Part shown: piece after piece, positions 1-64,000 of the stretch
Layout: the number at the start of each line of letters is the position of its first letter
Position numbering within the stretch: the first letter of the stretch is position 1
Notes under the pieces: model-generated
Database searches by the model: none
Told to the model about the DNA's origin: nothing
Seen by the model: only the letters and a program-made list of their open reading frames with translations
Program-made: the position numbers and the translations under genes
Origin: Micromonospora parva
GTDB taxonomy: Bacteria > Actinomycetota > Actinomycetes > Mycobacteriales > Micromonosporaceae
DNA: 64,000 bases
Direction of reading: 5' to 3'
Assembly: GCF_000718515.1 (NCBI RefSeq)
Contig: NZ_JNZS01000007.1
Location: forward strand, 124,001 to 188,000

Positions 1-1200
1 GGGGGCGTACTGGACGCCCTGGTAGGCGTCGGCGGCCGGGACGTAGACCTCCTTGTTCGCCTGCTGGCCGCCGAAGAACGCCACCTTCAGGTCGACGAAG
101 GCGGGATCCTTGAGCGCCGTGAGGTTCAGCGGGAAGATGATCTGGTTGGTCCAGCCGTCGGTGAGCGACTCCTTGTCGGCGTAGAGCCCGTAGGCGACCT
201 TCGCGGCCAGCTCCGGCTTCTTCGCCTGCTTGGTCACCGAGAACGCCGACCCGCCCCAGTTCACCTGCACCGGGTTGGCCGGGTCCCACTGCGGCAGCGG
301 CGCCACCGCGAACTTGCCGGTGTCCTGGCCCTTGCCGACGCCCGCGCCGGTGAGATAGCCGGGTGCCCACGCCGCCGAGATGTACGTCGCGTAGTTGCCG
401 TTGATCACGCCGGTGATGTACTCCGGGGTGAACTGGTTCTGCGTGCCGACCAGGCCCTTCTTGGCCAGGCCACCCCAGTAGTCCAGCACGTCCTTGGACG
501 CCTGGTCGTTGAGCTTCACACCGATCGCCTTCGGCTGCGCCGGATCGAAGGTGAAGGGCGTGGCGCCCTTCTGGATCTGGAGCGCCATCAGGACCGCCGG
601 CACGTTGGCGCCGAAGTCCCCGAAGAGCGGACCACCGGCGTCCTTGACCTTCTGCGCGGCCTGCTCGTACTCGGCCCAGGTCTTCGGCGGCGTGATCTTG
701 TACTTGTCGAAGATGTCCTTGCGGTAGATCATGCCCATCGGGCCGCCGTCGACCGGGACGCCGTAGACCGCGTCACCGACCGACACGTCCTTCCAGGCAC
801 CCTCGCTGTAGTTGGCCTTGACCGCGTCGTAGCCGTACTTCTTGATGTCGACGAGCGCGCCCTGGATCTGGAAGGTCGGGATGCGGTCCGCCTCGACCAT
901 GATCACGTCGGGCGCCCCGGTGCCCGCCGAGATGGCCGTCTGGAACTTGTCGTACTCGTCCCCGCCCTGCCCGACGTTGGTCCAGCAGACCTGCACCTCG
1001 TTGTTCAGCTTGTTGAAGTTGTCGACGACGAGTTGGGTGTTGGGGTACCAACCCCACATCGTCACGACCGGCAGGTCCTTCTTGGTGATGGTGTTGGTGC
1101 AATTGCTCGCGTCGCTGCCGCCCTCGTCGGAGGAGCAGGCCGCGAGGCCGGTCCCGACCGCGAGCATGGCAACCGTGGCGAGTATCCGTCTTCTCTTCAT
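1..1200 (-). CDS. ABC sugar-transporter substrate-binding lipoprotein (3' end outside window)
   Basis: Extracellular solute-binding protein, probably family 1 (carbohydrate uptake). The 400 visible codons start at an ATG with a GGGA ribosome site (AAGGGAACC) 5-8 bases upstream and run off the left edge. The N-terminus is a lipoprotein signal: basic MKRRR, a hydrophobic stretch, then the lipobox L-A-A-C followed by a Ser/Gly-rich linker. The mature part has the family's typical pattern (VTMWGWYPN near the start, DVIMVEADRIPTF, YGVPVDGGPMGMIYRKDIF). It would bind a sugar or oligosaccharide outside the membrane and deliver it to permeases that must lie left of the window. It follows the two-module esterase on the same strand behind a terminator-like hairpin, so its ligand is plausibly a xylan-derived oligosaccharide; that is inference. 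Confidence 0.9.
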   Translation of the reverse strand, partial: MKRRRILATVAMLAVGTGLAACSSDEGGSDASNCTNTITKKDLPVVTMWGWYPNTQLVVDNFNKLNNEVQVCWTNVGQGGDEYDKFQTAISAGTGAPDVIMVEADRIPTFQIQGALVDIKKYGYDAVKANYSEGAWKDVSVGDAVYGVPVDGGPMGMIYRKDIFDKYKITPPKTWAEYEQAAQKVKDAGGPLFGDFGANVPAVLMALQIQKGATPFTFDPAQPKAIGVKLNDQASKDVLDYWGGLAKKGLVGTQNQFTPEYITGVINGNYATYISAAWAPGYLTGAGVGKGQDTGKFAVAPLPQWDPANPVQVNWGGSAFSVTKQAKKPELAAKVAYGLYADKESLTDGWTNQIIFPLNLTALKDPAFVDLKVAFFGGQQANKEVYVPAADAYQGVQYAP

Positions 1201-1252
1201 TGAGGTGGTTCCCTTCGGGTGGCGGTGCGGGGGGCGGCCGTGCCGTGGCGGG

Positions 1253-1286
1253 CGCCACCGGGGCAGGAAACCTGCTCCCGGTGGCG
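1253..1286. terminator. Hairpin terminator after the two-module esterase
   Basis: Arms CGCCACCGGG (1253-1262) and CCCGGTGGCG (1277-1286) pair perfectly. The stem continues inward (GCAGG with CCTGC, one bulged T) to an AAA loop. It lies just past the esterase stop codon and before the binding-protein gene, so it should end or reduce transcription between them. Confidence 0.6.
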
Positions 1287-1302
1287 TCGCCTGGAACGGC
1301 TC

Positions 1303-3486
1303 CTAGCGCTTGAACAGACGCGGCGCCAGGTCGATGAGGTTCTTCTGCCACACGTCCCAGCCGTGCGGCCCGGGGGTGACCCCGTCGAACTCGTAGCGGA
1401 TACCGAGGTTGTCCATCGTGGTCAGCGAGGCCATGAAGCTCGGGTAGACGAAGTCGGTCTGGTCACCGACGTACAGGCGCAGCATCTTGGTGCCGTTGTT
1501 GATCGCCGCCGCGTCGACGCCGGTGCTGCTGCCGAACCCGGCCGAGAAGGCCGCCACGTAGGCGAACTCGCCCGGATAGGCCTTCAGCACCCCGAACGCC
1601 TGCCCGCCGCCCATCGACAGGCCGGCGAGGGCCTGCTGGGACGGGTCGCTGGAGATGTGGTAGCGGGCACGGGCCGTCGGAACGATGTTCTCCCGCAACT
1701 CCCTGTTGAAGTTCGACGAGTTGCCGTTGCCCATCACGACCACCATCGGCGTGAGATCACCGTCGAGGAACTGGTGGTCGAGGATCTGCTTGGCCCGGCC
1801 CATCTCGACCCAGTCGGTGTAGTTCTGGCCGCCACCGTGCTGCAGGTAGAGGACGGGGTACGGCTGCTCCCGGCCGGGGTCGTACCCGGGTGGGGTCCAC
1901 ACCAGCGCGGTGCGGTCCTGACCGGCCACGGTGCTGGAGTAGGTCATGCTCTCGACAGTTCCGCCCTGACCGGCGGGCACGTCCGACAGCAGTCGAGCGC
2001 CGGGCCCGGGGATGAAGAAGGTGCTCCACATCGGTTCGGTGGTCACCTTCGTCGGGTTGGAGGTGTCCTTGACCGCGACCCGGTCCACGATCAGCCGGTA
2101 GTAGTAGAACCAGGGCTTCAGTGGGCCGACTGTCGCCCGCCACCGGTCACCGTCGCGGTGCAGCGGCAGTCGCAGCCAGCTGCCGCCCGGCGCGACGTTC
2201 GCCCAGACCGTGACGTGCTGGGCGGCGGTGAACTCGGTGGTCGTCTCGAAGGTGACGAACCCGTCCTCGGTGACGAAGGGCGTCGGGGTGGTGCCGGCCG
2301 GAGGTGGCGTGAACTCCCGCTTGAGCGGCTGGTGACCGGGGCTCGGCCCGTGGTCGCGCACGTCGCGGAACAGTCGCGGCAGGAAGTCGACGAGGTTCTC
2401 CTGCCAGGTGGTCCAGTTCGCGCCGCCGTCCGGGTTGACCCCGTCGAACTCGAACCGGACGTCGGCGCGGTCCAGCGCCTTCGTCAGGCGGTAGGTGGCG
2501 TTGTACGCGGGATCGGTGACGTTGCCCGTGTACAGGCGCAGCAACCTGGTGCCGCGGTTGATCGCCCTGGCGTCCTTCCGGTCGATCTCCGGAGCCGACC
2601 TGCCCGAGAACCAGCCGACGTGACCGAACTGGCCCGGCTTGGTGAGGGCGGCCCGCAACGCCTGCGTGCCGCCGTCGGACACACCCGCGATCGCCTGGTG
2701 CGCCGGGTCGCGAAGGACCCGGTAGGTGTCGGTGACCGCCTTGCGGAGGTCCTTCAACTCCTTGTGGTCCGAAACGTCGGCGTTGTTCATCACCACGACC
2801 ATCGGGCTCATCGCGCCCGAGGCCGAGAGGTTGTCGAGGATCTGCTTGGACCGACCGAGATCGAGCCAGTCGGTGGCGGCGACACCGTCACCCGACTGCA
2901 GGAAAAGAGCCGGGTAACCCTTCGGACCCTTGGCCGCGTAACCCGGTGGTGTCCAGACCACCGCGGAGCGCTGCGCGTTCCCGGTGCGGTAGGTCAGCGT
3001 CTCGATCTTTCCGCCGCTGCCAGCCGGCGCGTCGACGAGCCACCGCGCCGAGTCACCAGCGACGAGGAAGGTGCTCAGCAGCGGGTCGGACGCGACACCG
3101 GCGCTGTTCGTCGGGTCCTTGATGGTCAACGTGTCGTCGGCGGTGAGCTGGTAGTTGTACAGCCCCGGCTCCAGCGCGCCGAGGACGCCCGACCAGACGT
3201 CACCCCGGCGGGTCAGACCGAACTCCGCCCAGCTGGCGGACGGCCCGAAGTTTCCCTCGACGACGACCTGCGAGACGGTGCCCAGCTTCTCCTGGACGTA
3301 CGCCGCCGGGACGGTGAACGAGGCGTAGCGGTCCTCGGAGACGTCCAGCCAGGGCGTGTCCGCCGCTGCTGGCTGCGGCGCGAGGAGAACCGCCGCGGTG
3401 GCGATGACTCCGGCGGTGAACGCCGCCGAGAGCCGTCGACGCACGCCCGGACGGCGTAAGCGCCCATGATACTGTTCGGTAGTCAC
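1303..3486 (-). CDS. Secreted tandem CE1-type (feruloyl/acetyl xylan) esterase with one degenerate module
   Basis: 727 residues from a GTG start with AAGGAG six bases before it. Residues 1-42 form a secretion signal (basic start, hydrophobic run, A-A-A-D site). Two homologous halves follow, each an N-terminal beta-sandwich like CBM48/esterase-associated Ig domains and an alpha/beta-hydrolase CE1 (Fes/EstD-like) domain. The second half looks complete: LQHGGG near 549, nucleophile Ser624 in GLSMG, His708 in GPHGW. In the first half Ser270 is kept (GVSDG), but HGGG is replaced by SGDG and Ala356 stands where His708 is expected, so it is probably inactive. Likely role: removal of feruloyl or acetyl groups from arabinoxylan outside the cell. 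The exact substrate is not readable from sequence. Confidence 0.85.
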   Translation of the reverse strand: MTTEQYHGRLRRPGVRRRLSAAFTAGVIATAAVLLAPQPAAADTPWLDVSEDRYASFTVPAAYVQEKLGTVSQVVVEGNFGPSASWAEFGLTRRGDVWSGVLGALEPGLYNYQLTADDTLTIKDPTNSAGVASDPLLSTFLVAGDSARWLVDAPAGSGGKIETLTYRTGNAQRSAVVWTPPGYAAKGPKGYPALFLQSGDGVAATDWLDLGRSKQILDNLSASGAMSPMVVVMNNADVSDHKELKDLRKAVTDTYRVLRDPAHQAIAGVSDGGTQALRAALTKPGQFGHVGWFSGRSAPEIDRKDARAINRGTRLLRLYTGNVTDPAYNATYRLTKALDRADVRFEFDGVNPDGGANWTTWQENLVDFLPRLFRDVRDHGPSPGHQPLKREFTPPPAGTTPTPFVTEDGFVTFETTTEFTAAQHVTVWANVAPGGSWLRLPLHRDGDRWRATVGPLKPWFYYYRLIVDRVAVKDTSNPTKVTTEPMWSTFFIPGPGARLLSDVPAGQGGTVESMTYSSTVAGQDRTALVWTPPGYDPGREQPYPVLYLQHGGGQNYTDWVEMGRAKQILDHQFLDGDLTPMVVVMGNGNSSNFNRELRENIVPTARARYHISSDPSQQALAGLSMGGGQAFGVLKAYPGEFAYVAAFSAGFGSSTGVDAAAINNGTKMLRLYVGDQTDFVYPSFMASLTTMDNLGIRYEFDGVTPGPHGWDVWQKNLIDLAPRLFKR

Positions 3487-3607
3487 GCTCCACTCCTTTC
3501 ATGTGCCGGCAGCGGATGCGACCCGACTGACCGGCTCAACTCAACGGTGGATCTGGCCGTGTGTGCTGCGTGCACCTCCTTCAGGCTGCTGCCACGGGCA
3601 CAGCCGA

Positions 3608-3635
3608 CCTGATCGCTCTGTCGGGAGCGATCAGG
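3608..3635. terminator. Hairpin terminator after the LacI gene
   Basis: Perfect 10-base arms CCTGATCGCT (3608-3617) and AGCGATCAGG (3626-3635) with an 8-base loop. It sits 23 bases past the LacI stop and before the esterase ribosome site. It probably ends the regulator transcript. Confidence 0.6.
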
Positions 3636-3657
3636 CGTGCGCGCCCATGGGCGGATG

Positions 3658-4680
3658 TCATGGTCGTGCCGCGCTCGTCGGTGGTGCGGTCGAGCTGCGC
3701 ACGACGAGGTTGGTCGGGAGCACGATCTGGCGTGGCTCGTCCCACTCGCCGGTCACCAGTGACTTCAGCATCCGGGCGGCTTCGTACCCGAGCTGGTACA
3801 TCGACTGGTCCACAGTGGTCAGACCCGGCTCGGTCAACGCCGACTCGGGAATGTTGTCGAACCCGACGACGGACAGGTCCCCCGGAACGGAGAACCCCAA
3901 CTCGCGGGCGACCTCGAGGACCTTGAGGGCCATCCCGTCGCTCGCCGCGAAGATCGCCGATGGCGGGTCCGGTCGTTGCAGCAGAACCCGCGCCAGGGGG
4001 GTCGCCGACTCCGGGTTGAAATCCCCTCGACCGATCAGCGACGGATCGACCGGCACGCCGGCGGCGGTCAGCGCGGCCCGGTATCCCTCCTCCCGCGACC
4101 AGGCCGAGGCCAGACTGTCGCGCCCGGCGATGAACCCGATGCGCCGGTGGCCCAGCCCGAGCAGGTGCTCGACAGCTGTGGTGGCGCCCGCAAGGTTGTC
4201 GGCCATCACCGACGGCGCCGTCGAGCCCCGCACCGGGTCGATGGCAACGACCGGCGTGCGGCTGCGGACCTCACCCCAGGGCGTGACGACGATGCACCCG
4301 TCGGTGAGGGTGCCGGACAGCCGGGTGAGGTGCCGCTGCTCCCAGCCCTCCGAGTAGGAGCCGTAGAGGTCGCTGTTGGCGTAGATGATCAGATCGAAGC
4401 CGGAGCGGCTCAGCGCCTTCATGACGCCCTTGAGCACCTCTGCCGTGTACGACTGGAAGCTGTGCGCGACGAGACCCAGAACGTTGGTGCGGCTGCGCCG
4501 AAGGCTGGTGGCCACCAGACTCGACTCGTAGCCGAGTTGGTCGATGGCGGAGCGGACCTGAGCGACGGTGCGAGCGCTGACGCCGTAATGCCCGTTGACG
4601 ACGCGCGAGACGGTGGCGGTGGAAACGCCGGCGACTCGGGCGACATCACTCATTGTTACCGGCGTATTGGCTTCAATCAT
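3658..4680 (-). CDS. LacI-family transcriptional regulator
   Basis: 340 residues. The N-terminal helix-turn-helix reads MSDVARVAGVSTATVSRVVN, followed by the hinge region and a periplasmic-binding-protein-like effector domain (GLVAHSFQSY, HRRIGFIAGR, SAIFAASDGMALKVLE, VVGFDNIPES). The ATG at 4680 has an AGAGAG site; an internal ATG at 4653 begins exactly at the HTH and is an alternative. It stands between the two-module esterase and the GH3/GH51 pair, so it is the likely repressor of arabinoxylan genes, released by a sugar. LacI-type sites at 4710-4723 (own promoter) and 7468-7481 (GH3/GH51 promoter) fit autoregulation and local control; binding itself is inferred. Confidence 0.93.
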   Translation of the reverse strand: MIEANTPVTMSDVARVAGVSTATVSRVVNGHYGVSARTVAQVRSAIDQLGYESSLVATSLRRSRTNVLGLVAHSFQSYTAEVLKGVMKALSRSGFDLIIYANSDLYGSYSEGWEQRHLTRLSGTLTDGCIVVTPWGEVRSRTPVVAIDPVRGSTAPSVMADNLAGATTAVEHLLGLGHRRIGFIAGRDSLASAWSREEGYRAALTAAGVPVDPSLIGRGDFNPESATPLARVLLQRPDPPSAIFAASDGMALKVLEVARELGFSVPGDLSVVGFDNIPESALTEPGLTTVDQSMYQLGYEAARMLKSLVTGEWDEPRQIVLPTNLVVRSSTAPPTSAARP

Positions 4681-4709
4681 GCCCGCTCTCTCTGGACTGC
4701 AATCGTTAT

Positions 4710-4723
4710 CGGTTACGTTTCCA
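4710..4723. promoter_or_regulatory. Candidate LacI operator upstream of the regulator gene
   Basis: CGGTTACGTTTCCA has the CG-centred layout of LacI-family operators and differs at two of 14 positions from CGGTAACGTTTACA at 7468-7481. A related inverted sequence (AACGTAAC then GATTACG) follows at 4733-4755. The rest of the roughly 207-base gap 4681-4887 shows no gene. Confidence 0.5.
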
Positions 4724-4887
4724 GGATGTTGCCAACGTAACGGAGAACGATTACGAACACAAGACCTCTTCGCCCATAGTCGACAGTGCAGAAGAGGCCA
4801 CTAAGCCCCGTTTTCCGCGCTGCTTCTACTCGTTGACAACGGGACGGCACGCTGCGTCAAGAACCATTCCCGGGACCGGGTGAGCGA

Positions 4888-7260
4888 TCACAGCTGCCGA
4901 ACTTCTGCCGTCCCGGTAAAGACCTTCGGCGTCGGCTGGCCCGGGTCCGTGGTGATGACAAAGGTGCCGGCGTGAGTGTGGTCGGCAGCCGAGAAACCGA
5001 CGTACACCTCGATCTGCCCGGCCTCCACCGCGTAGGCCATGCGCCGGTCGTAGAAACCGAGCTGGCCGGTGGGCAGCGCGAACCGCACCGCCACCCGCCC
5101 ACCGGCAGGCAGCGCGACACGGGCGAAGGCCTTCAGCTCCAGCACCGGCCGGGTGATCGTCGCCTGCGGGTCCCGGACGTAGAGCTGCACGACCTGCTCC
5201 CCAGCCCGCTGCCCGGTGTTGGTGACCGTGACCTCGACCTCGACGCTGTCCCCGGCGCGGACCTGCGCGCTCTCCACCACGGCGTCGTCGATCGCGAACG
5301 AGGTGTACCCGAGGCCGTGGCCGAAGACGTAGCGCGGGGCGACCGGCGAATCCACGTAGTCGCCGTGCCAGTGCGACCGTCCGCCGGAGACCTTGTGGCC
5401 GTAGAAGACGGGGATCTGGCCCACACTACGGGGGTACGAGATGGGCAGCTTCCCGCTCGGGTTCACCTCGCCGAGGAGCACCTCGGCGATCGCCCGCGCC
5501 CCGGTCTCCCCCGGCAGCCAGGCCATCAGCACCGCGGCGCACTCCTCGTGCAGGACGTCAGTGCCGACGGGTCGACCCGCGACGAGCACCGCCACGACTG
5601 GCGTGCCGGTGGCGACGACGGCCCGGACCAGCTCTTCCTGCACGCCCGGCAGGTCCAGACTGGAGCGGTCGCGCGACTCCCCCGTGGTGGTCCCGAGCGT
5701 CACCCCCGAGCGGTCCCCCAGGACCAGCACCGCGACGTCGGCTGCCGCGGCCACCGCGACCGCCTCGGCGAACCCCTCCGTCGACGGATCGAGCACGTCG
5801 CAGCCCGGGGCGAAGCGCAGCCGCTCGCCGAACCGCGCCGCGAGTTCGTCGCGCACCGTCGGCACCCCGCCGATGCTCTCGTCGATCTCCAGGTCGTCCG
5901 GGATCGTCATCATCTCGCCGAGCAGCCCGCGCCGCTTGCGCGCGGCGATCAACGCCTCGATGTGGGCCACGAACGAGTAGTCACCGAGCAGGTGCCGGGC
6001 GTTGTCCGCGTTCGGGCCGATGAGCGCGACGGTTCCGGCCTCGGCGAGCAGCGGCAGGACGCCGTCGTTCTTGAGCAGGACGAGGCTGCGGCGGGCGATC
6101 TCCAGCGCCACGTCCCGGTGCCGTTCGGCGTTCACCGTCGTCGTGGCCGCGTCCTCGTCGACGTACGGGTTCTCGAAGAGCCCGAGTTCGACCTTGTGCC
6201 GAAGGACCCGCGAGACCGCCTCGTCGAGGTGAGCCTCGCTGACCTCGCCGGCGTCCAGGGCGCGACTGAGGGCGTCCGCGTACGCGTCCGTCGCCGGCAG
6301 TTCGACGTCCACGCCCGCGCCGAGACCCACCGCCGCGGCCTGCTGCTTGTCCGGGGCGAAGTGGTGGTACGTGTGCAGGTCGTTGACGGCGAAGTAGTCG
6401 GAGACCACGCTGCCCGTGAAGCCCCACTGGCCACGGAGCACGTCGGCGAGGAGTTCCTGGTTGGCGTGGCAGGGGACGCCGTCGAGCTCGTGGTAGCCGG
6501 CCATCACCGACTGGAGGCCGCCCTCGCGGACCGCCGCCTCGAACGGGTACAGGTACACCTCGCGCAGCAGCCGCGGCGGCAGGTGCGCCGGCGCCCAGTT
6601 CAACCCACCCTCGGACGCCCCGTACCCGACGAAGTGCTTGGCGGTGGCGAGCACACCGTCGGTCAGGTCGGCGCCCTGCAGGCCCCGGACGAACGCCACT
6701 CCCATCCGGGACACCAGGTACGGGTCCTCGCCGTAGGTCTCTTCCGTCCGGCCCCACCGTGGGTCGCGCGCCACGTCCAGCACCGGCGAGAGGCCCTGGT
6801 GGCTGCCCATGGCGCGCATCTGGGCGCGGACGGCGTCGGCCATCTGCCGGTTGAGCTCGGGCTCCCAGGTGCTCGCGACGCCGATCGCCTGCGGAAAGAT
6901 GGTCGCCTCGCGGGCCATCACCCCCGAGCAGACCTCCTCGTGCACGATCGCCGGGATCCCCAGCCGGGTCTCGGTCACCAGGAACCGCTGGATGGCGTTG
7001 GCGGCCCGGGCCACCTCCGCCGCCTTCAGGCTGGTCGCACCCGCGACGCGGGTCACGTGCCCCAGGCCGTGCGCCAGCACCGACCGGGCCCGCTGCGGTG
7101 CGAACCGCCCGCTCTCCAACAGGGTGAACGCCCACGTGCTGCCCAGTTGCGCGAGTTTCTCCTCGCGGGTCATCCGGGCCAACAGATCCGCCACCCGTTC
7201 GTCGACGGGCGCGTTCGCGTCGGCGTAGGTCGCCTCGATCGCCGGCTCAACACTGGTCAC
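4888..7260 (-). CDS. Glycoside hydrolase family 3 (beta-xylosidase/beta-glucosidase type)
   Basis: 790 residues from the GTG at 7260; a GTG at 7314 would add 18 unfamiliar residues. Family start: VDERVADLLARMTREEKLAQL. The (beta/alpha)8 domain shows DVARDPRWGRTEETYGEDP, KHFVGYG and the nucleophile Asp288 in GSVVSDYF. A second alpha/beta domain (SLVLLKNDGVLPL, ALIGPNADN) and a C-terminal fibronectin-III-like domain (VTVTNTGQRAGEQVVQLYVRDP) complete the standard three-domain layout. There is no signal peptide, so it acts in the cytoplasm on imported oligosaccharides, removing terminal beta-linked sugars. Xylosidase or arabinofuranosidase activity is favoured by the neighbours (divergent GH51, esterases), not by a diagnostic residue. 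Confidence 0.9.
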   Translation of the reverse strand: MTSVEPAIEATYADANAPVDERVADLLARMTREEKLAQLGSTWAFTLLESGRFAPQRARSVLAHGLGHVTRVAGATSLKAAEVARAANAIQRFLVTETRLGIPAIVHEEVCSGVMAREATIFPQAIGVASTWEPELNRQMADAVRAQMRAMGSHQGLSPVLDVARDPRWGRTEETYGEDPYLVSRMGVAFVRGLQGADLTDGVLATAKHFVGYGASEGGLNWAPAHLPPRLLREVYLYPFEAAVREGGLQSVMAGYHELDGVPCHANQELLADVLRGQWGFTGSVVSDYFAVNDLHTYHHFAPDKQQAAAVGLGAGVDVELPATDAYADALSRALDAGEVSEAHLDEAVSRVLRHKVELGLFENPYVDEDAATTTVNAERHRDVALEIARRSLVLLKNDGVLPLLAEAGTVALIGPNADNARHLLGDYSFVAHIEALIAARKRRGLLGEMMTIPDDLEIDESIGGVPTVRDELAARFGERLRFAPGCDVLDPSTEGFAEAVAVAAAADVAVLVLGDRSGVTLGTTTGESRDRSSLDLPGVQEELVRAVVATGTPVVAVLVAGRPVGTDVLHEECAAVLMAWLPGETGARAIAEVLLGEVNPSGKLPISYPRSVGQIPVFYGHKVSGGRSHWHGDYVDSPVAPRYVFGHGLGYTSFAIDDAVVESAQVRAGDSVEVEVTVTNTGQRAGEQVVQLYVRDPQATITRPVLELKAFARVALPAGGRVAVRFALPTGQLGFYDRRMAYAVEAGQIEVYVGFSAADHTHAGTFVITTDPGQPTPKVFTGTAEVRQL

Positions 7261-7456
7261 CCGGTCACCCCAATCACCGCGACAAGCTGGTCTTCCGGCC
7301 TCGTCGGTCACCACGCCACCGGCGCCGGGCCGCGCGCTGCGGGCGGCGGGCCGGGTGGCGGCGAGGCGCGGGAGCCGGACGCCCGGCCAGCTGCGCGGCG
7401 CAGCCCTCCGTCGGGTGGGCCGTCCACACTTTGATCCAGGCGCCGTGTTCCCTTAC

Positions 7457-7481
7457 GTAAACGTAATCGGTAACGTTTACA
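7457..7481. promoter_or_regulatory. LacI-type operator in the GH3/GH51 divergent promoter
   Basis: Perfect inverted repeat GTAAACGT (7457-7464) and ACGTTTAC (7473-7480) with an 8-base spacer. It includes the LacI-like 14-mer CGGTAACGTTTACA (7468-7481). A further AACGTAATCG half lies at 7491-7500. The region is markedly AT-richer than its surroundings, as expected for a regulated bidirectional promoter serving both glycosidases. Confidence 0.6.
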
Positions 7482-7639
7482 TCGATCGACAACGTAATCG
7501 AGCGCGATCACGTTGTCCAGAGCTCACACCGCCTCCACCACCCCTCGGTCTCGGCGCTCGGGTAGAGATCTCCGCGTCGTACCGCGCACGAAGGGAGCCA
7601 GCCCTGAACACCCACCCCGACAGCGCGCCGGAGCACGTC

Positions 7640-9163
7640 GTGAACACGGCCCGCCTGACCCTCGACCCCCGCCGACGCGTCGCGCCCGTGCCACGCCGGC
7701 TCTTCGGCTCGTTCGTCGAGCACCTGGGTCGCTGCGTCTACACCGGAATCTACGAGCCGGGCCACCCGAGGGCCGACGCCGACGGCTTCCGGGGCGACGT
7801 CCTCGAACTGGTGCGCGAGTTGGGCGTCACCACGGTGCGCTATCCGGGCGGCAACTTCGTCTCCTCCTACCGCTGGGAGGACGGCGTGGGCCCGGTCGAC
7901 AAACGACCGACGAGGCTCGACCTCGCCTGGCACAGCCTGGAGACCAACGCGTTCGGGCTGGACGAGTTCATGCGCTGGGTCAGCAAGGCCGACCTGGACC
8001 CGATCATGGCGGTCAACCTCGGCACCCGGGGCACCGCCGAGGCCGTCGACCTGCTCGAGTACGCCAATCACCGCGGCGGGAGTCACCTCGCCGACCAGCG
8101 CCGCGCCAACGGCGCGACCGACCCGTACGGGATCAAGCTGTGGTGCCTGGGCAACGAGATGGACGGCCCGTGGCAGGTGGGCCAGCGAAGCGCGACCGAG
8201 TACGGGCGTCTCGCGTCGCAGACCGCGAAGGCCATGCGCCGCTTCGACCCCGATCTCGAACTCGTCGCCTGCGGCTCCTCACACCTCGGTATGCCGACCT
8301 TCGGCAGCTGGGAGCGCGACGTGCTGACCGAGGCGTACGACGACGTCGACCTGATCTCGCTGCACGCCTATTACCAGCCGGTCGACGACGACCTGGCCAG
8401 CTTCCTCGCCTCGGCCGAGGAGATGGACAGGTACATCGACGCCGTCACCGCCATCGCCGACTCGGTGGGCGCGATCCGCCGGTCGACCAAGAAGATCATG
8501 ATCGCGTTCGACGAGTGGAACGTGTGGTACCAGTCCGCCGCCCCGTCCACGCCCCCGAGCGGCGAGGACTGGCCGGTCGCGCCACCGCTGCTGGAGGATC
8601 ACTACAGCGTGGCCGACGCGGTCGTCGTCGGCGGCCTGCTGATCAGCCTGCTCCGGCACAGTGACCGGGTGACAGCGGCCTGCCAGGCCCAACTTGTCAA
8701 CGTCATCGCACCGATCATGACCGAGCCGGGCGGCTCGGCCTGGCGGCAGACCATCTTCCACCCCTTCGCCCGCACCGCCCGGCACGCCCAGGGCGCCGTG
8801 CTGGACGTGCTGCGCGACGGCAGCACGACGACCACCGGCCGCTACGGCGAGGTCGACGCGGTCGACGCGGTCTCCACCTGGGACGACAGCACCGGGGAGA
8901 TGAGCGTCTTCCTCGTCAACCGGGCCCTCGACACCCCGGCCGAGGTGACCATCGACGTCGCCGGCGCCCAGGTCACCGACATCATCGAGTGCGTCACCGT
9001 CGGCGGCACCGACCTGCACGCCAAGAACACCGCCGACGGTCCGGACCACGCCGCGCCGCGCCCCAACGGCACCGCACGCGGCGCCGACGCCAGCGTCGGG
9101 CTGACTCTTCCGCAGGCGTCCTGGACCATGCTGCGGCTGCGCGCCACCGACACCAGCGCGTGA
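7640..9163 (+). CDS. GH51 alpha-L-arabinofuranosidase
   Basis: 507 residues from a GTG with GGAG six bases upstream; a CTG at 7604 behind GGGAG is a less usual alternative. Removes terminal alpha-L-arabinofuranosyl groups from arabinoxylan or arabinan oligosaccharides. Family hallmarks are clear: RLFGSFVEHLGRCVYTGIYEPGHP, VRYPGGNFVSSYRWEDGVGP, the acid/base Glu173 in WCLGNEMDGPW and the nucleophile Glu292 in IAFDEWNVWY. A (beta/alpha)8 barrel is followed by a C-terminal beta-sandwich ending in SWTMLRLR. Length matches the family and there is no signal peptide, so it is intracellular. Divergent from the GH3 gene across a shared operator region, hence probably coinduced with it. Confidence 0.95.
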   Translation: MNTARLTLDPRRRVAPVPRRLFGSFVEHLGRCVYTGIYEPGHPRADADGFRGDVLELVRELGVTTVRYPGGNFVSSYRWEDGVGPVDKRPTRLDLAWHSLETNAFGLDEFMRWVSKADLDPIMAVNLGTRGTAEAVDLLEYANHRGGSHLADQRRANGATDPYGIKLWCLGNEMDGPWQVGQRSATEYGRLASQTAKAMRRFDPDLELVACGSSHLGMPTFGSWERDVLTEAYDDVDLISLHAYYQPVDDDLASFLASAEEMDRYIDAVTAIADSVGAIRRSTKKIMIAFDEWNVWYQSAAPSTPPSGEDWPVAPPLLEDHYSVADAVVVGGLLISLLRHSDRVTAACQAQLVNVIAPIMTEPGGSAWRQTIFHPFARTARHAQGAVLDVLRDGSTTTTGRYGEVDAVDAVSTWDDSTGEMSVFLVNRALDTPAEVTIDVAGAQVTDIIECVTVGGTDLHAKNTADGPDHAAPRPNGTARGADASVGLTLPQASWTMLRLRATDTSA

Positions 9164-9178
9164 TCGGCTGACGAACCA

Positions 9179-9224
9179 CCCCGGCCGCGCACATCCTGGC
9201 TTCACCAGGGGTGCGCGGCCGGGG
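9179..9224. terminator. Bidirectional terminator between GH51 and esterase genes
   Basis: Perfect 14-base arms CCCCGGCCGCGCAC (9179-9192) and GTGCGCGGCCGGGG (9211-9224), with a nested CCTGG/CCAGG pair in the loop. It lies between two convergent genes and can serve both. Confidence 0.75.
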
Positions 9225-9261
9225 CTTCCCCACCACAGGGAGTACGGGGTCGAGCCGGGGA

Positions 9262-10845
9262 CTACCGGGCGTCGACCGGATCGCTGTGCGAATCGTTGAA
9301 GAGCTTGTCGCCCTGGTAGCGGGCGACCACCGGCGCGTTCAGCTCACCGCGGACGGTCGTCGTCAACCGGGCGACGCCGTGGCGCACCGGGGCCGACCCG
9401 AGGCGCGTGTCACCAGCGAAGAAGTCGACCCGGCCGGCCGGTGCCGACGCGCTGGTGCTGACCGCGTCGACGGTCGCGGTGGCGGTGACCTTCGTCTGCC
9501 GCGACCCGCCCGCCGACGACGTGGTGACGTCGAGACCGGTGGTGGTGGCCCGGAAGGCCAGGGTACGCAGGTAGTGGTCCAGCAGCGGGCGCCAGACGTG
9601 CCAGGTGTGCACGCCCGGCACGTTGTACTCGTCCAACTCGACGCCGGCCGCCCGCAGCGCGGCGGCGTTGCGCTGGGAGTTCTCGGCGATGTTGCCCAGC
9701 CGGTCCTGGAGCCCGGTGCCGATCATGATGCCACCGGTCACCGCCTTCATGCTGTCGACCTGCGCCGGGGTGGCTGCCGGACCGCCCGCACTCCACGCCG
9801 CGTGGTAGCCGAACAGGTCGGTGTGGTTGTACATGATGGTGTACGCCCGGCTGCCACCGGCGGAGAAGCCGGCGAAGGCGCGGTCCTGCGCCCGGGTCGA
9901 GACGTGGTAGTTCTGCTCGACGAACGGGAAGATGTTGTCGCGCAGCTCGTTGACGTAGCCCTCGTTGCCACCGGGGAGGCCGTTGAAGTCGGTGGAGACG
10001 ATCACCATCGGCTGCGCCGCCCGGTCCTTGACCGCGTTCTCCAGGATCAGGTGGGCCACGCCCTGCATCGTCCAGGCGGTCGAGTGGTCACCGCTGCCGT
10101 GGCTCAGGTAGAGCGTCGGGTACGGCGTGGCCCGGTTCGGGTCGTAGCCGTGCGGCAGGTAGACGACGATGTCGTGCACTCCCGCCGGGTTGGTCGACAG
10201 TGGTGAGGGGTACCGCCGGGACTCCAGCCGGCCGACCTTGGCCACCGGCGCCTGGTAACCGGTGTCGTACGTGGGGAACTTCCGGCTGGCCGGGACGTAG
10301 ATCGTGCTGCGTACCGCGCCGGGCGCTCCCGGGTACTGCGGCTGGATCTGCCAGCGGTTGGCGGGGTCGTCGTGCAGGGCACAGCCGGTGGCGAGCTCGT
10401 TGGCGCAGTCGTGGGTGAACGCGTAGCGGAAGGTGCCCGCCGGCAGTGGCGTGGTGAAGGTCCACACCCCGTCGGGACCCTTGCGCATGGCCTGGGTGTG
10501 CCACGGGGTGGCCGCGACGTCGCCCGGCTGCCACTCGGCGGGCGGGCGCGCGTCGCCGCAGTCCTGGCAGCCGATGTTCTCCGGTCGGGAGTAGAACCAG
10601 TCGCCGTAGATGTGGACCTGCTGGACATCGGCTGGCGCCTGGTACCGGAAGGTGACTGTGTAGCCGGTGGGGGCCTGGTCGGTGCGGGTGACGGTCGGGC
10701 CCAGCGGCGCGGGCGGCGCCGGCGGTGCGGCCGAGGCCGCCGGTGCGGCGACCGTGCCGGCCGTGACGGTGATGGCGGCGAGCAGCGCGAGCATCAGCCG
10801 GCGCGTCGGTGCCGGCGTCACGGGACGGGGAGGTGCAACGGGCAT
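9262..10845 (-). CDS. Secreted CE1-type esterase with C-terminal Ig-like domain
   Basis: 527 residues from the ATG at 10845, preceded by GGGAG at six bases. A signal peptide ends near AAPAASAA (about 40). Residues 50-190 form an N-terminal beta-sandwich like that next to CE1 esterases; four Cys are visible in it (IGCQDC, HDCAN, ATGCA). The alpha/beta-hydrolase domain has YLSHGSG, nucleophile Ser328 in GFSAGG, Asp391 in GLQDR and His413 in PGVHTWHVW. The last 90 residues look like a bacterial Ig-like repeat. It should hydrolyse feruloyl or acetyl esters on plant polysaccharide outside the cell. A LacI-like operator lies about 100 bases upstream. Related to the esterases at 1303-3486 and 24696-26579. 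Confidence 0.85.
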   Translation of the reverse strand: MPVAPPRPVTPAPTRRLMLALLAAITVTAGTVAAPAASAAPPAPPAPLGPTVTRTDQAPTGYTVTFRYQAPADVQQVHIYGDWFYSRPENIGCQDCGDARPPAEWQPGDVAATPWHTQAMRKGPDGVWTFTTPLPAGTFRYAFTHDCANELATGCALHDDPANRWQIQPQYPGAPGAVRSTIYVPASRKFPTYDTGYQAPVAKVGRLESRRYPSPLSTNPAGVHDIVVYLPHGYDPNRATPYPTLYLSHGSGDHSTAWTMQGVAHLILENAVKDRAAQPMVIVSTDFNGLPGGNEGYVNELRDNIFPFVEQNYHVSTRAQDRAFAGFSAGGSRAYTIMYNHTDLFGYHAAWSAGGPAATPAQVDSMKAVTGGIMIGTGLQDRLGNIAENSQRNAAALRAAGVELDEYNVPGVHTWHVWRPLLDHYLRTLAFRATTTGLDVTTSSAGGSRQTKVTATATVDAVSTSASAPAGRVDFFAGDTRLGSAPVRHGVARLTTTVRGELNAPVVARYQGDKLFNDSHSDPVDAR

Positions 10846-10942
10846 GTCCTGCTCCCTCTTCGGCGTGTGGTCAGACCGCAACCGAGCGGCCGACCGACCA
10901 TTCGATGGTGAGGCGAAGGGATACCAGTAACGAGCGATGCAG

Positions 10943-10962
10943 CGATGCGAGCGCTAACATCG
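10943..10962. promoter_or_regulatory. LacI-like operator upstream of the esterase
   Basis: TGCGAGCGCTAACA (10946-10959) fits the general LacI-family pattern TGnnAnCGnTnnCA and is enclosed by CGATG (10943-10947) and CATCG (10958-10962). It lies about 100 bases before the esterase ATG. The remainder of the 330-base gap 10846-11176 holds this site, the inverted repeat at 11081-11129 and no visible gene. Confidence 0.5.
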
Positions 10963-11080
10963 TTCCCTGTCGAAAACAAAACCATGAATTGCATTGATGG
11001 TCAAGAAGGGTCCGTGAACCCGGACCAAAGAAATTGCGCCACCAACAATTTGGGCACGCTTCGGCGGCGCCAGAACGACC

Positions 11081-11129
11081 GGCGCGCGAATTCCCTGTCT
11101 GGTCGATTTCGGCAAGGAATTCGCGCGCC
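11081..11129. terminator. Long inverted repeat after the pentonate operon
   Basis: Perfect 14-base arms GGCGCGCGAATTCC (11081-11094) and GGAATTCGCGCGCC (11116-11129) around a 21-base loop. It lies 48 bases beyond the stop of the last operon gene, so it is best read as that operon's terminator. Confidence 0.6.
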
Positions 11130-11176
11130 AGCCACAGGTGGCGCGAAAACGCACCCGCAACGACCGGCGGAGGCGG

Positions 11177-12694
11177 TTACCCGGCCGCTGGCACCAACCT
11201 CCCATCGATTCGCCGGGAAATGGCGGTGTACTCGTCGCGCAACTCCTCGGGCAGGACCCAGGCCGGGGCGTCCTGCCACGCCAGCGGGCGCAGGAACCGT
11301 CGGATCGACGTGGCGCCGACCGACGTGTGCACGGCGTTCGTCGACGGCCAGGGCCCACCGTGGTGCTGGGCCCACGACACCCGGACACCGGTGGGGTAGC
11401 CGTCGAAGACGACGCGACCGGCGCGGGCGGCGAACACGTCGGCCAGGCGGCGTACCACGTCGGGGTCGTCGCCCGGTCCACTGTGCAGCGAGCCGGTCAG
11501 CGACGGCGGAACGGCGTTCAGCGCGGCGTCGAGGTCGGCGTCGTCCTCGTAGCGGACCACGACCAGAAGCGGTCCGAAGCACTCGTCGGCGATCTCGGCG
11601 GTCAGGCCGGGGAGGCCGACCTCCAGGAGGGTCGGCGCCACGGTGAAGCCCGCGCCCCGGTCGACCTGCGGCCGCGCCGCCACCCGCGCGCCGGCCCGCT
11701 CGAACTCCGTGGCCCGACTCTCATACGCGTCCCGGATGCGCTCGTTGAGCAGGACCGCGCCGCCCGACGAGTCGACCCTCGACCGCAGCGCGTCGACCAG
11801 ACGGTCACCACCCGGATCCGACGGGACGAACGCCAGGCCGGGCTTGGTGCACAGCTGACCGCCCGAGTTCGTGAAGGACCCGAACAGCCCCTCGGCGATC
11901 TGGTCCGCCCGGGCGCCGGCCGCGTCGGGCAGCACCACGATCGGGTTCACGCTGCTCAGTTCGGCGTACAGCGGGATGGGGTCGGGTCGTTCGTCGATGG
12001 CCGCCTGGATGGCGCGGGCGGCGTTGACCGAGCCGGTCAGGGCTGCCGCGCGGATCGCCGGGTGGCGCACCAGCGAGCGGCCGGCCTGCTCCCCGTACAC
12101 GATCGAGATGACGCCCTCGGGCCCGCCGAGGTCGCGGACGGCCAACTCGATCGCGGCGGCGGAGGCCTGCGAGGTCAGCGGGTGCGACGGGTGGGCCTTC
12201 AGGATCGTCGGGCACCCGGCGGCCAGCGCGGCGGCAGTGTCACCGCCGGCAACCGAGAAGGCGAACGGGAAGTTGCTGGCCCCGAAAACGGCGACCGGCC
12301 CGAGCGGCACGAGCATCCGCCGCAGGTCCGGGCCGCGCCCGAGTGGTGTGTCGGCGGCGTGATCGATGGCCGCCTCGACGTACGCTCCGTCGCGCAGCAC
12401 CTCGCCGAACATCCGGAACTGGACCGCCGCCCGGGTGAGTTCCCCGTCGAGTCGCGCGTGGCTCAGCCCGGTCTCCACCTCGGCGGCGGCGACCAGGTCC
12501 GCCCGCCGGGACTCCAGCGACGCGGCGATCGCGTCCAGCAGCTCCGCGCGGCCGACCCGCCCGCGGGCGGCCAACCACTGCGCCGCCCCCGACGCCTGAC
12601 CGGCGATCACCTCCAGCCGAGACTCGTCGGTCTCGCTGAGATCCGTCGCGCGACGCTGACCGTCGCGCGGATCGACAGTGCTGACCACGTTCAC
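11177..12694 (-). CDS. Alpha-ketoglutaric semialdehyde (2,5-dioxovalerate) dehydrogenase
   Basis: 505 residues, aldehyde dehydrogenase superfamily, of the NADP-preferring semialdehyde subgroup. Visible parts: FGASNFPFAFSVAGGDTAAALAAGCPTILKAH... for cofactor binding (Asn141), the general-base region ELSSVNP (Glu245) and catalytic Cys282 in GGQLCTKPG. The GTG start at 12694 follows GAGGA and overlaps the upstream stop by 4 bases (GTGA), so translation is coupled. It would oxidise 2-oxoglutarate semialdehyde to 2-oxoglutarate, the last step of non-phosphorylative pentose breakdown. The two dehydratases directly upstream supply the preceding reactions, which makes this assignment much firmer than the family alone. 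Confidence 0.88.
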   Translation of the reverse strand: MNVVSTVDPRDGQRRATDLSETDESRLEVIAGQASGAAQWLAARGRVGRAELLDAIAASLESRRADLVAAAEVETGLSHARLDGELTRAAVQFRMFGEVLRDGAYVEAAIDHAADTPLGRGPDLRRMLVPLGPVAVFGASNFPFAFSVAGGDTAAALAAGCPTILKAHPSHPLTSQASAAAIELAVRDLGGPEGVISIVYGEQAGRSLVRHPAIRAAALTGSVNAARAIQAAIDERPDPIPLYAELSSVNPIVVLPDAAGARADQIAEGLFGSFTNSGGQLCTKPGLAFVPSDPGGDRLVDALRSRVDSSGGAVLLNERIRDAYESRATEFERAGARVAARPQVDRGAGFTVAPTLLEVGLPGLTAEIADECFGPLLVVVRYEDDADLDAALNAVPPSLTGSLHSGPGDDPDVVRRLADVFAARAGRVVFDGYPTGVRVSWAQHHGGPWPSTNAVHTSVGATSIRRFLRPLAWQDAPAWVLPEELRDEYTAISRRIDGRLVPAAG

Positions 12695-13899
12695 AGCAGT
12701 CCTCTCCTCACCAGATTGCCCATCAGATCGCGGACTCCGAAGTGCCAGGGCTCGCACTCCTCCGCGTGCCGCACCCGGTTGACCAGGGTGCCGAGCGCCG
12801 GGCAGCTGATCCGTACCACGTCGTCGACCTTGTGGGTGAAGCCCTCGCCGGGGCGGTCCCGGTCCTGGATGGGCGCGAACATGGTGCCGAGCATCAGGGC
12901 GGCGCCGTCGGGATAGTGGTGGTGCGGCCCGATCAGCTGCCGGACCAGCTCCTGCGGATCACGCGACATCCGGGTCATCTCCGAGACCGCCTCCAGGTGG
13001 AAGCCGTCCACACCGCGAACCTCCAGGCGCACTTCGAGTTCGCGGACCCGATCCATACCGAATCGGTCGTCGAAGAGCCGGATCAGCGGCCCGAGGGCGC
13101 AGGAGGCGTTGTTGTCCTTCGCCAGCGGGAGCAGGAGCGCCGAGCGGCCCTCGATGTCGCGCAGGTTCACGTCGTTGCCGAGGGTGGCGCCGACGACCCG
13201 GCCGCTGGACGCGACGATGAGCGTGACCTCGGGCTCCGGGTTGTTCCAGGTCGACGCGGCGAGCACGCCGACCGGGACGGCGGTGCCGACGGCGGAGAGG
13301 ATCTGTCCCTTGGTGAAGATCTCGGCGTCCGGGCCGATCCCCACCTCCAGGTACTGGCTCCACATGCCCTCGGCCACCAGCAGGCTCTTGAGCCGGTCCG
13401 CCTCCGGTGAGCCGGCCGCCAGGTTGTGCAGGTCGACGCCGACGTCGTCGAGCATGCGCTGACGGATGTCCGCCGCCAGCGCGAGGTCTCCCCGCGCCCG
13501 TTCCTCGATCACCCGTTCGATCATGGAGATGGGGAAGGTCACGCCGGCGGCCTTGAGCGCCTGGAGGTCGACCGGGGCGAGCAGCCAGGGGTGGTCGCGG
13601 TCCCGGGTCGCGGGCGCCGTGTTGGCCAGCATCTCCCCGAAGTCACCCACCCTCGGCCCGTCGATCCCGGCGATCGTCGCGGCCGGGTCGGGCAGCTCGC
13701 AGATGTCGCGGACGGTCGGGAACCGGTGGCTGAGGTCGATGACCTCGCCGTCGCGGACGGTCACCGGTGAGGGGCCGTCGCCGGTCGGATCCCAGATCCG
13801 GCCGATGAGGACGCTGTCGGGGTCGTCCGGCAACGCCTCGGCGGCGGTGCCGACCCAGTCCGCACCCGCGGCCTGCCCTCGCGGCCGTGGCACCGTCAT
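12691..13899 (-). CDS. FAH-superfamily 2-keto-3-deoxy-pentonate dehydratase (KdaD type)
   Basis: 402 residues. Resembles the fumarylacetoacetate-hydrolase-fold dehydratase that turns 2-keto-3-deoxy-arabinonate/xylonate into 2-oxoglutarate semialdehyde. Evidence: the C-terminal FAH-like core with metal-ligand-type segments (VGIGPDAEIFTKGQ, NNPEPEVTLIVASSGRVVGATLGNDVNLRDIEGRSALLLP in part), the long N-terminal extension seen in this subgroup, and the position between a sugar-acid dehydratase and a semialdehyde dehydrogenase. The ATG at 13899 overlaps the preceding stop (ATGA). The alternative, a FAH-fold hydrolase of another pathway, is unlikely in this operon. Confidence 0.82.
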   Translation of the reverse strand: MTVPRPRGQAAGADWVGTAAEALPDDPDSVLIGRIWDPTGDGPSPVTVRDGEVIDLSHRFPTVRDICELPDPAATIAGIDGPRVGDFGEMLANTAPATRDRDHPWLLAPVDLQALKAAGVTFPISMIERVIEERARGDLALAADIRQRMLDDVGVDLHNLAAGSPEADRLKSLLVAEGMWSQYLEVGIGPDAEIFTKGQILSAVGTAVPVGVLAASTWNNPEPEVTLIVASSGRVVGATLGNDVNLRDIEGRSALLLPLAKDNNASCALGPLIRLFDDRFGMDRVRELEVRLEVRGVDGFHLEAVSEMTRMSRDPQELVRQLIGPHHHYPDGAALMLGTMFAPIQDRDRPGEGFTHKVDDVVRISCPALGTLVNRVRHAEECEPWHFGVRDLMGNLVRRGLL

Positions 13900-15077
13900 G
13901 AGTCGCTCTCCAGGTTGAAGAAGGACCGCTCGTCGCGGGGACGGATGTCGTAGACGGCGTCCTGGAACATCCGCAGCGGATGGGGTGTGAACGGGTGCTG
14001 CTCGATCGCGGCGAGATCCACCTCGATGCCCAGGCCGACCCCGTTCGGGATGAGGATGTCGCCGTCCTCGGTCAGCACCAGCCGCTCGTTGGTGATCTCC
14101 GGACGCCACGGCACGTCGGTCGCCATGATCTCCAGGTACCGGAAGTTGGGCAGCGTCGCCCCGAGTTGCAGCGTCGCGGCGGTGCTGAGGGGGCCGCTCG
14201 GGTTGTGCGGCGCGAACCCCACGTAGCTGGTCGCGGCGAGCGTGGAGATGAAGGCCAGCTCGGCGATCCCACCGGCGTGCGTCACGTCGGGCTGGACGAA
14301 GTCGACGGCCTGGCGGGCCAGCGCCGGGGCGAAACCCTGCCGGCCGTACCACCGCTCCCCCGCCGCGATCGGCACCGGCGACGCGCGACGGATGTCGACG
14401 AGCGCGTCAAGATTGTCCGGTGGGCACGGCTCCTCGAACCACACCGGGTCGAACTGGGCGATCTCGTTGGCGACCTTGATGGCGTGGCGGACGTCGAAGC
14501 GGCCGTGCCCCTCGACGAACAGTTCGACATCGCGGCCCACCGCCTGACGGACGGCGTCGATCTGGGCCAGCACCCGGTCCAACTGTGCGGTGGTGATGGT
14601 GAGGTCGTAGTTTTCGAACGGGTCCCACTTGAGGCCCCGGAAGCCGGACTCCACCGTCCGGCGCGCGGCGGCCGCGTAGTCCTCCGGTGTGACGGCGCCG
14701 GAGAACCAACCGTTCGCGTACGCGCGGACCCGGTCCCGGGTCGCGCCGCCGAGCAGCCGGGAGACCGGGACGCCCAGCTCACGCGCCGAGATGTCCCACA
14801 GGGCCATCTCCAGCGAGCTCAACGCGGTCATGATGACCGGGCCGCCGCGCCAGTACCAGTCCCGCGCGGTCTCGTAGAGGATCTTCGAGATGCTGGTGGG
14901 ATCCAGGCCCACCACCGCCTCGGCCAGCTCGGCGATCGCACCCTGGACGGCGCGTTCCTTGCCCTCCAGGGTGGCCTCACCGAGCCCGGTGATCCCCTCG
15001 TCGGTGCGCACGCGCACGATGACGAGGTTCGTGCGGTAGAAGTCGACGACCAGCGTGTCGACAGAGATGATCTTCAT
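13896..15077 (-). CDS. Enolase-superfamily sugar-acid dehydratase (mandelate racemase/GalD-like)
   Basis: 393 residues, mandelate racemase/muconate lactonizing family. N-terminal capping domain (residues 1-115), then a barrel with GLKWDPF near 150, Glu189 and His191 in FVEGHGR, EEP at 215-217, Glu241 in AAGERW, and His291 in FAPHNPSGPLSTAA. This pattern (E-x-H plus a later H-N-P-x-G-P) is that of galactonate/arabinonate-type acid-sugar dehydratases. It would dehydrate a pentonate, for example L- or D-arabinonate or D-xylonate, to the 2-keto-3-deoxy acid used by the next gene. Starts 8 bases after the permease stop and overlaps the next gene by 4. Which sugar acid is used cannot be read from sequence. 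Confidence 0.87.
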   Translation of the reverse strand: MKIISVDTLVVDFYRTNLVIVRVRTDEGITGLGEATLEGKERAVQGAIAELAEAVVGLDPTSISKILYETARDWYWRGGPVIMTALSSLEMALWDISARELGVPVSRLLGGATRDRVRAYANGWFSGAVTPEDYAAAARRTVESGFRGLKWDPFENYDLTITTAQLDRVLAQIDAVRQAVGRDVELFVEGHGRFDVRHAIKVANEIAQFDPVWFEEPCPPDNLDALVDIRRASPVPIAAGERWYGRQGFAPALARQAVDFVQPDVTHAGGIAELAFISTLAATSYVGFAPHNPSGPLSTAATLQLGATLPNFRYLEIMATDVPWRPEITNERLVLTEDGDILIPNGVGLGIEVDLAAIEQHPFTPHPLRMFQDAVYDIRPRDERSFFNLESDS

Positions 15078-15085
15078 CTTTCGGC

Positions 15086-15916
15086 TCAACCCTTCACCGC
15101 ACCGGCGGTCATGCCGGACACCACGTACTTCTGGACCAACAGGTAGAAGGCGACGGCGGGCAGTGTGAACAGGAAGGCGACAGCCATCACCGTCTGGATC
15201 GGTGTTCCCAGCTCGCCGATGAAGTTCGCGATGCCGACGGAGGCGGGTTGCAGGTCGGGGTTGAAGATGAAGGTCACCGCGAACACGTACTCGTTCCAGG
15301 CGTGGAAGAAGGCGATGACCGCGGTGGCCGCGATCGACGGGGCGATGAGCGGCACGTTGATGCGGGTGAGGGTGGTGAACGGCCGGGCGCCGTCGGCGCG
15401 GGCGGCTTCCTCCAACTCCTTCGGGATGCCGTCGATGGCGCCCTTGAGGATCAAGGCGACGATCGGCAGCACGAAGGCGGAGTTGACGAGGACGAGGCCG
15501 GTCAGCGAGTCGAGCAGTTCGAAGCGGCGGAACAGCGCGAACAGCGGGACGACCATGAGCGCCTCGGGAAGCATCTGCGTGAACAGCAGCACGACGGTCA
15601 GCACGGCCTTGCCCCAGAACGAGAACCGGGACAGCGCGTAGCCGAGCGGGATGCCCAGACCGACGGAGACGACCATGGTGCCGACGGCGATGATCAGGCT
15701 GTTGAGCAGCCAACCCGCGGCCTTGCCCTCGGCCAGCGCGTCCACGAAGACCCCGAACTGGCCGAGGTCCGGCGTGAGCCGGGGCTGGTCGGCGAAGAGG
15801 TCGCTGTTGCTGGACAGCGCCGTGACGAACATCCAGTACAGCGGGAACACCGCGACACCCAGCACGACGAGCACGGCGACGATCCGTGCGGTGACACCGA
15901 AACGGAAGCGCCTCAT
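15086..15916 (-). CDS. Carbohydrate ABC transporter permease (MalG type)
   Basis: 276 residues with six predicted membrane segments. The family EAA loop is ELEEAARADGARPFTTLTRINVPLIAP, the segment that contacts the ATPase. N-terminus MRRFRFGVTARIVAVLVVLG enters the first helix directly. Its ATG overlaps the upstream permease stop (ATGA), showing a tightly coupled pair. No ATPase gene occurs in the operon, so a shared MsiK-like ATPase encoded elsewhere is the probable energiser, as is common in actinomycetes. Substrate is likely a pentose, a pentose oligosaccharide or a sugar acid, judging from the catabolic genes behind it. Confidence 0.92.
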   Translation of the reverse strand: MRRFRFGVTARIVAVLVVLGVAVFPLYWMFVTALSSNSDLFADQPRLTPDLGQFGVFVDALAEGKAAGWLLNSLIIAVGTMVVSVGLGIPLGYALSRFSFWGKAVLTVVLLFTQMLPEALMVVPLFALFRRFELLDSLTGLVLVNSAFVLPIVALILKGAIDGIPKELEEAARADGARPFTTLTRINVPLIAPSIAATAVIAFFHAWNEYVFAVTFIFNPDLQPASVGIANFIGELGTPIQTVMAVAFLFTLPAVAFYLLVQKYVVSGMTAGAVKG

Positions 15917-16866
15917 CGGACGTCCCCCTTCTCCACGGCACGGGCGACCAGGCGGCTGCCGATGATGACGATGAGCGAGATGACGACGCCGACCATGCCG
16001 ATGGCCGCCGCCGATCCGAGTTCCTTGGAGTCGAACGCCTGCGAGTAGAGGTCGATGACGAGCGTCTCGGTGGCCCCGACCGGCCCGCCCTTGGTCATCA
16101 GCCAGATCAGCTCGAACCGCCGCAGCGACCAGATCGTCATCAGCAGGGCCAGCAGACCGACTGTCGGCTTGATGACCTGCCAGGTGACGGCGCGGAAGGT
16201 GGCCCACCGTCCCGCGCCGTCGACGGTCGCGGCCTCGTTGAGGTCCTGCGGAACGGACTGCAGCGCGGAGAGCAGCACCACGGAGGTGAACGGGAACAGC
16301 TGCCAGATGGTCGTGGCGAGCACCGCCGGGAGCGCGTAGCGCGGGCTGTCCAGGATGGCGCCGCCGGGCACCCCGAGCCCCACGGCGTCGAGGAAGCGGT
16401 TCACGATGCCGTACTGCGCGTTGAGCATCCAGGTGGCGATGAGCGCGACCGCGATACCGGGGGCGGCCCAGGGCACCGTCACCAGCGCCCGCGCCACGCC
16501 ACGACCCCGGAACTTCTTGTTGAGCAGCAGCGCGACGACCAGCCCGGCGCCGATCGCGACGACGACGCAGGTGATCACGTAGACGATGGTGATCAGCAGG
16601 GTGCGGTGGAACTCGGGGTCGCCGAAGATCCGGTTGTAGTTGTCGAGCCCGACCCACTCGCTGCGGGTGGGGTTGAGCAGCCTCGTCCTGGTGAAGCTGA
16701 GGTACACCTCCTGGAGCAGGGGTACCGCCTGGAAGACGAGGATGAACAGCGCGGCGGGGGCCAGGAAGAGGTACGGCGTCCACTTGCTACCCAGGGGGCT
16801 GGGCCGACGCCGGGCCCGGCCTGGGGATGTTGTCTTCGGTGCTCCGGTCTGCTCGACCACAGTCAT
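15913..16866 (-). CDS. Carbohydrate ABC transporter permease (MalF type)
   Basis: 317 residues from the ATG at 16866, with AAGGA nine bases upstream; a start at 16905 would lie inside the intercistronic hairpin region and is less likely. Six membrane helices follow a 35-residue basic cytoplasmic N-terminus. The EAA motif reads DLNEAATVDGAGRWATFRAVTWQVIKP, and the family segment LYLSFT...GLDNYNRIFGDPEF is present. It pairs with the downstream permease and the upstream binding protein to form one importer. A strong hairpin separates it from the binding-protein gene. Confidence 0.92.
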   Translation of the reverse strand: MTVVEQTGAPKTTSPGRARRRPSPLGSKWTPYLFLAPAALFILVFQAVPLLQEVYLSFTRTRLLNPTRSEWVGLDNYNRIFGDPEFHRTLLITIVYVITCVVVAIGAGLVVALLLNKKFRGRGVARALVTVPWAAPGIAVALIATWMLNAQYGIVNRFLDAVGLGVPGGAILDSPRYALPAVLATTIWQLFPFTSVVLLSALQSVPQDLNEAATVDGAGRWATFRAVTWQVIKPTVGLLALLMTIWSLRRFELIWLMTKGGPVGATETLVIDLYSQAFDSKELGSAAAIGMVGVVISLIVIIGSRLVARAVEKGDVR

Positions 16867-16889
16867 CGGGTTCGATCCTTCTGGGGAAG

Positions 16890-16927
16890 GACGCTGCCGG
16901 CGCACGGATCGTCGCGCCGGCAGCGTC
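16890..16927. terminator. Intercistronic hairpin between binding-protein and permease genes
   Basis: Perfect 14-base arms GACGCTGCCGGCGC (16890-16903) and GCGCCGGCAGCGTC (16914-16927), 10-base loop, no T-run. Placed 15 bases past the binding-protein stop inside the operon. Such hairpins protect the upstream mRNA or partly terminate, so that binding protein outnumbers permease. Confidence 0.65.
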
Positions 16928-16941
16928 GCCGTGTCGAGCGG

Positions 16942-18189
16942 TCAGCGGACCAGTTCGGTCGCCTGCTGCTGGGCGCGGTCCAGTGCCGACTTCAGGTCGG
17001 TCTTGCCCTGCAGGGCAGCGACGACGTTCTGCACGACCACCTTGCGGATGTCCGGCGTCTTGGCCTCGAAGCCCAACACGATCTGCGGCAGGCTGGTCTC
17101 GGTGAGCCCGTCGAAGACGGTGAGGAACGGGGTCTCCTTGAGCGTCTCCGCGCTGCGCTGCGTGGTGGTGGCGACGCTGCTCGCGCCGAGGATCTCCTGC
17201 AGCTTGACCTGGTTCTGCGGCTCCAGCGCCCACTTGATGAAGGTGCCCGCCTCCTCCTGGTGCTCGCTCGCCTCGTTGATGACGACCGGGGCGAGGATCG
17301 CGCCCTGCTTGCGGACCGGGAACGGGATGGGGGCGACGCTGAAGTTCAGCTTGGCGTTCTGGCCGCGGGTGGCGGTCACGTAGCCGCCGTTGTTGAGCTC
17401 CATCCCGACCTTGCCCTCGGCGAACATTCGCCGGAACGTCGCCGCGTCGGCTCCGCGCGGGATCACGTTCGCGTCGTAGAGGTCCTTGAACGCCTGCAGG
17501 CCCTTGAGGTTCTCGGGCGAGTTGATGGTCAGGTTCTTCCCGTCGGACCAGGCGCCGCCGAAGCCGTAGACGTAGTTGAAGATGTCCTGCCAGACACCGG
17601 CCTCCTCGGCTTCGGTCTGGCGGAACGCCAGACCGAAGACGTCGCCCTTGGTCAGCGACTTCGCCGTCGAGGTGAACTGCTCGAAGGTGGTCGGCGGCGT
17701 CGGGATCAGGTCCGCGTTGTAGAACATCGCGTAGTTCGACGCTTCGAAGATGACGCCGTGCCGGACACCGTCGTGGACCATGAACTGGTCCGGCTGCTTG
17801 AGCAGGTCGTACTTGCTGGCGTCGATCACCTTGTCCAGCGGCGCGACGAGGCCGGCGTCCGAGGCCGCCTCGAACTCGGGCATGTCGAAGCGGACCAGGT
17901 CGGGGCCCTTGCCGCTGCCCATCTGGGTGAGCACGGTCTGGCCGAAGGTCGGGTACGGCACCGCGGCGGCGGAGACCTGGACCTTGGTCTGGCTCTGGTT
18001 GAACTCTTCGAGCCACTTCGTCAACAGGGGCCCACGGCCGGGGTCGCCGAAGGTCGAGGCGGCGAAGGTCAGTTTGGTGACGCCGTCACCGGAGTCGCCG
18101 TCCGAGCCGCAACCGGTCAAGAGAGCGGCAACCAAGCCCAGGGCACATGTCGCCCTGACGATGCCGAAGCGAGAGCGCTGATTACCCAT
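16942..18189 (-). CDS. ABC sugar-transporter substrate-binding lipoprotein
   Basis: 415 residues from the ATG at 18189 (GGAG site, 6-base gap). The lipoprotein signal ends in L-L-T-G-C. The mature protein is a family 1 extracellular solute-binding protein: KLTFAASTFGDPGRGPLLTKWLEEFNQSQ at the start, GPDLVRFDMPEF, and a C-terminal RAQQQATELVR. First gene of the operon, facing the divergent IclR gene across 160 bases with a palindrome. It would capture the pentose compound degraded by the operon. Different in sequence from the binding protein at the left edge, so the window has two separate sugar importers. Confidence 0.92.
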   Translation of the reverse strand: MGNQRSRFGIVRATCALGLVAALLTGCGSDGDSGDGVTKLTFAASTFGDPGRGPLLTKWLEEFNQSQTKVQVSAAAVPYPTFGQTVLTQMGSGKGPDLVRFDMPEFEAASDAGLVAPLDKVIDASKYDLLKQPDQFMVHDGVRHGVIFEASNYAMFYNADLIPTPPTTFEQFTSTAKSLTKGDVFGLAFRQTEAEEAGVWQDIFNYVYGFGGAWSDGKNLTINSPENLKGLQAFKDLYDANVIPRGADAATFRRMFAEGKVGMELNNGGYVTATRGQNAKLNFSVAPIPFPVRKQGAILAPVVINEASEHQEEAGTFIKWALEPQNQVKLQEILGASSVATTTQRSAETLKETPFLTVFDGLTETSLPQIVLGFEAKTPDIRKVVVQNVVAALQGKTDLKSALDRAQQQATELVR

Positions 18190-18292
18190 CGTTACTCCAC
18201 TGTTACGAGTTGGCGTCAAGGGGGTGAAATTGCAACGATCGTAGCGCCATGTGCAACGGTGTCAAGTGGCGATTGCGCATCGCGTCATCTAT

Positions 18293-18309
18293 ATTGCACA
18301 ATATGCAAT
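18293..18309. promoter_or_regulatory. Candidate IclR operator
   Basis: ATTGCA (18293-18298) and TGCAAT (18304-18309) form a perfect inverted repeat with a 5-base spacer, between the divergent operon and IclR gene. Additional TTGCAAC and GTGCAAC halves lie near 18230 and 18251. IclR proteins typically bind such short palindromes; here it would control both directions. Confidence 0.55.
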
Positions 18310-18351
18310 GACAGCGACGGCGCTATCCGTCGCGCGAGGGGAGAAACAGCC

Positions 18352-19143
18352 TTGGCGCAATCGATTCGTCGCGCGATCGACCTCATCCGGCGATCCGCGG
18401 AGCACCCGCTGTCCCTTACCGAGGCTGCGGACGTGCTCGGCGTCCACAAGTCCACAGCCCTGCGCATCCTGCAAACACTGGAGTCCGCGCGCTTCGTCCG
18501 TCGGACCGGCGCGGGCACCTACGTGCTCGGCAGCGGCCTGATCGAGTTGTCCGAGCTCGCGCTCGGCTCGATGGACCTCCGCCAGCCCGCGGCCGCGCAC
18601 CTTCGTGCGCTGCAACGCGAGACCGGCCACACCGTACACCTGGCGCAGCTGACCGGCGACGAGATCATCTATATCGACAAGGTGGACAGCCCGGCGTTCG
18701 ACGCCGTCAAGCTGCCGTCACGGGTGGGACGCGCGGTGTCGATCTACGCCAGCGCCGTCGGCAAGACGATCCTGGCGTACCTGCCCCGGCAGGAGCGCGA
18801 CCGCCTGCTCTCCCACGTCGTCTTCGAGAAATTCACCGACACCACCTTCACCGACCACGACGCCCTGGAAGCCGAACTCGCCCGCATCCAGCAGTGCGGC
18901 TGGGCCATGGACAACGGCGAGCACGACGCCTACGTGATGTGCGTGGCCGCGCCGATCAGGGATTCACGGGGCCAGGTCATCGCCGCCGCCTCGATCACGG
19001 CGATCGAGGTCATCGCGAGCCTCGATCAGCTGAAGAGCAACCTTCCGCTGTTGCTGGAGACCGCCAACAAGATCTCGTACGAGCTCGGCTACGCACCGCC
19101 AGCGACGGCGAGCCCGGAAGGTGCCGGCCACGGCGCGACCTGA
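18352..19143 (+). CDS. IclR-family transcriptional regulator
   Basis: 263 residues from a TTG start preceded by GAGGGGAG at eight bases; no ATG or GTG fits the homologous N-terminus. Winged helix-turn-helix in residues 1-60 (SLTEAADVLGVHKSTALRILQTLESARFV) and the IclR effector-binding domain behind it (GHTVHLAQLTGDEIIYIDKVDS, SAVGKTILAYLP, VAAPIRDSRGQVIAAASITA). Divergent from the six-gene pentonate operon with palindromic sites between them, so it is the likely local regulator, sensing the substrate or a pathway intermediate. Whether it represses or activates cannot be told. Confidence 0.92.
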   Translation: MAQSIRRAIDLIRRSAEHPLSLTEAADVLGVHKSTALRILQTLESARFVRRTGAGTYVLGSGLIELSELALGSMDLRQPAAAHLRALQRETGHTVHLAQLTGDEIIYIDKVDSPAFDAVKLPSRVGRAVSIYASAVGKTILAYLPRQERDRLLSHVVFEKFTDTTFTDHDALEAELARIQQCGWAMDNGEHDAYVMCVAAPIRDSRGQVIAAASITAIEVIASLDQLKSNLPLLLETANKISYELGYAPPATASPEGAGHGAT

Positions 19144-19162
19144 GGGCGCCCGGCCCGGACGA

Positions 19163-19477
19163 TCACCGCGTCGGCGGCGCCGACCCGCCGGTGATCCGGT
19201 GGTGCTCGTCGGTCTCCATGTCGATGAAGGCCTGGATCATGCCCCGGTAGATCCGTTCGATCAGATCCGGGTCGGCGCCGGCCTCGCCCGCCAGCGCGCG
19301 GACCCGGGCCACCACCTGCGCCACGCGCTCCGGTGCGCGGACCGCCTGACCGTCGCTCTTGAGCGGGGCGGCCTGCCGGACCAGCGCCTCGCGCCGGGCG
19401 AGCAGGCCGACCAGGTCACCGTCGAGTTCGTCGATCCGAGCGCGGATCTCGGTCAGTGTCACAGCGGTCTCTGTCAC
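19163..19477 (-). CDS. AroQ-type chorismate mutase
   Basis: 104 residues from a GTG start. All-helical AroQ fold: TLTEIRARIDELDGDLVGLLARREALVRQAAPLK, with the Arg and Lys positions that hold chorismate, and a third helix LIERIYRGMIQAFIDMETDEH. It should convert chorismate to prephenate (phenylalanine/tyrosine route); short proteins of this type can also serve as isochorismate-pyruvate lyase-like enzymes. No aromatic-pathway gene is adjacent, so it stands alone between the IclR gene and a broken gene. Its 5' end slightly overlaps the region upstream of that pseudogene on the opposite strand. Confidence 0.85.
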   Translation of the reverse strand: MTETAVTLTEIRARIDELDGDLVGLLARREALVRQAAPLKSDGQAVRAPERVAQVVARVRALAGEAGADPDLIERIYRGMIQAFIDMETDEHHRITGGSAPPTR

Positions 19478-19605
19478 GCCGGAAATCGTCGCACGACGAC
19501 GACACGATCAGGCGGCCCGTTCACCGGCCGGCGCGCCAATTGCCCGCTTTCGCCCTAATTTCGACAACGTTCACGTTCGCCCCAGCACGGCAACCACGGG
19601 ACCGG

Positions 19606-20275
19606 GTCCAGGTCTGCGAGGGTACGAAGACCGGCCCACCGTTTCCCCAGTGCCTGCGCACGACTCCCACGTACGTGGGTCCTCAATGGAGGGTCGGGGT
19701 CGCACCACGACTACCTGCTCGTCCCCAGCTGCCGGATCAGCGGCATCGAGTGTCCGTTCATCATCACCGCCAGTGCCCCGAACTACTGGCTGGAGGCGTG
19801 GAACAACGCCCAGCCGGGGCAGCCCGGGCACGTCGTCTACCCGCACATCGGGCTGGGCGTCAACTCCGCCGACCCGACGATCCGGATGCAGGACCAGTTG
19901 CACATCCACCTGGCCGGCATCCACTCGGGAATCCAGACGCAACTGAACAACCACGACAGTGCGATCAGCAACGATCCGACGCGGTGGCGCAACCAGATCG
20001 TGCCGGTCTGGGGCCTGACCAGCACCGGCCTGCCCGCCCCCCGCTCGTACCGGGTGCTGCACGTCGCGAACCTGAACGGGAACCTCTTCCGGCTCCTCCT
20101 GGACAGCGTGGTGCGGCCGACCGGGACGACCATGGCGGCGCAGATGCTGGCCGTGACGCCCCGACTGACCGGAAGCGGCGGGTTCTACGTGCTGAACAGT
20201 GAGCCCGGCCTGCCGGTTCCGGCCGGGCAACCCGGTGGCACGGGCACCGTCGACTTCCTGCTCGCGTACGGCTGA
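19606..20275 (+). pseudogene. CDP-diacylglycerol diphosphatase-like gene, frameshifted and lacking its signal peptide
   Basis: The 3' part codes in one frame for HHDYLLVPSCRISGIECP, APNYWLEAWNN, the active-site-like HxH in DQLHIHLAGI, and VDFLLAYG, the pattern of the Cdh (CDP-diacylglycerol pyrophosphatase, HIT-like) family. The 5' part (VQVCEGTKTGPPFPQCLRTTPTYV) lies one frame away. The switch is at GTGGGTCC, GGG 19677-19679: one G fewer restores Y-V-V-L-N-G-G. No in-frame ATG, GTG or TTG precedes the conserved start of the 3' frame, and no signal peptide is seen upstream although the family is normally membrane-anchored. Either a true pseudogene or a one-base assembly error plus an unrecognised start. 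The downstream frame alone could start only at ATG 19886. Confidence 0.72.
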
Positions 20276-20290
20276 GGGGTCGACCCGGTG

Positions 20291-20872
20291 TCAGCGGGCG
20301 CCGGTGCTGGCGCCGGCACGCAGGCCCTGATCGATAAAGTTGATCAGCCAGGTGAAACTCTCGTCGACCGACGTGTCGATCTGGAACCCGCCGGCCGCCT
20401 CCAGGGTCGCGAACCCGTGCAGGACGCTGCGCAGCGTCCGCATGGCGTGGATCTCCTGGCCCGGGTCCAGCCCGTACCCGCTGAGCATGGCCGCCCAGGA
20501 GGCGAGCACCCGCTCGCTGGCCGGAATAAACGGGTCGTCGGGGCCGGTCGGGCGGACCGCGTTGGCCGCCGTGTACCGGCCGGGGTGTTCCCGCACGTAC
20601 GTGCGCATCGCCTGCGCCCCCGCGGCGAGCGCGTCGCTACCGGACCGACCCTGGATGGCGTCACGGATGACGTCGCCGGCCTCGGTCATGGCCAGGATCG
20701 CGATCCGGTGTGCCAGGTCGGCCTGGCTGCTGACGTGCTTGTAGAGCGAGGGGGTCTTGATCCCGAGCCGTTCGGCGAGCAGGCCCATGCTGAGGTTGTC
20801 GAAGCCGACCTCGTCGACAAGCGCGGCGGCGGCTTCGGTGACCGACGCCGGGGTGAGCCGAGCCTTAGGCAT
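20291..20872 (-). CDS. TetR-family regulator
   Basis: 193 residues. N-terminal TetR helix-turn-helix (LTPASVTEAAAALVDEVGFDNLSMGLLAERLGIKTPSLYKHVSSQADL), then an all-helical ligand domain of the WHG type (FATLEAAGGFQIDTSVDESFTWLINFIDQGL). Its ATG overlaps the end of the hydrolase gene by 8 bases, so both are in one transcript. Two palindromes just upstream of the hydrolase gene are its probable operators, giving autoregulation of the pair. The effector is unknown; a substrate or product of the hydrolase is reasonable. Confidence 0.92.
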   Translation of the reverse strand: MPKARLTPASVTEAAAALVDEVGFDNLSMGLLAERLGIKTPSLYKHVSSQADLAHRIAILAMTEAGDVIRDAIQGRSGSDALAAGAQAMRTYVREHPGRYTAANAVRPTGPDDPFIPASERVLASWAAMLSGYGLDPGQEIHAMRTLRSVLHGFATLEAAGGFQIDTSVDESFTWLINFIDQGLRAGASTGAR

Positions 20873-21701
20873 TGGTCAGCGTCCGGGCGAGGAAGGGCAC
20901 GGCCAGGGCGACGACCTCGTCGGGCGTCTGCGTGTGCGGGTAGTGTCCCGCGCCCTCGATGACGGCCAGCTCGCCGAGCCCCTGCGGCAGGTCGGCGATG
21001 ATGCGTTCGCCCTCGGCCCGCGGGTCGGCCCAGTCGGGGTCGACGCTGCCCTGGATCACCAGGACCGGGCAGGTGACGTTGGGCAGCTGCCGACCAGCGT
21101 CGGCGGCGCTGGTCTTGGCCATGGCCTGGAGGGCCTTCATCCGGCCGGGCTCACTCATCTTGGCCTCGATGCGCGCCAGCTCGCTGTCCCAGTCGGCGGG
21201 CTTGGTCGGGATCGCCAGGTTGAGGTAGTTGCGCCAGCTCGCCACGCTGCCCCGCAGCAGCACCTGCGCCAGGTGCAGGTAGCCGGCCCGGTAGCGCTTG
21301 ACCCTCACCAGCCCGGCGAGGTCGATGGACTGCGCGCGGGTGAACGGCGCCAGCTCGATGACGCCGGAGATCACGTCGGGCGCGGTCGCCGCCGCGACGG
21401 TCGCGGCACCGCCGCTGATCGACTGGCCGATGAGCACCGCCGGGCCGCCGAGGTGGCGTACCACGGCGACGAGATCGTCAGCGATGTCGGTGCGGCTGTA
21501 GCCGTCCCAGCCGAGGCTGGAGTCACCGCAGCCGCGGATGTCGACGGCGGCGACCCGGTATCCGGCGGCGGCCAGGGCCGGAGCGACGAACCGGTACGAG
21601 TGCCGGCTGTCGCCCATGCCGTGCGCCAGAACGACCAGTGGCCCCTGCCCGGTGAGGTCGTAGGCGATGGTGTTGCCGGCAATGTCCAGGTATTCGGTCA
21701 T
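20865..21701 (-). CDS. Alpha/beta-hydrolase
   Basis: 278 residues from the ATG at 21701, with GGAGG five bases upstream. Typical fold order: MTEYLDIAGNTIAYDLTGQG, oxyanion loop VVLAHGMGDSRHSY, nucleophile Ser in GQSISGG, acid region in LVIQGSVDPDW, and catalytic His in GAGHYPHTQTP. No signal peptide, so cytosolic. Families of this kind hydrolyse esters, lactones, haloalkanes or epoxides and the sequence does not decide among them. First gene of a two-gene operon with its TetR regulator. Confidence 0.88.
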   Translation of the reverse strand: MTEYLDIAGNTIAYDLTGQGPLVVLAHGMGDSRHSYRFVAPALAAAGYRVAAVDIRGCGDSSLGWDGYSRTDIADDLVAVVRHLGGPAVLIGQSISGGAATVAAATAPDVISGVIELAPFTRAQSIDLAGLVRVKRYRAGYLHLAQVLLRGSVASWRNYLNLAIPTKPADWDSELARIEAKMSEPGRMKALQAMAKTSAADAGRQLPNVTCPVLVIQGSVDPDWADPRAEGERIIADLPQGLGELAVIEGAGHYPHTQTPDEVVALAVPFLARTLTNA

Positions 21702-21717
21702 GACGCCTCCACAGCGA

Positions 21718-21753
21718 GCTAATGCGATTAGCTTAAGGCTAACCGCATTAGCC
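21718..21753. promoter_or_regulatory. Two tandem TetR-type palindromes
   Basis: GCTAAT-GCG-ATTAGC (21718-21732) and GGCTAA-CCGCA-TTAGCC (21737-21753). Both are perfect inverted repeats sharing the half-site GCTAA, centred 20 bases apart, directly before the hydrolase ribosome site. Probable operators for the regulator of this operon. Confidence 0.65.
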
Positions 21754-21777
21754 GCAGAGGGCAAACGGCTGGCCCGG

Positions 21778-22566
21778 TTACCCGCCGCCACCCATGCCGA
21801 GCTGGGGATAGAGGGCATCGGGGGCGACGACCGCCCCGGCCGGCCGGACGACGCTGACCGTCGACCCGAAGTCGCTGTAGCGCAGGGACGCGCTCGGCAG
21901 ACCACTGGCCTCCGGCATCAGGAAGCTGACCAGCCGACCCTCGGTGTCCAGCATCGCCCGGAACGCGTGTCGCCGTGCGCTGTCCGGAAAGACACCACCG
22001 GGATCGAGCCGGAAGCTGATCCCGTTACCGACGCCGATCCGGGTCGCGTCGATCGTCCCGGTGATCTGACGGCCGTCGGCACGTGCGGTGACGATCGCGT
22101 CGATGAGGCGGCCCGAGCCGCCGGAGTCGTTCCTGCCCGGCGCGAAGCTCAGGGCGAAGCCCGCCGGCACTCGGGCCGGGTCGAGGACCATCCACTGGTC
22201 GCCCACGCCCCGCAGGAGCTGACCGGCCTTCAGGTAGACGTCGTCGTCGATCATCCGGATCTCGATCGTCCCGCCCGGCGCCGTGATCGTGGCGTTCACA
22301 CGCTTGTTGACGTTGTCGGTGTGCGACAGCGAGGTGATCTGGCTGGCGATGTCGACGTCGCTGCGAAAGCTCGTCTGATTGACGAACGCCGTGCCCGCCC
22401 GCAGCAGACCGACCGCCTCGGCGGTGGCGGCGGCGTCGGCGCTGGCGCTGGCGGTCGACTCCGGAGCGGTTCGAGGTTCCGGGTCGCGCTCCGCCCGCGT
22501 GCCGACCGAGCAACCCAGCAGAAGCAGGCCCACAGAGATGCCGGCCAGCGTGGCTCGACGTGTCAT
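21778..22566 (-). CDS. LppX/LprG-like lipoprotein
   Basis: 262 residues from ATG 22566 (ATG 22572 is equally possible; neither has a clear ribosome site). The signal MTRRATLAGISVGLLLLGCS has a lipobox L-L-G-C. After a Ser/Ala-rich linker the protein resembles the LppX_LprAFG fold, a beta half-barrel that holds lipid (TSFRSDVDIASQI, IRMIDDDVYLKAGQLL, WMVLDP, MLDTEGRLVSF). Role in actinomycetes: lipid or lipoglycan handling at the outer face of the membrane; in other members, general surface lipoproteins. Stands alone, ending in a Gly run (GMGGGG). Confidence 0.72.
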   Translation of the reverse strand: MTRRATLAGISVGLLLLGCSVGTRAERDPEPRTAPESTASASADAAATAEAVGLLRAGTAFVNQTSFRSDVDIASQITSLSHTDNVNKRVNATITAPGGTIEIRMIDDDVYLKAGQLLRGVGDQWMVLDPARVPAGFALSFAPGRNDSGGSGRLIDAIVTARADGRQITGTIDATRIGVGNGISFRLDPGGVFPDSARRHAFRAMLDTEGRLVSFLMPEASGLPSASLRYSDFGSTVSVVRPAGAVVAPDALYPQLGMGGGG

Positions 22567-22619
22567 GGCCATCACGGTAGGCGCGACCCGCAAGGTGTGG
22601 TGACCCGTATAGTGCCGCG

Positions 22620-23222
22620 ATGGAAACGGACCCGGTACGGCAGGCTTACACGTCCGTCGCAGAGCTGTACATCGAGATGTTCGGCACCAAGGAGCAGGTA
22701 CACCCCGACGACCTCGCCCTCATCGAGCGACACCTGGGGGATCGACAGGGCCCGGTGCTCGATCTGGGCTGCGGGCCCGGCCACCTCACCGGTTACCTCC
22801 GGGCACTCGGTGTCGACGCGGCGGGGATCGACCTGGTCCCCGAGTTCATCGCGCACGCGCGGGCCGCCCACCCGGACGTCCAGTTCCGGCTCGGGTCGCT
22901 GGCCCACCTCGACGTCGCCGACGGGTCCGTCGACGGCATCCTGGCCTGGTACTCGTTGATCCATCTTCCGCCGCAGGAACTCGACGGCGTACTCACCGAG
23001 TTTCGCCGGGCGCTGGTCCCGGCCGGGCGGTTGGTGCTGGGCACCTTCTCCGCCGACGAGGTCGGCGCCTTCGACCACAAGGTCGTGACCGCCTATCGGT
23101 GGCCGCTCGACGTGCTCTCCGAGCGACTCACCCAGGCCGGCTTCCGGGAGGTCGAACGCCTACCCCGAGCCGGCGACGACCAGCACCGACCGCACGCCGC
23201 CATGGCCGCGGTGGTGGTGTGA
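22620..23222 (+). CDS. Class I SAM-dependent methyltransferase
   Basis: 200 residues. Motif I for S-adenosylmethionine is VLDLGCGPGHLTGYL (about 46-60), followed by the acidic strand end AAGIDLVP, then FRLGSLAHLDVADGSVDGILAWYSLIHLPP for motifs II and III. Small-molecule methyltransferase fold (Methyltransf_11/25 type); the substrate is not predictable. Divergent from the lipoprotein gene with only about 50 bases between starts, and ends before a strong terminator. Confidence 0.85.
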   Translation: METDPVRQAYTSVAELYIEMFGTKEQVHPDDLALIERHLGDRQGPVLDLGCGPGHLTGYLRALGVDAAGIDLVPEFIAHARAAHPDVQFRLGSLAHLDVADGSVDGILAWYSLIHLPPQELDGVLTEFRRALVPAGRLVLGTFSADEVGAFDHKVVTAYRWPLDVLSERLTQAGFREVERLPRAGDDQHRPHAAMAAVVV

Positions 23223-23228
23223 GGCCGC

Positions 23229-23265
23229 CGAGGGCCGGCCTCCCCTCCCGGGAGGCCGGCCCTCG
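23229..23265. terminator. Bidirectional terminator
   Basis: 15-base stem CGAGGGCCGGCCTCC (23229-23243) with GGAGGCCGGCCCTCG (23251-23265), loop CCTCCCG. Lies between the convergent methyltransferase and wrbA genes. Confidence 0.8.
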
Positions 23266-23315
23266 CGCAACTGCGCACCCGCGTCGAACCGGCGTCCGGT
23301 TCGGCGGCAGTACCC

Positions 23316-23915
23316 TCAGGCGTTGAGCTTCCCGGCGATCTTGACCACCCGCGAGGCCATGTGGTCCAGGGCGGCGAACTGGGCGTCGCCCAGCGGGGCG
23401 TCGTTGTTGCCGCCGGTGACGTGCGAGACGCCGTACGGGTTGCCGTCGGCGAACTTCAGCGGGTCGGTGTAACCCGGGGGCACGATCAGACCGCCGAAGT
23501 GGTGGATGGTGTTGTAGAGCGCCAGCAGGGTCGACTCCTGGCCGCCGTGCGCGGTCATGGACGCGGTGAACCCGGCGTACACCTTGTCGGCGAGCAGCCC
23601 CTGCGCCCACTGCGGGCCGAGGGTGTCGATGAACTGCTTGAGCTGGCTGGCGACGTTGCCGTACCGGGTGGGGGTGCCGAACAGCACCGCGTCCGCCCAG
23701 ACGACGTCGTCGGCGGTCGCCTTCGGCTCGTTCTTCGTGGCGTCGAAGTGCTGGCTCCAGGCGGCGTTGGAGGCGATGGCCTCGCCCGGGGCGAGTTCCG
23801 GAACCTGGCGCAGTCGCACCTCGGCGCCGGCCTTCTCGCCAGCCTCGGCGAGGCGCTTGGCCATGGCGTGCAGGGTCCCGGTGGACGAGTAGTAGATGAC
23901 GGCGAGCTTGGTCAT
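23316..23915 (-). CDS. wrbA: NAD(P)H:quinone oxidoreductase (WrbA flavoprotein)
   Basis: 199 residues from ATG 23915 behind GAAGGGA. Flavodoxin fold: LAVIYYSSTGTLHAMAKRLAEAG binds the FMN phosphate; PTRYGNVASQLKQFIDTLGPQW and ASMTAHGGQESTLLALYNTIHHFGGLIVPPGY are WrbA signatures. It reduces quinones by two electrons with NAD(P)H and protects against quinone redox cycling, in the cytosol as a tetramer. Monocistronic between two terminator or intergenic regions. An ATG three codons upstream lies too close to the ribosome site. Confidence 0.93.
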   Translation of the reverse strand: MTKLAVIYYSSTGTLHAMAKRLAEAGEKAGAEVRLRQVPELAPGEAIASNAAWSQHFDATKNEPKATADDVVWADAVLFGTPTRYGNVASQLKQFIDTLGPQWAQGLLADKVYAGFTASMTAHGGQESTLLALYNTIHHFGGLIVPPGYTDPLKFADGNPYGVSHVTGGNNDAPLGDAQFAALDHMASRVVKIAGKLNA

Positions 23916-24065
23916 CGGAGGCATCCCTTCCCAAAGTAGTTGCTGTCGATAAATTTGCGGCCGCAACAATCTCGACTGTAGCAGTCGCCTCGCGGCACCC
24001 CAACGTCCTGCCCATGCCCGCCGCCGTGACGGAGCACACCACCCGACGGGTGCCGCGTTCCCACG

Positions 24066-24458
24066 TCACGACCCGTCCGGAGAGCTGGCCGGCTGCTGCC
24101 CCGGCCAGAACGGCCACTCCTCGAACGACCGGCACCGGCCGTCGTCGGCGAACCGGATGACCCACAGGTCGCGGTACTCCTGCTCGACCGGGTCGCCGTA
24201 GCGGACCTCCTGGCGCGACACGGCGGTGTCGCCCTCGACCGCGACGATCTCCGCGGTCATCTGGAACACCTCGTCGGGACCCTTGCGCTGCTTCTCCCAC
24301 ATCCGGGCGATGGCCGGCAGCCCGACGACCGGCGTCCAGTACGGGCCCTGCTGGTAGCTCGCGTCCTCGGTGAAGATCCCGGCCAGGCCATCCGTGCCCG
24401 GCGTACGCCAGAGTCGCTCGTAGGCGGCGAGCCAGTCCTCGACGTGCGTGCGGTCCAT
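24066..24458 (-). CDS. SnoaL/NTF2-like protein
   Basis: 130 residues from ATG 24458, preceded by AAGGTG. Cone-shaped NTF2-like fold: VEDWLAAYERLWRTPGTDGLAGIFTEDASYQQGPYWTPVVGLPAIARMWEKQR is the usual helix-strand start, and DLWVIRFADDGRCRSFEEWPFWPGQ the usual end. Members include polyketide cyclases, isomerases and many uncharacterised proteins. No biosynthetic genes are near, so no reaction is assigned. Confidence 0.78.
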   Translation of the reverse strand: MDRTHVEDWLAAYERLWRTPGTDGLAGIFTEDASYQQGPYWTPVVGLPAIARMWEKQRKGPDEVFQMTAEIVAVEGDTAVSRQEVRYGDPVEQEYRDLWVIRFADDGRCRSFEEWPFWPGQQPASSPDGS

Positions 24459-24604
24459 GGAATTCACCTTGCCACCCCGGCGGCGGCCAGCCGGGCGAAC
24501 CCGCAGGCTGCCGGGGGTGCGGGCACGCTCGGGTGAGCGGGGCGCGAGCCCGGCGTCGGCGCCGCAAACCTTGACACCGGACGGCATACCCCGCCAGACT
24601 TCCC

Positions 24605-24626
24605 GATGCTAATTCGATTTAGCGTC
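24605..24626. promoter_or_regulatory. Inverted repeat before the third CE1-type esterase
   Basis: GATGCTAA (24605-24612) and TTAGCGTC (24619-24626) are complementary except for one position, with spacer TTCGAT. It lies about 70 bases upstream of the esterase ATG. Candidate operator; the protein binding it is unknown. Confidence 0.4.
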
Positions 24627-24695
24627 CATTGAAACCCCTCGACTGCCAGTGCCCGGACCAGACCGCGACGTGCGACCACAGAGGAGTCTTCGCGC

Positions 24696-26579
24696 ATGAG
24701 GGAAACGACCGGAAGACGCAGGCTCCGGCTAGCGATCTCGATTCTCGCGTTCACGGCACTCGGAGCGGGGGCCGTCGTCCCCGCGCCAGCTGCCGCCGCC
24801 GGCAGGCCCACCCCCGCGCCGGGCGCGACCGTCAAGGCGGACCGCACCTCACCCACCGGCTACACCGTCACGTTCGTCTACCGCAATCCGCACGCCAGCC
24901 AGGTCCGCCTCGCCGGCGACCTGACCCTGCTCGACGTCAACACCGGCACCACGCGCTACCAGCCGGAACAGTGGCAACCGGGGCGCTACCACTCCGGCGG
25001 CACCGAGTTCCTCCGCGACATGACCAGAGGCCCGAAGGGGAACTGGTCGGTCTCGGTCCCGCTGCACGCCGGAGGCCTCAGCTACTGGTACCGGGTCTGG
25101 GACCCGACCCAGGGCTGGGAGAACAAGCGCATCTGGGATCCCGCCTCGACGAACCCGCGGCCCCCGGGCGAGTCCTCGTTCCGGGTCAGGAACAACGACG
25201 TTCTCGACGCCGTGTCCGTGCCGTACGCCGAGAAGCAGAACGACCCGGTGCTCAAGGAACGCGCGGGCTACGAGTTGCCGGTGGCCGACCGCGCGAAGCG
25301 GGGCACGGTCACCTACATCCCGTACACCACGATCCTGGGCGACAGCGGTCACTACCTCGGCGTGTACCTGCCGGCCGGCTATGACGCCAACCGCGCGCAA
25401 CCGTACAAGGTCGCGTACCTCGCGCACGGCATCTTCGGCGACGAGACCGACTTCATGGTCCCCGCGAACGTCCCGAACATCCTGGACAACATGATCGCCA
25501 AGGGCGAGATCGAGCCCACAGTGGTCGTCACCATGGGCAACCACTTCACGGGCACCAGCCTCGGCTTCGCCTCCTACAACCAGACCAACGCGGCCAACAA
25601 CCTGGTCCAGACGATCCTGCCCCTCATCGAGGGCCGCTACCACGTCTCGACCGAACGCTCCGGGCGCGCCTACGCCGGGTTCTCGTACGGCGGGATGACG
25701 GGCGGCGTCGTGATCAGGAACTACCCGACCACCTTCGGGTTCTACGGACACTTCTCCGGCAACCCGTCGCTCACCACCGGGGACTACGACACCATCGCCA
25801 ACGCGGTGGGAGACGACGACCTCTCCGTCTTCCTCGGCAACGGCGTCTTCGAGGGCAACCTCAACGCCCAGAACGCCATCGCTGACAACTTCCGGGCCCG
25901 GGGGTACGCCGCCGCGACGGCCCAGGTTCCCGGCGCGCACGACGGGATGACGGCGGGCCAACTGTTCACGATCTTCGCCCGGGACCATCTGTGGTCCGGG
26001 GTGGACTCGGTGTCGGTGACGCCCGCGTCGGTGAACCTGACGACAGGGTGGAACTGGACCAGGCAGTTCCGCGCCCGGGTGACGACCAACGAGGGCGTGA
26101 GCCCGGCGGTGACGTGGTCGGTGCGGGGGGCGACCTCCCCGGACACCACCATCTCCACGGCGGGCCTGCTCTCGGTCGCCGCCGGGGAAACCGCGTCGTC
26201 GCTCACGGTGGTGGCGACGTCGGTGATCGATCCGACCAAGTCCGCTTCGGCCCAGGTCACAGTGGTGCCGGCGGGCACGGCACGGGTCACGGTGAAGGCG
26301 AAGGCCGCGCCTGCCTCGGTCGTTCGCGGTGACACGTTCACACTGCGCGTCGACGTACGGGCACAGTCGCCGCACCCGAAGGCTCCGACGGTGACCGGCG
26401 AGGTCGCGGTCACCTTCGGCGGCGCGACCCACGTGGTGGCGCTGCGCGGTGGTGCGGCCGTCGTCGACCTGCCGACCGACGGACTGTCCGCGGGGGTGTA
26501 CCCGGTGCACGTCGCCTACTCCGGTGACCCGGTGCACGCCCCCACCGCGGCCGTCCACCAGCGGCTGCGGGTTCGCTAG
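24696..26579 (+). CDS. Secreted CE1-type esterase with two C-terminal Ig-like domains
   Basis: 627 residues. Signal peptide of about 35 residues (ends PAPAAAAG). The N-terminal domain (45-170) is a beta-sandwich with an aromatic-rich surface (SYWYRVWDPTQGWENK). The hydrolase domain shows YLAHGIFGDETDF, nucleophile Ser in AGFSYGGMTGG and His in VPGAHDGMTAGQLF. After about residue 435 a BIG2-like repeat (VSVTPASVNLTTGWNWTRQF) and a second Ig-like repeat follow. It should act on acylated plant polysaccharide outside the cell. It shares its architecture with the enzyme at 9262-10845 but lies alone between unrelated genes, separate from the main hemicellulose locus. Confidence 0.83.
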   Translation: MRETTGRRRLRLAISILAFTALGAGAVVPAPAAAAGRPTPAPGATVKADRTSPTGYTVTFVYRNPHASQVRLAGDLTLLDVNTGTTRYQPEQWQPGRYHSGGTEFLRDMTRGPKGNWSVSVPLHAGGLSYWYRVWDPTQGWENKRIWDPASTNPRPPGESSFRVRNNDVLDAVSVPYAEKQNDPVLKERAGYELPVADRAKRGTVTYIPYTTILGDSGHYLGVYLPAGYDANRAQPYKVAYLAHGIFGDETDFMVPANVPNILDNMIAKGEIEPTVVVTMGNHFTGTSLGFASYNQTNAANNLVQTILPLIEGRYHVSTERSGRAYAGFSYGGMTGGVVIRNYPTTFGFYGHFSGNPSLTTGDYDTIANAVGDDDLSVFLGNGVFEGNLNAQNAIADNFRARGYAAATAQVPGAHDGMTAGQLFTIFARDHLWSGVDSVSVTPASVNLTTGWNWTRQFRARVTTNEGVSPAVTWSVRGATSPDTTISTAGLLSVAAGETASSLTVVATSVIDPTKSASAQVTVVPAGTARVTVKAKAAPASVVRGDTFTLRVDVRAQSPHPKAPTVTGEVAVTFGGATHVVALRGGAAVVDLPTDGLSAGVYPVHVAYSGDPVHAPTAAVHQRLRVR

Positions 26580-26590
26580 ACAAGCAGGCC

Positions 26591-26625
26591 GGGTGGGCCG
26601 GCGACCTTCCGTCGTCGGCCCACCC
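26591..26625. terminator. Bidirectional terminator
   Basis: GGGTGGGCCG (26591-26600) pairs with CGGCCCACCC (26616-26625) over a 15-base loop, between the convergent esterase and hydrolase genes. Confidence 0.7.
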
Positions 26626-26649
26626 ACCGTCAGCCGACCGTCCGGACCG

Positions 26650-27363
26650 TCAGCTCACCCCCCGAACCGCCTCGATGACCGACTCGGCGACCTCACTCGG
26701 GTCGGCCACCGCCATCGCGTGCGACCCGCCGACGACCTCGCGCTGCCCCCGAGGGTTGGCCCGCTCGGCCATGAAGCGGTGCGCCTCGACCGGGATGTTC
26801 TTGTCCAGGTCCCCGAACACGAACCAGCTGGGCAGCGACCGCCAGGCAGGGTCGCCGGTGAGCTGGTCCCCCAGGGCCTGCTCGGTGATCGGCCGCTGGG
26901 TCCGGGCCATCAGCGCGGCCATGTCGCCCGACGCGTCCGCGCAGAACTGCGCGTGGTACCGGTCCTGGGCGATCGCCACCTCGTTGCCACCCGTCGACAC
27001 CGGGTACTGCACCAGCGTGTCGGCCAGGGTGCTGCCGGGGAACTTGCCCGACAGCGACAGTGCCGACTCCCCGGTGTCCGGGGCGAAGGCGTTGACGTAC
27101 ACGAGGGCCCGCACCGAGGTGTCGCCGGCCGCGGCCTGCGTGATCACCATGCCGCCGTACGAGTGGCCGACGAGGATGACCGGTCCACCGATCCCGCGTA
27201 CGACATCCCGCACGTACGCGGCGTCGCCCGCGACGCTGCGCAGCGGATTCGCGACGGCCACCGAGTCGTACGCGGCGCCCATGCGCTCGAGCACTCCGTT
27301 CCAACTCGCCGACTCGGCGAACGCCCCGTGCACGAGCACGATGGTGGGCTGTGGATCAGGCAT
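26650..27363 (-). CDS. Alpha/beta-hydrolase
   Basis: 237 residues. PTIVLVHGAFAESASWNGVL gives the oxyanion region, GHSYGGMV the Ser nucleophile, LVYVNAFAPDTGES a family-typical segment, FVFGDLDKNIP the acid strand and GGSHAMAVADPSEVAESV the catalytic His. This pattern matches the small cofactor-free esterases often annotated as salicylate-esterase-like (AB_hydrolase_6). Cytosolic, no signal peptide. Substrate unknown. Divergent from the AlkD-like gene. Confidence 0.85.
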   Translation of the reverse strand: MPDPQPTIVLVHGAFAESASWNGVLERMGAAYDSVAVANPLRSVAGDAAYVRDVVRGIGGPVILVGHSYGGMVITQAAAGDTSVRALVYVNAFAPDTGESALSLSGKFPGSTLADTLVQYPVSTGGNEVAIAQDRYHAQFCADASGDMAALMARTQRPITEQALGDQLTGDPAWRSLPSWFVFGDLDKNIPVEAHRFMAERANPRGQREVVGGSHAMAVADPSEVAESVIEAVRGVS

Positions 27364-27540
27364 GACTGGTGCCCCCTCACTCCGTGAAGCTGTTCACCGC
27401 CGGTCGCACTGGTACGCCTGGATACCCGTCACGCGAATGTGAAACGTCCGGTCCCGGTCGCCTGCACCGGTCCTGCCGAACGCGTCGGTCGGCGGGCCAG
27501 CGCCGTAAGCTGCATCAACCCCGATGGGCAGGAGGCTGCG

Positions 27541-28218
27541 GTGGCGGCGACGACGAACACTGCGACGGTGGCCGAGGTGATGGCCGAGCTGGCCGAGTTG
27601 GCGGACCCGAGGGCCCGCGAGGTGAACGCCAGACACGGTGACGATCATGGTGTAAACCTCGGCGCGCTTCGGGCGCTCGCGAAGCGGCTGAAGACGCAGC
27701 ACGATCTCGCGCGCCAACTCTGGGCGACGGGTGAGTCCGCGGCGAGACTGCTGGCGATCCTGATCTGTCGTCCCCGGGCGTTCACGCGTGACGAGTTGGA
27801 CGTCATGGTGCGCGAGGCGCGCACCCCGAAGGTGCACGACTGGCTGGTCAACTACGTGGTGAAGAAGAACCGGCACGCCGACGAGCTGCGGCTGGCCTGG
27901 TTCGCCGACGCGGATCCCGTGGTCGCGAGCGCCGGCTGGGCGCTGACCACCGAACGCGTGACGAAGAGTCCCGAGAGTCTCGACCTCCCGGGACTGCTCG
28001 ATGTGATCGAGACCGAGATGGCGGACGCGCCGGATCGCCTCCAGTGGGCGATGAACCACTGCCTGGCGCAGATCGGGATCGAGCACGCCGAGCACCGCGC
28101 TCGGGCGATCGACATCGGCGAACGCCTGGGGGTGCTCAGGGACTATCCGACCTCCCCCGGCTGCACGTCTCCGTTCGCGCCGATCTGGATCACCGAGATG
28201 GTCCGCCGCGCGGGATAG
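27541..28218 (+). CDS. AlkD-like DNA alkylation repair protein
   Basis: 225 residues from a GTG with GGAGG five bases upstream. All-helical HEAT-like repeat protein: VNLGALRALAKRLKTQHDLARQLWATGESAARLLAILICRP, TRDELDVMVREARTPKVHDWLVNYVVKK, WFADADPVVASAGWALTTERV. AlkD-type proteins bind and excise bulky or positively charged alkylated bases (N3-methyladenine, N7-methylguanine). A Trp-rich lesion face and one Asp are expected; W and D residues occur at suitable places but their equivalence was not tested. Single gene. Confidence 0.82.
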   Translation: MAATTNTATVAEVMAELAELADPRAREVNARHGDDHGVNLGALRALAKRLKTQHDLARQLWATGESAARLLAILICRPRAFTRDELDVMVREARTPKVHDWLVNYVVKKNRHADELRLAWFADADPVVASAGWALTTERVTKSPESLDLPGLLDVIETEMADAPDRLQWAMNHCLAQIGIEHAEHRARAIDIGERLGVLRDYPTSPGCTSPFAPIWITEMVRRAG

Positions 28219-28293
28219 ACAGCACCTTCCCGGTCGAGCCCTCTGGAACGGGGTCGACGCCGTCCGCCACCCGTCCCTATAGTGAGTTCCATT

Positions 28294-29532
28294 ATGGGAC
28301 TTACTACGTTCTGGCGGTGGTGGGTCGCCGGCACGACCAGCCACCTCGGCTCGGCGGTCGGCGCGCTGGCCCTACCGCTGACCGCGCTGAACGTGCTCCA
28401 CGCGTCGGCCTTCGAGATGGGTCTGATCACCGCGGCGGGCTATCTGGCGTACCTGCTGATCAGCCTGCCGGCCGGGGTGATCGTGCAGCGCGTGCCGCTG
28501 CGCGGCATGCAGGTCGGCCTGGACCTGGTCCGGGCCCTCGCCATCGCGTCGGTCCCGCTGGCCTGGTGGCTCGGCATGCTGACCGTGGCCCAGCTGATCG
28601 CTGTCGCCCTGGTGGTGAGCTTCGCCAACGTGCTGTTCGACGTGGCGAACCAGACGTTCCTGCCGGAGATCGTGCCGGCCGCGCAGTTGCAGGCCCGCAA
28701 CAGCCTCACCTCCGGCACCCATGCCGCCACCACGCTGGGCGGTCCGTCCCTGGGCGGCTTCGCGGTGGCGGTGCTGGGCGCGGTGCCGACGCTCTTCGTG
28801 GACGCCGTCAGCTATCTGGTCTCCGCGGTGTTGCTGCGCACCCTGCCGGCTCGCCGGGTGCAGCGATCGGCCGAGCGACCACCGATGGTCACGATGATCC
28901 GCGAGGGCTGGCACTTCGTGCTGCGACACCCGATCATCGGACCGGCCATGTGGGACGCCACCGCGACGAACTTCGTCAGCGGCGCGATGCTGGCCCTCTT
29001 CCCGTTCTACCTGGTGCGCGAGCTGCACGCATCGCCGGTCCTGGTCGGGCTGCTGATCGCCACCGACGGTCTCGGCACACTCATCGGCGCCGCGCTGACG
29101 ACCCGCTTCACCAACCGGTTCGGCACCGCCCGCGGCCTGATCATCGCGGCCTTCGTCGGCGTGGCCGGCGCGCTCATCATCCCGCTGGGTACCGGCACCG
29201 TCGCATTCCTGGCCTTCGCGGCCGGCAATCTCATCCTCGCCAGCTCCACAGTGGTGCTCAGCGTGACCACCCGCACGTACCGGATGCTCGCCAGCCCACC
29301 GGAGCTGTTGTCCCGGGTGATCGCCACTGTCAAGTTCGTCTCCTGGGGCGCCATCCCGGTCGGTGGCCTGCTCGCCGGCCTCCTGGCCGGGCCGCTCGGT
29401 GCCCGCACGACATTGCTGATCTTCGGGGCGCTCACCGTGCTGTCCCCGATCATCTACCTGTCGACGCCGATCCGCGGCCTGCGCGACCTGCCACTCGACA
29501 GCGCGCCGGCCCCCACCGAGGCCCGGGTGTGA
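28294..29532 (+). CDS. MFS transporter (DHA3-like exporter)
   Basis: 412 residues, 12 predicted membrane helices. WWVAGTTSHLGSAVGALALPLTAL is the usual first helix of this branch; the N-half ends around DAVSYLVSAVLLRTLPARR, and C-half loop TTRFTNRFGTARG and RTYRMLASPPELLSRVIATVKFVSWGAIPVGGLLAG follow. Drug or metabolite efflux by proton exchange is likely. No ribosome site precedes the ATG; TATAGT lies 11 bases upstream as a possible -10 box, so the gene may be leaderless. A GTG at 28282 in the same frame is an alternative start. Confidence 0.88.
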   Translation: MGLTTFWRWWVAGTTSHLGSAVGALALPLTALNVLHASAFEMGLITAAGYLAYLLISLPAGVIVQRVPLRGMQVGLDLVRALAIASVPLAWWLGMLTVAQLIAVALVVSFANVLFDVANQTFLPEIVPAAQLQARNSLTSGTHAATTLGGPSLGGFAVAVLGAVPTLFVDAVSYLVSAVLLRTLPARRVQRSAERPPMVTMIREGWHFVLRHPIIGPAMWDATATNFVSGAMLALFPFYLVRELHASPVLVGLLIATDGLGTLIGAALTTRFTNRFGTARGLIIAAFVGVAGALIIPLGTGTVAFLAFAAGNLILASSTVVLSVTTRTYRMLASPPELLSRVIATVKFVSWGAIPVGGLLAGLLAGPLGARTTLLIFGALTVLSPIIYLSTPIRGLRDLPLDSAPAPTEARV

Positions 29533-29724
29533 AGCCCACCCCCGCTCCGTCCACAGTGCTCGGCCAGGACATCGACAGAAGGTGTAGCCAACGGTTCACC
29601 GGGGCAAGAACCCGCACATGAGGCAAGCGACACTGCGGCACGGGTACCTGCCCGACCAGCGGCACCGCACTGGCGAGCCCGGCCGGGCAGGGCCGGCGAC
29701 GTCGCTGCCGACGGCCGCCGGCTG

Positions 29725-30474
29725 ATGCGGTTGAGGCACAGCCTTCCCCCGGTGGCGCTCGGGGCGGCGGCGCTCGGGGCGGCCCTGGGCGCCAGCCCCG
29801 CCCACGCCGACAGCCCGTCACCGTCGCGTCTCCCGCCGCTGGAGGTCGCCACCTCGCCGCAGGCCCTCTCGGTTTCGGTGGACGACGTCGTCGAGGTGCA
29901 GCTGGATGTCCCACTGCCCGTGCCGACGACTGTCGTCCCGCTGCCCCTGCCGTCCACGGACCCGCTGCCCCTGCCGTCGATAGAACCGCCGCCCCTGCCG
30001 GTACCGACGCTGTCGGCCAGGCCGGTACCGACAGTGTCGGCCAGGCCGGCCACCACCGCGCCACGTCGTCCGGCCCGTGCCCCCTCGTCGCCGCGCACCA
30101 CGCCGACGCCAGCCGCCCCGGTCCCGCCTGCCGTACGCCTTGACCAGTCGGTGCCGTCGACGGTGTCCCCGGGCGGTGCCCACGGCAGGTCCGATGGCCG
30201 GGCGTCGGATCGGGCGCGGGCGACGACGGCCACCGTCACCGTCACCGGTGAGCGGCCCGTCCCGCCGGCCCGTCCCGCACCGGGGCCGCCGGTGTTCGTC
30301 GTGGCGCTCGCCACCGGGCCGGCCACCACCAGCACCGGCGGTGCCGAGCCACCTCCGTCGACAGCCGAAGCTCCGCCATCCATCCCGCTGCTGCGGGCCG
30401 GGTTCACCGTCAGCGCCGTCGACCTGCGCGCTACCGGTCTACCGGTGGAGCGGGGTCCTCCCCCACCCCGGTAG
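29725..30474 (+). CDS. Putative secreted proline-rich protein
   Basis: 249 residues, not a recognised family. A signal-like N-terminus (MRLRHSLPPVALGAAALGAALGASPAHA) is followed by Pro/Leu/Val/Thr-rich low-complexity sequence with repeated PLPLPS, VPT and SARP units and no Cys. It may be an extended cell-wall-spanning protein. The ribosome site is weak and the reverse strand is also open here, so coding status rests on the signal peptide and the clean stop before the next gene. Confidence 0.45.
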   Translation: MRLRHSLPPVALGAAALGAALGASPAHADSPSPSRLPPLEVATSPQALSVSVDDVVEVQLDVPLPVPTTVVPLPLPSTDPLPLPSIEPPPLPVPTLSARPVPTVSARPATTAPRRPARAPSSPRTTPTPAAPVPPAVRLDQSVPSTVSPGGAHGRSDGRASDRARATTATVTVTGERPVPPARPAPGPPVFVVALATGPATTSTGGAEPPPSTAEAPPSIPLLRAGFTVSAVDLRATGLPVERGPPPPR

Positions 30475-30520
30475 CTCCTGATCGCCCACTCACGTCCACG
30501 ACGTTGATCAGGAGAGACTC

Positions 30521-30805
30521 ATGGAAATCGCCGTCATCTGGATCCCCGCCGACATCGAGCCGTCGGAGCCCGCCGTCGCGAAGTGTCTCCGCCACCTTCG
30601 CCGACACTCGTACCGATTCGCGGGAACCGTGCGGGCACCGTGGGAGACCGTCGAACAGAGCATGATCGACGGGGAGGTGGATGTCGTCGTCATCGCCGAT
30701 TTCGCCCACCTCCCGCCGGACCGGTCCCCCCGGATCGAGCTGGCCAGCGCCACCGGAGACGATGCGGACGGGGACCAGCCGGCTCCCGACACCCAGCAGC
30801 ACTGA
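30521..30805 (+). CDS. Small conserved-looking hypothetical protein
   Basis: 94 residues from an ATG with AGGAGA at five to ten bases upstream, which makes it a convincing gene. Sequence: alternating strand-helix start (EIAVIWIPADIEPSEPAVAKCLRHLRRHSYRFAGTV), then VDVVVIADFAHLPPDRSPRIELA and an acidic tail. The central V-V-V-I-A-D strand faintly recalls the catalytic-domain strand of serine recombinases, but no catalytic Ser is present, so no function is given. Ends before a perfect terminator. Confidence 0.6.
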   Translation: MEIAVIWIPADIEPSEPAVAKCLRHLRRHSYRFAGTVRAPWETVEQSMIDGEVDVVVIADFAHLPPDRSPRIELASATGDDADGDQPAPDTQQH

Positions 30806-30810
30806 CACCA

Positions 30811-30845
30811 CGAAGCGCCCCGTCCGCAACGAACGGGGCGCTTCG
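30811..30845. terminator. Strong bidirectional terminator
   Basis: Perfect 13-base stem CGAAGCGCCCCGT (30811-30823) with ACGGGGCGCTTCG (30833-30845), loop CCGCAACGA. Separates the small hypothetical gene from the convergent murQ. Confidence 0.85.
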
Positions 30846-30908
30846 TCGATCTGGTAGCGGGTCAGCCGCGGGACAGCTCGCCCCGCCGAAGGCCGGCCTC
30901 CCGACGGG

Positions 30909-31802
30909 TCAGGCGGCGACGGCCGCCCGGACGTCGTCGTCGGCGTCGCGCAGCCGGGCCGCGGCCTCCTCGGCGGTGCAGTTCGCCAGCAGCAGCACGA
31001 TGGCCGTCTTGGCGTGCCCGCGCGCCGCCGCGAGCGCCCGCGCGGCGGTGTCCAGGTCGGTGTCGGCGGCCTCGGCGACGATCCGACGGGCCCGGTCGAC
31101 GAGCTTCTCGTTGGTGGCGTTCATGTCCACCATCAGATTGCCGTAGACCTTGCCCAGCCGGGCCATCGCGGCGGTCGACAGCATGTTGCAGACCAGCTTC
31201 TCGGCGGTGCCGGCCTTGAGCCGGGTGGAGCCGGTGAGCACCTCGGGCCCGGTGGGCACCTCGATGGCGACGTCGGCGTGCCGGCTGGTCACCGCGTCGG
31301 TGTTGCAGGCCACCGAGACGGTCGCCGCGCCGCGCGCGCGGGCGTGGTCCAACCCGCCGACCACGTACGGGGTACGGCCGCTGGCGGCGAGCCCGACCAC
31401 CGTGTCGCGGGCGGTCAGGCCGACCGCGTCGAGGTCGGCGACGGCGCGGGTCGGGTCGTCCTCGGCGCCCTCGACGGCGACACCGAAGGCGCGTGCCCCG
31501 CCGGCGAGCAGCCCGACGACCCGATCGGGCGTGGTGCCGAAGGTGGGTGGGATCTCGACGGCGTCGAGCATGCCGATCCGGCCGCTGGTGCCCGCGCCGA
31601 GGTAGATCAGCCGTCCGCCCTGGCGTAGCGACGCCACGATGACGTCGACGGCGGCGGCGATGTCCGGCACGGCCCGGCGGACGGCCTCGGCGACCGTCTG
31701 GTCCTCGTCGTTCATCGCGAGAAGCAACTCGGTGGGAGACATCCGGTCGAGGTCGCTGGTCTTGTCGTTGCGGGTCTCGGTGCCGAGGGTGCTGAGGTCC
31801 AC
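30909..31802 (-). CDS. murQ: N-acetylmuramic acid 6-phosphate etherase
   Basis: 297 residues from GTG 31802 (AGGA site about 11 bases upstream). SIS-domain enzyme: DLSTLGTETRN and DLDRMSPTELLLAMNDED at the N-terminus, LIYLGAGTSGRIGMLDAVEIPPTFG with the catalytic Glu in V-E-I-P-P-T-F, VVGLAASGRTPYVVGGLDHARARG, and TGSTRLKAGTAEKLVCNMLSTAAM, all standard MurQ signatures. It splits MurNAc 6-phosphate into GlcNAc 6-phosphate and D-lactate in the cytosol. Divergent from the symporter-anmK-dehydrogenase operon, whose products supply its substrate and consume its D-lactate. Confidence 0.96.
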   Translation of the reverse strand: MDLSTLGTETRNDKTSDLDRMSPTELLLAMNDEDQTVAEAVRRAVPDIAAAVDVIVASLRQGGRLIYLGAGTSGRIGMLDAVEIPPTFGTTPDRVVGLLAGGARAFGVAVEGAEDDPTRAVADLDAVGLTARDTVVGLAASGRTPYVVGGLDHARARGAATVSVACNTDAVTSRHADVAIEVPTGPEVLTGSTRLKAGTAEKLVCNMLSTAAMARLGKVYGNLMVDMNATNEKLVDRARRIVAEAADTDLDTAARALAAARGHAKTAIVLLLANCTAEEAAARLRDADDDVRAAVAA

Positions 31803-32063
31803 GGGGTGCTCGTTCCTCTCGCTGGTGTGCAGTCGCCGGCCGGCGGGGCGCGGATCTCCGGTCGCCCGGCGGCCCGGGACGGCTCGTCGTCGAGCGCGTC
31901 CTCGCGACCCGCCGCCACGGCCAGGCCGCGGCGCAGCTGCGAACAGTCCCCGTATCAGCAGGCTGAAACCACAGCGTAACCAGCCCGGCCGGGCGGTGGC
32001 AAAAAGTTTCGCGTTACCCTGGTCCAACGTCACTTCTTGACAATCGCTGGTTGGGAGCGAGCC

Positions 32064-33623
32064 GTGCGTCAACTCGACCTCGTCGTGATCGTGCTGTACC
32101 TCGTGGTGATCGCCTTCGTCGGACTACGCCTGTCCGGCAAACAGAAGTCCGCCAAGGACTACTTCGTCGGCGAGGGCCGACTGCCCTGGTGGACCGTCTC
32201 GTTCTCCGTGGTCGCCACCGAGACCAGCGTCCTGACCGTGATCAGTGTTCCCGGCGGCGCCTACAGCGGTCAGGGCTTCGGCAACGTCGAGCTGGCCCTG
32301 GGTTACGTCATCGGTCGGGTCGTCGTGGCCGCGGTGCTCATCCCGCTGTACAAGCGGGGTGGGTTCGTCAGCGCCTACCAGTACCTCGGTGAGCGGTTTG
32401 GCCTGAAACTCCAGGGTCTGGCGTCGGTGACGTTCGTCTTCACCCGCCTGCTCGCCGAGGGCGTACGGCTGTTCGCCTCGGCCATCCCCATCAAGCTGCT
32501 CCTCGACGAGTTCGGGCTGAACGTCAGCTACCAGGCCATCATCATCGTGCTCACGCTCATCACGGTGGTCTACACCTACCTCGGTGGCATCAAAGCGGTC
32601 ATCTGGACCGACGCCATCCAGATGGGGCTGTACCTGGGTGGGGCGATCCTGGCCATCGCGGTGCTCAGCCACGCCGTCGGCTTCGACGGCTACTCGCAGG
32701 CATTCGACGCCGGCAAGTTCCAGCTCTTCGACACCAACTTCGACCTCGCGCACGTGCTCACCAGCCCGTTCGCCCTGCCGACCGCGATCATCGGTGGCGC
32801 GATCTTCGCGATGGCCAGCCACGGGTCGGACCAGCTGATCGTCCAGCGCATCCTGTCCACCCGGACGCTGCGCGAGGGGCAGCAGGCGATGATCTCCTCG
32901 GGCATCTTCGTGGTGATCCAGTTCGCGGCGTTCTCCCTGGTCGGGGCGCTGCTGTGGTCGTACAACAAGGGTCAGAGCTTCAAGGAGCTCGGCCTGGCCA
33001 GTAGCGACAACCTCTACCCGAGCTTCATCCTGCACGCTCTGCCGGTGGGCATCTCGGGTCTGCTGGTGGCCGGCATCCTCGGCGCCGCGATGGGTTCGCT
33101 GTCGTCGGCGCTGAACTCGATGTCGAACTCCACCGTCGCCGACTTCATCCACAGCTTCTTCCGCACGGTCCCGTCGGACGACGTGATGCTCCGGCTCGCC
33201 CGGGTGATGACCCTGGTCTGGGCGGTGCTGATGGCGGTCTTCGCCTGCGCGTTCAGCTCCAGCACCGGAAACGTCTACCTGACCGGTCTGACCATCGCCG
33301 GCTACACCTACGGCGCACTGCTCGGGGCCTTCCTGCTCGGCCGCCTGGTCAAGCGGGCCAACCAGGTCGACGCGGTGATCGCCTTCCTGGTCACCGTGGC
33401 GGTGATGACCTACATCGTCCGCTACGTCAAGATCGATGTGACGACGGCCGGGACCACCACCGCCACCGCCATCGCCGCGCAGTGGCTGGTCCCGATCGGC
33501 GTCCTGATCACCCTGGTCGTCGGCGCGGTGTCGAGCCGGTTCCACCCGGCCCCGGAGACGCCGTACGACCATGGACGCACCGACGAGGTCGACGAGACGG
33601 CAGCGCCCGCCGGCCGGGCATGA
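32064..33623 (+). CDS. Sodium/solute symporter (SSS family), candidate amino-sugar importer
   Basis: 519 residues from GTG 32064 behind GGGAG. About 13 helices; family signatures SVVATETSVLTVISVPGGAYSGQGFGNVELALGYVIGR, YTYLGGIKAVIWTDAIQM and the conserved ASHGSDQLIVQRILS are present. Substrates of this branch include sugars, sialic acid and other solutes carried in with sodium. It is divergent from murQ and only 11 bases before anmK, so a muropeptide sugar (MurNAc, anhydroMurNAc or a disaccharide) is the most reasonable cargo. That is inference from position; the family alone does not identify it. Confidence 0.9.
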   Translation: MRQLDLVVIVLYLVVIAFVGLRLSGKQKSAKDYFVGEGRLPWWTVSFSVVATETSVLTVISVPGGAYSGQGFGNVELALGYVIGRVVVAAVLIPLYKRGGFVSAYQYLGERFGLKLQGLASVTFVFTRLLAEGVRLFASAIPIKLLLDEFGLNVSYQAIIIVLTLITVVYTYLGGIKAVIWTDAIQMGLYLGGAILAIAVLSHAVGFDGYSQAFDAGKFQLFDTNFDLAHVLTSPFALPTAIIGGAIFAMASHGSDQLIVQRILSTRTLREGQQAMISSGIFVVIQFAAFSLVGALLWSYNKGQSFKELGLASSDNLYPSFILHALPVGISGLLVAGILGAAMGSLSSALNSMSNSTVADFIHSFFRTVPSDDVMLRLARVMTLVWAVLMAVFACAFSSSTGNVYLTGLTIAGYTYGALLGAFLLGRLVKRANQVDAVIAFLVTVAVMTYIVRYVKIDVTTAGTTTATAIAAQWLVPIGVLITLVVGAVSSRFHPAPETPYDHGRTDEVDETAAPAGRA

Positions 33624-33634
33624 AGGAGGACGTG

Positions 33635-34807
33635 ATGCGCGTGATCGGCCTGATGTCCGGAACCTCCTACGACGGCATCGAAGCCGCCGCCGCCGACCTC
33701 GACCTCAGCGGTGACACGCTGCGGATGCGAACGCTGGGTCGGCTCAGTCACCCGTACCCCGAGCAGCTGCGCACCCGGATCGCCGCCGCCCTGCCGCCCG
33801 CCCCGACCACCACCGAGGCGATCTGCGTGTTGGACACCGGCATCGGCCAGGCGTTCGCCGAGGCTGGCGTGCGGGCCCTCGCGGAACTCTGCGATGGCCA
33901 CGCCGACCTGCTCGTCTCGCACGGGCAGACCATGCACCACTGGGTCGAGGACGGCACGGTGCGTGGCACCCTCCAGCTGGGTCAGCCGGCCTGGATCGCG
34001 GAGGCCACCGGTCTTGCGGTGGTGGCCGACCTGCGCAGCCGCGACGTCGCCGCCGGCGGCCAGGGTGCCCCCCTGGTCGCCCTCTTCGACGCGCTGCTGC
34101 TGGGCGGCCTGCCCGGCGTCCCGGCCGCCCTGAACCTGGGCGGCATCGCCAACATCACCGTCGTCGCGCCGGACGCCGACCCGCTCGCCTTCGACACCGG
34201 CCCGGCCAACGCGCTCCTCGACGCCGCCGCCCGCCACTTCAGCGGAGGCACCGAGCACTACGACCGGGACGGACGCGGGGCGGCCGCCGGGCAGGTGAAC
34301 CTGGCCCTGCTGCGGCGACTGCTCGACGAGCCGTACTACCGGCTGCCCAGCCCGAAGAGCACCGGCAAGGAGCTGTTCCACACGCCCTACCTGCTGGCCG
34401 CCCTCGCCGACGCGCCCACCCCGGACCCGCAGGACGTGCTGGCCACGCTCACCCGACTGACGGCGGCCACGGTGGCCGACGCCTGCCGCGATCACGGCGT
34501 CACCCGGCTCGTCGTCTCCGGCGGCGGGGCGCGCAATCCGACGCTGATGCGCATGATCGCCGACGAGCTGCCGGACGTCGACCTGTCGTCGAGCGACGAC
34601 CTGGGCATCGCCTCGGACGCCAAGGAGGCGTTGGCCTTCGCGCTGCTGGGCTACCTGACCGTGCACGGGCTGCCGGGCACCCTGCGCTCGGGCACCGGCG
34701 CGCGGCACCCGTCCGTACTCGGCAGCATCACGCCCGGCCGGCAGCCGCTACGGCTGCCCGCGCCGGTCAGCACCGCTCCCAACCGGCTACAGATCGTCGC
34801 CGACTGA
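33635..34807 (+). CDS. anmK: Anhydro-N-acetylmuramic acid kinase
   Basis: 390 residues from the ATG behind GGAGG. Signatures: RVIGLMSGTSYDGIEAAAADL at the N-terminus (nucleotide loop), LVSHGQTMHH, LGQPAWIAEATGLAVVADLRSRDVAAGGQGAPL, ALNLGGIANITVV, AFDTGPANALLD and LVVSGGGARNPTLM. It phosphorylates 1,6-anhydroMurNAc with ATP and opens the anhydro ring, giving MurNAc 6-phosphate for MurQ. It follows the symporter by 11 bases and precedes the dehydrogenase by 27, so the three are an operon. Confidence 0.96.
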   Translation: MRVIGLMSGTSYDGIEAAAADLDLSGDTLRMRTLGRLSHPYPEQLRTRIAAALPPAPTTTEAICVLDTGIGQAFAEAGVRALAELCDGHADLLVSHGQTMHHWVEDGTVRGTLQLGQPAWIAEATGLAVVADLRSRDVAAGGQGAPLVALFDALLLGGLPGVPAALNLGGIANITVVAPDADPLAFDTGPANALLDAAARHFSGGTEHYDRDGRGAAAGQVNLALLRRLLDEPYYRLPSPKSTGKELFHTPYLLAALADAPTPDPQDVLATLTRLTAATVADACRDHGVTRLVVSGGGARNPTLMRMIADELPDVDLSSSDDLGIASDAKEALAFALLGYLTVHGLPGTLRSGTGARHPSVLGSITPGRQPLRLPAPVSTAPNRLQIVAD

Positions 34808-34834
34808 CCGCCCCCTCGCCCGGGAGGATCGCCC

Positions 34835-37702
34835 ATGAGCACCGCCGTACCCGCGCCAACCTCGGCCGGCGTCCGCGCCCGTGCGGTCGCCGAACTGCTG
34901 CGCGCGCGCCTCGATGATCCCAGCCGGGCCAGCGCCGAGCTGCCCCGGAGGCTGGCGGCGGCACACGACGCCTCGCCGTACCTGTTCGAACCGCAGGCTG
35001 TGGTCCGCGCCGCCTCGGCGGCCGAGGTCGGGGCGTTGATGGCCGGCGCCCGGGAGGCCGGCGTGTCGTTGACCCTGCGCGGCGGTGGCACCAGCCTCGC
35101 CGGGCAGGCCGGCGGCGCCGGCGTGCTGGTCGACGTCCGCACCGACTGGCGGCACGCCGAGGTCCTCGACGACGGCTGGCGCATCCGGCTGCAACCCGGC
35201 CTGACGATCCGGCAGGCCAACGCCCGGCTGGCCCGCTACCGACGCCGGCTCGGCCCGGACCCGGCCAGCGAGGCCGCCTGCACCGTCGGTGGCATGGTGG
35301 CCAACAACTCCAGCGGGATGACCTGCGGCACCACCGACAACGCGTACCGGACGATGGAATCGCTGCGCTTCGTGCTCCCGTCCGGCACCGTCGTCGACTC
35401 CGGCGCCCGCGACGCCGACGACCGGCTGCGGACCGACGAGCCCGAGCTGCACGCCGGGCTGCTGCGGCTGCGCGACCGGGTGCGCTCGACGCCGCAGTCG
35501 CGCGCCACCGTCGAGCGGCTGTTCGCCATGAAGAACACCATGGGGTACGGGCTGAACTCGCTGCTCGACCACGACAGCCCGGTCGAGATGCTCGCCCACC
35601 TGATGATCGGCAGCGAGGGCACGCTCGGTTTCGTGGCCGAGGCCGTCTTCCGGACCGTCGAGATCCACGACCACGCCGCCACCGGCCTGCTGATCCTGCC
35701 CGGTCTCACCGCCGCCACCGACGCGCTGCCCGCCCTGCTCGCCGCCGGCGCCCGTACCGCCGAACTGCTCGACGCGGCAGCGCTGCGGGTCAGCCAGCGC
35801 GACCCGGGTGCGAGCCCGGCCCTGCGCGGGCTGACGGTCACCGGCCACGCCGCGCTGCTGGTCGAGTTCACCGAGGAGAGCGCGGAGCGGCTGGCCGCGA
35901 CGCTGGCCGACGCCCGGGTAGTCCTCGACCGGCTGCCGGCCGTCGCGGGCACCGAGCTGACCCGCGACCCGCGCGAACGGGCCCAGCTCTGGCACCTGCG
36001 CAAGGGCCTCTACACCGCCGTCGCCGGTGCCCGCCCGCCCGGCACCACCGCCCTGCTGGAGGACATCGCGGTGCCGATGCCACGGCTGACCGGCACCTGC
36101 GACGGGCTGATCCGTCTGTTCGACAGGCACGGCTACCCGGACGCGGTGATCTTCGGGCACGCCCGCGACGGCAACCTGCACTTCATGCTCACCCAGTCCT
36201 TCGACACCGCTGCCGAGATCGAGCGCTACGCCCGGTTCACCGACGACATGGTCGACCTGGTGCTGGCCGAAGGGGGCACCCTCAAGGCCGAGCACGGCAC
36301 CGGCCGGGCCATGGCACCCTTCGTCCGGCGGCAGTACGGCGACGAGCTGTACGACGTGATGCGCGAGCTGAAGCGGTTGTGCGACCCGACCGACCTGCTC
36401 AACCCCGGCGTCCTGCTCAACGACGACCCGACAGTGCACCTGCGGCAGCTCAAGGCCGTGCCGACCGTCGACCCCGAGCTGGACGCCTGCGTCGAGTGTG
36501 GCTACTGCGAGCCGGTCTGCCCCACCGCCGACGTCACCACCACCCCCCGGCAGCGCATCGTCCTGCAACGACAGATCGCCCTCGCCACCGCCGCCGGCGA
36601 CGAGGAACGCCGCCGGGAACTCACCGCCGACTACGCGTACGCAGCTGTGGACAGCTGCGCCGCCGACAGCCTCTGCGTCACCGCCTGCCCGGTCGGCATC
36701 GACACCGGGGCGGCGATGAAGCGGCTGCGCGCCGAGCGGCACAGCCCACGCGCCCAGCGCACCGCCCGCACCGCCGCACGGCACTGGCAGGCCGCCGTGA
36801 CGGGCGTCCGGGTGGGACTGACCGCCGCGCACGCCGTACCGGCGCCGCTGACCCGCGCCGCCACCGGGGTGATCCGAGGGCTCGGCGGGACCGAACTCAT
36901 GCCGCTGTGGAGCGACGACATGCCGCGCGCCGGTGCGCCCCGCCCCGCGCCCCGCAGCGAGCCGGACGCCCGGGCGGTGTTCTTCGCGGCCTGCGTCGGC
37001 AGCCTCTTCGCTCCCGAGGACGGCCGGTCCGGCGGAGCGGCTACGGCGTTCCTGCGCCTCTGCGAACTGGCCGGAGTCCCGCTGGTCGTACCGACCGGAA
37101 CAGCGGGCCTGTGCTGCGGAACCCCGTGGCAGTCCAAGGGCTACCCCGCCGGGCACCGGGAGATGGCCGAACGGACCCTGGCCGCGCTCTGGGCGGCCAG
37201 CGACGAGGGCCGGTTGCCCGTCGTCTGCGACGCGTCGTCCTGCACGCACGGGCTCACACAGCTGACCGCCGCGCTGGCCGAGGAGGATCGGGCCCGCTAC
37301 GCCGGCCTGCGCGTCGTCGACAGCGTGAGCTTCACCGCCGAGCACCTCCTGCCGGCGCTGCCGCAGCCCCGGCGACTGCGCTCGCTGGCCCTGCACCCCA
37401 CCTGCTCCACTGTGCACCTGGACGGCATCGACGACCTGCGCACCGTGGCCCGGGCGGTCGCCGACACCGTCACCGTGCCGGACAGCTGGGGGTGCTGCGC
37501 CTTCGCCGGTGACCGGGGGCTGCTGCACCCCGAGGTCACTGCCGGTGCCACGGCGGCGCAGGCCACCGAGATCAACCAGCGCGGCCACGACGCGTACGCC
37601 TCCAGCAACCGCACCTGCGAGCTGGGCATGAGCCGGGCCACCGGGCAGTCGTACCGGCACGTGCTGGAGGTGCTCGTCGAGGCCGTCGAGCCGCCGGCGT
37701 AA
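34835..37702 (+). CDS. FAD/Fe-S D-lactate (D-2-hydroxyacid) dehydrogenase, GlcD-GlcF fusion type
   Basis: 955 residues from ATG 34835 (GGGAGG site). N-terminal PCMH-type FAD domain (LTLRGGGTSLAGQAGGAGVLVDVR; GGMVANNSSGMTCGTTDNAYRT), FAD-linked oxidase C-terminal domain (GHARDGNLHFM, AEHGTGRAMAPFV), then two 4Fe-4S clusters (CVECGYCEPVCP near 550; SLCVTACPVG near 610) and two CCG-type domains (GLCCGTPW, GCCAFAGDRG). This layout is shared by Dld-II D-lactate dehydrogenases and YdiJ-type D-2-hydroxyglutarate dehydrogenases. D-lactate is favoured because MurQ, encoded next door, releases it. Electrons would pass to quinone at the membrane. Confidence 0.87.
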   Translation: MSTAVPAPTSAGVRARAVAELLRARLDDPSRASAELPRRLAAAHDASPYLFEPQAVVRAASAAEVGALMAGAREAGVSLTLRGGGTSLAGQAGGAGVLVDVRTDWRHAEVLDDGWRIRLQPGLTIRQANARLARYRRRLGPDPASEAACTVGGMVANNSSGMTCGTTDNAYRTMESLRFVLPSGTVVDSGARDADDRLRTDEPELHAGLLRLRDRVRSTPQSRATVERLFAMKNTMGYGLNSLLDHDSPVEMLAHLMIGSEGTLGFVAEAVFRTVEIHDHAATGLLILPGLTAATDALPALLAAGARTAELLDAAALRVSQRDPGASPALRGLTVTGHAALLVEFTEESAERLAATLADARVVLDRLPAVAGTELTRDPRERAQLWHLRKGLYTAVAGARPPGTTALLEDIAVPMPRLTGTCDGLIRLFDRHGYPDAVIFGHARDGNLHFMLTQSFDTAAEIERYARFTDDMVDLVLAEGGTLKAEHGTGRAMAPFVRRQYGDELYDVMRELKRLCDPTDLLNPGVLLNDDPTVHLRQLKAVPTVDPELDACVECGYCEPVCPTADVTTTPRQRIVLQRQIALATAAGDEERRRELTADYAYAAVDSCAADSLCVTACPVGIDTGAAMKRLRAERHSPRAQRTARTAARHWQAAVTGVRVGLTAAHAVPAPLTRAATGVIRGLGGTELMPLWSDDMPRAGAPRPAPRSEPDARAVFFAACVGSLFAPEDGRSGGAATAFLRLCELAGVPLVVPTGTAGLCCGTPWQSKGYPAGHREMAERTLAALWAASDEGRLPVVCDASSCTHGLTQLTAALAEEDRARYAGLRVVDSVSFTAEHLLPALPQPRRLRSLALHPTCSTVHLDGIDDLRTVARAVADTVTVPDSWGCCAFAGDRGLLHPEVTAGATAAQATEINQRGHDAYASSNRTCELGMSRATGQSYRHVLEVLVEAVEPPA

Positions 37703-37715
37703 CCGGCACGCGCAC

Positions 37716-37744
37716 GCCGCCCGCCGCGAACTGCGGCGGGCGGC
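37716..37744. terminator. Strong bidirectional terminator
   Basis: Perfect 12-base stem GCCGCCCGCCGC (37716-37727) with GCGGCGGGCGGC (37733-37744), loop GAACT. Ends the anmK operon and the convergent cell-wall operon. Confidence 0.85.
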
Positions 37745-37761
37745 GCGGTTGGTACGTGATC

Positions 37762-38685
37762 TCAGGACAGGGCGATGTCGCTGTAGTAGTAGCGCAGGAT
37801 CGCCTGGTAGGTCTTGCCCTGGTTGGCGAGGTCACGCGAGCCGTACTGCGACAGCCAGTCCCCGTCCACCCAGCCACCGCACGCGGTCGTCGTCGCGCAG
37901 TAGTGCGCCCGCAGGATGTTGCCGTTGCGGGTCATCCGGGCCGACCAGGTCCGGTCCACCGCGGCGGACGTGGACGAGACTGCCGTCGACGGCCGGTAGA
38001 CCTGGTCGCCGGTGTCGTCCCGGACGTCGTAGCACTGTCCACCGGACGTCTTCCGGGTCGAGTGCAACGCCCAGTACCAGCCGTAGCTCTTGACGGCCAT
38101 CGCACCGGCGTCCAGCGAGGCGGCCGGCCAGCTCGTGATCCACTCGTTCGGGAGGACGTTCTTGACGTACGTCTTGAAGTCGACCCGATCGACGCGCCCG
38201 AGGCTGACCCGGTACACGAGGATCGTGCTCGGCAGCTTGGTGTTGGTGCCGTCGGTGCTACAGCCCGTCGCCCCGCTCACCAACTCGTGCGAGGCGTTGT
38301 TGTTCTTCAGCGTGGCGTTGAGGTTTGCCATAGCGCCGGCTGCGAAGTCCTGGTAGGAACCGGCGAAGTTGCTGTTGAAGTAGACCCGCACCGTCTTGCC
38401 GGTCCGGTTCCACACCGACGCGGCGTTGTTCTTCACGCACAGGCCCTTGCCGCTGCCCGCGCCCTTGAAGTCGTAGCAGGTCGGCTGGGTCGTGCCGTAA
38501 TCATCGAGCGAGTCGGTGAAGTCGGAGACCGAGCCGGCCTGGTCGCTGTTGTAGTAGTAGCAGAACTCGCCGCTGTCGCAGGTTCCGTCCCGTCCCGCCG
38601 CCGCTGCCGGCGAGGCGACACTCAGGATGGAGGTGGACATGGCGAGGACGGCGCCGACGACGGCGAGGCCCTTGCGAAAATTCAC
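37762..38685 (-). CDS. Secreted I36-like module fused to SpoIID/LytB domain
   Basis: 307 residues from a GTG start with GGTAGGA upstream. Signal peptide 1-30 (ends SPAAAAG). Residues 30-130 resemble peptidase inhibitor family I36/beta-gamma-crystallin-like modules (SGEFCYYYNSDQAGSVSDFTDSLDDYG, CVKNNAASVWNR, VRVYFNSNFAGSYQDFAAG). The rest is a SpoIID-type domain (LGRVDRVDFKTYVKNVLPNEWITSWPAASLDAGAMAVKSYGWYWAL). SpoIID proteins cleave peptide-free glycan strands; LytB-like ones enhance amidases. The N-terminal module is nearly identical to that of the next gene upstream, from which it is separated by 6 bases. Confidence 0.82.
   Translation of the reverse strand: MNFRKGLAVVGAVLAMSTSILSVASPAAAAGRDGTCDSGEFCYYYNSDQAGSVSDFTDSLDDYGTTQPTCYDFKGAGSGKGLCVKNNAASVWNRTGKTVRVYFNSNFAGSYQDFAAGAMANLNATLKNNNASHELVSGATGCSTDGTNTKLPSTILVYRVSLGRVDRVDFKTYVKNVLPNEWITSWPAASLDAGAMAVKSYGWYWALHSTRKTSGGQCYDVRDDTGDQVYRPSTAVSSTSAAVDRTWSARMTRNGNILRAHYCATTTACGGWVDGDWLSQYGSRDLANQGKTYQAILRYYYSDIALS
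38282..38685 (-). repeat. Duplicated I36-module coding segment, copy 1
   Basis: This segment and 39173-39576 encode near-identical signal peptides and I36-like modules. At the DNA level the edge is sharp: 44 bases are identical (38282-38325 and 39173-39216), and beyond this edge the sequences are unrelated. Confidence 0.85.
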
Positions 38686-38691
38686 GGCGTC

Positions 38692-39576
38692 CTACCTCTC
38701 GTTGTAGCCCTGGGAGTTCCAGAACGCGGTCGGGTCGGCGTTGTCCAGGGTGGGGTCGCCGACGCTGACGGCCGCGTGGGTCTGCCGGCCGGCCCGGACC
38801 TCGACGTGGGTGTGCGCGCCCGAGCTGGAGGACACCCCGTGCCACGACTCGTCGGCGATGATCTGGCCCTTGCTGATGGCGTCGCCCACGCTCACCCCGG
38901 ACCTCGGCGCGGTGTGCAGGTAGATCACCGTCTTGTTGAGCGAGGAGTTGTAGACGGAGATCGTGGACAGACCGCCGCTGCCGGTGGCGCCCCGCGCCAC
39001 GTAGGTGACAGTTCCGGAGACCAGGGCACGCACGTCCGAGCCGACGCTGCGGGCGATGTCGATGCCCTCGTGCCGGCCCGGCGTGGTGGTGTAACCGTCG
39101 AAGGCGCAGGTGACCGAGCCGCCGCTGGCCTGGTACAGCGCGTACGACAGGTTCGTGCGCGTCGACGGCGAGAACTCGTGCGAGGCGTTGTTGTTCTTCA
39201 GCGTGGCGTTGAGGTTGCCCTTCGCGCCGGCCGCGAAGTCCTGGTAGGAACCGGCGTAGCCGCTGTTGTAGTAGACGCGCACGGTCTTGGTGCTGCGGTT
39301 CCAGACCGAGGCGGCCTCGTTCTTGATACACAGGCCCTTGCCAGCGCCGGCGCCCTTGAAGTCGTAGCACGAGGGCTGCTCGGTGCCGTAGTCGTCGAGC
39401 GAGCCGGTGAAGTCCGAGACCGACCCCGCGTTGTCGCTGTTGTAGTAGTAGCAGAACTCGCCGCTCTCGCAGACCCCGTCTCGGGCCGCCGCCGACGCGG
39501 GCGATCCGACGCTGAGGATCGAGGTGGTCGCGGCCAGCGCGACGCCGACGGCCGCAAGGCTCTTCCGGATGTTCAT
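38692..39576 (-). CDS. Secreted I36-like module fused to M23 peptidase
   Basis: 294 residues from an ATG with AGGA four bases upstream. Signal peptide 1-30, I36-like module 30-135 as in the downstream neighbour, then a lysostaphin-type M23 domain: GRHEGIDIA (zinc His and Asp), VRALVSGTVTYVARGATGSGGLSTISVYNSSLNKTVIYLH and HTHVEVR (second His pair). It should cut peptide bridges of peptidoglycan outside the cell, with the module perhaps serving wall binding or self-inhibition. Middle gene of a three-gene cell-wall operon. Confidence 0.88.
   Translation of the reverse strand: MNIRKSLAAVGVALAATTSILSVGSPASAAARDGVCESGEFCYYYNSDNAGSVSDFTGSLDDYGTEQPSCYDFKGAGAGKGLCIKNEAASVWNRSTKTVRVYYNSGYAGSYQDFAAGAKGNLNATLKNNNASHEFSPSTRTNLSYALYQASGGSVTCAFDGYTTTPGRHEGIDIARSVGSDVRALVSGTVTYVARGATGSGGLSTISVYNSSLNKTVIYLHTAPRSGVSVGDAISKGQIIADESWHGVSSSSGAHTHVEVRAGRQTHAAVSVGDPTLDNADPTAFWNSQGYNER
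39173..39576 (-). repeat. Duplicated I36-module coding segment, copy 2
   Basis: Partner of 38282-38685. The shared part covers the signal peptide and I36-like module only and ends at codons for KNNNASHE, after which one gene continues into SpoIID and the other into M23. Confidence 0.85.
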
Positions 39577-39608
39577 GGTGTCCTTTCAGAATTGGTGAGG
39601 GGTGCGGG

Positions 39609-40472
39609 TCACTGCCCGCGCTGGTACTGCTCCCAGGTCCTGATCGGGACCTGGGGGCCGTCGTCCGGACCCTGGTTGGCCAGACCGTTCAGGCCCAGGT
39701 AGTAGTCGCCGACCTGGTGCTGCGCCTGACTGGACAGGTCCGTGTCGTTGATCGCGGCGGCGTGGATGTGCCACGGCCAGTCGCCCTGATCCGGGTTGCG
39801 GACCCAGGCGGCGAAGCCGACCTGGCGCAGGGCCCGGGCAACTGCGGTGCGCCTGGCCGCGGTCATGCCGGTGACCGCGATGTCCACCACACCCCCGCCG
39901 TCGTGCGTACCGGCCGAGGTGGGGTCGCCGCCGGGGTTGTACGAGCCCTGGTCGAGCACCAGGGGGTAGCCGAGCAGCCGCTGCGCCTGCGCCAGCATCG
40001 CCTGGGTACGGGCGTTGACGACGTACCCGTCGCGCGGGACCTTCGCGCCCGGGCCGATCGTGTTGACGACGGTGTAGCGGTTCTGCCCGAGCTTTGTCAG
40101 CGACGTCGTGCCGGGCAGCCCGTTCGCGGCCAGCCCGGTGTAGCCGAGCGTGCGTTGGTACGCGGCGTACGCCGAGATGGTCACGGTGCCGAAGTAGCCG
40201 TCGACCCACTGCGCGTTCAGCAGGCCCTGCGCCTGCAACGCCTGCTCGACGGCGAGCACGGAGCTCTTCGCGCCCGGGGTGAGGGTGTTGTCGGGCCGAC
40301 GGGGGTCGATCTGGGCGGCCAGGACGGTGGCTTCCATGTCCACGACTGGCCGCACGGCCGTGGTGACGGTTCGCTGCGCGGTGGTGCCGGATGTGGCGGC
40401 CCACGCGTGGGCCGGGACCCCGACGGCCACGCAGAGCGCGGCGAGCCCGACGGATAACCACTGACGACGCAC
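39609..40472 (-). CDS. Secreted peptidoglycan-binding protein with M15-type peptidase-like domain
   Basis: 287 residues. Signal peptide to about 25 (ends AHAWAA). A PG_binding_1-like helical domain (SSVLAVEQALQAQGLLNAQWVDGYFGTVTISAYAAYQRTLGYTGLAANGLPG) is followed by a domain with the M15 (VanY/D,D-carboxypeptidase-like) zinc pattern: THDGGGVVDIAV (His and Asp) and WPWHIHAA (His). It probably trims peptidoglycan stem peptides. First gene of the operon with the M23 and SpoIID genes (32-base and 6-base gaps); GTCAG repeats lie upstream. Confidence 0.83.
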   Translation of the reverse strand: MRRQWLSVGLAALCVAVGVPAHAWAATSGTTAQRTVTTAVRPVVDMEATVLAAQIDPRRPDNTLTPGAKSSVLAVEQALQAQGLLNAQWVDGYFGTVTISAYAAYQRTLGYTGLAANGLPGTTSLTKLGQNRYTVVNTIGPGAKVPRDGYVVNARTQAMLAQAQRLLGYPLVLDQGSYNPGGDPTSAGTHDGGGVVDIAVTGMTAARRTAVARALRQVGFAAWVRNPDQGDWPWHIHAAAINDTDLSSQAQHQVGDYYLGLNGLANQGPDDGPQVPIRTWEQYQRGQ

Positions 40473-40559
40473 TGTCGATTCTCCTCGCGGTTGGTGAGTC
40501 GTTCGGAACGGACATCACCTTGCGAGAATCGACCTGCTGTTCGGTACCCCCGCCGTCCT

Positions 40560-40656
40560 GTCAGATCCGTCAGATGGTCATCGACCTCGACGGATGTGGT
40601 GTTGTCAGCTTCGGCAGCACCGGGGCTGACACCGGCTCATCGTGCGCTGACACCGG
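40560..40656. promoter_or_regulatory. GTCAG/CTGAC repeats upstream of the cell-wall operon
   Basis: GTCAG occurs at 40560, 40569 and 40604, and the inverted form within two copies of GCTGACACCGG at 40625 and 40646, spaced 21 bases (two helical turns). The block fills most of the gap 40473-40670 between the cell-wall operon and the HTH gene. Candidate binding sites for the adjacent regulator. Confidence 0.45.
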
Positions 40657-40670
40657 CGACCGGGGCGCGC

Positions 40671-41696
40671 TCAGGCGATGACGGTGACCATGAAGTACAC
40701 CGGCCGGCGGGTGGGGAAGAACTCCTGCCCGTTCTCGTCGACCATCTTCCAACTGACCCAGCACTTCCCGGGGCGGCTCGGTGCGGTGACCTGAACACTG
40801 ATCATCACCTGCTCGTCGGGAGGCGTGTCACCGATCGCCACCCGGTCCGGCACCTGGCAACCGTCGGCGTCGGCGGTCGGGTTGGTCCGGGCGAGGAAAC
40901 GGTTGTGCCAGGCGACCTTCCCCACGTTCTTGAGGGCCCACACCTTGACGAACTGGGAGTTCACCCGCACCCGGGTGCCGTCGGGGATGGTCACGTCGGA
41001 GATGAACTTGCTGGAGTCGCCGGGGATCAGCGAGTCCGAGAACGCTGACTCGGAGGGCGACGCCGGCGGTGCGGGCGACGCGGCCACGGCACCGGGGTCG
41101 TCCCGGGACTTGTCGCGGACGATGACACCCACGACGGCAACCATCGCCACCACCAGCACGACCGAGGCGGCGGCGAGCCACGGCAGCCGGTGCCGCCGCG
41201 CACCCACCACCTCCTCGTCGGTCCGCGGGTAGCCCGTGATAACCAGCGCGCCCCGATCCCCGGGCGGCGTCACGGGGACGCCGGAGACGACGGGCCGGTG
41301 GGTCTGCGGGGCGTCGACCCTGGTGTCGGGCTGCTTGTCAGCGGTGGCGGGCGGGGTGTCGACGCCGGCCGGGGAAGCGGTGCCGATCGGTGCCACCTCG
41401 GCGTCCGCGATGCCGGGGACCGTCCCGGGGAGCTGTGCGTCCTCCCATCGACGCCGCCACTGGACCTCGTCCGCCTCGCAGGCTCGCACGAACTCCCGGA
41501 CGGTCTCCCAGGAGGGGAACCTGGTTCCGGAGGCCGCCTCGTGCAGCGTGGTGTGCGAGATCCGGCCCGAGCGCCCCGCCATCTTCCGGAACGACGGGTC
41601 GCCCGCCTCGGCCCGCAGGGCCCGTAGCTGTTCGGCGAACCGCTCGGCGGCCCGTCTGTCCTGAGTCGACTCCGTGGCAGCACGTTGGTCCTTCAT
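40671..41696 (-). CDS. Membrane-anchored HTH protein with extracellular NBR1-like Ig domain
   Basis: 341 residues from ATG 41696 (GTG 41699 is adjacent). N-terminal XRE-like helix-turn-helix typical of actinomycetes (FAEQLRALRAEAGDPSFRKMAGRSGRISHTTLHEAASGTRFPSWETVREFVRAC), a Pro/Ala/Thr-rich linker, one membrane helix around 170-190 (LPWLAAASVVLVVAMVAVVGVIV) and a C-terminal beta-sandwich like the Ig-like domain of NBR1 (SQFVKVWALKNVGKVAWHNRFLAR, QVMISVQVTAPSRPGKCWVSWKMVDENG). Reading: a one-component sensor whose outer domain monitors the cell surface and whose cytosolic HTH binds DNA. Its place beside three cell-wall genes suggests wall status as the signal; this is inference. Confidence 0.82.
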   Translation of the reverse strand: MKDQRAATESTQDRRAAERFAEQLRALRAEAGDPSFRKMAGRSGRISHTTLHEAASGTRFPSWETVREFVRACEADEVQWRRRWEDAQLPGTVPGIADAEVAPIGTASPAGVDTPPATADKQPDTRVDAPQTHRPVVSGVPVTPPGDRGALVITGYPRTDEEVVGARRHRLPWLAAASVVLVVAMVAVVGVIVRDKSRDDPGAVAASPAPPASPSESAFSDSLIPGDSSKFISDVTIPDGTRVRVNSQFVKVWALKNVGKVAWHNRFLARTNPTADADGCQVPDRVAIGDTPPDEQVMISVQVTAPSRPGKCWVSWKMVDENGQEFFPTRRPVYFMVTVIA

Positions 41697-41707
41697 CACT
41701 CCCCCAT

Positions 41708-41745
41708 GTCAGACGACGTTGTCAGGCGTTGTCAGAGCGTGTCAG
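41708..41745. promoter_or_regulatory. Four direct GTCAG repeats before the HTH gene
   Basis: GTCAG at 41708, 41721, 41731 and 41741, the last three exactly 10 bases apart, directly upstream of the regulator start and about 90 bases before the divergent secreted-protein gene. The same word recurs on the other side of the gene at 40560-40656. Confidence 0.5.
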
Positions 41746-41834
41746 AGGGTACCGAACGGGCGGTGGCCGCCATCAATGTGGTGCATCGACGACACCGGCG
41801 GGCGACGCCCCGGTGCATTGAAGGAGGTCACCCG

Positions 41835-42251
41835 ATGAAAAGCCATATCCGACGTGGCGTACGCATCCTCGCGGCCGCCGGTCTGGCTCTGCCCGCGACG
41901 CTGGCGTTCGCCGGACCCGCGCACGCCGAAACCAACCCGCGCTGTGCGGGCTCGGTGCAGATCGGTGCGACGGCGTACGTCACCGTCGGCGGTCAGACCG
42001 CGGCATCGGTCAAGCAGTACAAGGGCTGCGGTAAGAACTACGCCTACACGTACGTGTGGCAGCAGTACCGGGCCAGCCACGGCGCGTACCAGGTGTGCAC
42101 CTCCATCGTGACCGGAAGCACGCTGCGCGACCTGCAGTGCTCCAGCGGCCCGGAGGTCTGGTCGCTGGGCGCGAACACGCTGTCGGTGTGCACCCGCGCC
42201 CTCGGCGGCATCTCGGACGTGGCGCAGAAGGAGACCGAGGTGCGCTGCTGA
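41835..42251 (+). CDS. Small secreted protein of unknown function
   Basis: 138 residues from ATG 41835 with a near-perfect AAGGAGGT site. Signal peptide of about 31 residues (ends AGPAHA). The mature part is about 105 residues with paired Cys (PRCAG, YKGCGKNY, YQVCTS, LQCSSG, SVCTR, VRC), suggesting three disulphides in a compact beta-rich fold. No family recognised. Divergent from the HTH regulator with GTCAG repeats in between, so it may belong to that regulator's targets. Confidence 0.75.
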   Translation: MKSHIRRGVRILAAAGLALPATLAFAGPAHAETNPRCAGSVQIGATAYVTVGGQTAASVKQYKGCGKNYAYTYVWQQYRASHGAYQVCTSIVTGSTLRDLQCSSGPEVWSLGANTLSVCTRALGGISDVAQKETEVRC

Positions 42252-42270
42252 CCTGACGAGTCCGACGTAC

Positions 42271-42307
42271 CCCGGTGGGGTGCTGGCCGGTCCAGCGCCC
42301 CACCGGG
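42271..42307. terminator. Bidirectional terminator
   Basis: CCCGGTGGGG (42271-42280) pairs with CCCCACCGGG (42298-42307), with a nested CTGG/CCAG pair. Lies between convergent genes. Confidence 0.75.
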
Positions 42308-42321
42308 TCACGATGTCCGGG

Positions 42322-44355
42322 TCAGGGGCAGGGGGTCCGCGCGCAGACGTCGATGACCCTGCCGGTGAGCAGGAAGACCGCCTTCTGTTTCTGGGCCCCG
42401 ACCTGGGCGCGGGGGAACTCGTGCGGATCGTCGCCGAACTCGGGCCCGGCCGGGGCGAGGTTGGTCGGCGGTGGCGCCTGGGCCGCGCCGCTGTTCCAGA
42501 TCACCATTGCCGATCCGGTGTACGGGTAGCGGCGGATCGGCGCGATACCCCAGTACGGGTGCACGTCCAGTGACCAGCCGTCGGCGAGCGCGGGGGTGTG
42601 CAGCCGAGCGCCGATGGTGCGCGCCTGCACCTCCGCAGCGGCGGGTGACACCTGCTGGTCGCCGAAGGCCACGTGCATCAGCACCTGGTGGGCGGGGGTG
42701 CGCGGTAGGGGCTGGTCGGTCAGGTGCTGGGCGTACCCGTTGGCCTCGGACCGGTCCCACAGCATCTGCAGCAGCGCGAGAATGAGCTGCTGGTCGACAG
42801 TGTCCGGGTAGTAGCCGTCCAGCACGCTCTGGAACGGCGCGAAGTCCACACTGCGTTGCAGCAGCGTGGAGTAGTTCATCGCCGGCACGCCGAGCACCGA
42901 CCGGGTCCAGTCCTGGGCGATGGCGGTGAGCGCGCCGCCGTTGATGCCGCCCTGGCTGTTGCCGTCGTAGTGCAGCCCGCCACCGCGATCGATCAGCGGT
43001 CGGGCGGCGGCGTCCCGGAACGCCGGGTGGGCGGCGAAGCCGCTGGGGTGGATCATCGCGCGGCCCAGGAAGAGGAAGTTCAGGAAGCTCTGCTGCAACC
43101 GGTCGGCCACCGCGGGAAAGGCGCTGAGGTCGGTGAAGGCGCCGGCCACATAGGGAACGTCGGCGGCGGCCATGCCGATCCAACTGGTCGCGCAGAAGGT
43201 GAAGTTGTGGGTGTTCGACATCGTCTTGACGTTGCCGGCGTTGATCTCGGTCGGCCGGCCGAGCAGCCCGTGGCCGTACAGCGAGAGGTGCGCCGGCTTC
43301 GCGGCCGAGGCGCTGCGCGGGATGTTGCAGACGAAGTCCGCCGCCAGTGTCGTGCCCGACGGCGTGGGCAGGGCGTTGGGCGTGGGCGGTGTCCCGGCGC
43401 CGCCGGCCGGGCCGTAGTGCAACCGGGAGCCGGGGCCGCCGTCGCCGGTCAGATAGGACGGCACGCCGATGGTGCCGCTGACCTGCCGGGCGATCAGCGG
43501 GTCCTGCTCCGGCCGGTAGTCGGTCACCTGGGTGACGGTGACCGACGGGACAGCCCGGCCGAGGTCGGCGAACGCGTCGTCGCGGACCGCCAGCATCCGG
43601 CCGGTCAGCCCGTGCCGGCTGGCCACCGTGAAGTCCCAGGCCAGGTAGAGGCTGTGCCGGTTGACGCCGCTCCGGGTCAGATCGGTGAGGATCCTGCGCA
43701 TCTGCGGCGCCCGGGGGTCGCGGTGTGTGACGCCGGCACCCGTCACGTACGCCGTGAACGCCTTCGGCGCTCGGATCGGGGCCCCGTTTCCGTCGTGCAG
43801 GCCCCGCAGCCCGACCACGTAGCGGGTGCCCTCGGCCAGCGCCACCGCCGGCCGGATGATCAGCAGCTGCCGGTCGGGCTGGCCGACGGCGTGCGCGTCC
43901 AGCTCTGCCCAGTACGGCGTGCGTGTGCCGGTCCGGGCGTTGAGCAGCACGATCGGGGCGTCCGGTGCCAGCGAACGGCCGATGTCGGTGACCGGGGCGA
44001 TACCGCTCGCGGTGGCGTCGAGACCGGGTACGCGCACCAGGATCGGCGAGCCCGGGCTGAATCCGTCCTGCCGGTTCCACTCCGTCGGGTCGATGGGGGT
44101 TCCCTGCACGTTGGCGGGCATCGCGGCGGCGGCGAACCGTACCCGTTTGCCGGTGGGGCTGCTCCGGTCCGGAACGGTGAAGTAGTCGTTCGGGAACGGC
44201 AGCAGGCAGGCGGTCGGGTCGATCGGGTCGCAGGACGGGTGCCCGGCCGGTGCGGGTGCCGTCGGCGGTGCCGCGGGGGCCGCCGTGCCGAGCAGGACCG
44301 CGCCCGCGGTCACCAGCACGGACACGGCGAGACGGAGCCCTCTGGGGGTGGTCAC
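42322..44355 (-). CDS. Large secreted alpha/beta-hydrolase (bacterial lipase-like)
   Basis: 677 residues from GTG 44355, which has GAAGGAG six bases upstream; the ATG two codons earlier touches that site. Signal peptide to about 30. The N-terminal domain contains a conserved-looking start (CDPIDPTACLLPFPNDYFTVPDRSSPTGKRVRF). The hydrolase domain shows SLYGHGLLG for the oxyanion region, nucleophile Ser in DGNSQGGINGGALT, an Asp in AFGDQQVSP and a late His in LDVHPYW. The whole resembles the bacterial virulence-factor-lipase/esterase family. Lies 80 bases downstream of the MFS gene on the same strand; whether it is cotranscribed is unclear. Confidence 0.75.
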   Translation of the reverse strand: MTTPRGLRLAVSVLVTAGAVLLGTAAPAAPPTAPAPAGHPSCDPIDPTACLLPFPNDYFTVPDRSSPTGKRVRFAAAAMPANVQGTPIDPTEWNRQDGFSPGSPILVRVPGLDATASGIAPVTDIGRSLAPDAPIVLLNARTGTRTPYWAELDAHAVGQPDRQLLIIRPAVALAEGTRYVVGLRGLHDGNGAPIRAPKAFTAYVTGAGVTHRDPRAPQMRRILTDLTRSGVNRHSLYLAWDFTVASRHGLTGRMLAVRDDAFADLGRAVPSVTVTQVTDYRPEQDPLIARQVSGTIGVPSYLTGDGGPGSRLHYGPAGGAGTPPTPNALPTPSGTTLAADFVCNIPRSASAAKPAHLSLYGHGLLGRPTEINAGNVKTMSNTHNFTFCATSWIGMAAADVPYVAGAFTDLSAFPAVADRLQQSFLNFLFLGRAMIHPSGFAAHPAFRDAAARPLIDRGGGLHYDGNSQGGINGGALTAIAQDWTRSVLGVPAMNYSTLLQRSVDFAPFQSVLDGYYPDTVDQQLILALLQMLWDRSEANGYAQHLTDQPLPRTPAHQVLMHVAFGDQQVSPAAAEVQARTIGARLHTPALADGWSLDVHPYWGIAPIRRYPYTGSAMVIWNSGAAQAPPPTNLAPAGPEFGDDPHEFPRAQVGAQKQKAVFLLTGRVIDVCARTPCP

Positions 44356-44435
44356 AGGCATCTCCTTCGACGCTGGACGGCGGACCGATGCGGGGCTGAC
44401 GGTGGTGGTGTTCTTCCTACGCTTGTGAAAGAAAC

Positions 44436-45677
44436 TCAGCAAGGGTCGATGAGTCCGCTCGCACACAATTGCGGGCGGCGCCGCACCAGCAGGCCGCCCG
44501 CGATCCCCGCGACGATCGGGAAGGCGGCGACCAGCAGCAGTTGGGCGCTCGCCGAGAGGGGGGCGGCGAGGCCCAGGAGCCCGGCCCCGATCGCCGAGGC
44601 CGCCACCTTCAACCCGGCGCCGATGGTGAAGACCTGAGTGCGGATCGTCTCGTCGGCCAACTGATTCCGGGCCAGGAACAGCGCTGCGCCGAGCGGTCCA
44701 GTGCAGAGACCCGACAGCGCGAACAGCGCTGCGGCCAGTGGTAGGGAGTGCACAGCGGCGGCCAACGCGAGCGGTACGCCGACCGCGGCCATCGCCCAGA
44801 CTGTCACCCGGGGTGCGTGGCGGGCGGGCAGCGGCCGCCATGCCCAGAGCAGCGATCCCACCAATGCGCCACCGGCGGTCACGCTGAGGAGCAGCCCGGC
44901 TTGGGTCGGTTGCTGTGCAGCGGCAGCAAGGGTGGTGGCCACGACAGCCAGACCACCGAGGCCCAGTTGACCGAAGCTGGTGGTGAGGGTGATCGTTCGC
45001 AGGTCCGGGATCCGGGCGATCGCGCGGGCACCGTCGAACAGGCCGGCGGCTCGTGTCCGCTCCGTCGTGGTGGAGGCGACCAGGCGCAGGGATGTGACGC
45101 CGAGGGCGCCGAGCCCGGCGGCCACCGTGAGCGCGAGAACGCCGGCGCCGGGATCGGCCGCCGCCAGCAGCCCCACCGTGGCCGGCCCGAGCATGCCGGC
45201 GACGCTGTAGGACAACGAGTCCAGCGCGAAGGCGCGAGCCTCCTGTCCGGGTCCGGCCAGTGCCGCCAGTCGGCTGGTCAGTCCGCCGGTCAGCGCGGGT
45301 CCGCAGCACCCCGCGATCGCGAGGACGAGGCAGGTCTGCCACAGCGGCGCATGGCCGAGCATCGCGACCGGGGCGGCGAGGCCGGCGGCGAAGACGGCGA
45401 TCGCGCCGGCGAGCACGACCGCCGGCCGTCGCGCGCGGTCGACCAGCGCACCGACCAGGGGCGCAGCCACGACGTGTGGGAGGAGCAGGGTGGCGACCAA
45501 CGTTCCGCCGACGGCCGCGCTGCCGGTTCGGTCCAGGGCGAGGATCACCAGCGCCACACGTGCGCCTTCGTCGGCGGTACGCGCCAGCAGCGCCGCGGTC
45601 AGGTACCGGACCAGTCGAGCGTTGTCCCGACGGCTACCGGAACCCGCTCTCGTCACCCGTTCAACCGGTGATGCCAT
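44436..45677 (-). CDS. MFS transporter
   Basis: 413 residues, about 12 helices, starting at ATG 45677 with no good ribosome site (ATG 45698 is possible). Segments: RYLTAALLARTADEGARVALVILALDRTGSAAVGGTLVATLLLPHVVAAPLVGALVDRARRP, LTGGLTSRLAALAGPGQEARAFALDSLSYSVAGMLGP, LFLARNQLADETIRTQVFTIGAGLKVAASAIGAGLLG. Probably an efflux carrier for a small molecule. Divergent from the CGNR regulator gene, with a palindrome over their shared promoter. Confidence 0.87.
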   Translation of the reverse strand: MASPVERVTRAGSGSRRDNARLVRYLTAALLARTADEGARVALVILALDRTGSAAVGGTLVATLLLPHVVAAPLVGALVDRARRPAVVLAGAIAVFAAGLAAPVAMLGHAPLWQTCLVLAIAGCCGPALTGGLTSRLAALAGPGQEARAFALDSLSYSVAGMLGPATVGLLAAADPGAGVLALTVAAGLGALGVTSLRLVASTTTERTRAAGLFDGARAIARIPDLRTITLTTSFGQLGLGGLAVVATTLAAAAQQPTQAGLLLSVTAGGALVGSLLWAWRPLPARHAPRVTVWAMAAVGVPLALAAAVHSLPLAAALFALSGLCTGPLGAALFLARNQLADETIRTQVFTIGAGLKVAASAIGAGLLGLAAPLSASAQLLLVAAFPIVAGIAGGLLVRRRPQLCASGLIDPC

Positions 45678-45699
45678 CGCATCACTCTTGCATCGCATC

Positions 45700-45724
45700 A
45701 CGTCACCGGTCAATATGGTGACGT
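45700..45724. promoter_or_regulatory. Palindrome over the MFS/CGNR divergent promoter
   Basis: Perfect 8-base arms ACGTCACC (45700-45707) and GGTGACGT (45717-45724), spacer GGTCAATAT. The right arm reaches the GTG start of the CGNR gene and the spacer contains its CAATAT -10-like box. A second pair GTGATG/CATCAC lies at 45668-45685. Confidence 0.6.
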
Positions 45725-46268
45725 GAGGTTCGAGTTCATCGCCGATCGGCCGGTACTGGACTTCCTCCCCACGCTCGCCGAGCGTGGGCACACCGATGTC
45801 GAGCAGTTGGCCGCTCCGCGAGACGTAGCGGATTGGGCCGTCCAGGCCGGCATCGTCGAACGACCGCCCGCTGTGGACGACGCCGGGCTGAGCCACGCCA
45901 AGGCGCTGCGAGAGGCGATGTTCCGCCTGGTCCAAACCCTGATCAACGGCACCGGGCCGATCCCGACAGACCGCGAGCTGGTCAATGCAGCCGCCGCGAA
46001 GCCGCTACCCGCGCTGCGCCTTGAGGCCGACGGGGTGCACCGCGACGGCGACCTGGCCGCCGTCCTGGCGGTCCTGGCGCGCGACTGCCTGGAGTTGCAC
46101 GCCAGTCGCGACCGCCTGACCCTCCGCTGGTGCGCCGACGAGCACTGCACCCGAGCGTTCGTCGACCGGTCGCGCGGCGCGCGGCGGCGCTGGTGCGGCA
46201 TGCGCGGCTGTGGAGACCGCGCCAAGGCGGCCGCGTACCGCCAGCGACGGCGCACCCCGGCACCATGA
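45723..46268 (+). CDS. CGNR zinc-finger (ABATE-type) transcription factor
   Basis: 181 residues from GTG 45723. N-terminal ABATE-like domain (FEFIADRPVLDFLPTLAERGHTDVEQLAAPRDVADWAVQAGIV, LSHAKALREAMFRLVQTLING) and a C-terminal CGNR zinc finger: LRWCADEHCTRAFVDRSRGARRRWCGMRGCGDRAKAAAYRQRRR, with the four Cys that bind zinc; the third-fourth pair reads C-G-M-R-G-C, so the CGNR word itself is altered. A CAATAT box only 7 bases upstream of the start suggests a leaderless mRNA. Likely regulator of itself and of the divergent MFS exporter. Confidence 0.88.
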   Translation: MRFEFIADRPVLDFLPTLAERGHTDVEQLAAPRDVADWAVQAGIVERPPAVDDAGLSHAKALREAMFRLVQTLINGTGPIPTDRELVNAAAAKPLPALRLEADGVHRDGDLAAVLAVLARDCLELHASRDRLTLRWCADEHCTRAFVDRSRGARRRWCGMRGCGDRAKAAAYRQRRRTPAP

Positions 46269-46354
46269 GGACAACAGACTCACGGTCGTGGCCGGCACCC
46301 CGATCGCGCTAGGGCTGCCGGCCAGGACCGACCCCACGATGACTCACGGCAGGA

Positions 46355-46501
46355 TCAGTCGGTGATCACCGGCCAGGCGTAGGCGAGCAGGGCGCAGGCG
46401 GCACCCAGAAGCGCGAGCGAGACACCCCTCGTGGGCAACGGCAGGGCCGCGAGCACGATCAGGATGACGGCGACGACGTAGAGAAATGCCTGGACCGACA
46501 T
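46355..46501 (-). CDS. 48-residue membrane protein
   Basis: Short gene with a strong ribosome site (GAGGAG six bases before the ATG at 46501). Product: MSVQAFLYVVAVILIVLAALP, a short basic turn (PTRG), then VSLALLGAACALLAYAWPVITD: two hydrophobic helices joined by a tight loop. No family recognised. It follows the GNAT gene by about 130 bases on the same strand. Confidence 0.72.
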   Translation of the reverse strand: MSVQAFLYVVAVILIVLAALPLPTRGVSLALLGAACALLAYAWPVITD

Positions 46502-46632
46502 GGTGTTCTCCTCGATCAGGGGGTAGAGGCGGCTGCCTTCATCCGCCGGGATGCCCCCGGACGTGATCGTGGAAACGTCCCCCGGATCACGGTATGCGCA
46601 CAGTGGACGCGGGGTCCGTCAATGTGGTGTGC

Positions 46633-47274
46633 CTAGGCTTGGAGGAGAAGTGCTTCGGCGCCCACCGGTCGAAATCCCGCCGCCTGGAAGGCGCGCACGC
46701 TGCGGGCGTTCCCGGTGGCCTGCTGGGCCCAGACCGGCTGGCCGTCGGGCACCAGATGCCGGGCCGCCGTCGCCAGCGCCCGCCCCAGGCCCCGGTGGCG
46801 ACGCTCGTCGTCGACCTCGATCGCCGCCTCCCAACGGCCGGCCACCCCTCGGCCGAGCACGACCACTCCACCCTCGGCGGCCCAGACCCGGACGTCGTCA
46901 CGGCGGCGACGGGCCCTGACCTCGCGGGGATGCTCGCCGTCGGCAAGCTCGGTCAGCCGCAGTGGCGGCGGCCCGGCGAGGTTGCTCGCGACGGTCAGCA
47001 GGTCGATGGTGTCCATGGACCGTCGGGTGCGGTCGAGCAGCGCACCCAGGAAACGCGGGTTCATCGTGGCCGCCAACGGGTCGCAGTCGGTGCTGCTCAG
47101 CAGACGGCGTACCCACTGGGGGTCTTCGTCGGTGAACACCACCGAGTGCCCGGTGAAGGCGATGACTCCGGCGTCCCGGCGGCTGGGTTGCGGCACCACT
47201 GTGGTTCCGCCGTCCGGTGGTGGGAAGTGCCCGTGCGCCGCCGCGTCCAGGACGTCGGCCAGGTTGCGGTCCAT
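46633..47274 (-). CDS. GNAT-family N-acetyltransferase
   Basis: 213 residues from an ATG with GGAGAG eight bases upstream. The acetyl-CoA loop is visible in VDDERRHRGLGRALATAARHLVPDG, and the C-terminal GNAT segment in PVWAQQATGNARSVRAFQAAGFRPVGAEALLL. The first 110 residues form an additional N-terminal domain seen in larger acetyltransferases (VIAFTGHSVVFTDEDPQWVRRLL). Acceptor substrate unknown. Confidence 0.85.
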   Translation of the reverse strand: MDRNLADVLDAAAHGHFPPPDGGTTVVPQPSRRDAGVIAFTGHSVVFTDEDPQWVRRLLSSTDCDPLAATMNPRFLGALLDRTRRSMDTIDLLTVASNLAGPPPLRLTELADGEHPREVRARRRRDDVRVWAAEGGVVVLGRGVAGRWEAAIEVDDERRHRGLGRALATAARHLVPDGQPVWAQQATGNARSVRAFQAAGFRPVGAEALLLQA

Positions 47275-47322
47275 TGTCGCTCTCTCCTGCGGGGCCCGGC
47301 CAGGTCGAGGCCGACGCGGTCC

Positions 47323-47353
47323 AGGGTGTGACCCACCCTCGGGGTCACACCCT
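47323..47353. terminator. Terminator after the Cip1-like gene
   Basis: Perfect 12-base stem AGGGTGTGACCC (47323-47334) with GGGTCACACCCT (47342-47353), loop ACCCTCG. It lies 60 bases past the Cip1-like stop and before the GNAT ribosome site. Confidence 0.75.
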
Positions 47354-47413
47354 AGACAGCACCGTCGGCGTGACGGCGCACCGCTGCCGGGCGCCGTCGA
47401 CGACCCCGACGGG

Positions 47414-48628
47414 TCAGCAGCCGATCCGGCTGGACCCCACCGCGACGTCGTCGTACCAGAGGGTGTCGGCTCCGCCGCCGTAGCTCTCCCAGCCCAGCTT
47501 CAGGTCGGTGAGCTGCGGTCGCCAGGTGCGGTTGTACCACTGGCCGTCGATGTCGTGCGTCGGCGCGCCGTCGGCGGTCAACCCGACGATGGCGGTGCCG
47601 TCCAACCAGGTACGCAGCTGACCGGCCGCGCCGTCCACCATGAACTCCAGGCAGGTCCATCGGTTGGTGGGCAGCGGCACGCTCTGTGCCACCCCGGCCG
47701 GGCTCTGCTCGGGCAGCGTCGCGTCGTCGGAGGCGCGGTTCCACTGCAGGGCACCGTTCTGGCCACCCAACCGCAGGTCCTTGTTGCCGTCGGCGGCGTC
47801 GACCATCGCCATCATCGTGGTGTGTTCGGTGGGCTGGGCGCTGGTGTGCCGGACCCAGATCCGCCCGTAGCGGACGGTGCCCACACTGCCGAGGTTCTTG
47901 GTGGACCTGATGAAGACGTGGTTGCAGTACCCGGCTGCGCCGTTGATCCGGACCGACCGGCTGCCGCTGTGCGTGGTGGTGGTGTCGATGGTGGCGGTGC
48001 CGGCACCGGAACAGTCCGGGCTGACCACGGCCCAGTCACCGGACGGCGTCGAACCGGTCTGGCTCTCGAAGCCGTCGCAGAGCACCGCGCCGGCACACCC
48101 GGTCGGCGGCTCGGTGGTCGGCGGCGGGGTGGTGGGCGGCGGCGTCGTCGGCGGTGGGGTGGTCGGCGGAGGCGTCGTCGGTGGGGGCGTCGTCGGCGGC
48201 GGGGTGGCGCCGTTGCACGCGACGCCGTTCAGCGCGAACCCGGTCGGTGCGCCGGGACTGGAGCCGTACGTTCCCTGCAACCCGAACTCGGTGGAGCCGC
48301 CGGCCGGGATGCTGCCGTTGTACGACGCGTTACGGGCGGTCACCGTCGATCCTGACTGGCTGACAGTGGCGTTCCAGCCGCTGGTGACCCGCTCGTCCCC
48401 CGCGTACGTCCAGGTGACGGTCCAACTGGAGACGGCCGTGTCCCCCGGGGAGACCTTGATGGCGGCGGTGAACCCGCCGGGCCACTGGTTGGGTGTGTAG
48501 TCGATCCGGCAACCCTGGGCGGCCGACGCCGGGCCGGTGAGCACCGCCGCGCCGGTTGTGGTCGCGGCGGCGGCCAGCGCGGCGACGACGACCACTGTCG
48601 CGGCGGGGCGGGCACGGAAAATCGTCAT
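47414..48628 (-). CDS. Secreted CBM2 protein with Cip1-like domain
   Basis: 404 residues. Signal peptide to about 37 (ends PASAAQ). Residues 38-140 are a family 2 carbohydrate-binding module (CRIDYTPNQWPGGFTAAIKV, WTVTWTYAGDERVTSGWNA, GFQ-type end), binding cellulose or xylan. A PPPTT linker of six repeats leads to a domain (180-404) that matches, from memory, the fungal Trichoderma Cip1 fold: DGFES, SPDCSGAGTATIDTTTTHSGS, GYCNHVF, LRLGGQ, NRASDDATLPEQSPAGV, WYDDVAV and the final SRIGC. Cip1 is a cellulose-induced beta-jelly-roll protein resembling glucuronan lyases whose activity is still debated. Role here: plant cell-wall attack, mechanism open. Confidence 0.85.
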   Translation of the reverse strand: MTIFRARPAATVVVVAALAAAATTTGAAVLTGPASAAQGCRIDYTPNQWPGGFTAAIKVSPGDTAVSSWTVTWTYAGDERVTSGWNATVSQSGSTVTARNASYNGSIPAGGSTEFGLQGTYGSSPGAPTGFALNGVACNGATPPPTTPPPTTPPPTTPPPTTPPPTTPPPTTEPPTGCAGAVLCDGFESQTGSTPSGDWAVVSPDCSGAGTATIDTTTTHSGSRSVRINGAAGYCNHVFIRSTKNLGSVGTVRYGRIWVRHTSAQPTEHTTMMAMVDAADGNKDLRLGGQNGALQWNRASDDATLPEQSPAGVAQSVPLPTNRWTCLEFMVDGAAGQLRTWLDGTAIVGLTADGAPTHDIDGQWYNRTWRPQLTDLKLGWESYGGGADTLWYDDVAVGSSRIGC

Positions 48629-49035
48629 GGAAGGTCCTTCTGAATCGAGCTGAGCGGAGGCCGCGACCGCGGCGTGTCCTGGACGGACGCGACGCGAGAA
48701 CGTGCCCTGGATGCGGCGCGGCGGTGCGCCACAGCTGCCGGTCGTGCGGACGACCGAGATGCCCGGCTCGGGGCGGACCTGTCAGCCGCCGACGGCCCGG
48801 TCTCCCGGGCCTCGGCGGCGCCCACCCTCAATCTATTGATGTACGCCGATTCAATCAAGCGGTGTGGGGCAAGGTGACCACCGGCGGGCGTCCGGTTCGG
48901 TGGGCCGCCACCCGTGGTTCGGGGAATCGGAGGTGTCGCGGCGAGAGAATCTCCTGGCGATGTCGATTCGCGGGCCGCTCGTTCGACGAGTGCGTGCGAG
49001 GGTCGGGAGGCGGCCCGTCGGATGAGGAGAAGACG
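48629..49035. other. Intergenic region with no visible gene
   Basis: This 407-base gap lies between the divergent Cip1-like and YciI-like genes. Short reading frames in it lack ribosome sites and family patterns. It must hold both promoters. An AT-rich patch at 48829-48858 with TTGAT (48836) and ATCAA (48854) as inverted ends is the only candidate control element seen. Confidence 0.5.
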
Positions 49036-49422
49036 ATGTCGAGGTACATGTTGATCATGCGGGGCACCGACGAGACGAACGCGGCCATGATGGCCTCGAT
49101 TGATGAGGCGATGGCGGCGACCGGCCGGTTCATCGAGGAGATGATGAAGGCGGACGTGCTCGTCGCGGCCGAGGGTCTCGACGATCCGCGCCAGGGCGTC
49201 GTTGTCGACTTCGGTGGCGAGACGCCGGTGGTCACCGACGGCCCGTACGGCGAGACCCGGGAGTTGTTCGGCGGCTACTTCCTGCTCGACGTCGCCACGA
49301 AGCAGGAGGCGGTCGAGTGGGCCAAACGGGTCCCGGCGGTCCGCGGCTCCAAGATCGAGGTCCGTCGGGTGGCCGAGGCCGACGAGGTTCCGCTGGGCGG
49401 CGAGAGCGACGGCCAGGTCTGA
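49036..49422 (+). CDS. YciI/DGPF-domain protein linked to ECF sigma factor
   Basis: 128 residues from an ATG with GAGGAG eight bases upstream. DGPF-type YciI domain: RYMLIMRGTDETNAAMMASIDEAMAATGRFIEEMMKADVLVAAEGLDDPRQGVVVDFGGETPVVTDGPYGETRELFGGYFLLDVATKQEAVEWAKRVP; the TDGPYGETRE segment names the family. Function unproven; a dimeric ferredoxin-like fold is expected. Its stop overlaps the sigma-factor start (TGATG), the standard neighbourhood of ECF42 sigma factors, for which these proteins are proposed partners or targets. Confidence 0.88.
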   Translation: MSRYMLIMRGTDETNAAMMASIDEAMAATGRFIEEMMKADVLVAAEGLDDPRQGVVVDFGGETPVVTDGPYGETRELFGGYFLLDVATKQEAVEWAKRVPAVRGSKIEVRRVAEADEVPLGGESDGQV

Positions 49423-50642
49423 TGGGTACGGCCGACATCGAGGCCGTCTGGCGGATCGAGTCGGCGCGGATCGTCGCCGCGCTGACCCGGTTCACCGGTG
49501 ACTTCGGGCTGGCCGAGGATGCCGCCCAGGAGGCGGTTGCCGAGGCACTGGTGGCCTGGCCGCGTGGATCTCCGGCCAATCCGGCCGGGTGGTTGATGGC
49601 CACGGCCCGGCGGCGGGCGATCGACGCGATCCGCCGCCGGGCCGCCCTCCAGGACCGGTATGCCCTGTTGGCGGCCGACCCCGTGATCGACCAGGAGATC
49701 GATCCGGACCGGATCGACGACGACGTGCTGGCGCTGATGTTCGTCAGCTGCCACCCGGTGCTCCCCCGCGAGGCGCGGGTGGCGCTGACCCTGCGGGTGG
49801 TGGGCGGCCTGTCCAGCGAGGAGATCGCCCGCGCGTTCCTGGTGCCCGTGCCGACCGTGCAGGCCCGCGTCACCCGAGCCAAGAAGGCGATCGCGGCGGC
49901 CGGGGTGCCGTTCGAACTGCCGCCGCCCGGCGCGCGCCGGGAGCGGCTGGGCGGCGTGCTCAGCGTCCTCTACGTGATCTTCACCGAGGGGTCGACGGCC
50001 ACCTCGGGTGAGCGGCTGTTGCGCCCCGACGTCGCCGAGGAGGCGATCCGGCTGGTCCGCACCCTGGCCGCGCTCCAGCCGGACGAGCCGGAGGTGCACG
50101 GCCTGCTCGCGTTGTGCGAGCTGACAGCGGCCCGCTTCCCGGCCCGGACCGACCCGCAGGGCGCGCCGGTGCTCCTCGCCGACCAGGACCGCCGACTGTG
50201 GGACCTGTCGGCGATTCGTCGTGGGCTGGCCGCGCTGGCCACGGCATCGGAGCGCGGCCTCGGCCAGTACGGCCTGCAGGCCGCGATCGCGGCCACCCAC
50301 GCGTCGGCGCCCTCGGTCGAGCAGACCAACTGGGCCCGGATCGTCCGGCTCTACGAGGCGCTCGGCCGGGTCGCGCCCTCGCCGGTGGTCGAGCTCAACC
50401 GGGCCGTCGCGGTGGCCATGGCCTCGGGTCCGGCACCAGCCCTGGCCGTCGTGGACGAGCTGATCGCTTCGAACCGGCTCCCCGGCTCGCACCTCGTCCC
50501 GACCGTACGCGGTGAGCTGCTGACCCGCCTCGGCCGGCGGTCGGAGGCCCGCGCCGAGTTGGCGCTGGCCGCCCGGCTCTGCGCCAATCAGCGCGAGCGC
50601 TCGGTGCTGCTCGGCAAGGCGGCCGCGCTGGGCGGTGACTGA
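49422..50642 (+). CDS. ECF42-type RNA polymerase sigma factor
   Basis: 406 residues from ATG 49422. Sigma region 2 (IEAVWRIESARIVAALTRFTGDFGLAEDAAQEAVAEALVAWPRGSPANPAGWLMATARRRAIDAIRRR) and region 4 (LTLRVVGGLSSEEIARAFLVPVPTVQARVTRAKKAI) occupy the first 165 residues. A long C-terminal extension (ERLGGVLSVLYVIFTEGSTATSGE, ALLALCELTAARFPARTDPQG, VELNRAVAVAMASGPAPALAVVDEL) is the TPR-like domain of the ECF42 group. These lack an anti-sigma factor; the extension itself is thought to control activity. Coupled to the upstream YciI-like gene. Confidence 0.92.
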   Translation: MGTADIEAVWRIESARIVAALTRFTGDFGLAEDAAQEAVAEALVAWPRGSPANPAGWLMATARRRAIDAIRRRAALQDRYALLAADPVIDQEIDPDRIDDDVLALMFVSCHPVLPREARVALTLRVVGGLSSEEIARAFLVPVPTVQARVTRAKKAIAAAGVPFELPPPGARRERLGGVLSVLYVIFTEGSTATSGERLLRPDVAEEAIRLVRTLAALQPDEPEVHGLLALCELTAARFPARTDPQGAPVLLADQDRRLWDLSAIRRGLAALATASERGLGQYGLQAAIAATHASAPSVEQTNWARIVRLYEALGRVAPSPVVELNRAVAVAMASGPAPALAVVDELIASNRLPGSHLVPTVRGELLTRLGRRSEARAELALAARLCANQRERSVLLGKAAALGGD

Positions 50643-50671
50643 GATGGCCGGTCGGCGCGGGGACCCGTTGC

Positions 50672-51241
50672 TCAGGGTTCTCCGCGGCGCAGGCCGTCGA
50701 GGACGAGGGCGACGACACCGTCCGCGTCGGTGCGGAAGCTCGGGTGGTCGTAGGCCGCACAGATGCCGTGCAGGGTCATCATGACGGCGCCGGCGCCCAC
50801 GTCGTCGCGGATGGCGCCGGTCTTGGCGGCGGCGGCCAGGAGATCGGCGACGACCTGGCCCAGAGCTTGGGTGCCCTCCGCCAGCGCGCCGGACTGGGTG
50901 GCCATCAGCGTCGCGAGGGTGCGGGCGAGGCCCTCGTGGTGGTGCAGGTGGTCCACGAAGCCGCGCAGGAAGGATTCCAGCGCCTGGTCGGCGGGGAGGG
51001 TGGCCTGCATCTCGTGGGCGCGCTCACACATGGCGGTGAGTTCTTCACGGTAGACCGCCTCGGCCAGCGCTTCACGGGTCGGGAAGTGCCGGTAGAGCGT
51101 GCCGGTGCCCACCCCGGCAAGTTTGGCGAAGTCGTCGAAGCGCAGGTCGAAGCGGCCGTCGGCGAAGAGCTCGCGAGCCTTGGCGATCAGGGCGTCGCGG
51201 TTGCGGCGGGCGTCGGCGCGCAGTGGCTTGGCATCGGTCAC
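50672..51241 (-). CDS. TetR/AcrR-family regulator
   Basis: 189 residues from a GTG. N-terminal HTH: RRNRDALIAKARELFADGRFDLRFDDFAKLAGVGTGTLYRHFPTREALAEAVYREEL. The ligand domain is all-helical (ESFLRGFVDHLHHHEGLARTLATLMATQSGALAEGTQALGQVVADLL). Divergent from the ketopantoate-reductase-like gene. The palindrome TGGAGAC-T-GTCTCCA lies between them exactly in the promoter spacer of that gene, so repression by promoter occlusion is likely. Confidence 0.92.
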   Translation of the reverse strand: MTDAKPLRADARRNRDALIAKARELFADGRFDLRFDDFAKLAGVGTGTLYRHFPTREALAEAVYREELTAMCERAHEMQATLPADQALESFLRGFVDHLHHHEGLARTLATLMATQSGALAEGTQALGQVVADLLAAAAKTGAIRDDVGAGAVMMTLHGICAAYDHPSFRTDADGVVALVLDGLRRGEP

Positions 51242-51254
51242 AGGGGCCCCAGGG

Positions 51255-51283
51255 TTGACAAGTGGAGACTGTCTCCATATTTT
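51255..51283 (+). promoter_or_regulatory. Sigma-70-type promoter with operator in the spacer
   Basis: TTGACA (51255-51260), a 17-base spacer and TATTTT (51278-51283). The spacer contains the perfect palindrome TGGAGAC-T-GTCTCCA (51263-51277). It is oriented toward the reductase-like gene, whose GTG is 43 bases further. A weaker copy of the half-sites (GGAG and CTCC) lies at 51291-51303. Confidence 0.75.
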
Positions 51284-51326
51284 TGAAAGCGGAGATGACC
51301 TCCAATTATAGGGTACGAGGTGCCAC

Positions 51327-52274
51327 GTGAAGATTCTGATGTTCGGTCGCGGCGTGATCGGCGCGGTGTACGGGTGGGCGCTGGAGCAGGCCGGGCACCA
51401 CGTCGAGTTCTACGTCCGGCCAGGGCGGGCAGCGGCGTACGGCGATGCGATCGATCTTGATCTGCTGGACGCGCGCCGACGGCCGTGGGGGAAGCGGATC
51501 ACCGAGAGGTGGCCGGTGCGCTATCGCGAGTCCCTGGAGCCGGACCACGACTTCGACCTGATCGTGCTGAGCGTGCAGCACTACAGCTTCGCGGAAGCCG
51601 CCGCCTTCCTGGGACCGCGCGTGGGCCGAGCCACAGTGCTCGTCTTCAACAACCTGTGGGTCGAGCCGCTGGCCGCGACAGCGCACCTTCCCGCCGACCA
51701 GGTGGCCTGGGGCTTCCCCGGGGCCGGCGGCGGTTTCGGCGACGACGGTGTGCTTCGTGGAAGTCTCCTGCCCGTGGTCACCTTCGGCACCCTCGGCGGG
51801 GCACCGACCGAACGCGAGCGGGCCGTGCGCCAGGTGTTTCGCGAGGCGGGGTTCAGGCTCCGGGAGAACCGGGACTTCCGTGGCTGGCTGTCGATCCACT
51901 TCGTGCAGAACGCCGGCCTGCACACGCAGAGCCTGAAACTGGGCTCGTTGTCCAAGCTCACGACCAGCACCATGCGCGAGGCGATCCTCGCCATCCGCGA
52001 ACTCCTCCCGCTCGTCGAGGCCCGTGGCGTCGACCTGCGGCGGCACCGGGCCGACCTGTTGCCCTTCACGGCACCGGTCTGGCTGGCAGCGCCGGCGCTC
52101 GCCTGGCTGTTCGGGCACTTCCCGCCGATGCGCGTGGTGATGGAGGCGCACGCCAACCCCGAGGAACTGCGCGCGGTCTGCCGCGACACCCTGGCGGAGG
52201 CGCGCAGGCTGAATGTCGAGGTGCCCCGGCTGGAGGCGGCCGAGTCCTTCTTCGCCCAGCAGAGAACGACCTAG
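51327..52274 (+). CDS. Ketopantoate reductase-like (ApbA/PanE) oxidoreductase
   Basis: 315 residues from a GTG with GAGG eight bases upstream. N-terminal Rossmann fold MKILMFGRGVIGAVYGWALEQAGHHVEFYVRPGR with GxGxxG-like G-R-G-V-I-G; DFDLIVLSVQHYSFAEAAAFLG; AWGFPGAGGGFGDDG; C-terminal helical domain with a Glu/His-rich end (MEAHANPEELRAVCRDTLAEARRLNVEVPRLEAAESFF). Reduces a 2-keto acid with NADPH if typical, but the TetR-controlled, non-pantothenate context suggests another carbonyl substrate. Regulated by the adjacent TetR protein. Confidence 0.85.
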   Translation: MKILMFGRGVIGAVYGWALEQAGHHVEFYVRPGRAAAYGDAIDLDLLDARRRPWGKRITERWPVRYRESLEPDHDFDLIVLSVQHYSFAEAAAFLGPRVGRATVLVFNNLWVEPLAATAHLPADQVAWGFPGAGGGFGDDGVLRGSLLPVVTFGTLGGAPTERERAVRQVFREAGFRLRENRDFRGWLSIHFVQNAGLHTQSLKLGSLSKLTTSTMREAILAIRELLPLVEARGVDLRRHRADLLPFTAPVWLAAPALAWLFGHFPPMRVVMEAHANPEELRAVCRDTLAEARRLNVEVPRLEAAESFFAQQRTT

Positions 52275-52318
52275 GCGGTCCCGGGCGAACGGGTCCCCAC
52301 CCCGACGACCTGCCCCCA

Positions 52319-52340
52319 GCAGGGGAAGCACTTCCCCTGC
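52319..52340. terminator. 22-base palindrome after the reductase gene
   Basis: GCAGGGGAAG (52319-52328) and CTTCCCCTGC (52331-52340), separated by only CA, nested inside CCCCGAC (52301) and GTCGGGG (52341). Located between the reductase stop and the next start on the same strand. A terminator is likely; a regulatory palindrome is possible. Confidence 0.55.
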
Positions 52341-52382
52341 GTCGGGGAGGAGAGCGAACCCACAGCCGGCGATCGTTGGTCC

Positions 52383-52928
52383 ATGACTGCCGCTGACGAA
52401 CAGACCCGAACCGGACCACCGGCGCCGGCGTACCCGAGCACCGCCGCGCCGCCCTGGGCGGTCTGGGCCGCCTACGCCGTTCCGCTCTGCGTCCTGCCGT
52501 CCGCGCTCTGGCGACTGTCGCTGGTGTTCACCGACGATGCCGTCTCGCACTGGTACATGCTGTTGCTGTCCGCGGTGTCGATGGGGTTGGCGCTGTCGAC
52601 ACTCGGGCTGGTGCACGGGTGGGGCCAGCGGGTTCCGCCGTGGATACCCCGCTTCGGCGGCCGTCGCATCCCGGCGCGTCCGGTCGTGGGCGTGGCGTTG
52701 GCCGGAGGCTGGTTGCTCGTCGCCGTCTGCGTGTACTTCCTGCTGAATCAGCGGTTCCACGTCGTGCAGAGCGGCTGGGTGGGAATCGGGGACGACGAAC
52801 CGGCACATCCGGCCCCCGGCTGGGAGGTGTTGCGTTTCTACGCCCCACTTCTGGCGTGGGGTCCGCTGGTCATAGCCGTGGCCGCCGACTACCGCCGACG
52901 CGTCGCCCGGGTGCGACCAGCGGAATAG
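52383..52928 (+). CDS. Four-helix membrane protein, unknown function
   Basis: 181 residues. A Pro-rich cytosolic N-terminus, then four hydrophobic helices: VWAAYAVPLCVLPSALWRL, WYMLLLSAVSMGLALSTLGL, VVGVALAGGWLLVAVCVYFLL and FYAPLLAWGPLVIAVAADY. Between helices 2 and 3 is a basic loop (PRFGGRRIPARP). The layout is common among uncharacterised actinobacterial membrane proteins. The ATG at 52383 lacks a strong ribosome site, so the start is uncertain. Confidence 0.7.
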   Translation: MTAADEQTRTGPPAPAYPSTAAPPWAVWAAYAVPLCVLPSALWRLSLVFTDDAVSHWYMLLLSAVSMGLALSTLGLVHGWGQRVPPWIPRFGGRRIPARPVVGVALAGGWLLVAVCVYFLLNQRFHVVQSGWVGIGDDEPAHPAPGWEVLRFYAPLLAWGPLVIAVAADYRRRVARVRPAE

Positions 52929-53003
52929 TCGGGGCCCGGCCGTACCCGGGCGGCCCAGCACACAGCCAACCCGCACGGCGACCGCGCCGGATTCGGTGCC
53001 CGG

Positions 53004-53570
53004 TCAGTTGGTCGCCGGGTGATAGTCCATGCCGTTGGTCCCGGGTACCAGGCGAGCGGTGTAGCTCGCACCGGCGGTGGTGTCGGTGTCGTCGTCAGCC
53101 TCGAAGCCGATGATGGCGCGGGTGAACGGCACGTCGGCGTGGACGGTGACAGCGATGTCGGCCAGCCAACGGTCGAGTGGGGCGCGCCAGGTCAGCGACT
53201 CGACGCCGCTGCGCTGGTCGAACGGGTACCCGCCGATCCTCCCGTCCACCCGGGCCAGCGCGCCGAGCGGCAGGTAGAGCACCAGGTTGTCGACGCTGTC
53301 GTACCTGGTCGTGTAGCTGCCGCACACCACCCGCGCGCCGGACGGGAGCGTGAGCGTCCCGCGCAGGTGCCCGCCTGTCGTGAACGCTTGCGCGCCGGGG
53401 GTCACCTCGACCAGGTCAACCCCGACGCGGCACCCACGGACGTCAGCGGCCCGCCAGAGAGCACCCGCGGCCCGGTCGAGTCGGGCATCATCGGCTGGCC
53501 CGAGGACCAGGATCAGCTCGTAGAACCCGCCGGCCCAGTTCTCGGAATCGATCATGTCATCGGCTGCCAT
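53004..53570 (-). CDS. Hypothetical protein
   Basis: 188 residues from ATG 53570 (GTG 53585 is five codons earlier in the same frame; neither has a clear ribosome site). Not recognised. Visible: FYELILVLGPADDARLDRAAGALWRAADVRGCRVG near the start, then GTLTLPSGARVVCGSYTTRYDSVDNLVLYLPLGALARVD and a C-terminal strand-rich part with VTVHADVPFTRAIIGFEAD. No signal peptide or membrane helix. Divergent from the VOC-family gene by 69 bases. Confidence 0.62.
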   Translation of the reverse strand: MAADDMIDSENWAGGFYELILVLGPADDARLDRAAGALWRAADVRGCRVGVDLVEVTPGAQAFTTGGHLRGTLTLPSGARVVCGSYTTRYDSVDNLVLYLPLGALARVDGRIGGYPFDQRSGVESLTWRAPLDRWLADIAVTVHADVPFTRAIIGFEADDDTDTTAGASYTARLVPGTNGMDYHPATN

Positions 53571-53639
53571 CGCGTCAGGATGCACCGTGGCGCGTGCGGT
53601 GTCAGGCGGATAATCATCGGACCCGAGCTGGAGGTCCCC

Positions 53640-53993
53640 ATGCGCGTCGTCCGCATCCTGCCCAACCTTCCGGTGGCTGACATCAGCGACGCGAAGGGCT
53701 TCTACACCGACTTCCTCGGTCTGAGCACCGAGGCGTTCAACCTGGGTTGGGTGGCCCGCTACACCTCGCCCGACCCCGACGTGGCCGTGCAGCTCGTCTC
53801 CGGTGACGCGTCCGCACCCGAGGACTCGGTCATCAGCGTGCAGGTGGACGATGTGGACGCCGCCCATGCCGAGGCACAGCGGCTCGGCTACGAGATCGTG
53901 CACCCGCTGACCACGGAGCCGTGGGGGGTGCGCCGGTTCTTCGTCCGTGCCCCGGACGGCAACGTCATCAACGTGGCAGCGCACCGCTCCTGA
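53640..53993 (+). CDS. VOC (glyoxalase/bleomycin-resistance) protein
   Basis: 117 residues from an ATG with GAGGT six bases upstream. One glyoxalase-fold domain of two beta-alpha-beta-beta-beta modules: ILPNLPVADISDAKGFYTDFLGLSTEAFNLGWVARYTSPDPDVAVQLVSGD and SVISVQVDDVDAAHAEAQRLGYEIVHPLTTEPWGVRRFFVRAPDGNVINVAAH. Members bind metal and act on, or sequester, small molecules. The ending P-D-G-N-V-I-N-V is typical. Function in this strain is unknown. Confidence 0.87.
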   Translation: MRVVRILPNLPVADISDAKGFYTDFLGLSTEAFNLGWVARYTSPDPDVAVQLVSGDASAPEDSVISVQVDDVDAAHAEAQRLGYEIVHPLTTEPWGVRRFFVRAPDGNVINVAAHRS

Positions 53994-54048
53994 GGTGACG
54001 CCGATTGTGGAACACCTGCCCCGACTCACGGAAGCCAGGTCCGAGCGG

Positions 54049-54190
54049 GGTGGGCTGGCGCGACGCAAGGGCCGCATCGCCCCCGGGGTTCGACGCCGAT
54101 GTGTTGATCGTCGACGGCGACCCGACGAGCGACATCAGGGCGCTGCGTCGCCCGCTGGCCGTGTACCGTGCCGGCCACCCGGTGGGATGA
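54049..54190 (+). pseudogene. C-terminal remnant of an amidohydrolase, frameshifted
   Basis: Reading GGLARRKGRIAPG in one frame and FDADVLIVDGDPTSDIRALRRPLAVYRAGHPVG in the next gives the typical tail of imidazolonepropionase/amidohydrolase proteins (KGRIAPGFDADVLIVDGDP). The frames join at the GGGG run 54085-54088, where one G too many is present. Nothing of the catalytic barrel lies upstream: the VOC gene ends at 53993. So this is a degraded fragment of about 45 codons. Confidence 0.7.
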
Positions 54191-54203
54191 GGGTGACGCC
54201 GGG

Positions 54204-54638
54204 TCAGGACGAGCGGAGCTGCTGGCGGAACCAGGCCCGGTCGGGGTTGACCACAGCCCGTTCGCCGAGCACGACGGTGGGCACCGTCTCGTTGCCGCCG
54301 GCCACCGCCCGGACGGCGGCGGCAGCGGCCGGGTCGTGCCAGATGTCCACCCAGTGGGCCCGCCGGGCGAGCCGGCCGAGTGAGAACCGCAGCTGAAGGC
54401 AGTAGCGACAGCCGGGACGCCAGTACACGATCGGCCGGCCGTCCACCGCGCTGGCCCGCCGCGCTTCGGCGGCACTCACCGAGCGGGGGAAGGCCCACGG
54501 CGACAGCAGCAGTGCCAACACCAGGAAGACCACCAGCTCGACCGCGCCGACGGCGGGCAGCCCGGCGGTCAGTTGGCTCGCCGCCACCAACACGCCGCAG
54601 GCCGCCATCAGGATCGCCAGAACCCACCGTCGCAGCAC
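54204..54638 (-). CDS. Membrane-anchored glutaredoxin-like protein
   Basis: 144 residues from GTG 54638, chosen because LRRWVLAILMAACGVLVAA directly begins the first helix; a GTG at 54698 would add 20 residues. Two membrane helices (about 3-22 and 29-47) lead to a cytosolic thioredoxin-fold domain: RPIVYWRPGCRYCLQLRFSLGRL with the C-x-x-C redox pair, VDIWHDPAAAAAVRAVAGGNETVPTVVLG with the cis-Pro T-V-P-T, and a helical end. Likely reduces disulphides or mycothiol mixed disulphides, as mycoredoxins do, but at the membrane. Confidence 0.83.
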   Translation of the reverse strand: MLRRWVLAILMAACGVLVAASQLTAGLPAVGAVELVVFLVLALLLSPWAFPRSVSAAEARRASAVDGRPIVYWRPGCRYCLQLRFSLGRLARRAHWVDIWHDPAAAAAVRAVAGGNETVPTVVLGERAVVNPDRAWFRQQLRSS

Positions 54639-54715
54639 GCCGAGGACACTACCCGCAGGTACGAGGGTGGCCGCCGCCGCCAGGTCAGTGACTTTCACAC
54701 CTTGACATGCATCGA

Positions 54716-54729
54716 TGTTAACGCCAACA
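54716..54729. promoter_or_regulatory. LacI-like operator before the GH43 gene
   Basis: TGTTAACGCCAACA matches the LacI-type pattern TGnnAnCGnTnnCA except for one position (C for T). It lies about 170 bases upstream of the GH43 ATG and shares the half AACA with the esterase site at 10946-10959. Confidence 0.45.
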
Positions 54730-54895
54730 TGAGTCCGCCACCTGCCCGCAACGCCACCGTCACACTCCCGCCTTTTCGGGCCTCTCCCCCGGCCCTTCCC
54801 GACATCGCCGGGTGACGTCGACCGCATCGGCACGCCGCACGGCGGGTGTCGTCCCGCGCCGGTCAATGGCCGTTTCCCACGCTCGCGGAGGACAG

Positions 54896-56410
54896 ATGCC
54901 GCTGCCACTCGCTCCCACCGACCCCACCACCCGCCGAGCCGTCCGCCACGGGCCCGCCGGCCGCGGCGGCCATCGACGACTGCGGTCGGCGCTGGCCGCG
55001 GTGTTGGTGGTGCTGGCCGTGTCGGCCGGCCTGCCCGTGGCCGGGCCGGCTCAGGCCGCACCGGCCGTCAGCTACACCAACCCGTTGGCGAACCAGCGGG
55101 CCGACCCGCACATCTTCCGGCACACCGACGGCTACTACTACCTGACCGCGACGGTGCCGCAGTACGACCGGATCGTGCTGCGCCGGGCGACCACCCTGCA
55201 GGGGCTGGCGACGGCGGCGGAGACCACGATCTGGAGCCGCCACACCAGCGGAGAGATGGGTGCCCACATCTGGGCACCGGAGATCCACTTCATCAACAAC
55301 CGGTGGTACGTCTACTTCGCCGCCGGGCGGACCGATGACGTGTGGCGGATCCGGATGTACGTGCTGGAGAACGCCAACGCCAATCCGCTCACCGGTTCCT
55401 GGACCGAACGCGGCCGGATCAGCACCCCCTGGGACACCTTCAGTCTGGACGCCTCCACCTTCGTCGCCAACGGGGTGCGCTACCTGACCTGGGCCCAGCA
55501 GGAGCCGGGGATCTCCAACAACTCCAACGTCTACCTCGCCCGGATGGGTGCCAACCCGTGGCAGATCACCGGCACGGTGACTCGCCTCGTCGTGCCGACG
55601 TACGACTGGGAGACCCGGGGCTACCGGGTCGCCGAGGGACCGGCGGTGATCCAACGCAACGGCCGCATCTTCCTGACCTACTCGGCCAGCGCCACGGACG
55701 CCAACTACTGCCTCGGGATGCTGAGCGCCTCCGTCACCGCGAACCTGCTCGACGCCGCCTCGTGGAGCAAGAGCCCCAGCCCGGTGTTCGCGAGCAACGC
55801 GGCCACCAGCCAGTACGGCCCCGGCCACAACTCGTTCACCGTCTCCGAGGACGGGCAGAGCGACATCCTCGTCTACCACGACCGGAGCTACCGCGACATC
55901 TCCGGTGATCCGCTCAACGACCCGAACCGGCGCACCCGGCTGCAGAAGGTGTACTGGAACGCCGACGGCACCCCGAACTTCGGCATCCCGGTGCCCGACG
56001 GTGCCACCCCGGTCCGGTTGCGGTCACACGACCAGACCAGCAGCTACATCCGGCACTACGACTACCGGGCCCGGATCGAGCCGAACGTGACCAACCTGGC
56101 CGACTCCCAGTTCCGCATCGTCAGCGGCCTCGCCGGCGGCGGATCGGTGTCGCTGGAGTCGACCAACTTCCCCGGGTACTACCTGCGTCACCGGGGCTTC
56201 GCCCTGTACGTCGAGAAGAGCGACGGCTCAGCCCTGTTCGCTGGCGATGCGAGCTTCCACCGCCAGGCCGGCCTCGCCGACGGCGCCGGGATCTCCCTGG
56301 AGTCGCAGAACTTCCCGGGCCGTCATGTGCGCCATCGCGGCGGACTGCTCTACGTGGAGGCGGTCAGTTCGAGCGCCGACCGCGCATCGGCGACCTTCCA
56401 CCTGGAGTAG
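54896..56410 (+). CDS. Secreted GH43 arabinofuranosidase-type enzyme with AbfB (CBM42-like) domain
   Basis: 504 residues from ATG 54896 with GGAGG four bases upstream. Signal sequence of about 55 residues (long basic start, ends AGPAQAAPA). The five-bladed propeller shows the three GH43 acids in context: Asp in NQRADPHIFRHTDGYYYLTAT, Asp in FSLDASTFVANG and Glu in YRVAEGPAVIQRNG. The C-terminal 140 residues are two AbfB-like trefoil repeats (VSLESTNFPGYYLRHRGFALYVEK; ISLESQNFPGRHVRHRGGLLYVEA), which bind arabinofuranosyl side chains. Releases arabinose or xylose from plant polysaccharide outside the cell. Followed after 60 bases by the CBM13 beta-helix gene. Confidence 0.9.
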   Translation: MPLPLAPTDPTTRRAVRHGPAGRGGHRRLRSALAAVLVVLAVSAGLPVAGPAQAAPAVSYTNPLANQRADPHIFRHTDGYYYLTATVPQYDRIVLRRATTLQGLATAAETTIWSRHTSGEMGAHIWAPEIHFINNRWYVYFAAGRTDDVWRIRMYVLENANANPLTGSWTERGRISTPWDTFSLDASTFVANGVRYLTWAQQEPGISNNSNVYLARMGANPWQITGTVTRLVVPTYDWETRGYRVAEGPAVIQRNGRIFLTYSASATDANYCLGMLSASVTANLLDAASWSKSPSPVFASNAATSQYGPGHNSFTVSEDGQSDILVYHDRSYRDISGDPLNDPNRRTRLQKVYWNADGTPNFGIPVPDGATPVRLRSHDQTSSYIRHYDYRARIEPNVTNLADSQFRIVSGLAGGGSVSLESTNFPGYYLRHRGFALYVEKSDGSALFAGDASFHRQAGLADGAGISLESQNFPGRHVRHRGGLLYVEAVSSSADRASATFHLE

Positions 56411-56470
56411 CGCCCGCCGGCCTCGGCACCCGTCCCGTCTCACCCCGAGCCCATCCAGCCAGGAGGAGCG

Positions 56471-58129
56471 ATGCCCTTCCCCCTCACGAGAAAACGGTCC
56501 GGCGGCGGGTCGGTCCGTCGCCGATGGCGTACCGGCCTGGTGTTCGCCATGATCACCACGCTGGTCGGCGCGGCCGGCGTGGTTCTGGTCGGCGCACCGC
56601 CGGCAGCGGCGGCGACCATCGACACCAACGCCTACTACGTCCTGGTCAACCGGCACAGCGGCAAGGTCCTCGACGTCCGGGACACCTCGACGGCGGACGG
56701 CGCGGTGATCCAGCAGTGGTCCCGCAACGACGGGGCGTGGCAACAGTTCCAGTTCGTCTCCTCCGGCGGCGGCTACTACCGCCTCAAGGCCCGGCACAGC
56801 GGGAAGGTCGTCGACCTGTGGGAGTGGAACACCGCCGACGGCGCCGAGTACCGGCAGTGGTCCGATCTCAACGGCACCAACCAGCAGTTCCAGGTCCTCG
56901 ACTCCGACAGCGGCCACGTCCGCCTGGTCAACCGCCACTCCGCCAAGGTGCTGGAGGTCTGGGAGCGGTCCACCGCCGACGGCGGCCGGATCAGTCAGTA
57001 CACCGACCTCAACGGCACGAACCAGCAGTGGCAGCTGGTCGCGGTGGGCGGTGTCAGCACACCACCCACCACCGGCTGCGGCAGCGGGTCGACAAACGCC
57101 GAGGCGGTGCTGAGCGGGAGCACCTGGACGGCCCGCAACGGCTCGTCGACTGTCTACTCGGGTTCGGACATGTTGTCGGCGATGCAGGCGGCGGTCAACT
57201 CGCTCTCGGCGGGTCGTACGTCGAAGCAGCGGGTGGTGGTTCGCGGCTCCGGTTCGATGAGCGCCGGCTCCCGGTTGTCGCTGCCGTCGTACACCACACT
57301 GGCCGTGTGCGGCACGATCAACGTGACCGGGTCGGGCTCGGGCGACCAGGCGCCGGTCTACTCGCGCGGCACCACTGACGTCGAGGTGCAGAACCTCACG
57401 CTGACTGGCTCACCGTTGTACGGGATCTTCATGCGCAACGTGAACAACCTGACCCTCGGGCAGATCGACATGCGGCTCTCGGCCGGTCTGGGCGTACGCA
57501 TCGACAACCACGGCGGAGATCGGGCGGTCAAGGTGCGCAACATCCGCATCGACAACGTGTACGTGTCGGGCACCGGGACGCACGGGGTGGAGACGTACGG
57601 CGTGGACGGTCTGACGATCGGCACGGTCACGGCGCGCAACACCCGGGACTCCGGGCTGCTGCTCAACGACACGATCAACGCCACGGTGGGCACTGTCGAC
57701 GCGCAGGGCGCCGGGACCGGCACCGGGTACGCGGCGTTCCGGATGGCCAACCGCAACGGCCGGGTGGGCAGCTCGTACCCGACCAACATCCGGGTCGGCA
57801 CCGTGATCGCGTCCGGGGGCGGTCGGGGCATCTTCTGTGTCTCCGAGTCCGGTGGCGCGGTCATCGACCGGGTGACGATCTCGAACACCGGGAACAACTC
57901 GATCCTGGTGGAGAACTGCTACAACGTCGTCATCGCCGGAGTGTCCGGGACGGTGACGGGCGGTGGCGAGGTGCGGATCGCCTCGCGATCGGAGTTCCCG
58001 ATCTCCTCCGGCATCCGCTTCCAGAACCTGACGGTCACCAACACCAACATCACCCAGAACCCCTGCGGTGGAGCGAACAACACGATCAGCAACGTCACAC
58101 GGATCAACTCGACGTTGACCTGGTGCTGA
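56471..58129 (+). CDS. Secreted CBM13 (ricin-type) plus right-handed beta-helix protein
   Basis: 552 residues from ATG 56471 (AGGAGG site). Signal peptide to about 48 (ends PPAAAA). Residues 50-190 are a ricin-B/CBM13 beta-trefoil with three repeats, each with a Q-x-W-like end (VIQQWSRNDGAWQQFQF, YRQWSDLNGTNQQFQV, ISQYTDLNGTNQQWQL). After a short linker, residues 205-552 form a parallel beta-helix (repeated NVNNLTLGQID, VRNIRIDNVYVSG, NTGNNSILVENCYN), the fold of pectate lyases and related polysaccharide lyases/hydrolases. Catalytic residues could not be assigned. Probably acts with the GH43 gene 60 bases upstream. Confidence 0.82.
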   Translation: MPFPLTRKRSGGGSVRRRWRTGLVFAMITTLVGAAGVVLVGAPPAAAATIDTNAYYVLVNRHSGKVLDVRDTSTADGAVIQQWSRNDGAWQQFQFVSSGGGYYRLKARHSGKVVDLWEWNTADGAEYRQWSDLNGTNQQFQVLDSDSGHVRLVNRHSAKVLEVWERSTADGGRISQYTDLNGTNQQWQLVAVGGVSTPPTTGCGSGSTNAEAVLSGSTWTARNGSSTVYSGSDMLSAMQAAVNSLSAGRTSKQRVVVRGSGSMSAGSRLSLPSYTTLAVCGTINVTGSGSGDQAPVYSRGTTDVEVQNLTLTGSPLYGIFMRNVNNLTLGQIDMRLSAGLGVRIDNHGGDRAVKVRNIRIDNVYVSGTGTHGVETYGVDGLTIGTVTARNTRDSGLLLNDTINATVGTVDAQGAGTGTGYAAFRMANRNGRVGSSYPTNIRVGTVIASGGGRGIFCVSESGGAVIDRVTISNTGNNSILVENCYNVVIAGVSGTVTGGGEVRIASRSEFPISSGIRFQNLTVTNTNITQNPCGGANNTISNVTRINSTLTWC

Positions 58130-58138
58130 CCCGATGAC

Positions 58139-58168
58139 GAGCGGCCGCCCGACCCCGGGCGGCCGCTC
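58139..58168. terminator. Strong terminator after the beta-helix gene
   Basis: Perfect 13-base stem GAGCGGCCGCCCG (58139-58151) with CGGGCGGCCGCTC (58156-58168), loop ACCC. Confidence 0.85.
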
Positions 58169-58255
58169 ACCCCGTCACGGAAATCGTGGCTGGCGCGCCG
58201 CCCCGGACCGGTCGCGGGGTTTCGCCGGCCGGCGCTCGCGGGTAGCGGGTGGCCC

Positions 58256-58780
58256 ATGAACCGCAATCTCGTCAAGGCGCTGCAGGTGGCGTGGGAGCTG
58301 CCGGAGTTCCGCACCGGCGTGCGACACGTCGTCGACCTCGACGAGGTCGCGGGACTGCTGGCCACCCTCACCGTTCCGGACCACGACCACGAGGTGGAAC
58401 GCAGCCTGCTCCGGCTGCTGCGGTCGGCCCTGGACACTGTGCAGATCCGGGAAGCGGTGTTGTTGCTGCTGGAGCGGGACGAGGTACGCCGGCCCCTCGT
58501 CGCGGCGGCGGTGGAGCCGCTCGCGGACCGGCCGGGTCAGGCCGCGGCCATCGCGTCGGCGGCCGAGGATCCCACCGTACGGCGTGAGGTTCGGGCGGTG
58601 TTGGCGAGCGCCAAGGTGCGCGAGCTGATCTGGCAGGCGATCGAGAACCAGGTGAGCGACAACCGGATCGGCCTGATCCGCCGGGCGGCGGTGCTGGTGG
58701 TGTGGCACCCCCGCGTGCGGCGTCTCGTCTGGGCGCTGCGTCGACACGGGGTGTTGCGCGAACTGCGCCGCAGGCGGTGA
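58256..58780 (+). CDS. Hypothetical helical protein
   Basis: 174 residues, no family recognised, no signal peptide. Strongly helical and Leu/Arg/Val-rich: NRNLVKALQVAWELPEFRTGVRHVVDLDEVAGLLATL, then repeats of about 38 residues (LRSALDTVQIREAVLLLLERDEVRRPLVAAAV; IASAAEDPTVRREVRAVLASAKVRELIWQAI), suggesting a HEAT-like stack. Ends in a basic tail (RRRR). Its start has no strong ribosome site. Convergent with the esterase gene. Confidence 0.65.
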   Translation: MNRNLVKALQVAWELPEFRTGVRHVVDLDEVAGLLATLTVPDHDHEVERSLLRLLRSALDTVQIREAVLLLLERDEVRRPLVAAAVEPLADRPGQAAAIASAAEDPTVRREVRAVLASAKVRELIWQAIENQVSDNRIGLIRRAAVLVVWHPRVRRLVWALRRHGVLRELRRRR

Positions 58781-58802
58781 TCCATCCGGGCCGGACGACG
58801 GA

Positions 58803-60071
58803 TCACCGACGACGACGGGCCATCCACTGCCAGATGTGGGTGCCGTTGAGGCTCGGGTCGTTGCGGGCCACGTAGATCCAGGACCAGTGCCCGGGGAACT
58901 GGTAGCCGTTCCACACGACGTGGTCGTACAGGGTGATCAGCGACCCTGGGATGAGGTCGTGCGCGTGGATCGTGTTGGTCTCGGGCGGCACGGTGTCGTC
59001 GTCGCGTGAGGTGACCAGCCAGGTCGGCGTGCGGATCCCGGCCAGCTCCGCGTCGGTGAGCAACGGGGGGCCCTCCCCGTCGAGCGGCTCGACAACACCG
59101 CAGATCGGCACCGACGCGGCGAACAGGTCCGGATAGGTCGAGGTCATCTCCAGCGACATGTAGCCGCCGTTGCTGCAACCGACCACGTAGATCCGGTCGG
59201 GGTCGACCCGCTTGCGGCGTACCAGGTCCTGGACGATCTCGCGGATCAGCGGGGCGAACCGGGGGCCGTCCTCCATCCAGTAGGAGGTGCTCTGCGGAGC
59301 GACGACGTACGCGCCGGAGAAGATCTGCTGTGCCTGCGGGGTGGCGAAGCCGAGCGCTCCACGGTTGGCACGCAGTGTGGTCTCGTTGTCGTAGTAGTCG
59401 TCGGGCAGCGAGGCACCCTCACCGCCGCCGTGCAGCCAGACGATCAGTGGCCGCCGACCGCGTCGGGGCGAGTGGTCGGGAGAGTACAGCCGGTACTTCA
59501 GGCCGGAGCCCGAGACGTGGTAGCTGAAGGCGTCCACCTCGGGGTTCGACAGCCCCGCCTGCACGAAGCGGCTGATGGTGACCGGCGAGCCGTGGCGTCG
59601 GACGATCGGGGTGTTCTGGGTGATGGTGTAGACGAGGTCCAGTTGGACGTTGCGGCCCCTGCTCAGGATGTACCCGAGGGTGCCGCCGCCGGGTTGACCC
59701 TCGCCGTGGCTCAACTCCAGCACGATGTTGCCGCGCCGGTCGAGCCGGGCCGCGGTCACCGTCCGGTCCAGGTCGTACTCGCTGAAGATCAGGTCGCCGG
59801 GAGCGATCGGGATCGGGCTGGTGGCCTTGGCGTGCACGGTGAACGTGGCGGGGGTCAGCCCGGCCGGGTCGATCGGCCCGAGCCGGCTGGTGTCGAGGGT
59901 GACCGAGGTAACCTGCTCGCCGCCGTCGAGGGTTGTCGCGTCGAGGGTGAAGCTCACGCTGGTGCGATGGTGGCCGTCGGGGTGGGCGGCCGCGAGGCCG
60001 GGCACTGCCAGGCCGATGGCGGCGCCGGCCCCACCGGCCAGCACGGTGCGACGAGTGACAGGCGTGGACAT
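58803..60071 (-). CDS. Exported polysaccharide esterase/depolymerase-like hydrolase (Tat-type signal)
   Basis: 422 residues from ATG 60071 with GGGGG six bases upstream. TRRTVLAGGAGAAIGLAVPGLAAA looks like a Tat signal. Residues 30-190 form a separate beta-rich domain (SFTLDATTLDGGEQVTSVTLDTSRLG). The alpha/beta-hydrolase domain has VWLHGGGEGA, nucleophile Ser in GCSNGGYMS, an Asp in SRDDDTVPP and a His near FPGHWSW. Similar to the feruloyl-esterase/PHB-depolymerase-like group (LpqC-like). It may remove ester groups from plant polymers, as its neighbours suggest. Confidence 0.83.
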   Translation of the reverse strand: MSTPVTRRTVLAGGAGAAIGLAVPGLAAAHPDGHHRTSVSFTLDATTLDGGEQVTSVTLDTSRLGPIDPAGLTPATFTVHAKATSPIPIAPGDLIFSEYDLDRTVTAARLDRRGNIVLELSHGEGQPGGGTLGYILSRGRNVQLDLVYTITQNTPIVRRHGSPVTISRFVQAGLSNPEVDAFSYHVSGSGLKYRLYSPDHSPRRGRRPLIVWLHGGGEGASLPDDYYDNETTLRANRGALGFATPQAQQIFSGAYVVAPQSTSYWMEDGPRFAPLIREIVQDLVRRKRVDPDRIYVVGCSNGGYMSLEMTSTYPDLFAASVPICGVVEPLDGEGPPLLTDAELAGIRTPTWLVTSRDDDTVPPETNTIHAHDLIPGSLITLYDHVVWNGYQFPGHWSWIYVARNDPSLNGTHIWQWMARRRR

Positions 60072-60089
60072 GCGGGCCCCCGTACCTAG

Positions 60090-60107
60090 CGATGTAGACA
60101 TACGTCG
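60090..60107. promoter_or_regulatory. Inverted repeat before the Tat-type esterase
   Basis: CGATGTA (60090-60096) and TACGTCG (60101-60107) around GACA, one mismatch. It lies 19 bases upstream of the esterase ATG and could be an operator. Confidence 0.3.
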
Positions 60108-60276
60108 ATGGCGTCTCAACGTAACGCCGCGGAGATCTACTGGCAACCGGTGCCGGCGCTGCCGTCCGGACCAGACTCCACCCGCCGTGAGAGACGCCTC
60201 CCATCCGGCGAGCAGGCCACCCGTTAGCCACCGGTCGTACTTTGGGACGATCTGGAGTCGCACCACCGTTCGTACG

Positions 60277-61425
60277 ATGGACCCCATGCACCCTCGCCTG
60301 CACGCGGTGTTGGCCGAGCCGCGTGTCTCACCCGCCCCGTCCCGGCTGTGGCGCGACTGGGCGGTGATCGCGGTCCTGACGCCGGCGATGCTGGTGGAAG
60401 GCGCTCTCCGACCCGATCTGCCGTGGCGGGTGGGCTGCGTCGTCGTCGCGCTCGCGCTGCTGCCCACCATCCTCTGGCGACGGACCAGGCCGCTCGCGAT
60501 GGTGGTGATCGCGTTCGGCGGCACGACTGTCGCCCCGTTCGTGCTGCCCGGCGATCCCTGTCAGTTGTTCACGGCGAGCTTTCTGGTCCTGCTGGTCTAC
60601 GCGCTGTTGCGGTGGGGCTCCGGTCGCGATGCCGTGATCGGGTCGTTCTTCGTGGTGGCGAAGGTGACCGCCGCCGGTGTGGTCGGCTCGATCGACGGCG
60701 GGGAACTCGTCGCCGGCTTCGCGGTGATGTTCGCCGCCGCCACGCTGGGTGTCGCGATCCGCTTCCGGGCCGCCGCCCGGCTGCGCGAGCTCGATCGGGT
60801 GAAGCTGTTGGAACGGGAACGACTCGCCCGCGACCTGCACGACACGGTGGCCCACCACGTGTCGGCGATGGCGATCCGCGCCCAGGCCGGCATCGCCGTG
60901 TCGGCGAGCCAGCCGCACGCAGCCGTCGAGGCGCTGCGCACCATCGAGGCCGAGGCGTCCCGTGCGCTCGCCGAGATGCGCGCGATGGTCCGCGTCCTGC
61001 GCCACGACCAGCCCGCCGACCGGGAGCCACACCCGCAGGTCGCCGACATCGGGCGGCTCGCCGGCCAGTTCCGCACCGGGCCGAACGTCGAGGTGAATCT
61101 GCGCGGCGACCTCAACGACCTCGCGCCCGGTGTCGGCTCCGCGCTCTACCGCCTGGCTCAGGAGTCGGTCACCAACGCCCGTCGCCACGCCCGGCACGCC
61201 ACCCGCATCGAGGTCAGCGTCGCGGCCGACGACACGTCGGTGCGGCTGCGGGTCAGCGACGACGGCGAGGCCGGGGCCGCCGGGCCGACCGGCTCACCCG
61301 GTTTCGGCCTGACGGGCATGAAGGAACGCGCCGATCTGCTCGGCGGCACCTGCCAGGCCGGGCCCAATCCCGACCGTGGCTGGACGGTCACGGCGGTGCT
61401 CCCGCGCCAGGGGGTCGGCGCGTGA
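60277..61425 (+). CDS. NarL-type sensor histidine kinase
   Basis: 382 residues from ATG 60277 (ATG 60286 in frame). Four or five hydrophobic helices in the first 150 residues, with no large extracellular loop. The HisKA_3 dimerisation helix is ERERLARDLHDTVAHHVSAMAIRAQAG with the phosphorylated His, and the ATPase domain has LYRLAQESVTNARRHA, VSDDGEAG and GFGLTGMKERADLLGG. It would phosphorylate the response regulator encoded next, with which it overlaps by 4 bases. The signal is unknown. Confidence 0.93.
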   Translation: MDPMHPRLHAVLAEPRVSPAPSRLWRDWAVIAVLTPAMLVEGALRPDLPWRVGCVVVALALLPTILWRRTRPLAMVVIAFGGTTVAPFVLPGDPCQLFTASFLVLLVYALLRWGSGRDAVIGSFFVVAKVTAAGVVGSIDGGELVAGFAVMFAAATLGVAIRFRAAARLRELDRVKLLERERLARDLHDTVAHHVSAMAIRAQAGIAVSASQPHAAVEALRTIEAEASRALAEMRAMVRVLRHDQPADREPHPQVADIGRLAGQFRTGPNVEVNLRGDLNDLAPGVGSALYRLAQESVTNARRHARHATRIEVSVAADDTSVRLRVSDDGEAGAAGPTGSPGFGLTGMKERADLLGGTCQAGPNPDRGWTVTAVLPRQGVGA

Positions 61426-62084
61426 CGGTTCGCGTGCTCGTGGCGGACGACCAGGAGATCGTTCGCACCGGCCTCACCATCATCCTGAACACTCAGCCCG
61501 GCATCGAGGTCGTCGGCGGCGCGGGCGACGGCCGGCAGGCGGTCGAGCTCGCCCGGCGGCTGCGCCCCGACGTGTGCCTCTTCGACATTCGCATGCCCGG
61601 CATGGACGGCATCGAGGCCACCCGGGCGCTCGCCGGCCCAACGGTCGCGCAGCCGCTCGCGGTGGTCGTCATCACGACCTTCGACCTCGACGAGTACGTG
61701 TACGCGGCGCTGCGGGCCGGCGCCCGCGGCTTCCTGCTCAAGGAGGCCGGTCCCGAGCTGCTCAGCCAGGCCGTGCACGCGGCGGCCAACGGGGACGCGC
61801 TGATCGCGCCGAGCGTCACCACCCGGCTGTTGAAGGCGTTCGCCGACGCGGACCCGGCCGCGCCGCGCCAGCAGCCCATCGACGCGCTCACCGACCGGGA
61901 GGAGCAGGTCCTGGTCGCCGTCGCGCGGGGACGCACCAACCAGGAGATCGCCGCGGAGCTGCACATCACGTTGAGCACCGTCAAGTCGCACGTGACCAGC
62001 CTGATGACCAAGCTGGGGGTGCGTAACCGGGTCGAGGTGGCGATGTGGGCGTACGAGACCAACCGCGGCCGGCGGCACTGGTGA
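61422..62084 (+). CDS. NarL/FixJ-type response regulator
   Basis: 220 residues from GTG 61422, overlapping the kinase stop (GTGA). Receiver domain VRVLVADDQEIVRTGLTIILNTQPGIEVVG with the phosphoacceptor Asp in DVCLFDIRMPGMDG and Lys in GFLLKEAGPE. C-terminal LuxR-type HTH: LTDREEQVLVAVARGRTNQEIAAELHITLSTVKSHVTSLMTKLGVRNRVE. Likely target: its own operon and the adjacent DUF2306 gene 98 bases downstream. Confidence 0.95.
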   Translation: MTVRVLVADDQEIVRTGLTIILNTQPGIEVVGGAGDGRQAVELARRLRPDVCLFDIRMPGMDGIEATRALAGPTVAQPLAVVVITTFDLDEYVYAALRAGARGFLLKEAGPELLSQAVHAAANGDALIAPSVTTRLLKAFADADPAAPRQQPIDALTDREEQVLVAVARGRTNQEIAAELHITLSTVKSHVTSLMTKLGVRNRVEVAMWAYETNRGRRHW

Positions 62085-62182
62085 GCGACATAGGTACGAC
62101 GGCGGTGTCCGACCATGGGCCGACCGGATCGCGGCCCATGTGCCGATGAGTGGGGCCGGGTACGGCGTCCACCATCGGTGGC

Positions 62183-62827
62183 ATGACGATGCGAGAGTGG
62201 CGGCTGCCGGCCGCGTTGATCCTGCTGGGCCTGATACCGATGCTCGCCGGAGCGGGACGGCTCACCGAGTTGGGCACCGGGCCGCAGGTCACCCCGGAGA
62301 ACGCCCGCTTCGTCGCCGATCCGCTGCCGGTGGTGCTGCACATCGTCGGCGCGGTGGTCTACACGGTCCTGGGCGCGTTCCAGTTCGTACCCCGGCTGCG
62401 CCGCCACCGTTGGCACCGCCGTGCCGGTCGGGTGCTCGTGCCGTGCGGGCTGACTGTCGCGTTCAGCGGCATGTGGATGGCCGTCGGGTACGACCTGCCG
62501 GCCCACGACAACGACGTGCTCGCCGGCATGCGGCTCGTCTTCGGCTCGGTCATGGCCGGTGCGATCCTGCTCGGTCTCGCCGCCGTGCTGCGCCAGGACA
62601 TCGACCGGCACCGCAGGTGGATGGTGCGCGGCTACGCGATCGGGTTGGGCGCCGGCACCCAGGCGTTCACCCACGCGCCGTACCTCATCGCGGTCGGCGA
62701 ACAGCCCGACGGGAACCTCCGGGCCGGCCTGGTGGTCGCCGGCTGGCTGATCAACCTTGCGGTGGCCGAATGGTATCTGCGGCGCCCGGCCCGGGCGGTC
62801 ACCGCGCCGGCCCTCACGCTGAGCTGA
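62183..62827 (+). CDS. DUF2306 membrane protein
   Basis: 214 residues from ATG 62183 (a second ATG is at 62189). Membrane segments: RLPAALILLGLIPMLAGAGR, PVVLHIVGAVVYTVLGAFQFVP, VLVPCGLTVAFSGMWMAVGY, LVFGSVMAGAILLGLAAVL and LRAGLVVAGWLINLAVAEWYL. The central H-R-W-H-R-R-A-G-R and D-I-D-R-H-R-R-W-M-V-R-G-Y-A motifs are typical of the family, which may bind haem or ions through these His residues; function unproven. Ends 14 bases inside the convergent IclR gene. Confidence 0.83.
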   Translation: MTMREWRLPAALILLGLIPMLAGAGRLTELGTGPQVTPENARFVADPLPVVLHIVGAVVYTVLGAFQFVPRLRRHRWHRRAGRVLVPCGLTVAFSGMWMAVGYDLPAHDNDVLAGMRLVFGSVMAGAILLGLAAVLRQDIDRHRRWMVRGYAIGLGAGTQAFTHAPYLIAVGEQPDGNLRAGLVVAGWLINLAVAEWYLRRPARAVTAPALTLS

Positions 62828-63635
62828 GCCCGTCGGCCGTCGGTGACCGGCTCAGACCGCCACGGATGTCCTCCTCGATCCGCTTCGCGGCGGCCAGCAG
62901 CGGCGGGAGCAGCTCCCGGCGGATCATCTCGAAGGACCCCCGGGTGGCGTGCGCGGAGACGTTCACCGCCGCGATCACCGAACCGTTCTCGCCGTGGATC
63001 GGCGCGGCCACCGAGCGCAGCCCCTCCTCCAACTCCTGGTCGACGATCGCGTACCCCTGGGCGGCGATCTTCGTGAGGACGGCGCGCAGCTTCGCCGGGT
63101 CGGTGACGGTGCGCCGGGTCAGCGGGCGCAGCTGCGCCGTGGCGAGGTAGTCGTCGAGCCACTCCGTCGGTTGCGCGGCGAGCAGCACCCGGCCCATGGA
63201 GGTGGCGTACGCGGGGAACCGGGTGCCGACGCTGATCCCCACCGTCATGATCCGTTTGGTGGGCACGCGGGCGACATAGACGACCTCGTCGCCGTCGAGC
63301 ACCGACACCGAGCAGGACTCGTGCACCCGCGCCACCAGCGCCTCCATGTGCCGCTGCGCGACCTCGGGCAGGCTGAGGCTGGACAGGTACGCGTAGCCGA
63401 GTTCGAGGATCCGGGCCCGCAGCGAGAAGAGCCGCCCGTCGGTGTGCACGTAGCCCAGCTCGACCAGGGTGAGCAGGAACCGGCGCGCGGCGGCCCGGGT
63501 CAACCCGGTCCTCCTGGCCACCTCGCTGAGGGTGAGCTGCGGATGGTCGCCGTCGAACGCGCGGATCACCGCGAGGCCGCGCTCCAGCGACTGAACGAAC
63601 TCCGGCGACCTGGTCGCCTCCTCGCTCACACTCAC
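62814..63635 (-). CDS. IclR-family regulator of the protocatechuate pathway (PcaR/PcaU type)
   Basis: 273 residues from a GTG overlapping the pcaC stop (GTGA). FVQSLERGLAVIRAFDGDHPQLTLSEVARRTGLTRAAARRFLLTLVELGYVHTDGRLFSL is the winged HTH start typical of the Pca/Pob branch. The effector domain follows (SCSVSVLDGDEVVYVARVPTKRIMTVGISVGTRFPAYATSMGRVLLA, VAAPIHGENGSVIAAVNVS). Members bind beta-ketoadipate or protocatechuate and control pca genes. Its position at the end of a pca operon supports this. Confidence 0.9.
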   Translation of the reverse strand: MSVSEEATRSPEFVQSLERGLAVIRAFDGDHPQLTLSEVARRTGLTRAAARRFLLTLVELGYVHTDGRLFSLRARILELGYAYLSSLSLPEVAQRHMEALVARVHESCSVSVLDGDEVVYVARVPTKRIMTVGISVGTRFPAYATSMGRVLLAAQPTEWLDDYLATAQLRPLTRRTVTDPAKLRAVLTKIAAQGYAIVDQELEEGLRSVAAPIHGENGSVIAAVNVSAHATRGSFEMIRRELLPPLLAAAKRIEEDIRGGLSRSPTADGLSSA

Positions 63636-63982
63636 CCGGCCTCCTGCCGCAGGGTCTCCCGGGCCACCGTGAACGCCCGGTTCGCCGCCGGTACACCAGC
63701 GTAGACGCCGACCTGGAGCAGGACCTCCGCCACCTCCTGCGGGCTCAGCCCGTTACGCAGCGCGGCCCGGACGTGCATCGCCAACTCGTCGTCGTGGTGC
63801 AGGGTGGCGAGCACGGCGAGGGTGATGCAACTACGGGTACGCCGGTCGAGGCCGGGCCGGCTCCACACCTCGCCCCACGCGTAGCGGGTGATGAAGTCCT
63901 GGAAGTCGGCGGTGAACTCGTCGGTGCCGGCGATCGCGCGGTCCACGTGCGCGTCGCCCAGCACCTGTCGACGTACCGTCAT
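63632..63982 (-). CDS. pcaC: 4-carboxymuconolactone decarboxylase
   Basis: 116 residues. AhpD-like fold: MTVRRQVLGDAHVDRAIAGTDEFTADFQDFITRYAWGEVWSRPGLDRRTRSCITLAVLATLHHDDELAMHVRAALRNGLSPQEVAEVLLQVGVYAGVPAANRAF is the complete PcaC pattern. It decarboxylates gamma-carboxymuconolactone to beta-ketoadipate enol-lactone in protocatechuate breakdown. Overlaps the regulator gene by 4 bases and has the end of another gene upstream, so it is part of a pca operon reaching past the right edge. Confidence 0.95.
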   Translation of the reverse strand: MTVRRQVLGDAHVDRAIAGTDEFTADFQDFITRYAWGEVWSRPGLDRRTRSCITLAVLATLHHDDELAMHVRAALRNGLSPQEVAEVLLQVGVYAGVPAANRAFTVARETLRQEAG

Positions 63983-64000
63983 GCCCGCCTCGTGCCGCTC
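63979..64000 (-). CDS. 3' end of an upstream pca-operon gene (partial)
   Basis: Only the last codons are in the window: an open frame ending in TGA overlaps the pcaC ATG as ATGA (63979-63982), coding for S-G-T-R-R-A. Such coupling usually means an upstream operon member; beta-ketoadipate enol-lactonase would be the customary neighbour, but six residues cannot show this. Confidence 0.35.

Follow-up and report, generated by a model that had tools for sequence, protein, structure and literature searches.

The reaction of MurQ, the MurNAc 6-phosphate etherase, yields D-lactate. Several of the described systems closest to the locus reported here, for which we draw throughout on portions of the cited reports, pair this enzyme with a transporter. 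In the murTKQ operon of Tannerella forsythia, a MurNAc transporter of the sodium symporter superfamily adjoins a sugar kinase and MurQ (PMC5790795), and the E. coli murQ operon, with a divergent murR, combines MurQ with a dedicated importer, in this case, a PTS importer, and includes PBP4B (PMC5061867). The portions compared name no dehydrogenase in the T. forsythia operon and no D-lactate dehydrogenase in that of E. coli. In Corynebacterium glutamicum engineered to use MurNAc, the D-lactate released by MurQ needs Dld, and an extra dld was suggested (PMC6165865). In the literature passages compared, the fate of MurQ-made D-lactate is left to enzymes encoded elsewhere.

In the window (the whole stretch of Micromonospora parva DNA that was analysed, 64,000 nucleotides), murQ, a symporter gene, anmK and a dehydrogenase gene lie side by side at 30909..37702, exactly where the original prediction had placed them:

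30909..31802, minus strand: murQ, MurNAc 6-phosphate etherase (TIGR00274; closest solved relatives, MurNAc-6P etherases)
32000..32042, plus strand: operator-like conserved element, CAAAAAGTTTCG-N17-GTCACTTCTTGACA, in the murQ-symporter intergenic region
32064..33623, plus strand: sodium/solute symporter, SSS family, 519 aa (TIGR00813, PF00474)
33635..34807, plus strand: anmK, anhydro-N-acetylmuramic acid kinase, 390 aa (NF007146, PF03702)
34835..37702, plus strand: FAD/Fe-S D-2-hydroxyacid dehydrogenase, Dld-II type, 955 aa

The murQ and symporter genes are divergent, and their likely starts (GTG at 31802 and GTG at 32064, respectively) are 261 bp apart. The anmK start is at 33635, with an overlapping ATG at 33620 as the alternative, and the dehydrogenase ATG at 34835, preceded by a GGGAGG-type ribosome-binding site, lies 27 bp past the anmK stop, the distance given originally. 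A promoter scan found none, and a terminator scan returned 2 terminator-like sites against 1.2 expected.

We consider it highly probable that these four genes form a self-contained salvage cassette for a muramic-acid sugar, with the resulting D-lactate oxidised by the dehydrogenase. The original prediction read the locus in the same way, as peptidoglycan-sugar salvage with its own D-lactate oxidation, and comparative evidence supports this reading, with D-lactate as the presumed substrate of the dehydrogenase; family-level identities, linked inheritance, recurrence with different transporters and a predicted LDHD-type pocket all point to it. The cassette appears to be a variant of the already known MurNAc operons whose dehydrogenase-bearing form was not met in the literature searched: no paper on a murQ/anmK/D-lactate dehydrogenase cluster was found in a search that covered few subscription papers. 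Unlike the E. coli operon, the cassette has neither a PTS importer nor PBP4B (PMC5061867), and it is a natural set, unlike the artificial E. coli murP-murQ set of the engineered C. glutamicum (PMC6165865), whose native dld, in contrast to the cassette-bound dehydrogenase, lies in a separate genomic island (PMC3022706).

MurQ scores 368.6 bits against the TIGR00274 equivalog (cut-off 302), and among solved structures MurNAc-6P etherases are closest to it (4s12, E=1.1e-88); in the alignment to 4s12, the Glu of DAVEIPPTF and the Glu of VEGAEDD are both kept, which we take to be the catalytic pair, as in E. coli MurQ. The genome encodes a second MurQ on contig C11, paired with murR (murR-murQ); no dehydrogenase was found beside the housekeeping murQ in the stretches examined. 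AnmK, the sole match of its kind in the genome, is a predicted 1,6-anhydroMurNAc kinase by family (PF03702, E=8.2e-134; AnmK structures, E about 5e-63). Levoglucosan kinase chains match it nearly as well as AnmK structures do (212.9 vs 216.7 bits), which leaves some room for a kinase whose substrate is levoglucosan or another plain anhydrosugar, imported by the symporter, and for a mistaken link to wall recycling; however, the score against the AnmK equivalog NF007146 (619 bits, cut-off 440) and the constant presence of murQ, for which no part in levoglucosan use is known, make such a function scarcely credible.

The symporter scores 186.7 bits against the TIGR00813 superfamily (cut-off 184) and contains a PF00474 domain, with 5nv9 as the nearest solved chain (E=1.2e-47); we propose it as the importer of (anhydro)MurNAc from its gene company, which is also the only ground on which it is likened to MurT. 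The kinase of murTKQ is MurK, for MurNAc, whereas that of the cassette is AnmK, for 1,6-anhydroMurNAc (PMC5790795). The cassette in the window departs from the murTKQ type in that AnmK is its only sugar kinase, MurK having been looked for and not found there; 1,6-anhydroMurNAc is therefore the probable sugar and the expected cargo of the symporter. The symporter can be lost, a point against the salvage reading: in one M. arida cassette (L149) most of its gene is gone, with the two ends left, and in another genome (G193) the murQ-anmK gap is shorter than the gene needs.

In the salvage pathway that we propose for some soil actinomycetes, the symporter would bring in the cell-wall sugar, (anhydro)MurNAc, the lactic-acid arm would be split off, and GlcNAc 6-phosphate would continue via NagA, which the genome encodes. 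The FAD/Fe-S dehydrogenase would convert D-lactate to pyruvate, so that both halves of the sugar would feed central metabolism without D-lactate build-up, and the electrons from D-lactate would enter the respiratory chain.

The dehydrogenase combines FAD_binding_4, FAD-oxidase_C, 4Fe-4S dicluster and CCG domains in a single chain, with cysteines C552, C555, C558, C562, C608, C614, C618, C760, C761, C803, C857, C887 and C888 invariant in 34 aligned sequences, and thus has both the domain set and the conserved cysteines of the Dld-II type. Dld-II of Shewanella and other bacteria is reportedly a single-chain D-lactate dehydrogenase with FAD and Fe-S, a description that the cassette enzyme resembles; relatives of the latter that adjoin the lactate permease gene (LctP) or LutABC add to the likeness, whereas Shewanella Dld-II is, in the portion of its description compared, an enzyme of free lactate use. 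The predicted fold of residues 14-528 resembles mouse LDHD (PMC10589216; 8jde), whose solved chain lacks the Fe-S half. The alignment and the fold model predict a pocket of the LDHD type: the entire glycolate-binding subsite is shared, with identity at all 5 residues of subsite A, and the second subsite is likewise hydrophobic at all 5 subsite B positions inspected, with W351, S365, I407 and V101 of mouse LDHD replaced by Tyr, Leu, Met and Leu, respectively (PMC10589216). However, LDHD accepts several small hydrophobic D-2-hydroxyacids (PMC10589216), and relatives from other gene contexts have the same pocket; therefore, the pocket does not single out D-lactate.

The original prediction named an enzyme without D-lactate activity, for example one that takes only D-2-hydroxyglutarate, among the findings that would overturn it. 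The rival considered here is a YdiJ-like D-2-hydroxyglutarate dehydrogenase whose role is to recycle a serine-synthesis by-product and which sits beside the salvage genes by accident. In the fold ranking, human D2HGDH is only about 2 Z units under LDHD. Nevertheless, pocket residues and the YdiJ score make this function very unlikely: two pocket positions hold Tyr and Met, where YdiJ and seven actinobacterial YdiJ-like rows have Gly and Arg (an eighth row has a gap), and the score against the YdiJ equivalog NF049975 is 161.9 bits, far below the cut-off of 1350, although two of those actinobacterial rows, at 450 and 478 bits, are below it too. Furthermore, E. coli YdiJ is without D-lactate activity in the part of the report covered (PMC9504171), and the linkage of the dehydrogenase to murQ and anmK recurs.

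We regard as improbable, although less so, that the dehydrogenase acts on glycolate or another small D-2-hydroxyacid in multiple pathways and owes its place in the cassette to general usefulness. The presence of FAH-hydrolase or sugar-acid dehydratase genes near 21 of 97 dehydrogenase relatives suggests other hydroxyacid-releasing pathways, and the breadth of LDHD towards hydrophobic D-2-hydroxyacids also favours this alternative. Glycolate is disfavoured by a score of 154.7 bits against the GlcD equivalog TIGR00387 (cut-off 567.9) and by Ala, as in LDHD, at the Ala363 position where GlcD has Tyr, and the D-2-hydroxyacid expected from MurQ in the cassette is D-lactate, which we infer to be the physiological substrate.

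We surveyed 151 Micromonospora genomes, with counts that exclude the window's own cassette. The cassette-type dehydrogenase, AnmK and MurQ (87-96%, pieces included, 85-93% and 91-98% identity, respectively) are all found in the same 23 genomes, so the grouping is more than chance. In all 23, MurQ lies on the same contig as AnmK; the dehydrogenase is there too in 21 and on a different contig in G192 and G193. Five or more further murQ-anmK pairs within the genus (G160, G189, G196, G223 and G282) lack a nearby dehydrogenase of this family on the contig and count against the salvage reading: it is on a different contig in three and about 290 kb off in G223, and none was found in G160. Dehydrogenase relatives with 57-62% identity in other Micromonospora had no AnmK or MurQ nearby in six 19-kb regions from five genomes (L134-L139), which reach about 8 kb to both sides of the gene.

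Co-occurrence extends beyond the genus, as the original prediction required: in each of the 11 Streptomyces and actinomycete-MAG loci examined from this dehydrogenase clade, murQ or anmK lies no more than 10 kb away. Ten of these contain murQ, murR, kinase, symporter and anmK, and one is reduced to murR-dehydrogenase-murQ; the Streptomyces version adds a BadF/NagK/MurK-like kinase and a MurR/RpiR-type gene, the latter as in the E. coli operon (PMC5061867). Elsewhere on the dehydrogenase tree, the linkage to murQ and anmK recurs, accompanied by an ABC transporter in Cryobacterium and Sphaerisporangium and by an MFS transporter in Arthrobacter. The reassembly of similar gene sets in other actinomycetes makes the proposed dehydrogenase step more believable. 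Against the salvage reading, the surrounding sequence in 66 of 97 dehydrogenase loci, up to 10 kb, contains neither gene.

A scan for the 43-bp element pattern detected it in all 14 Micromonospora cassettes covered and in 9 of the 10 from Streptomyces/MAGs, and it matches once in its own genome; with up to 3 substitutions allowed, it was absent from the 71 dehydrogenase loci outside the clade and from L160. The cassette may be regulated through this element. The murR promoter of the C11 pair carries a different palindrome, GGTGAAA-GTAAG-TTTCACC.

More tentatively, and with somewhat less than even confidence, we suggest an actinomycete import-and-burn pathway for 1,6-anhydroMurNAc, consisting of a specific sodium symporter, AnmK, MurQ, a cassette D-lactate dehydrogenase that respires the lactyl arm and a MurR-type operator switch, assembled more than once (SSS, ABC, MFS) and replacing the usual stand-alone AnmK in one Micromonospora lineage. 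Gene order here ties D-lactate oxidation to the sugar pathway in more than one lineage, and the analysis predicts a D-lactate dehydrogenase subfamily, a Gram-positive anhydroMurNAc symporter and an operator. A reasoned function is gained for proteins that go in many records by the name 'FAD-binding and (Fe-S)-binding domain-containing protein' and nothing more; a few sources already give 'D-lactate dehydrogenase'.

The right-hand flank (37762-39576) encodes SpoIID-domain and M23 proteins that look secreted. It was an attractive candidate for membership, because anhydroMurNAc arises from lytic transglycosylases, the class to which SpoIID proteins belong. This flank was rejected as a fixed part of the cassette on its distribution across the 151 genomes: the SpoIID protein is present in 21, namely, 15 with the cassette (adjoining it in 9) and 6 without.

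Four grouped genes, murQ, a sodium/solute symporter gene, anmK and an FAD/Fe-S dehydrogenase gene, were claimed in the original prediction, and all four were located at 30909-37702, the first three being named by curated models above their cut-offs:

30909-31802, minus strand: murQ
32064-33623, plus strand, divergent from murQ: sodium/solute symporter
33635-34807, plus strand: anmK
34835-37702, plus strand: dehydrogenase with FAD_binding_4, FAD-oxidase_C, 4Fe-4S dicluster and CCG domains

In the 7.1-Mb genome containing the window, AnmK has a single match, and MurQ has one additional full-length match, which belongs to a murR-murQ pair of contig C11; the sole other dehydrogenase relative found is a weak GlcD-like protein on contig C2, matched as two pieces. 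NagA scores above its cut-off in this genome.

The chemistry of MurQ and AnmK is established for their families. In the proposed pathway, the symporter would import the sugar, AnmK would yield MurNAc 6-phosphate, MurQ would convert this to GlcNAc 6-phosphate and D-lactate, and the dehydrogenase would oxidize D-lactate to pyruvate; the symporter cargo, the use of D-lactate and the electron acceptor are what we infer here. The window encodes AnmK but lacks a MurNAc kinase, which makes 1,6-anhydroMurNAc the more probable cargo. The need for a D-lactate dehydrogenase would have a parallel in engineered C. glutamicum on MurNAc, where lactate accumulated and the authors thought that more dld might prevent this (PMC6165865).

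The nearest described operon found is murTKQ of Tannerella, which comprises a MurNAc transporter of the sodium-symporter superfamily, MurK and MurQ (PMC5790795). Literature searches found no description of the murQ/symporter/anmK/dehydrogenase combination. Some database records of close dehydrogenase relatives are already automatically named D-lactate dehydrogenase; the novelty therefore lies not in the enzyme name but in the cassette, its recurrence and a conserved element within it.

The co-occurrence search beyond Micromonospora that had been proposed, conducted among the best 80 dehydrogenase relatives from a scan of named genomes, recovered the full set. Eleven loci, ten from Streptomyces and one from an actinomycete MAG, encode dehydrogenases of the same clade at 72-78%, and 10 of the 11 group murQ, an RpiR/MurR-type regulator, a BadF/NagK-like kinase, the symporter, anmK and the dehydrogenase. 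Locus L160 consists of murR, dehydrogenase and murQ only; in L161, the dehydrogenase is followed by a second murR and by the murQ of the locus. Alignment-based extrapolation puts the distance between anmK and the dehydrogenase gene at 13-146 bp in 24 loci.

Altogether, 97 dehydrogenase loci were compared (the window, 19 of 20 fetched regions and 77 of 80 scanned loci). MurQ or anmK lies within 10 kb of the dehydrogenase, or within a shorter distance where the sequence stretch is shorter, in 31 loci, a lactate permease or LutB is nearby in 17 (18 by tblastn), an FAH hydrolase or sugar-acid dehydratase in 21, and none of these in 28. In a tree of 93 of these loci and 9 outgroup rows, 22 cassette rows form one clade with support 100, with the symporter present in 20 (absent from L149 and L160) and anmK in 21 (absent from L160). 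The remaining murQ/anmK-linked rows are placed elsewhere: in two Cryobacterium loci (L192, L225) and one from Sphaerisporangium (L222), an ABC transporter, murQ and anmK face murR and the dehydrogenase; in Arthrobacter (L186), 64 bp separate the end of the aligned part of murQ from the start of the dehydrogenase alignment, and an MFS-like gene and anmK come next; and in L177, murR-murQ lies about 5 kb away, which may be coincidence. These neighbors occur in 5 of the 71 loci that fall outside the cassette clade, four with both genes, where our own rough estimate, made with no tool, was about one or fewer. The linkage label requires 4 changes on the tree, at least 3 of them forced by starred branches, and a count as low was reached in none of 500 shuffles (quick method).

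In the 21 loci with an FAH hydrolase or dehydratase (for example, L211, L168, L176 and L196), the dehydrogenase relatives belong to a different recurrent cluster that contains an IlvD/Edd-type dehydratase and FAH hydrolase; inspection of the sequences by eye adds an IclR-type regulator and an alcohol dehydrogenase. This suggests a sugar-acid pathway that likewise releases a hydroxyacid.

The gap between murQ and the symporter gene contains an operator-like element, CAAAAAGTTTCG-N17-GTCACTTCTTGACA, at 32000-32042 (plus strand), the one match to this pattern in its genome. The pattern is present in all 14 Micromonospora cassettes scanned and, between murR and the kinase gene, in 9 of 10 Streptomyces/MAG cassettes (diverged in L161); a search with relaxed criteria detected no copy in L160 or in any of the 71 non-clade loci. 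In the ABC-type cassettes, a related-looking inverted repeat was noticed by eye ahead of murR. Despite the conserved element, the Micromonospora cassette lacks murR or any other regulator gene of its own; the element suggests control by a MurR-like repressor. Apart from the cassette, the murR-murQ pair of contig C11 (169056-170887) carries the palindrome GGTGAAAGTAAGTTTCACC in its promoter; across the genus, a MurR-type match is present in 151 of 151 genomes and a MurQ match in at least 123.

Among these 151 Micromonospora genomes, which are related and thus not independent counts, 23, including the window's own, encode the cassette-type dehydrogenase, and cassette-type AnmK and MurQ are confined to exactly these 23 (identities, pieces included: dehydrogenase 87-96%, AnmK 85-93%, MurQ 91-98%). 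In every one of the 23, murQ and anmK lie on a common contig; the dehydrogenase gene adjoins anmK there in 21 and is on another contig in G192 and G193. The distance from murQ to anmK amounts to 1.7-2.0 kb in 22 genomes, a length that leaves space for the symporter, whereas in G193 it is 862 bp. In 34 further genomes, the dehydrogenase is instead a relative at 57-63%, and a different AnmK (53-61%) is found in 93 of the 128 cassette-less genomes and in none of the 23. In five loci (L129, L130, L131, L133, L151), the right-hand neighbors are unlike those of the window and the cassette genes remain together. In G186 (C4, 668309-669474), the match to the cassette AnmK is split into two pieces that overlap slightly and lie in different frames, which means that the gene is broken or mis-sequenced there.

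At least five other Micromonospora murQ-anmK pairs have no dehydrogenase of the cassette family nearby: in G189, G196 and G282 it lies on a different contig, in G223 it is about 290 kb distant, and in G160 the search of the 151 genomes did not find it. Where read (G223, L140), such a pair sits behind ABC genes; the stretch read at L140 (G223) is an ABC transporter-murQ-anmK cluster with murR and dehydrogenase absent. In Micromonospora arida (L149, about 3748-4123), the symporter gene between murQ and anmK is down to its first codons and tail, a loss that an assembly error might also explain. Thus, linkage of the dehydrogenase to murQ-anmK is favored without being obligatory, and loss of the symporter can occur.

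Next to the cassette, two adjacent secreted-looking proteins (37762-39576, minus strand) share an Inhibitor_I36-type N-terminal domain, one continuing into a SpoIID domain and its neighbor into an M23 peptidase domain. A third secreted-looking protein beside this pair (39609-40472, minus strand) has no Pfam match; its C-terminus shows, by eye, a His...Asp and HIH pattern that we take to be like that of M15-type peptidases. Of the 151 Micromonospora genomes, 21 carry the SpoIID gene; 15 of these also have the cassette, and in 9 of the 15 the two lie side by side.
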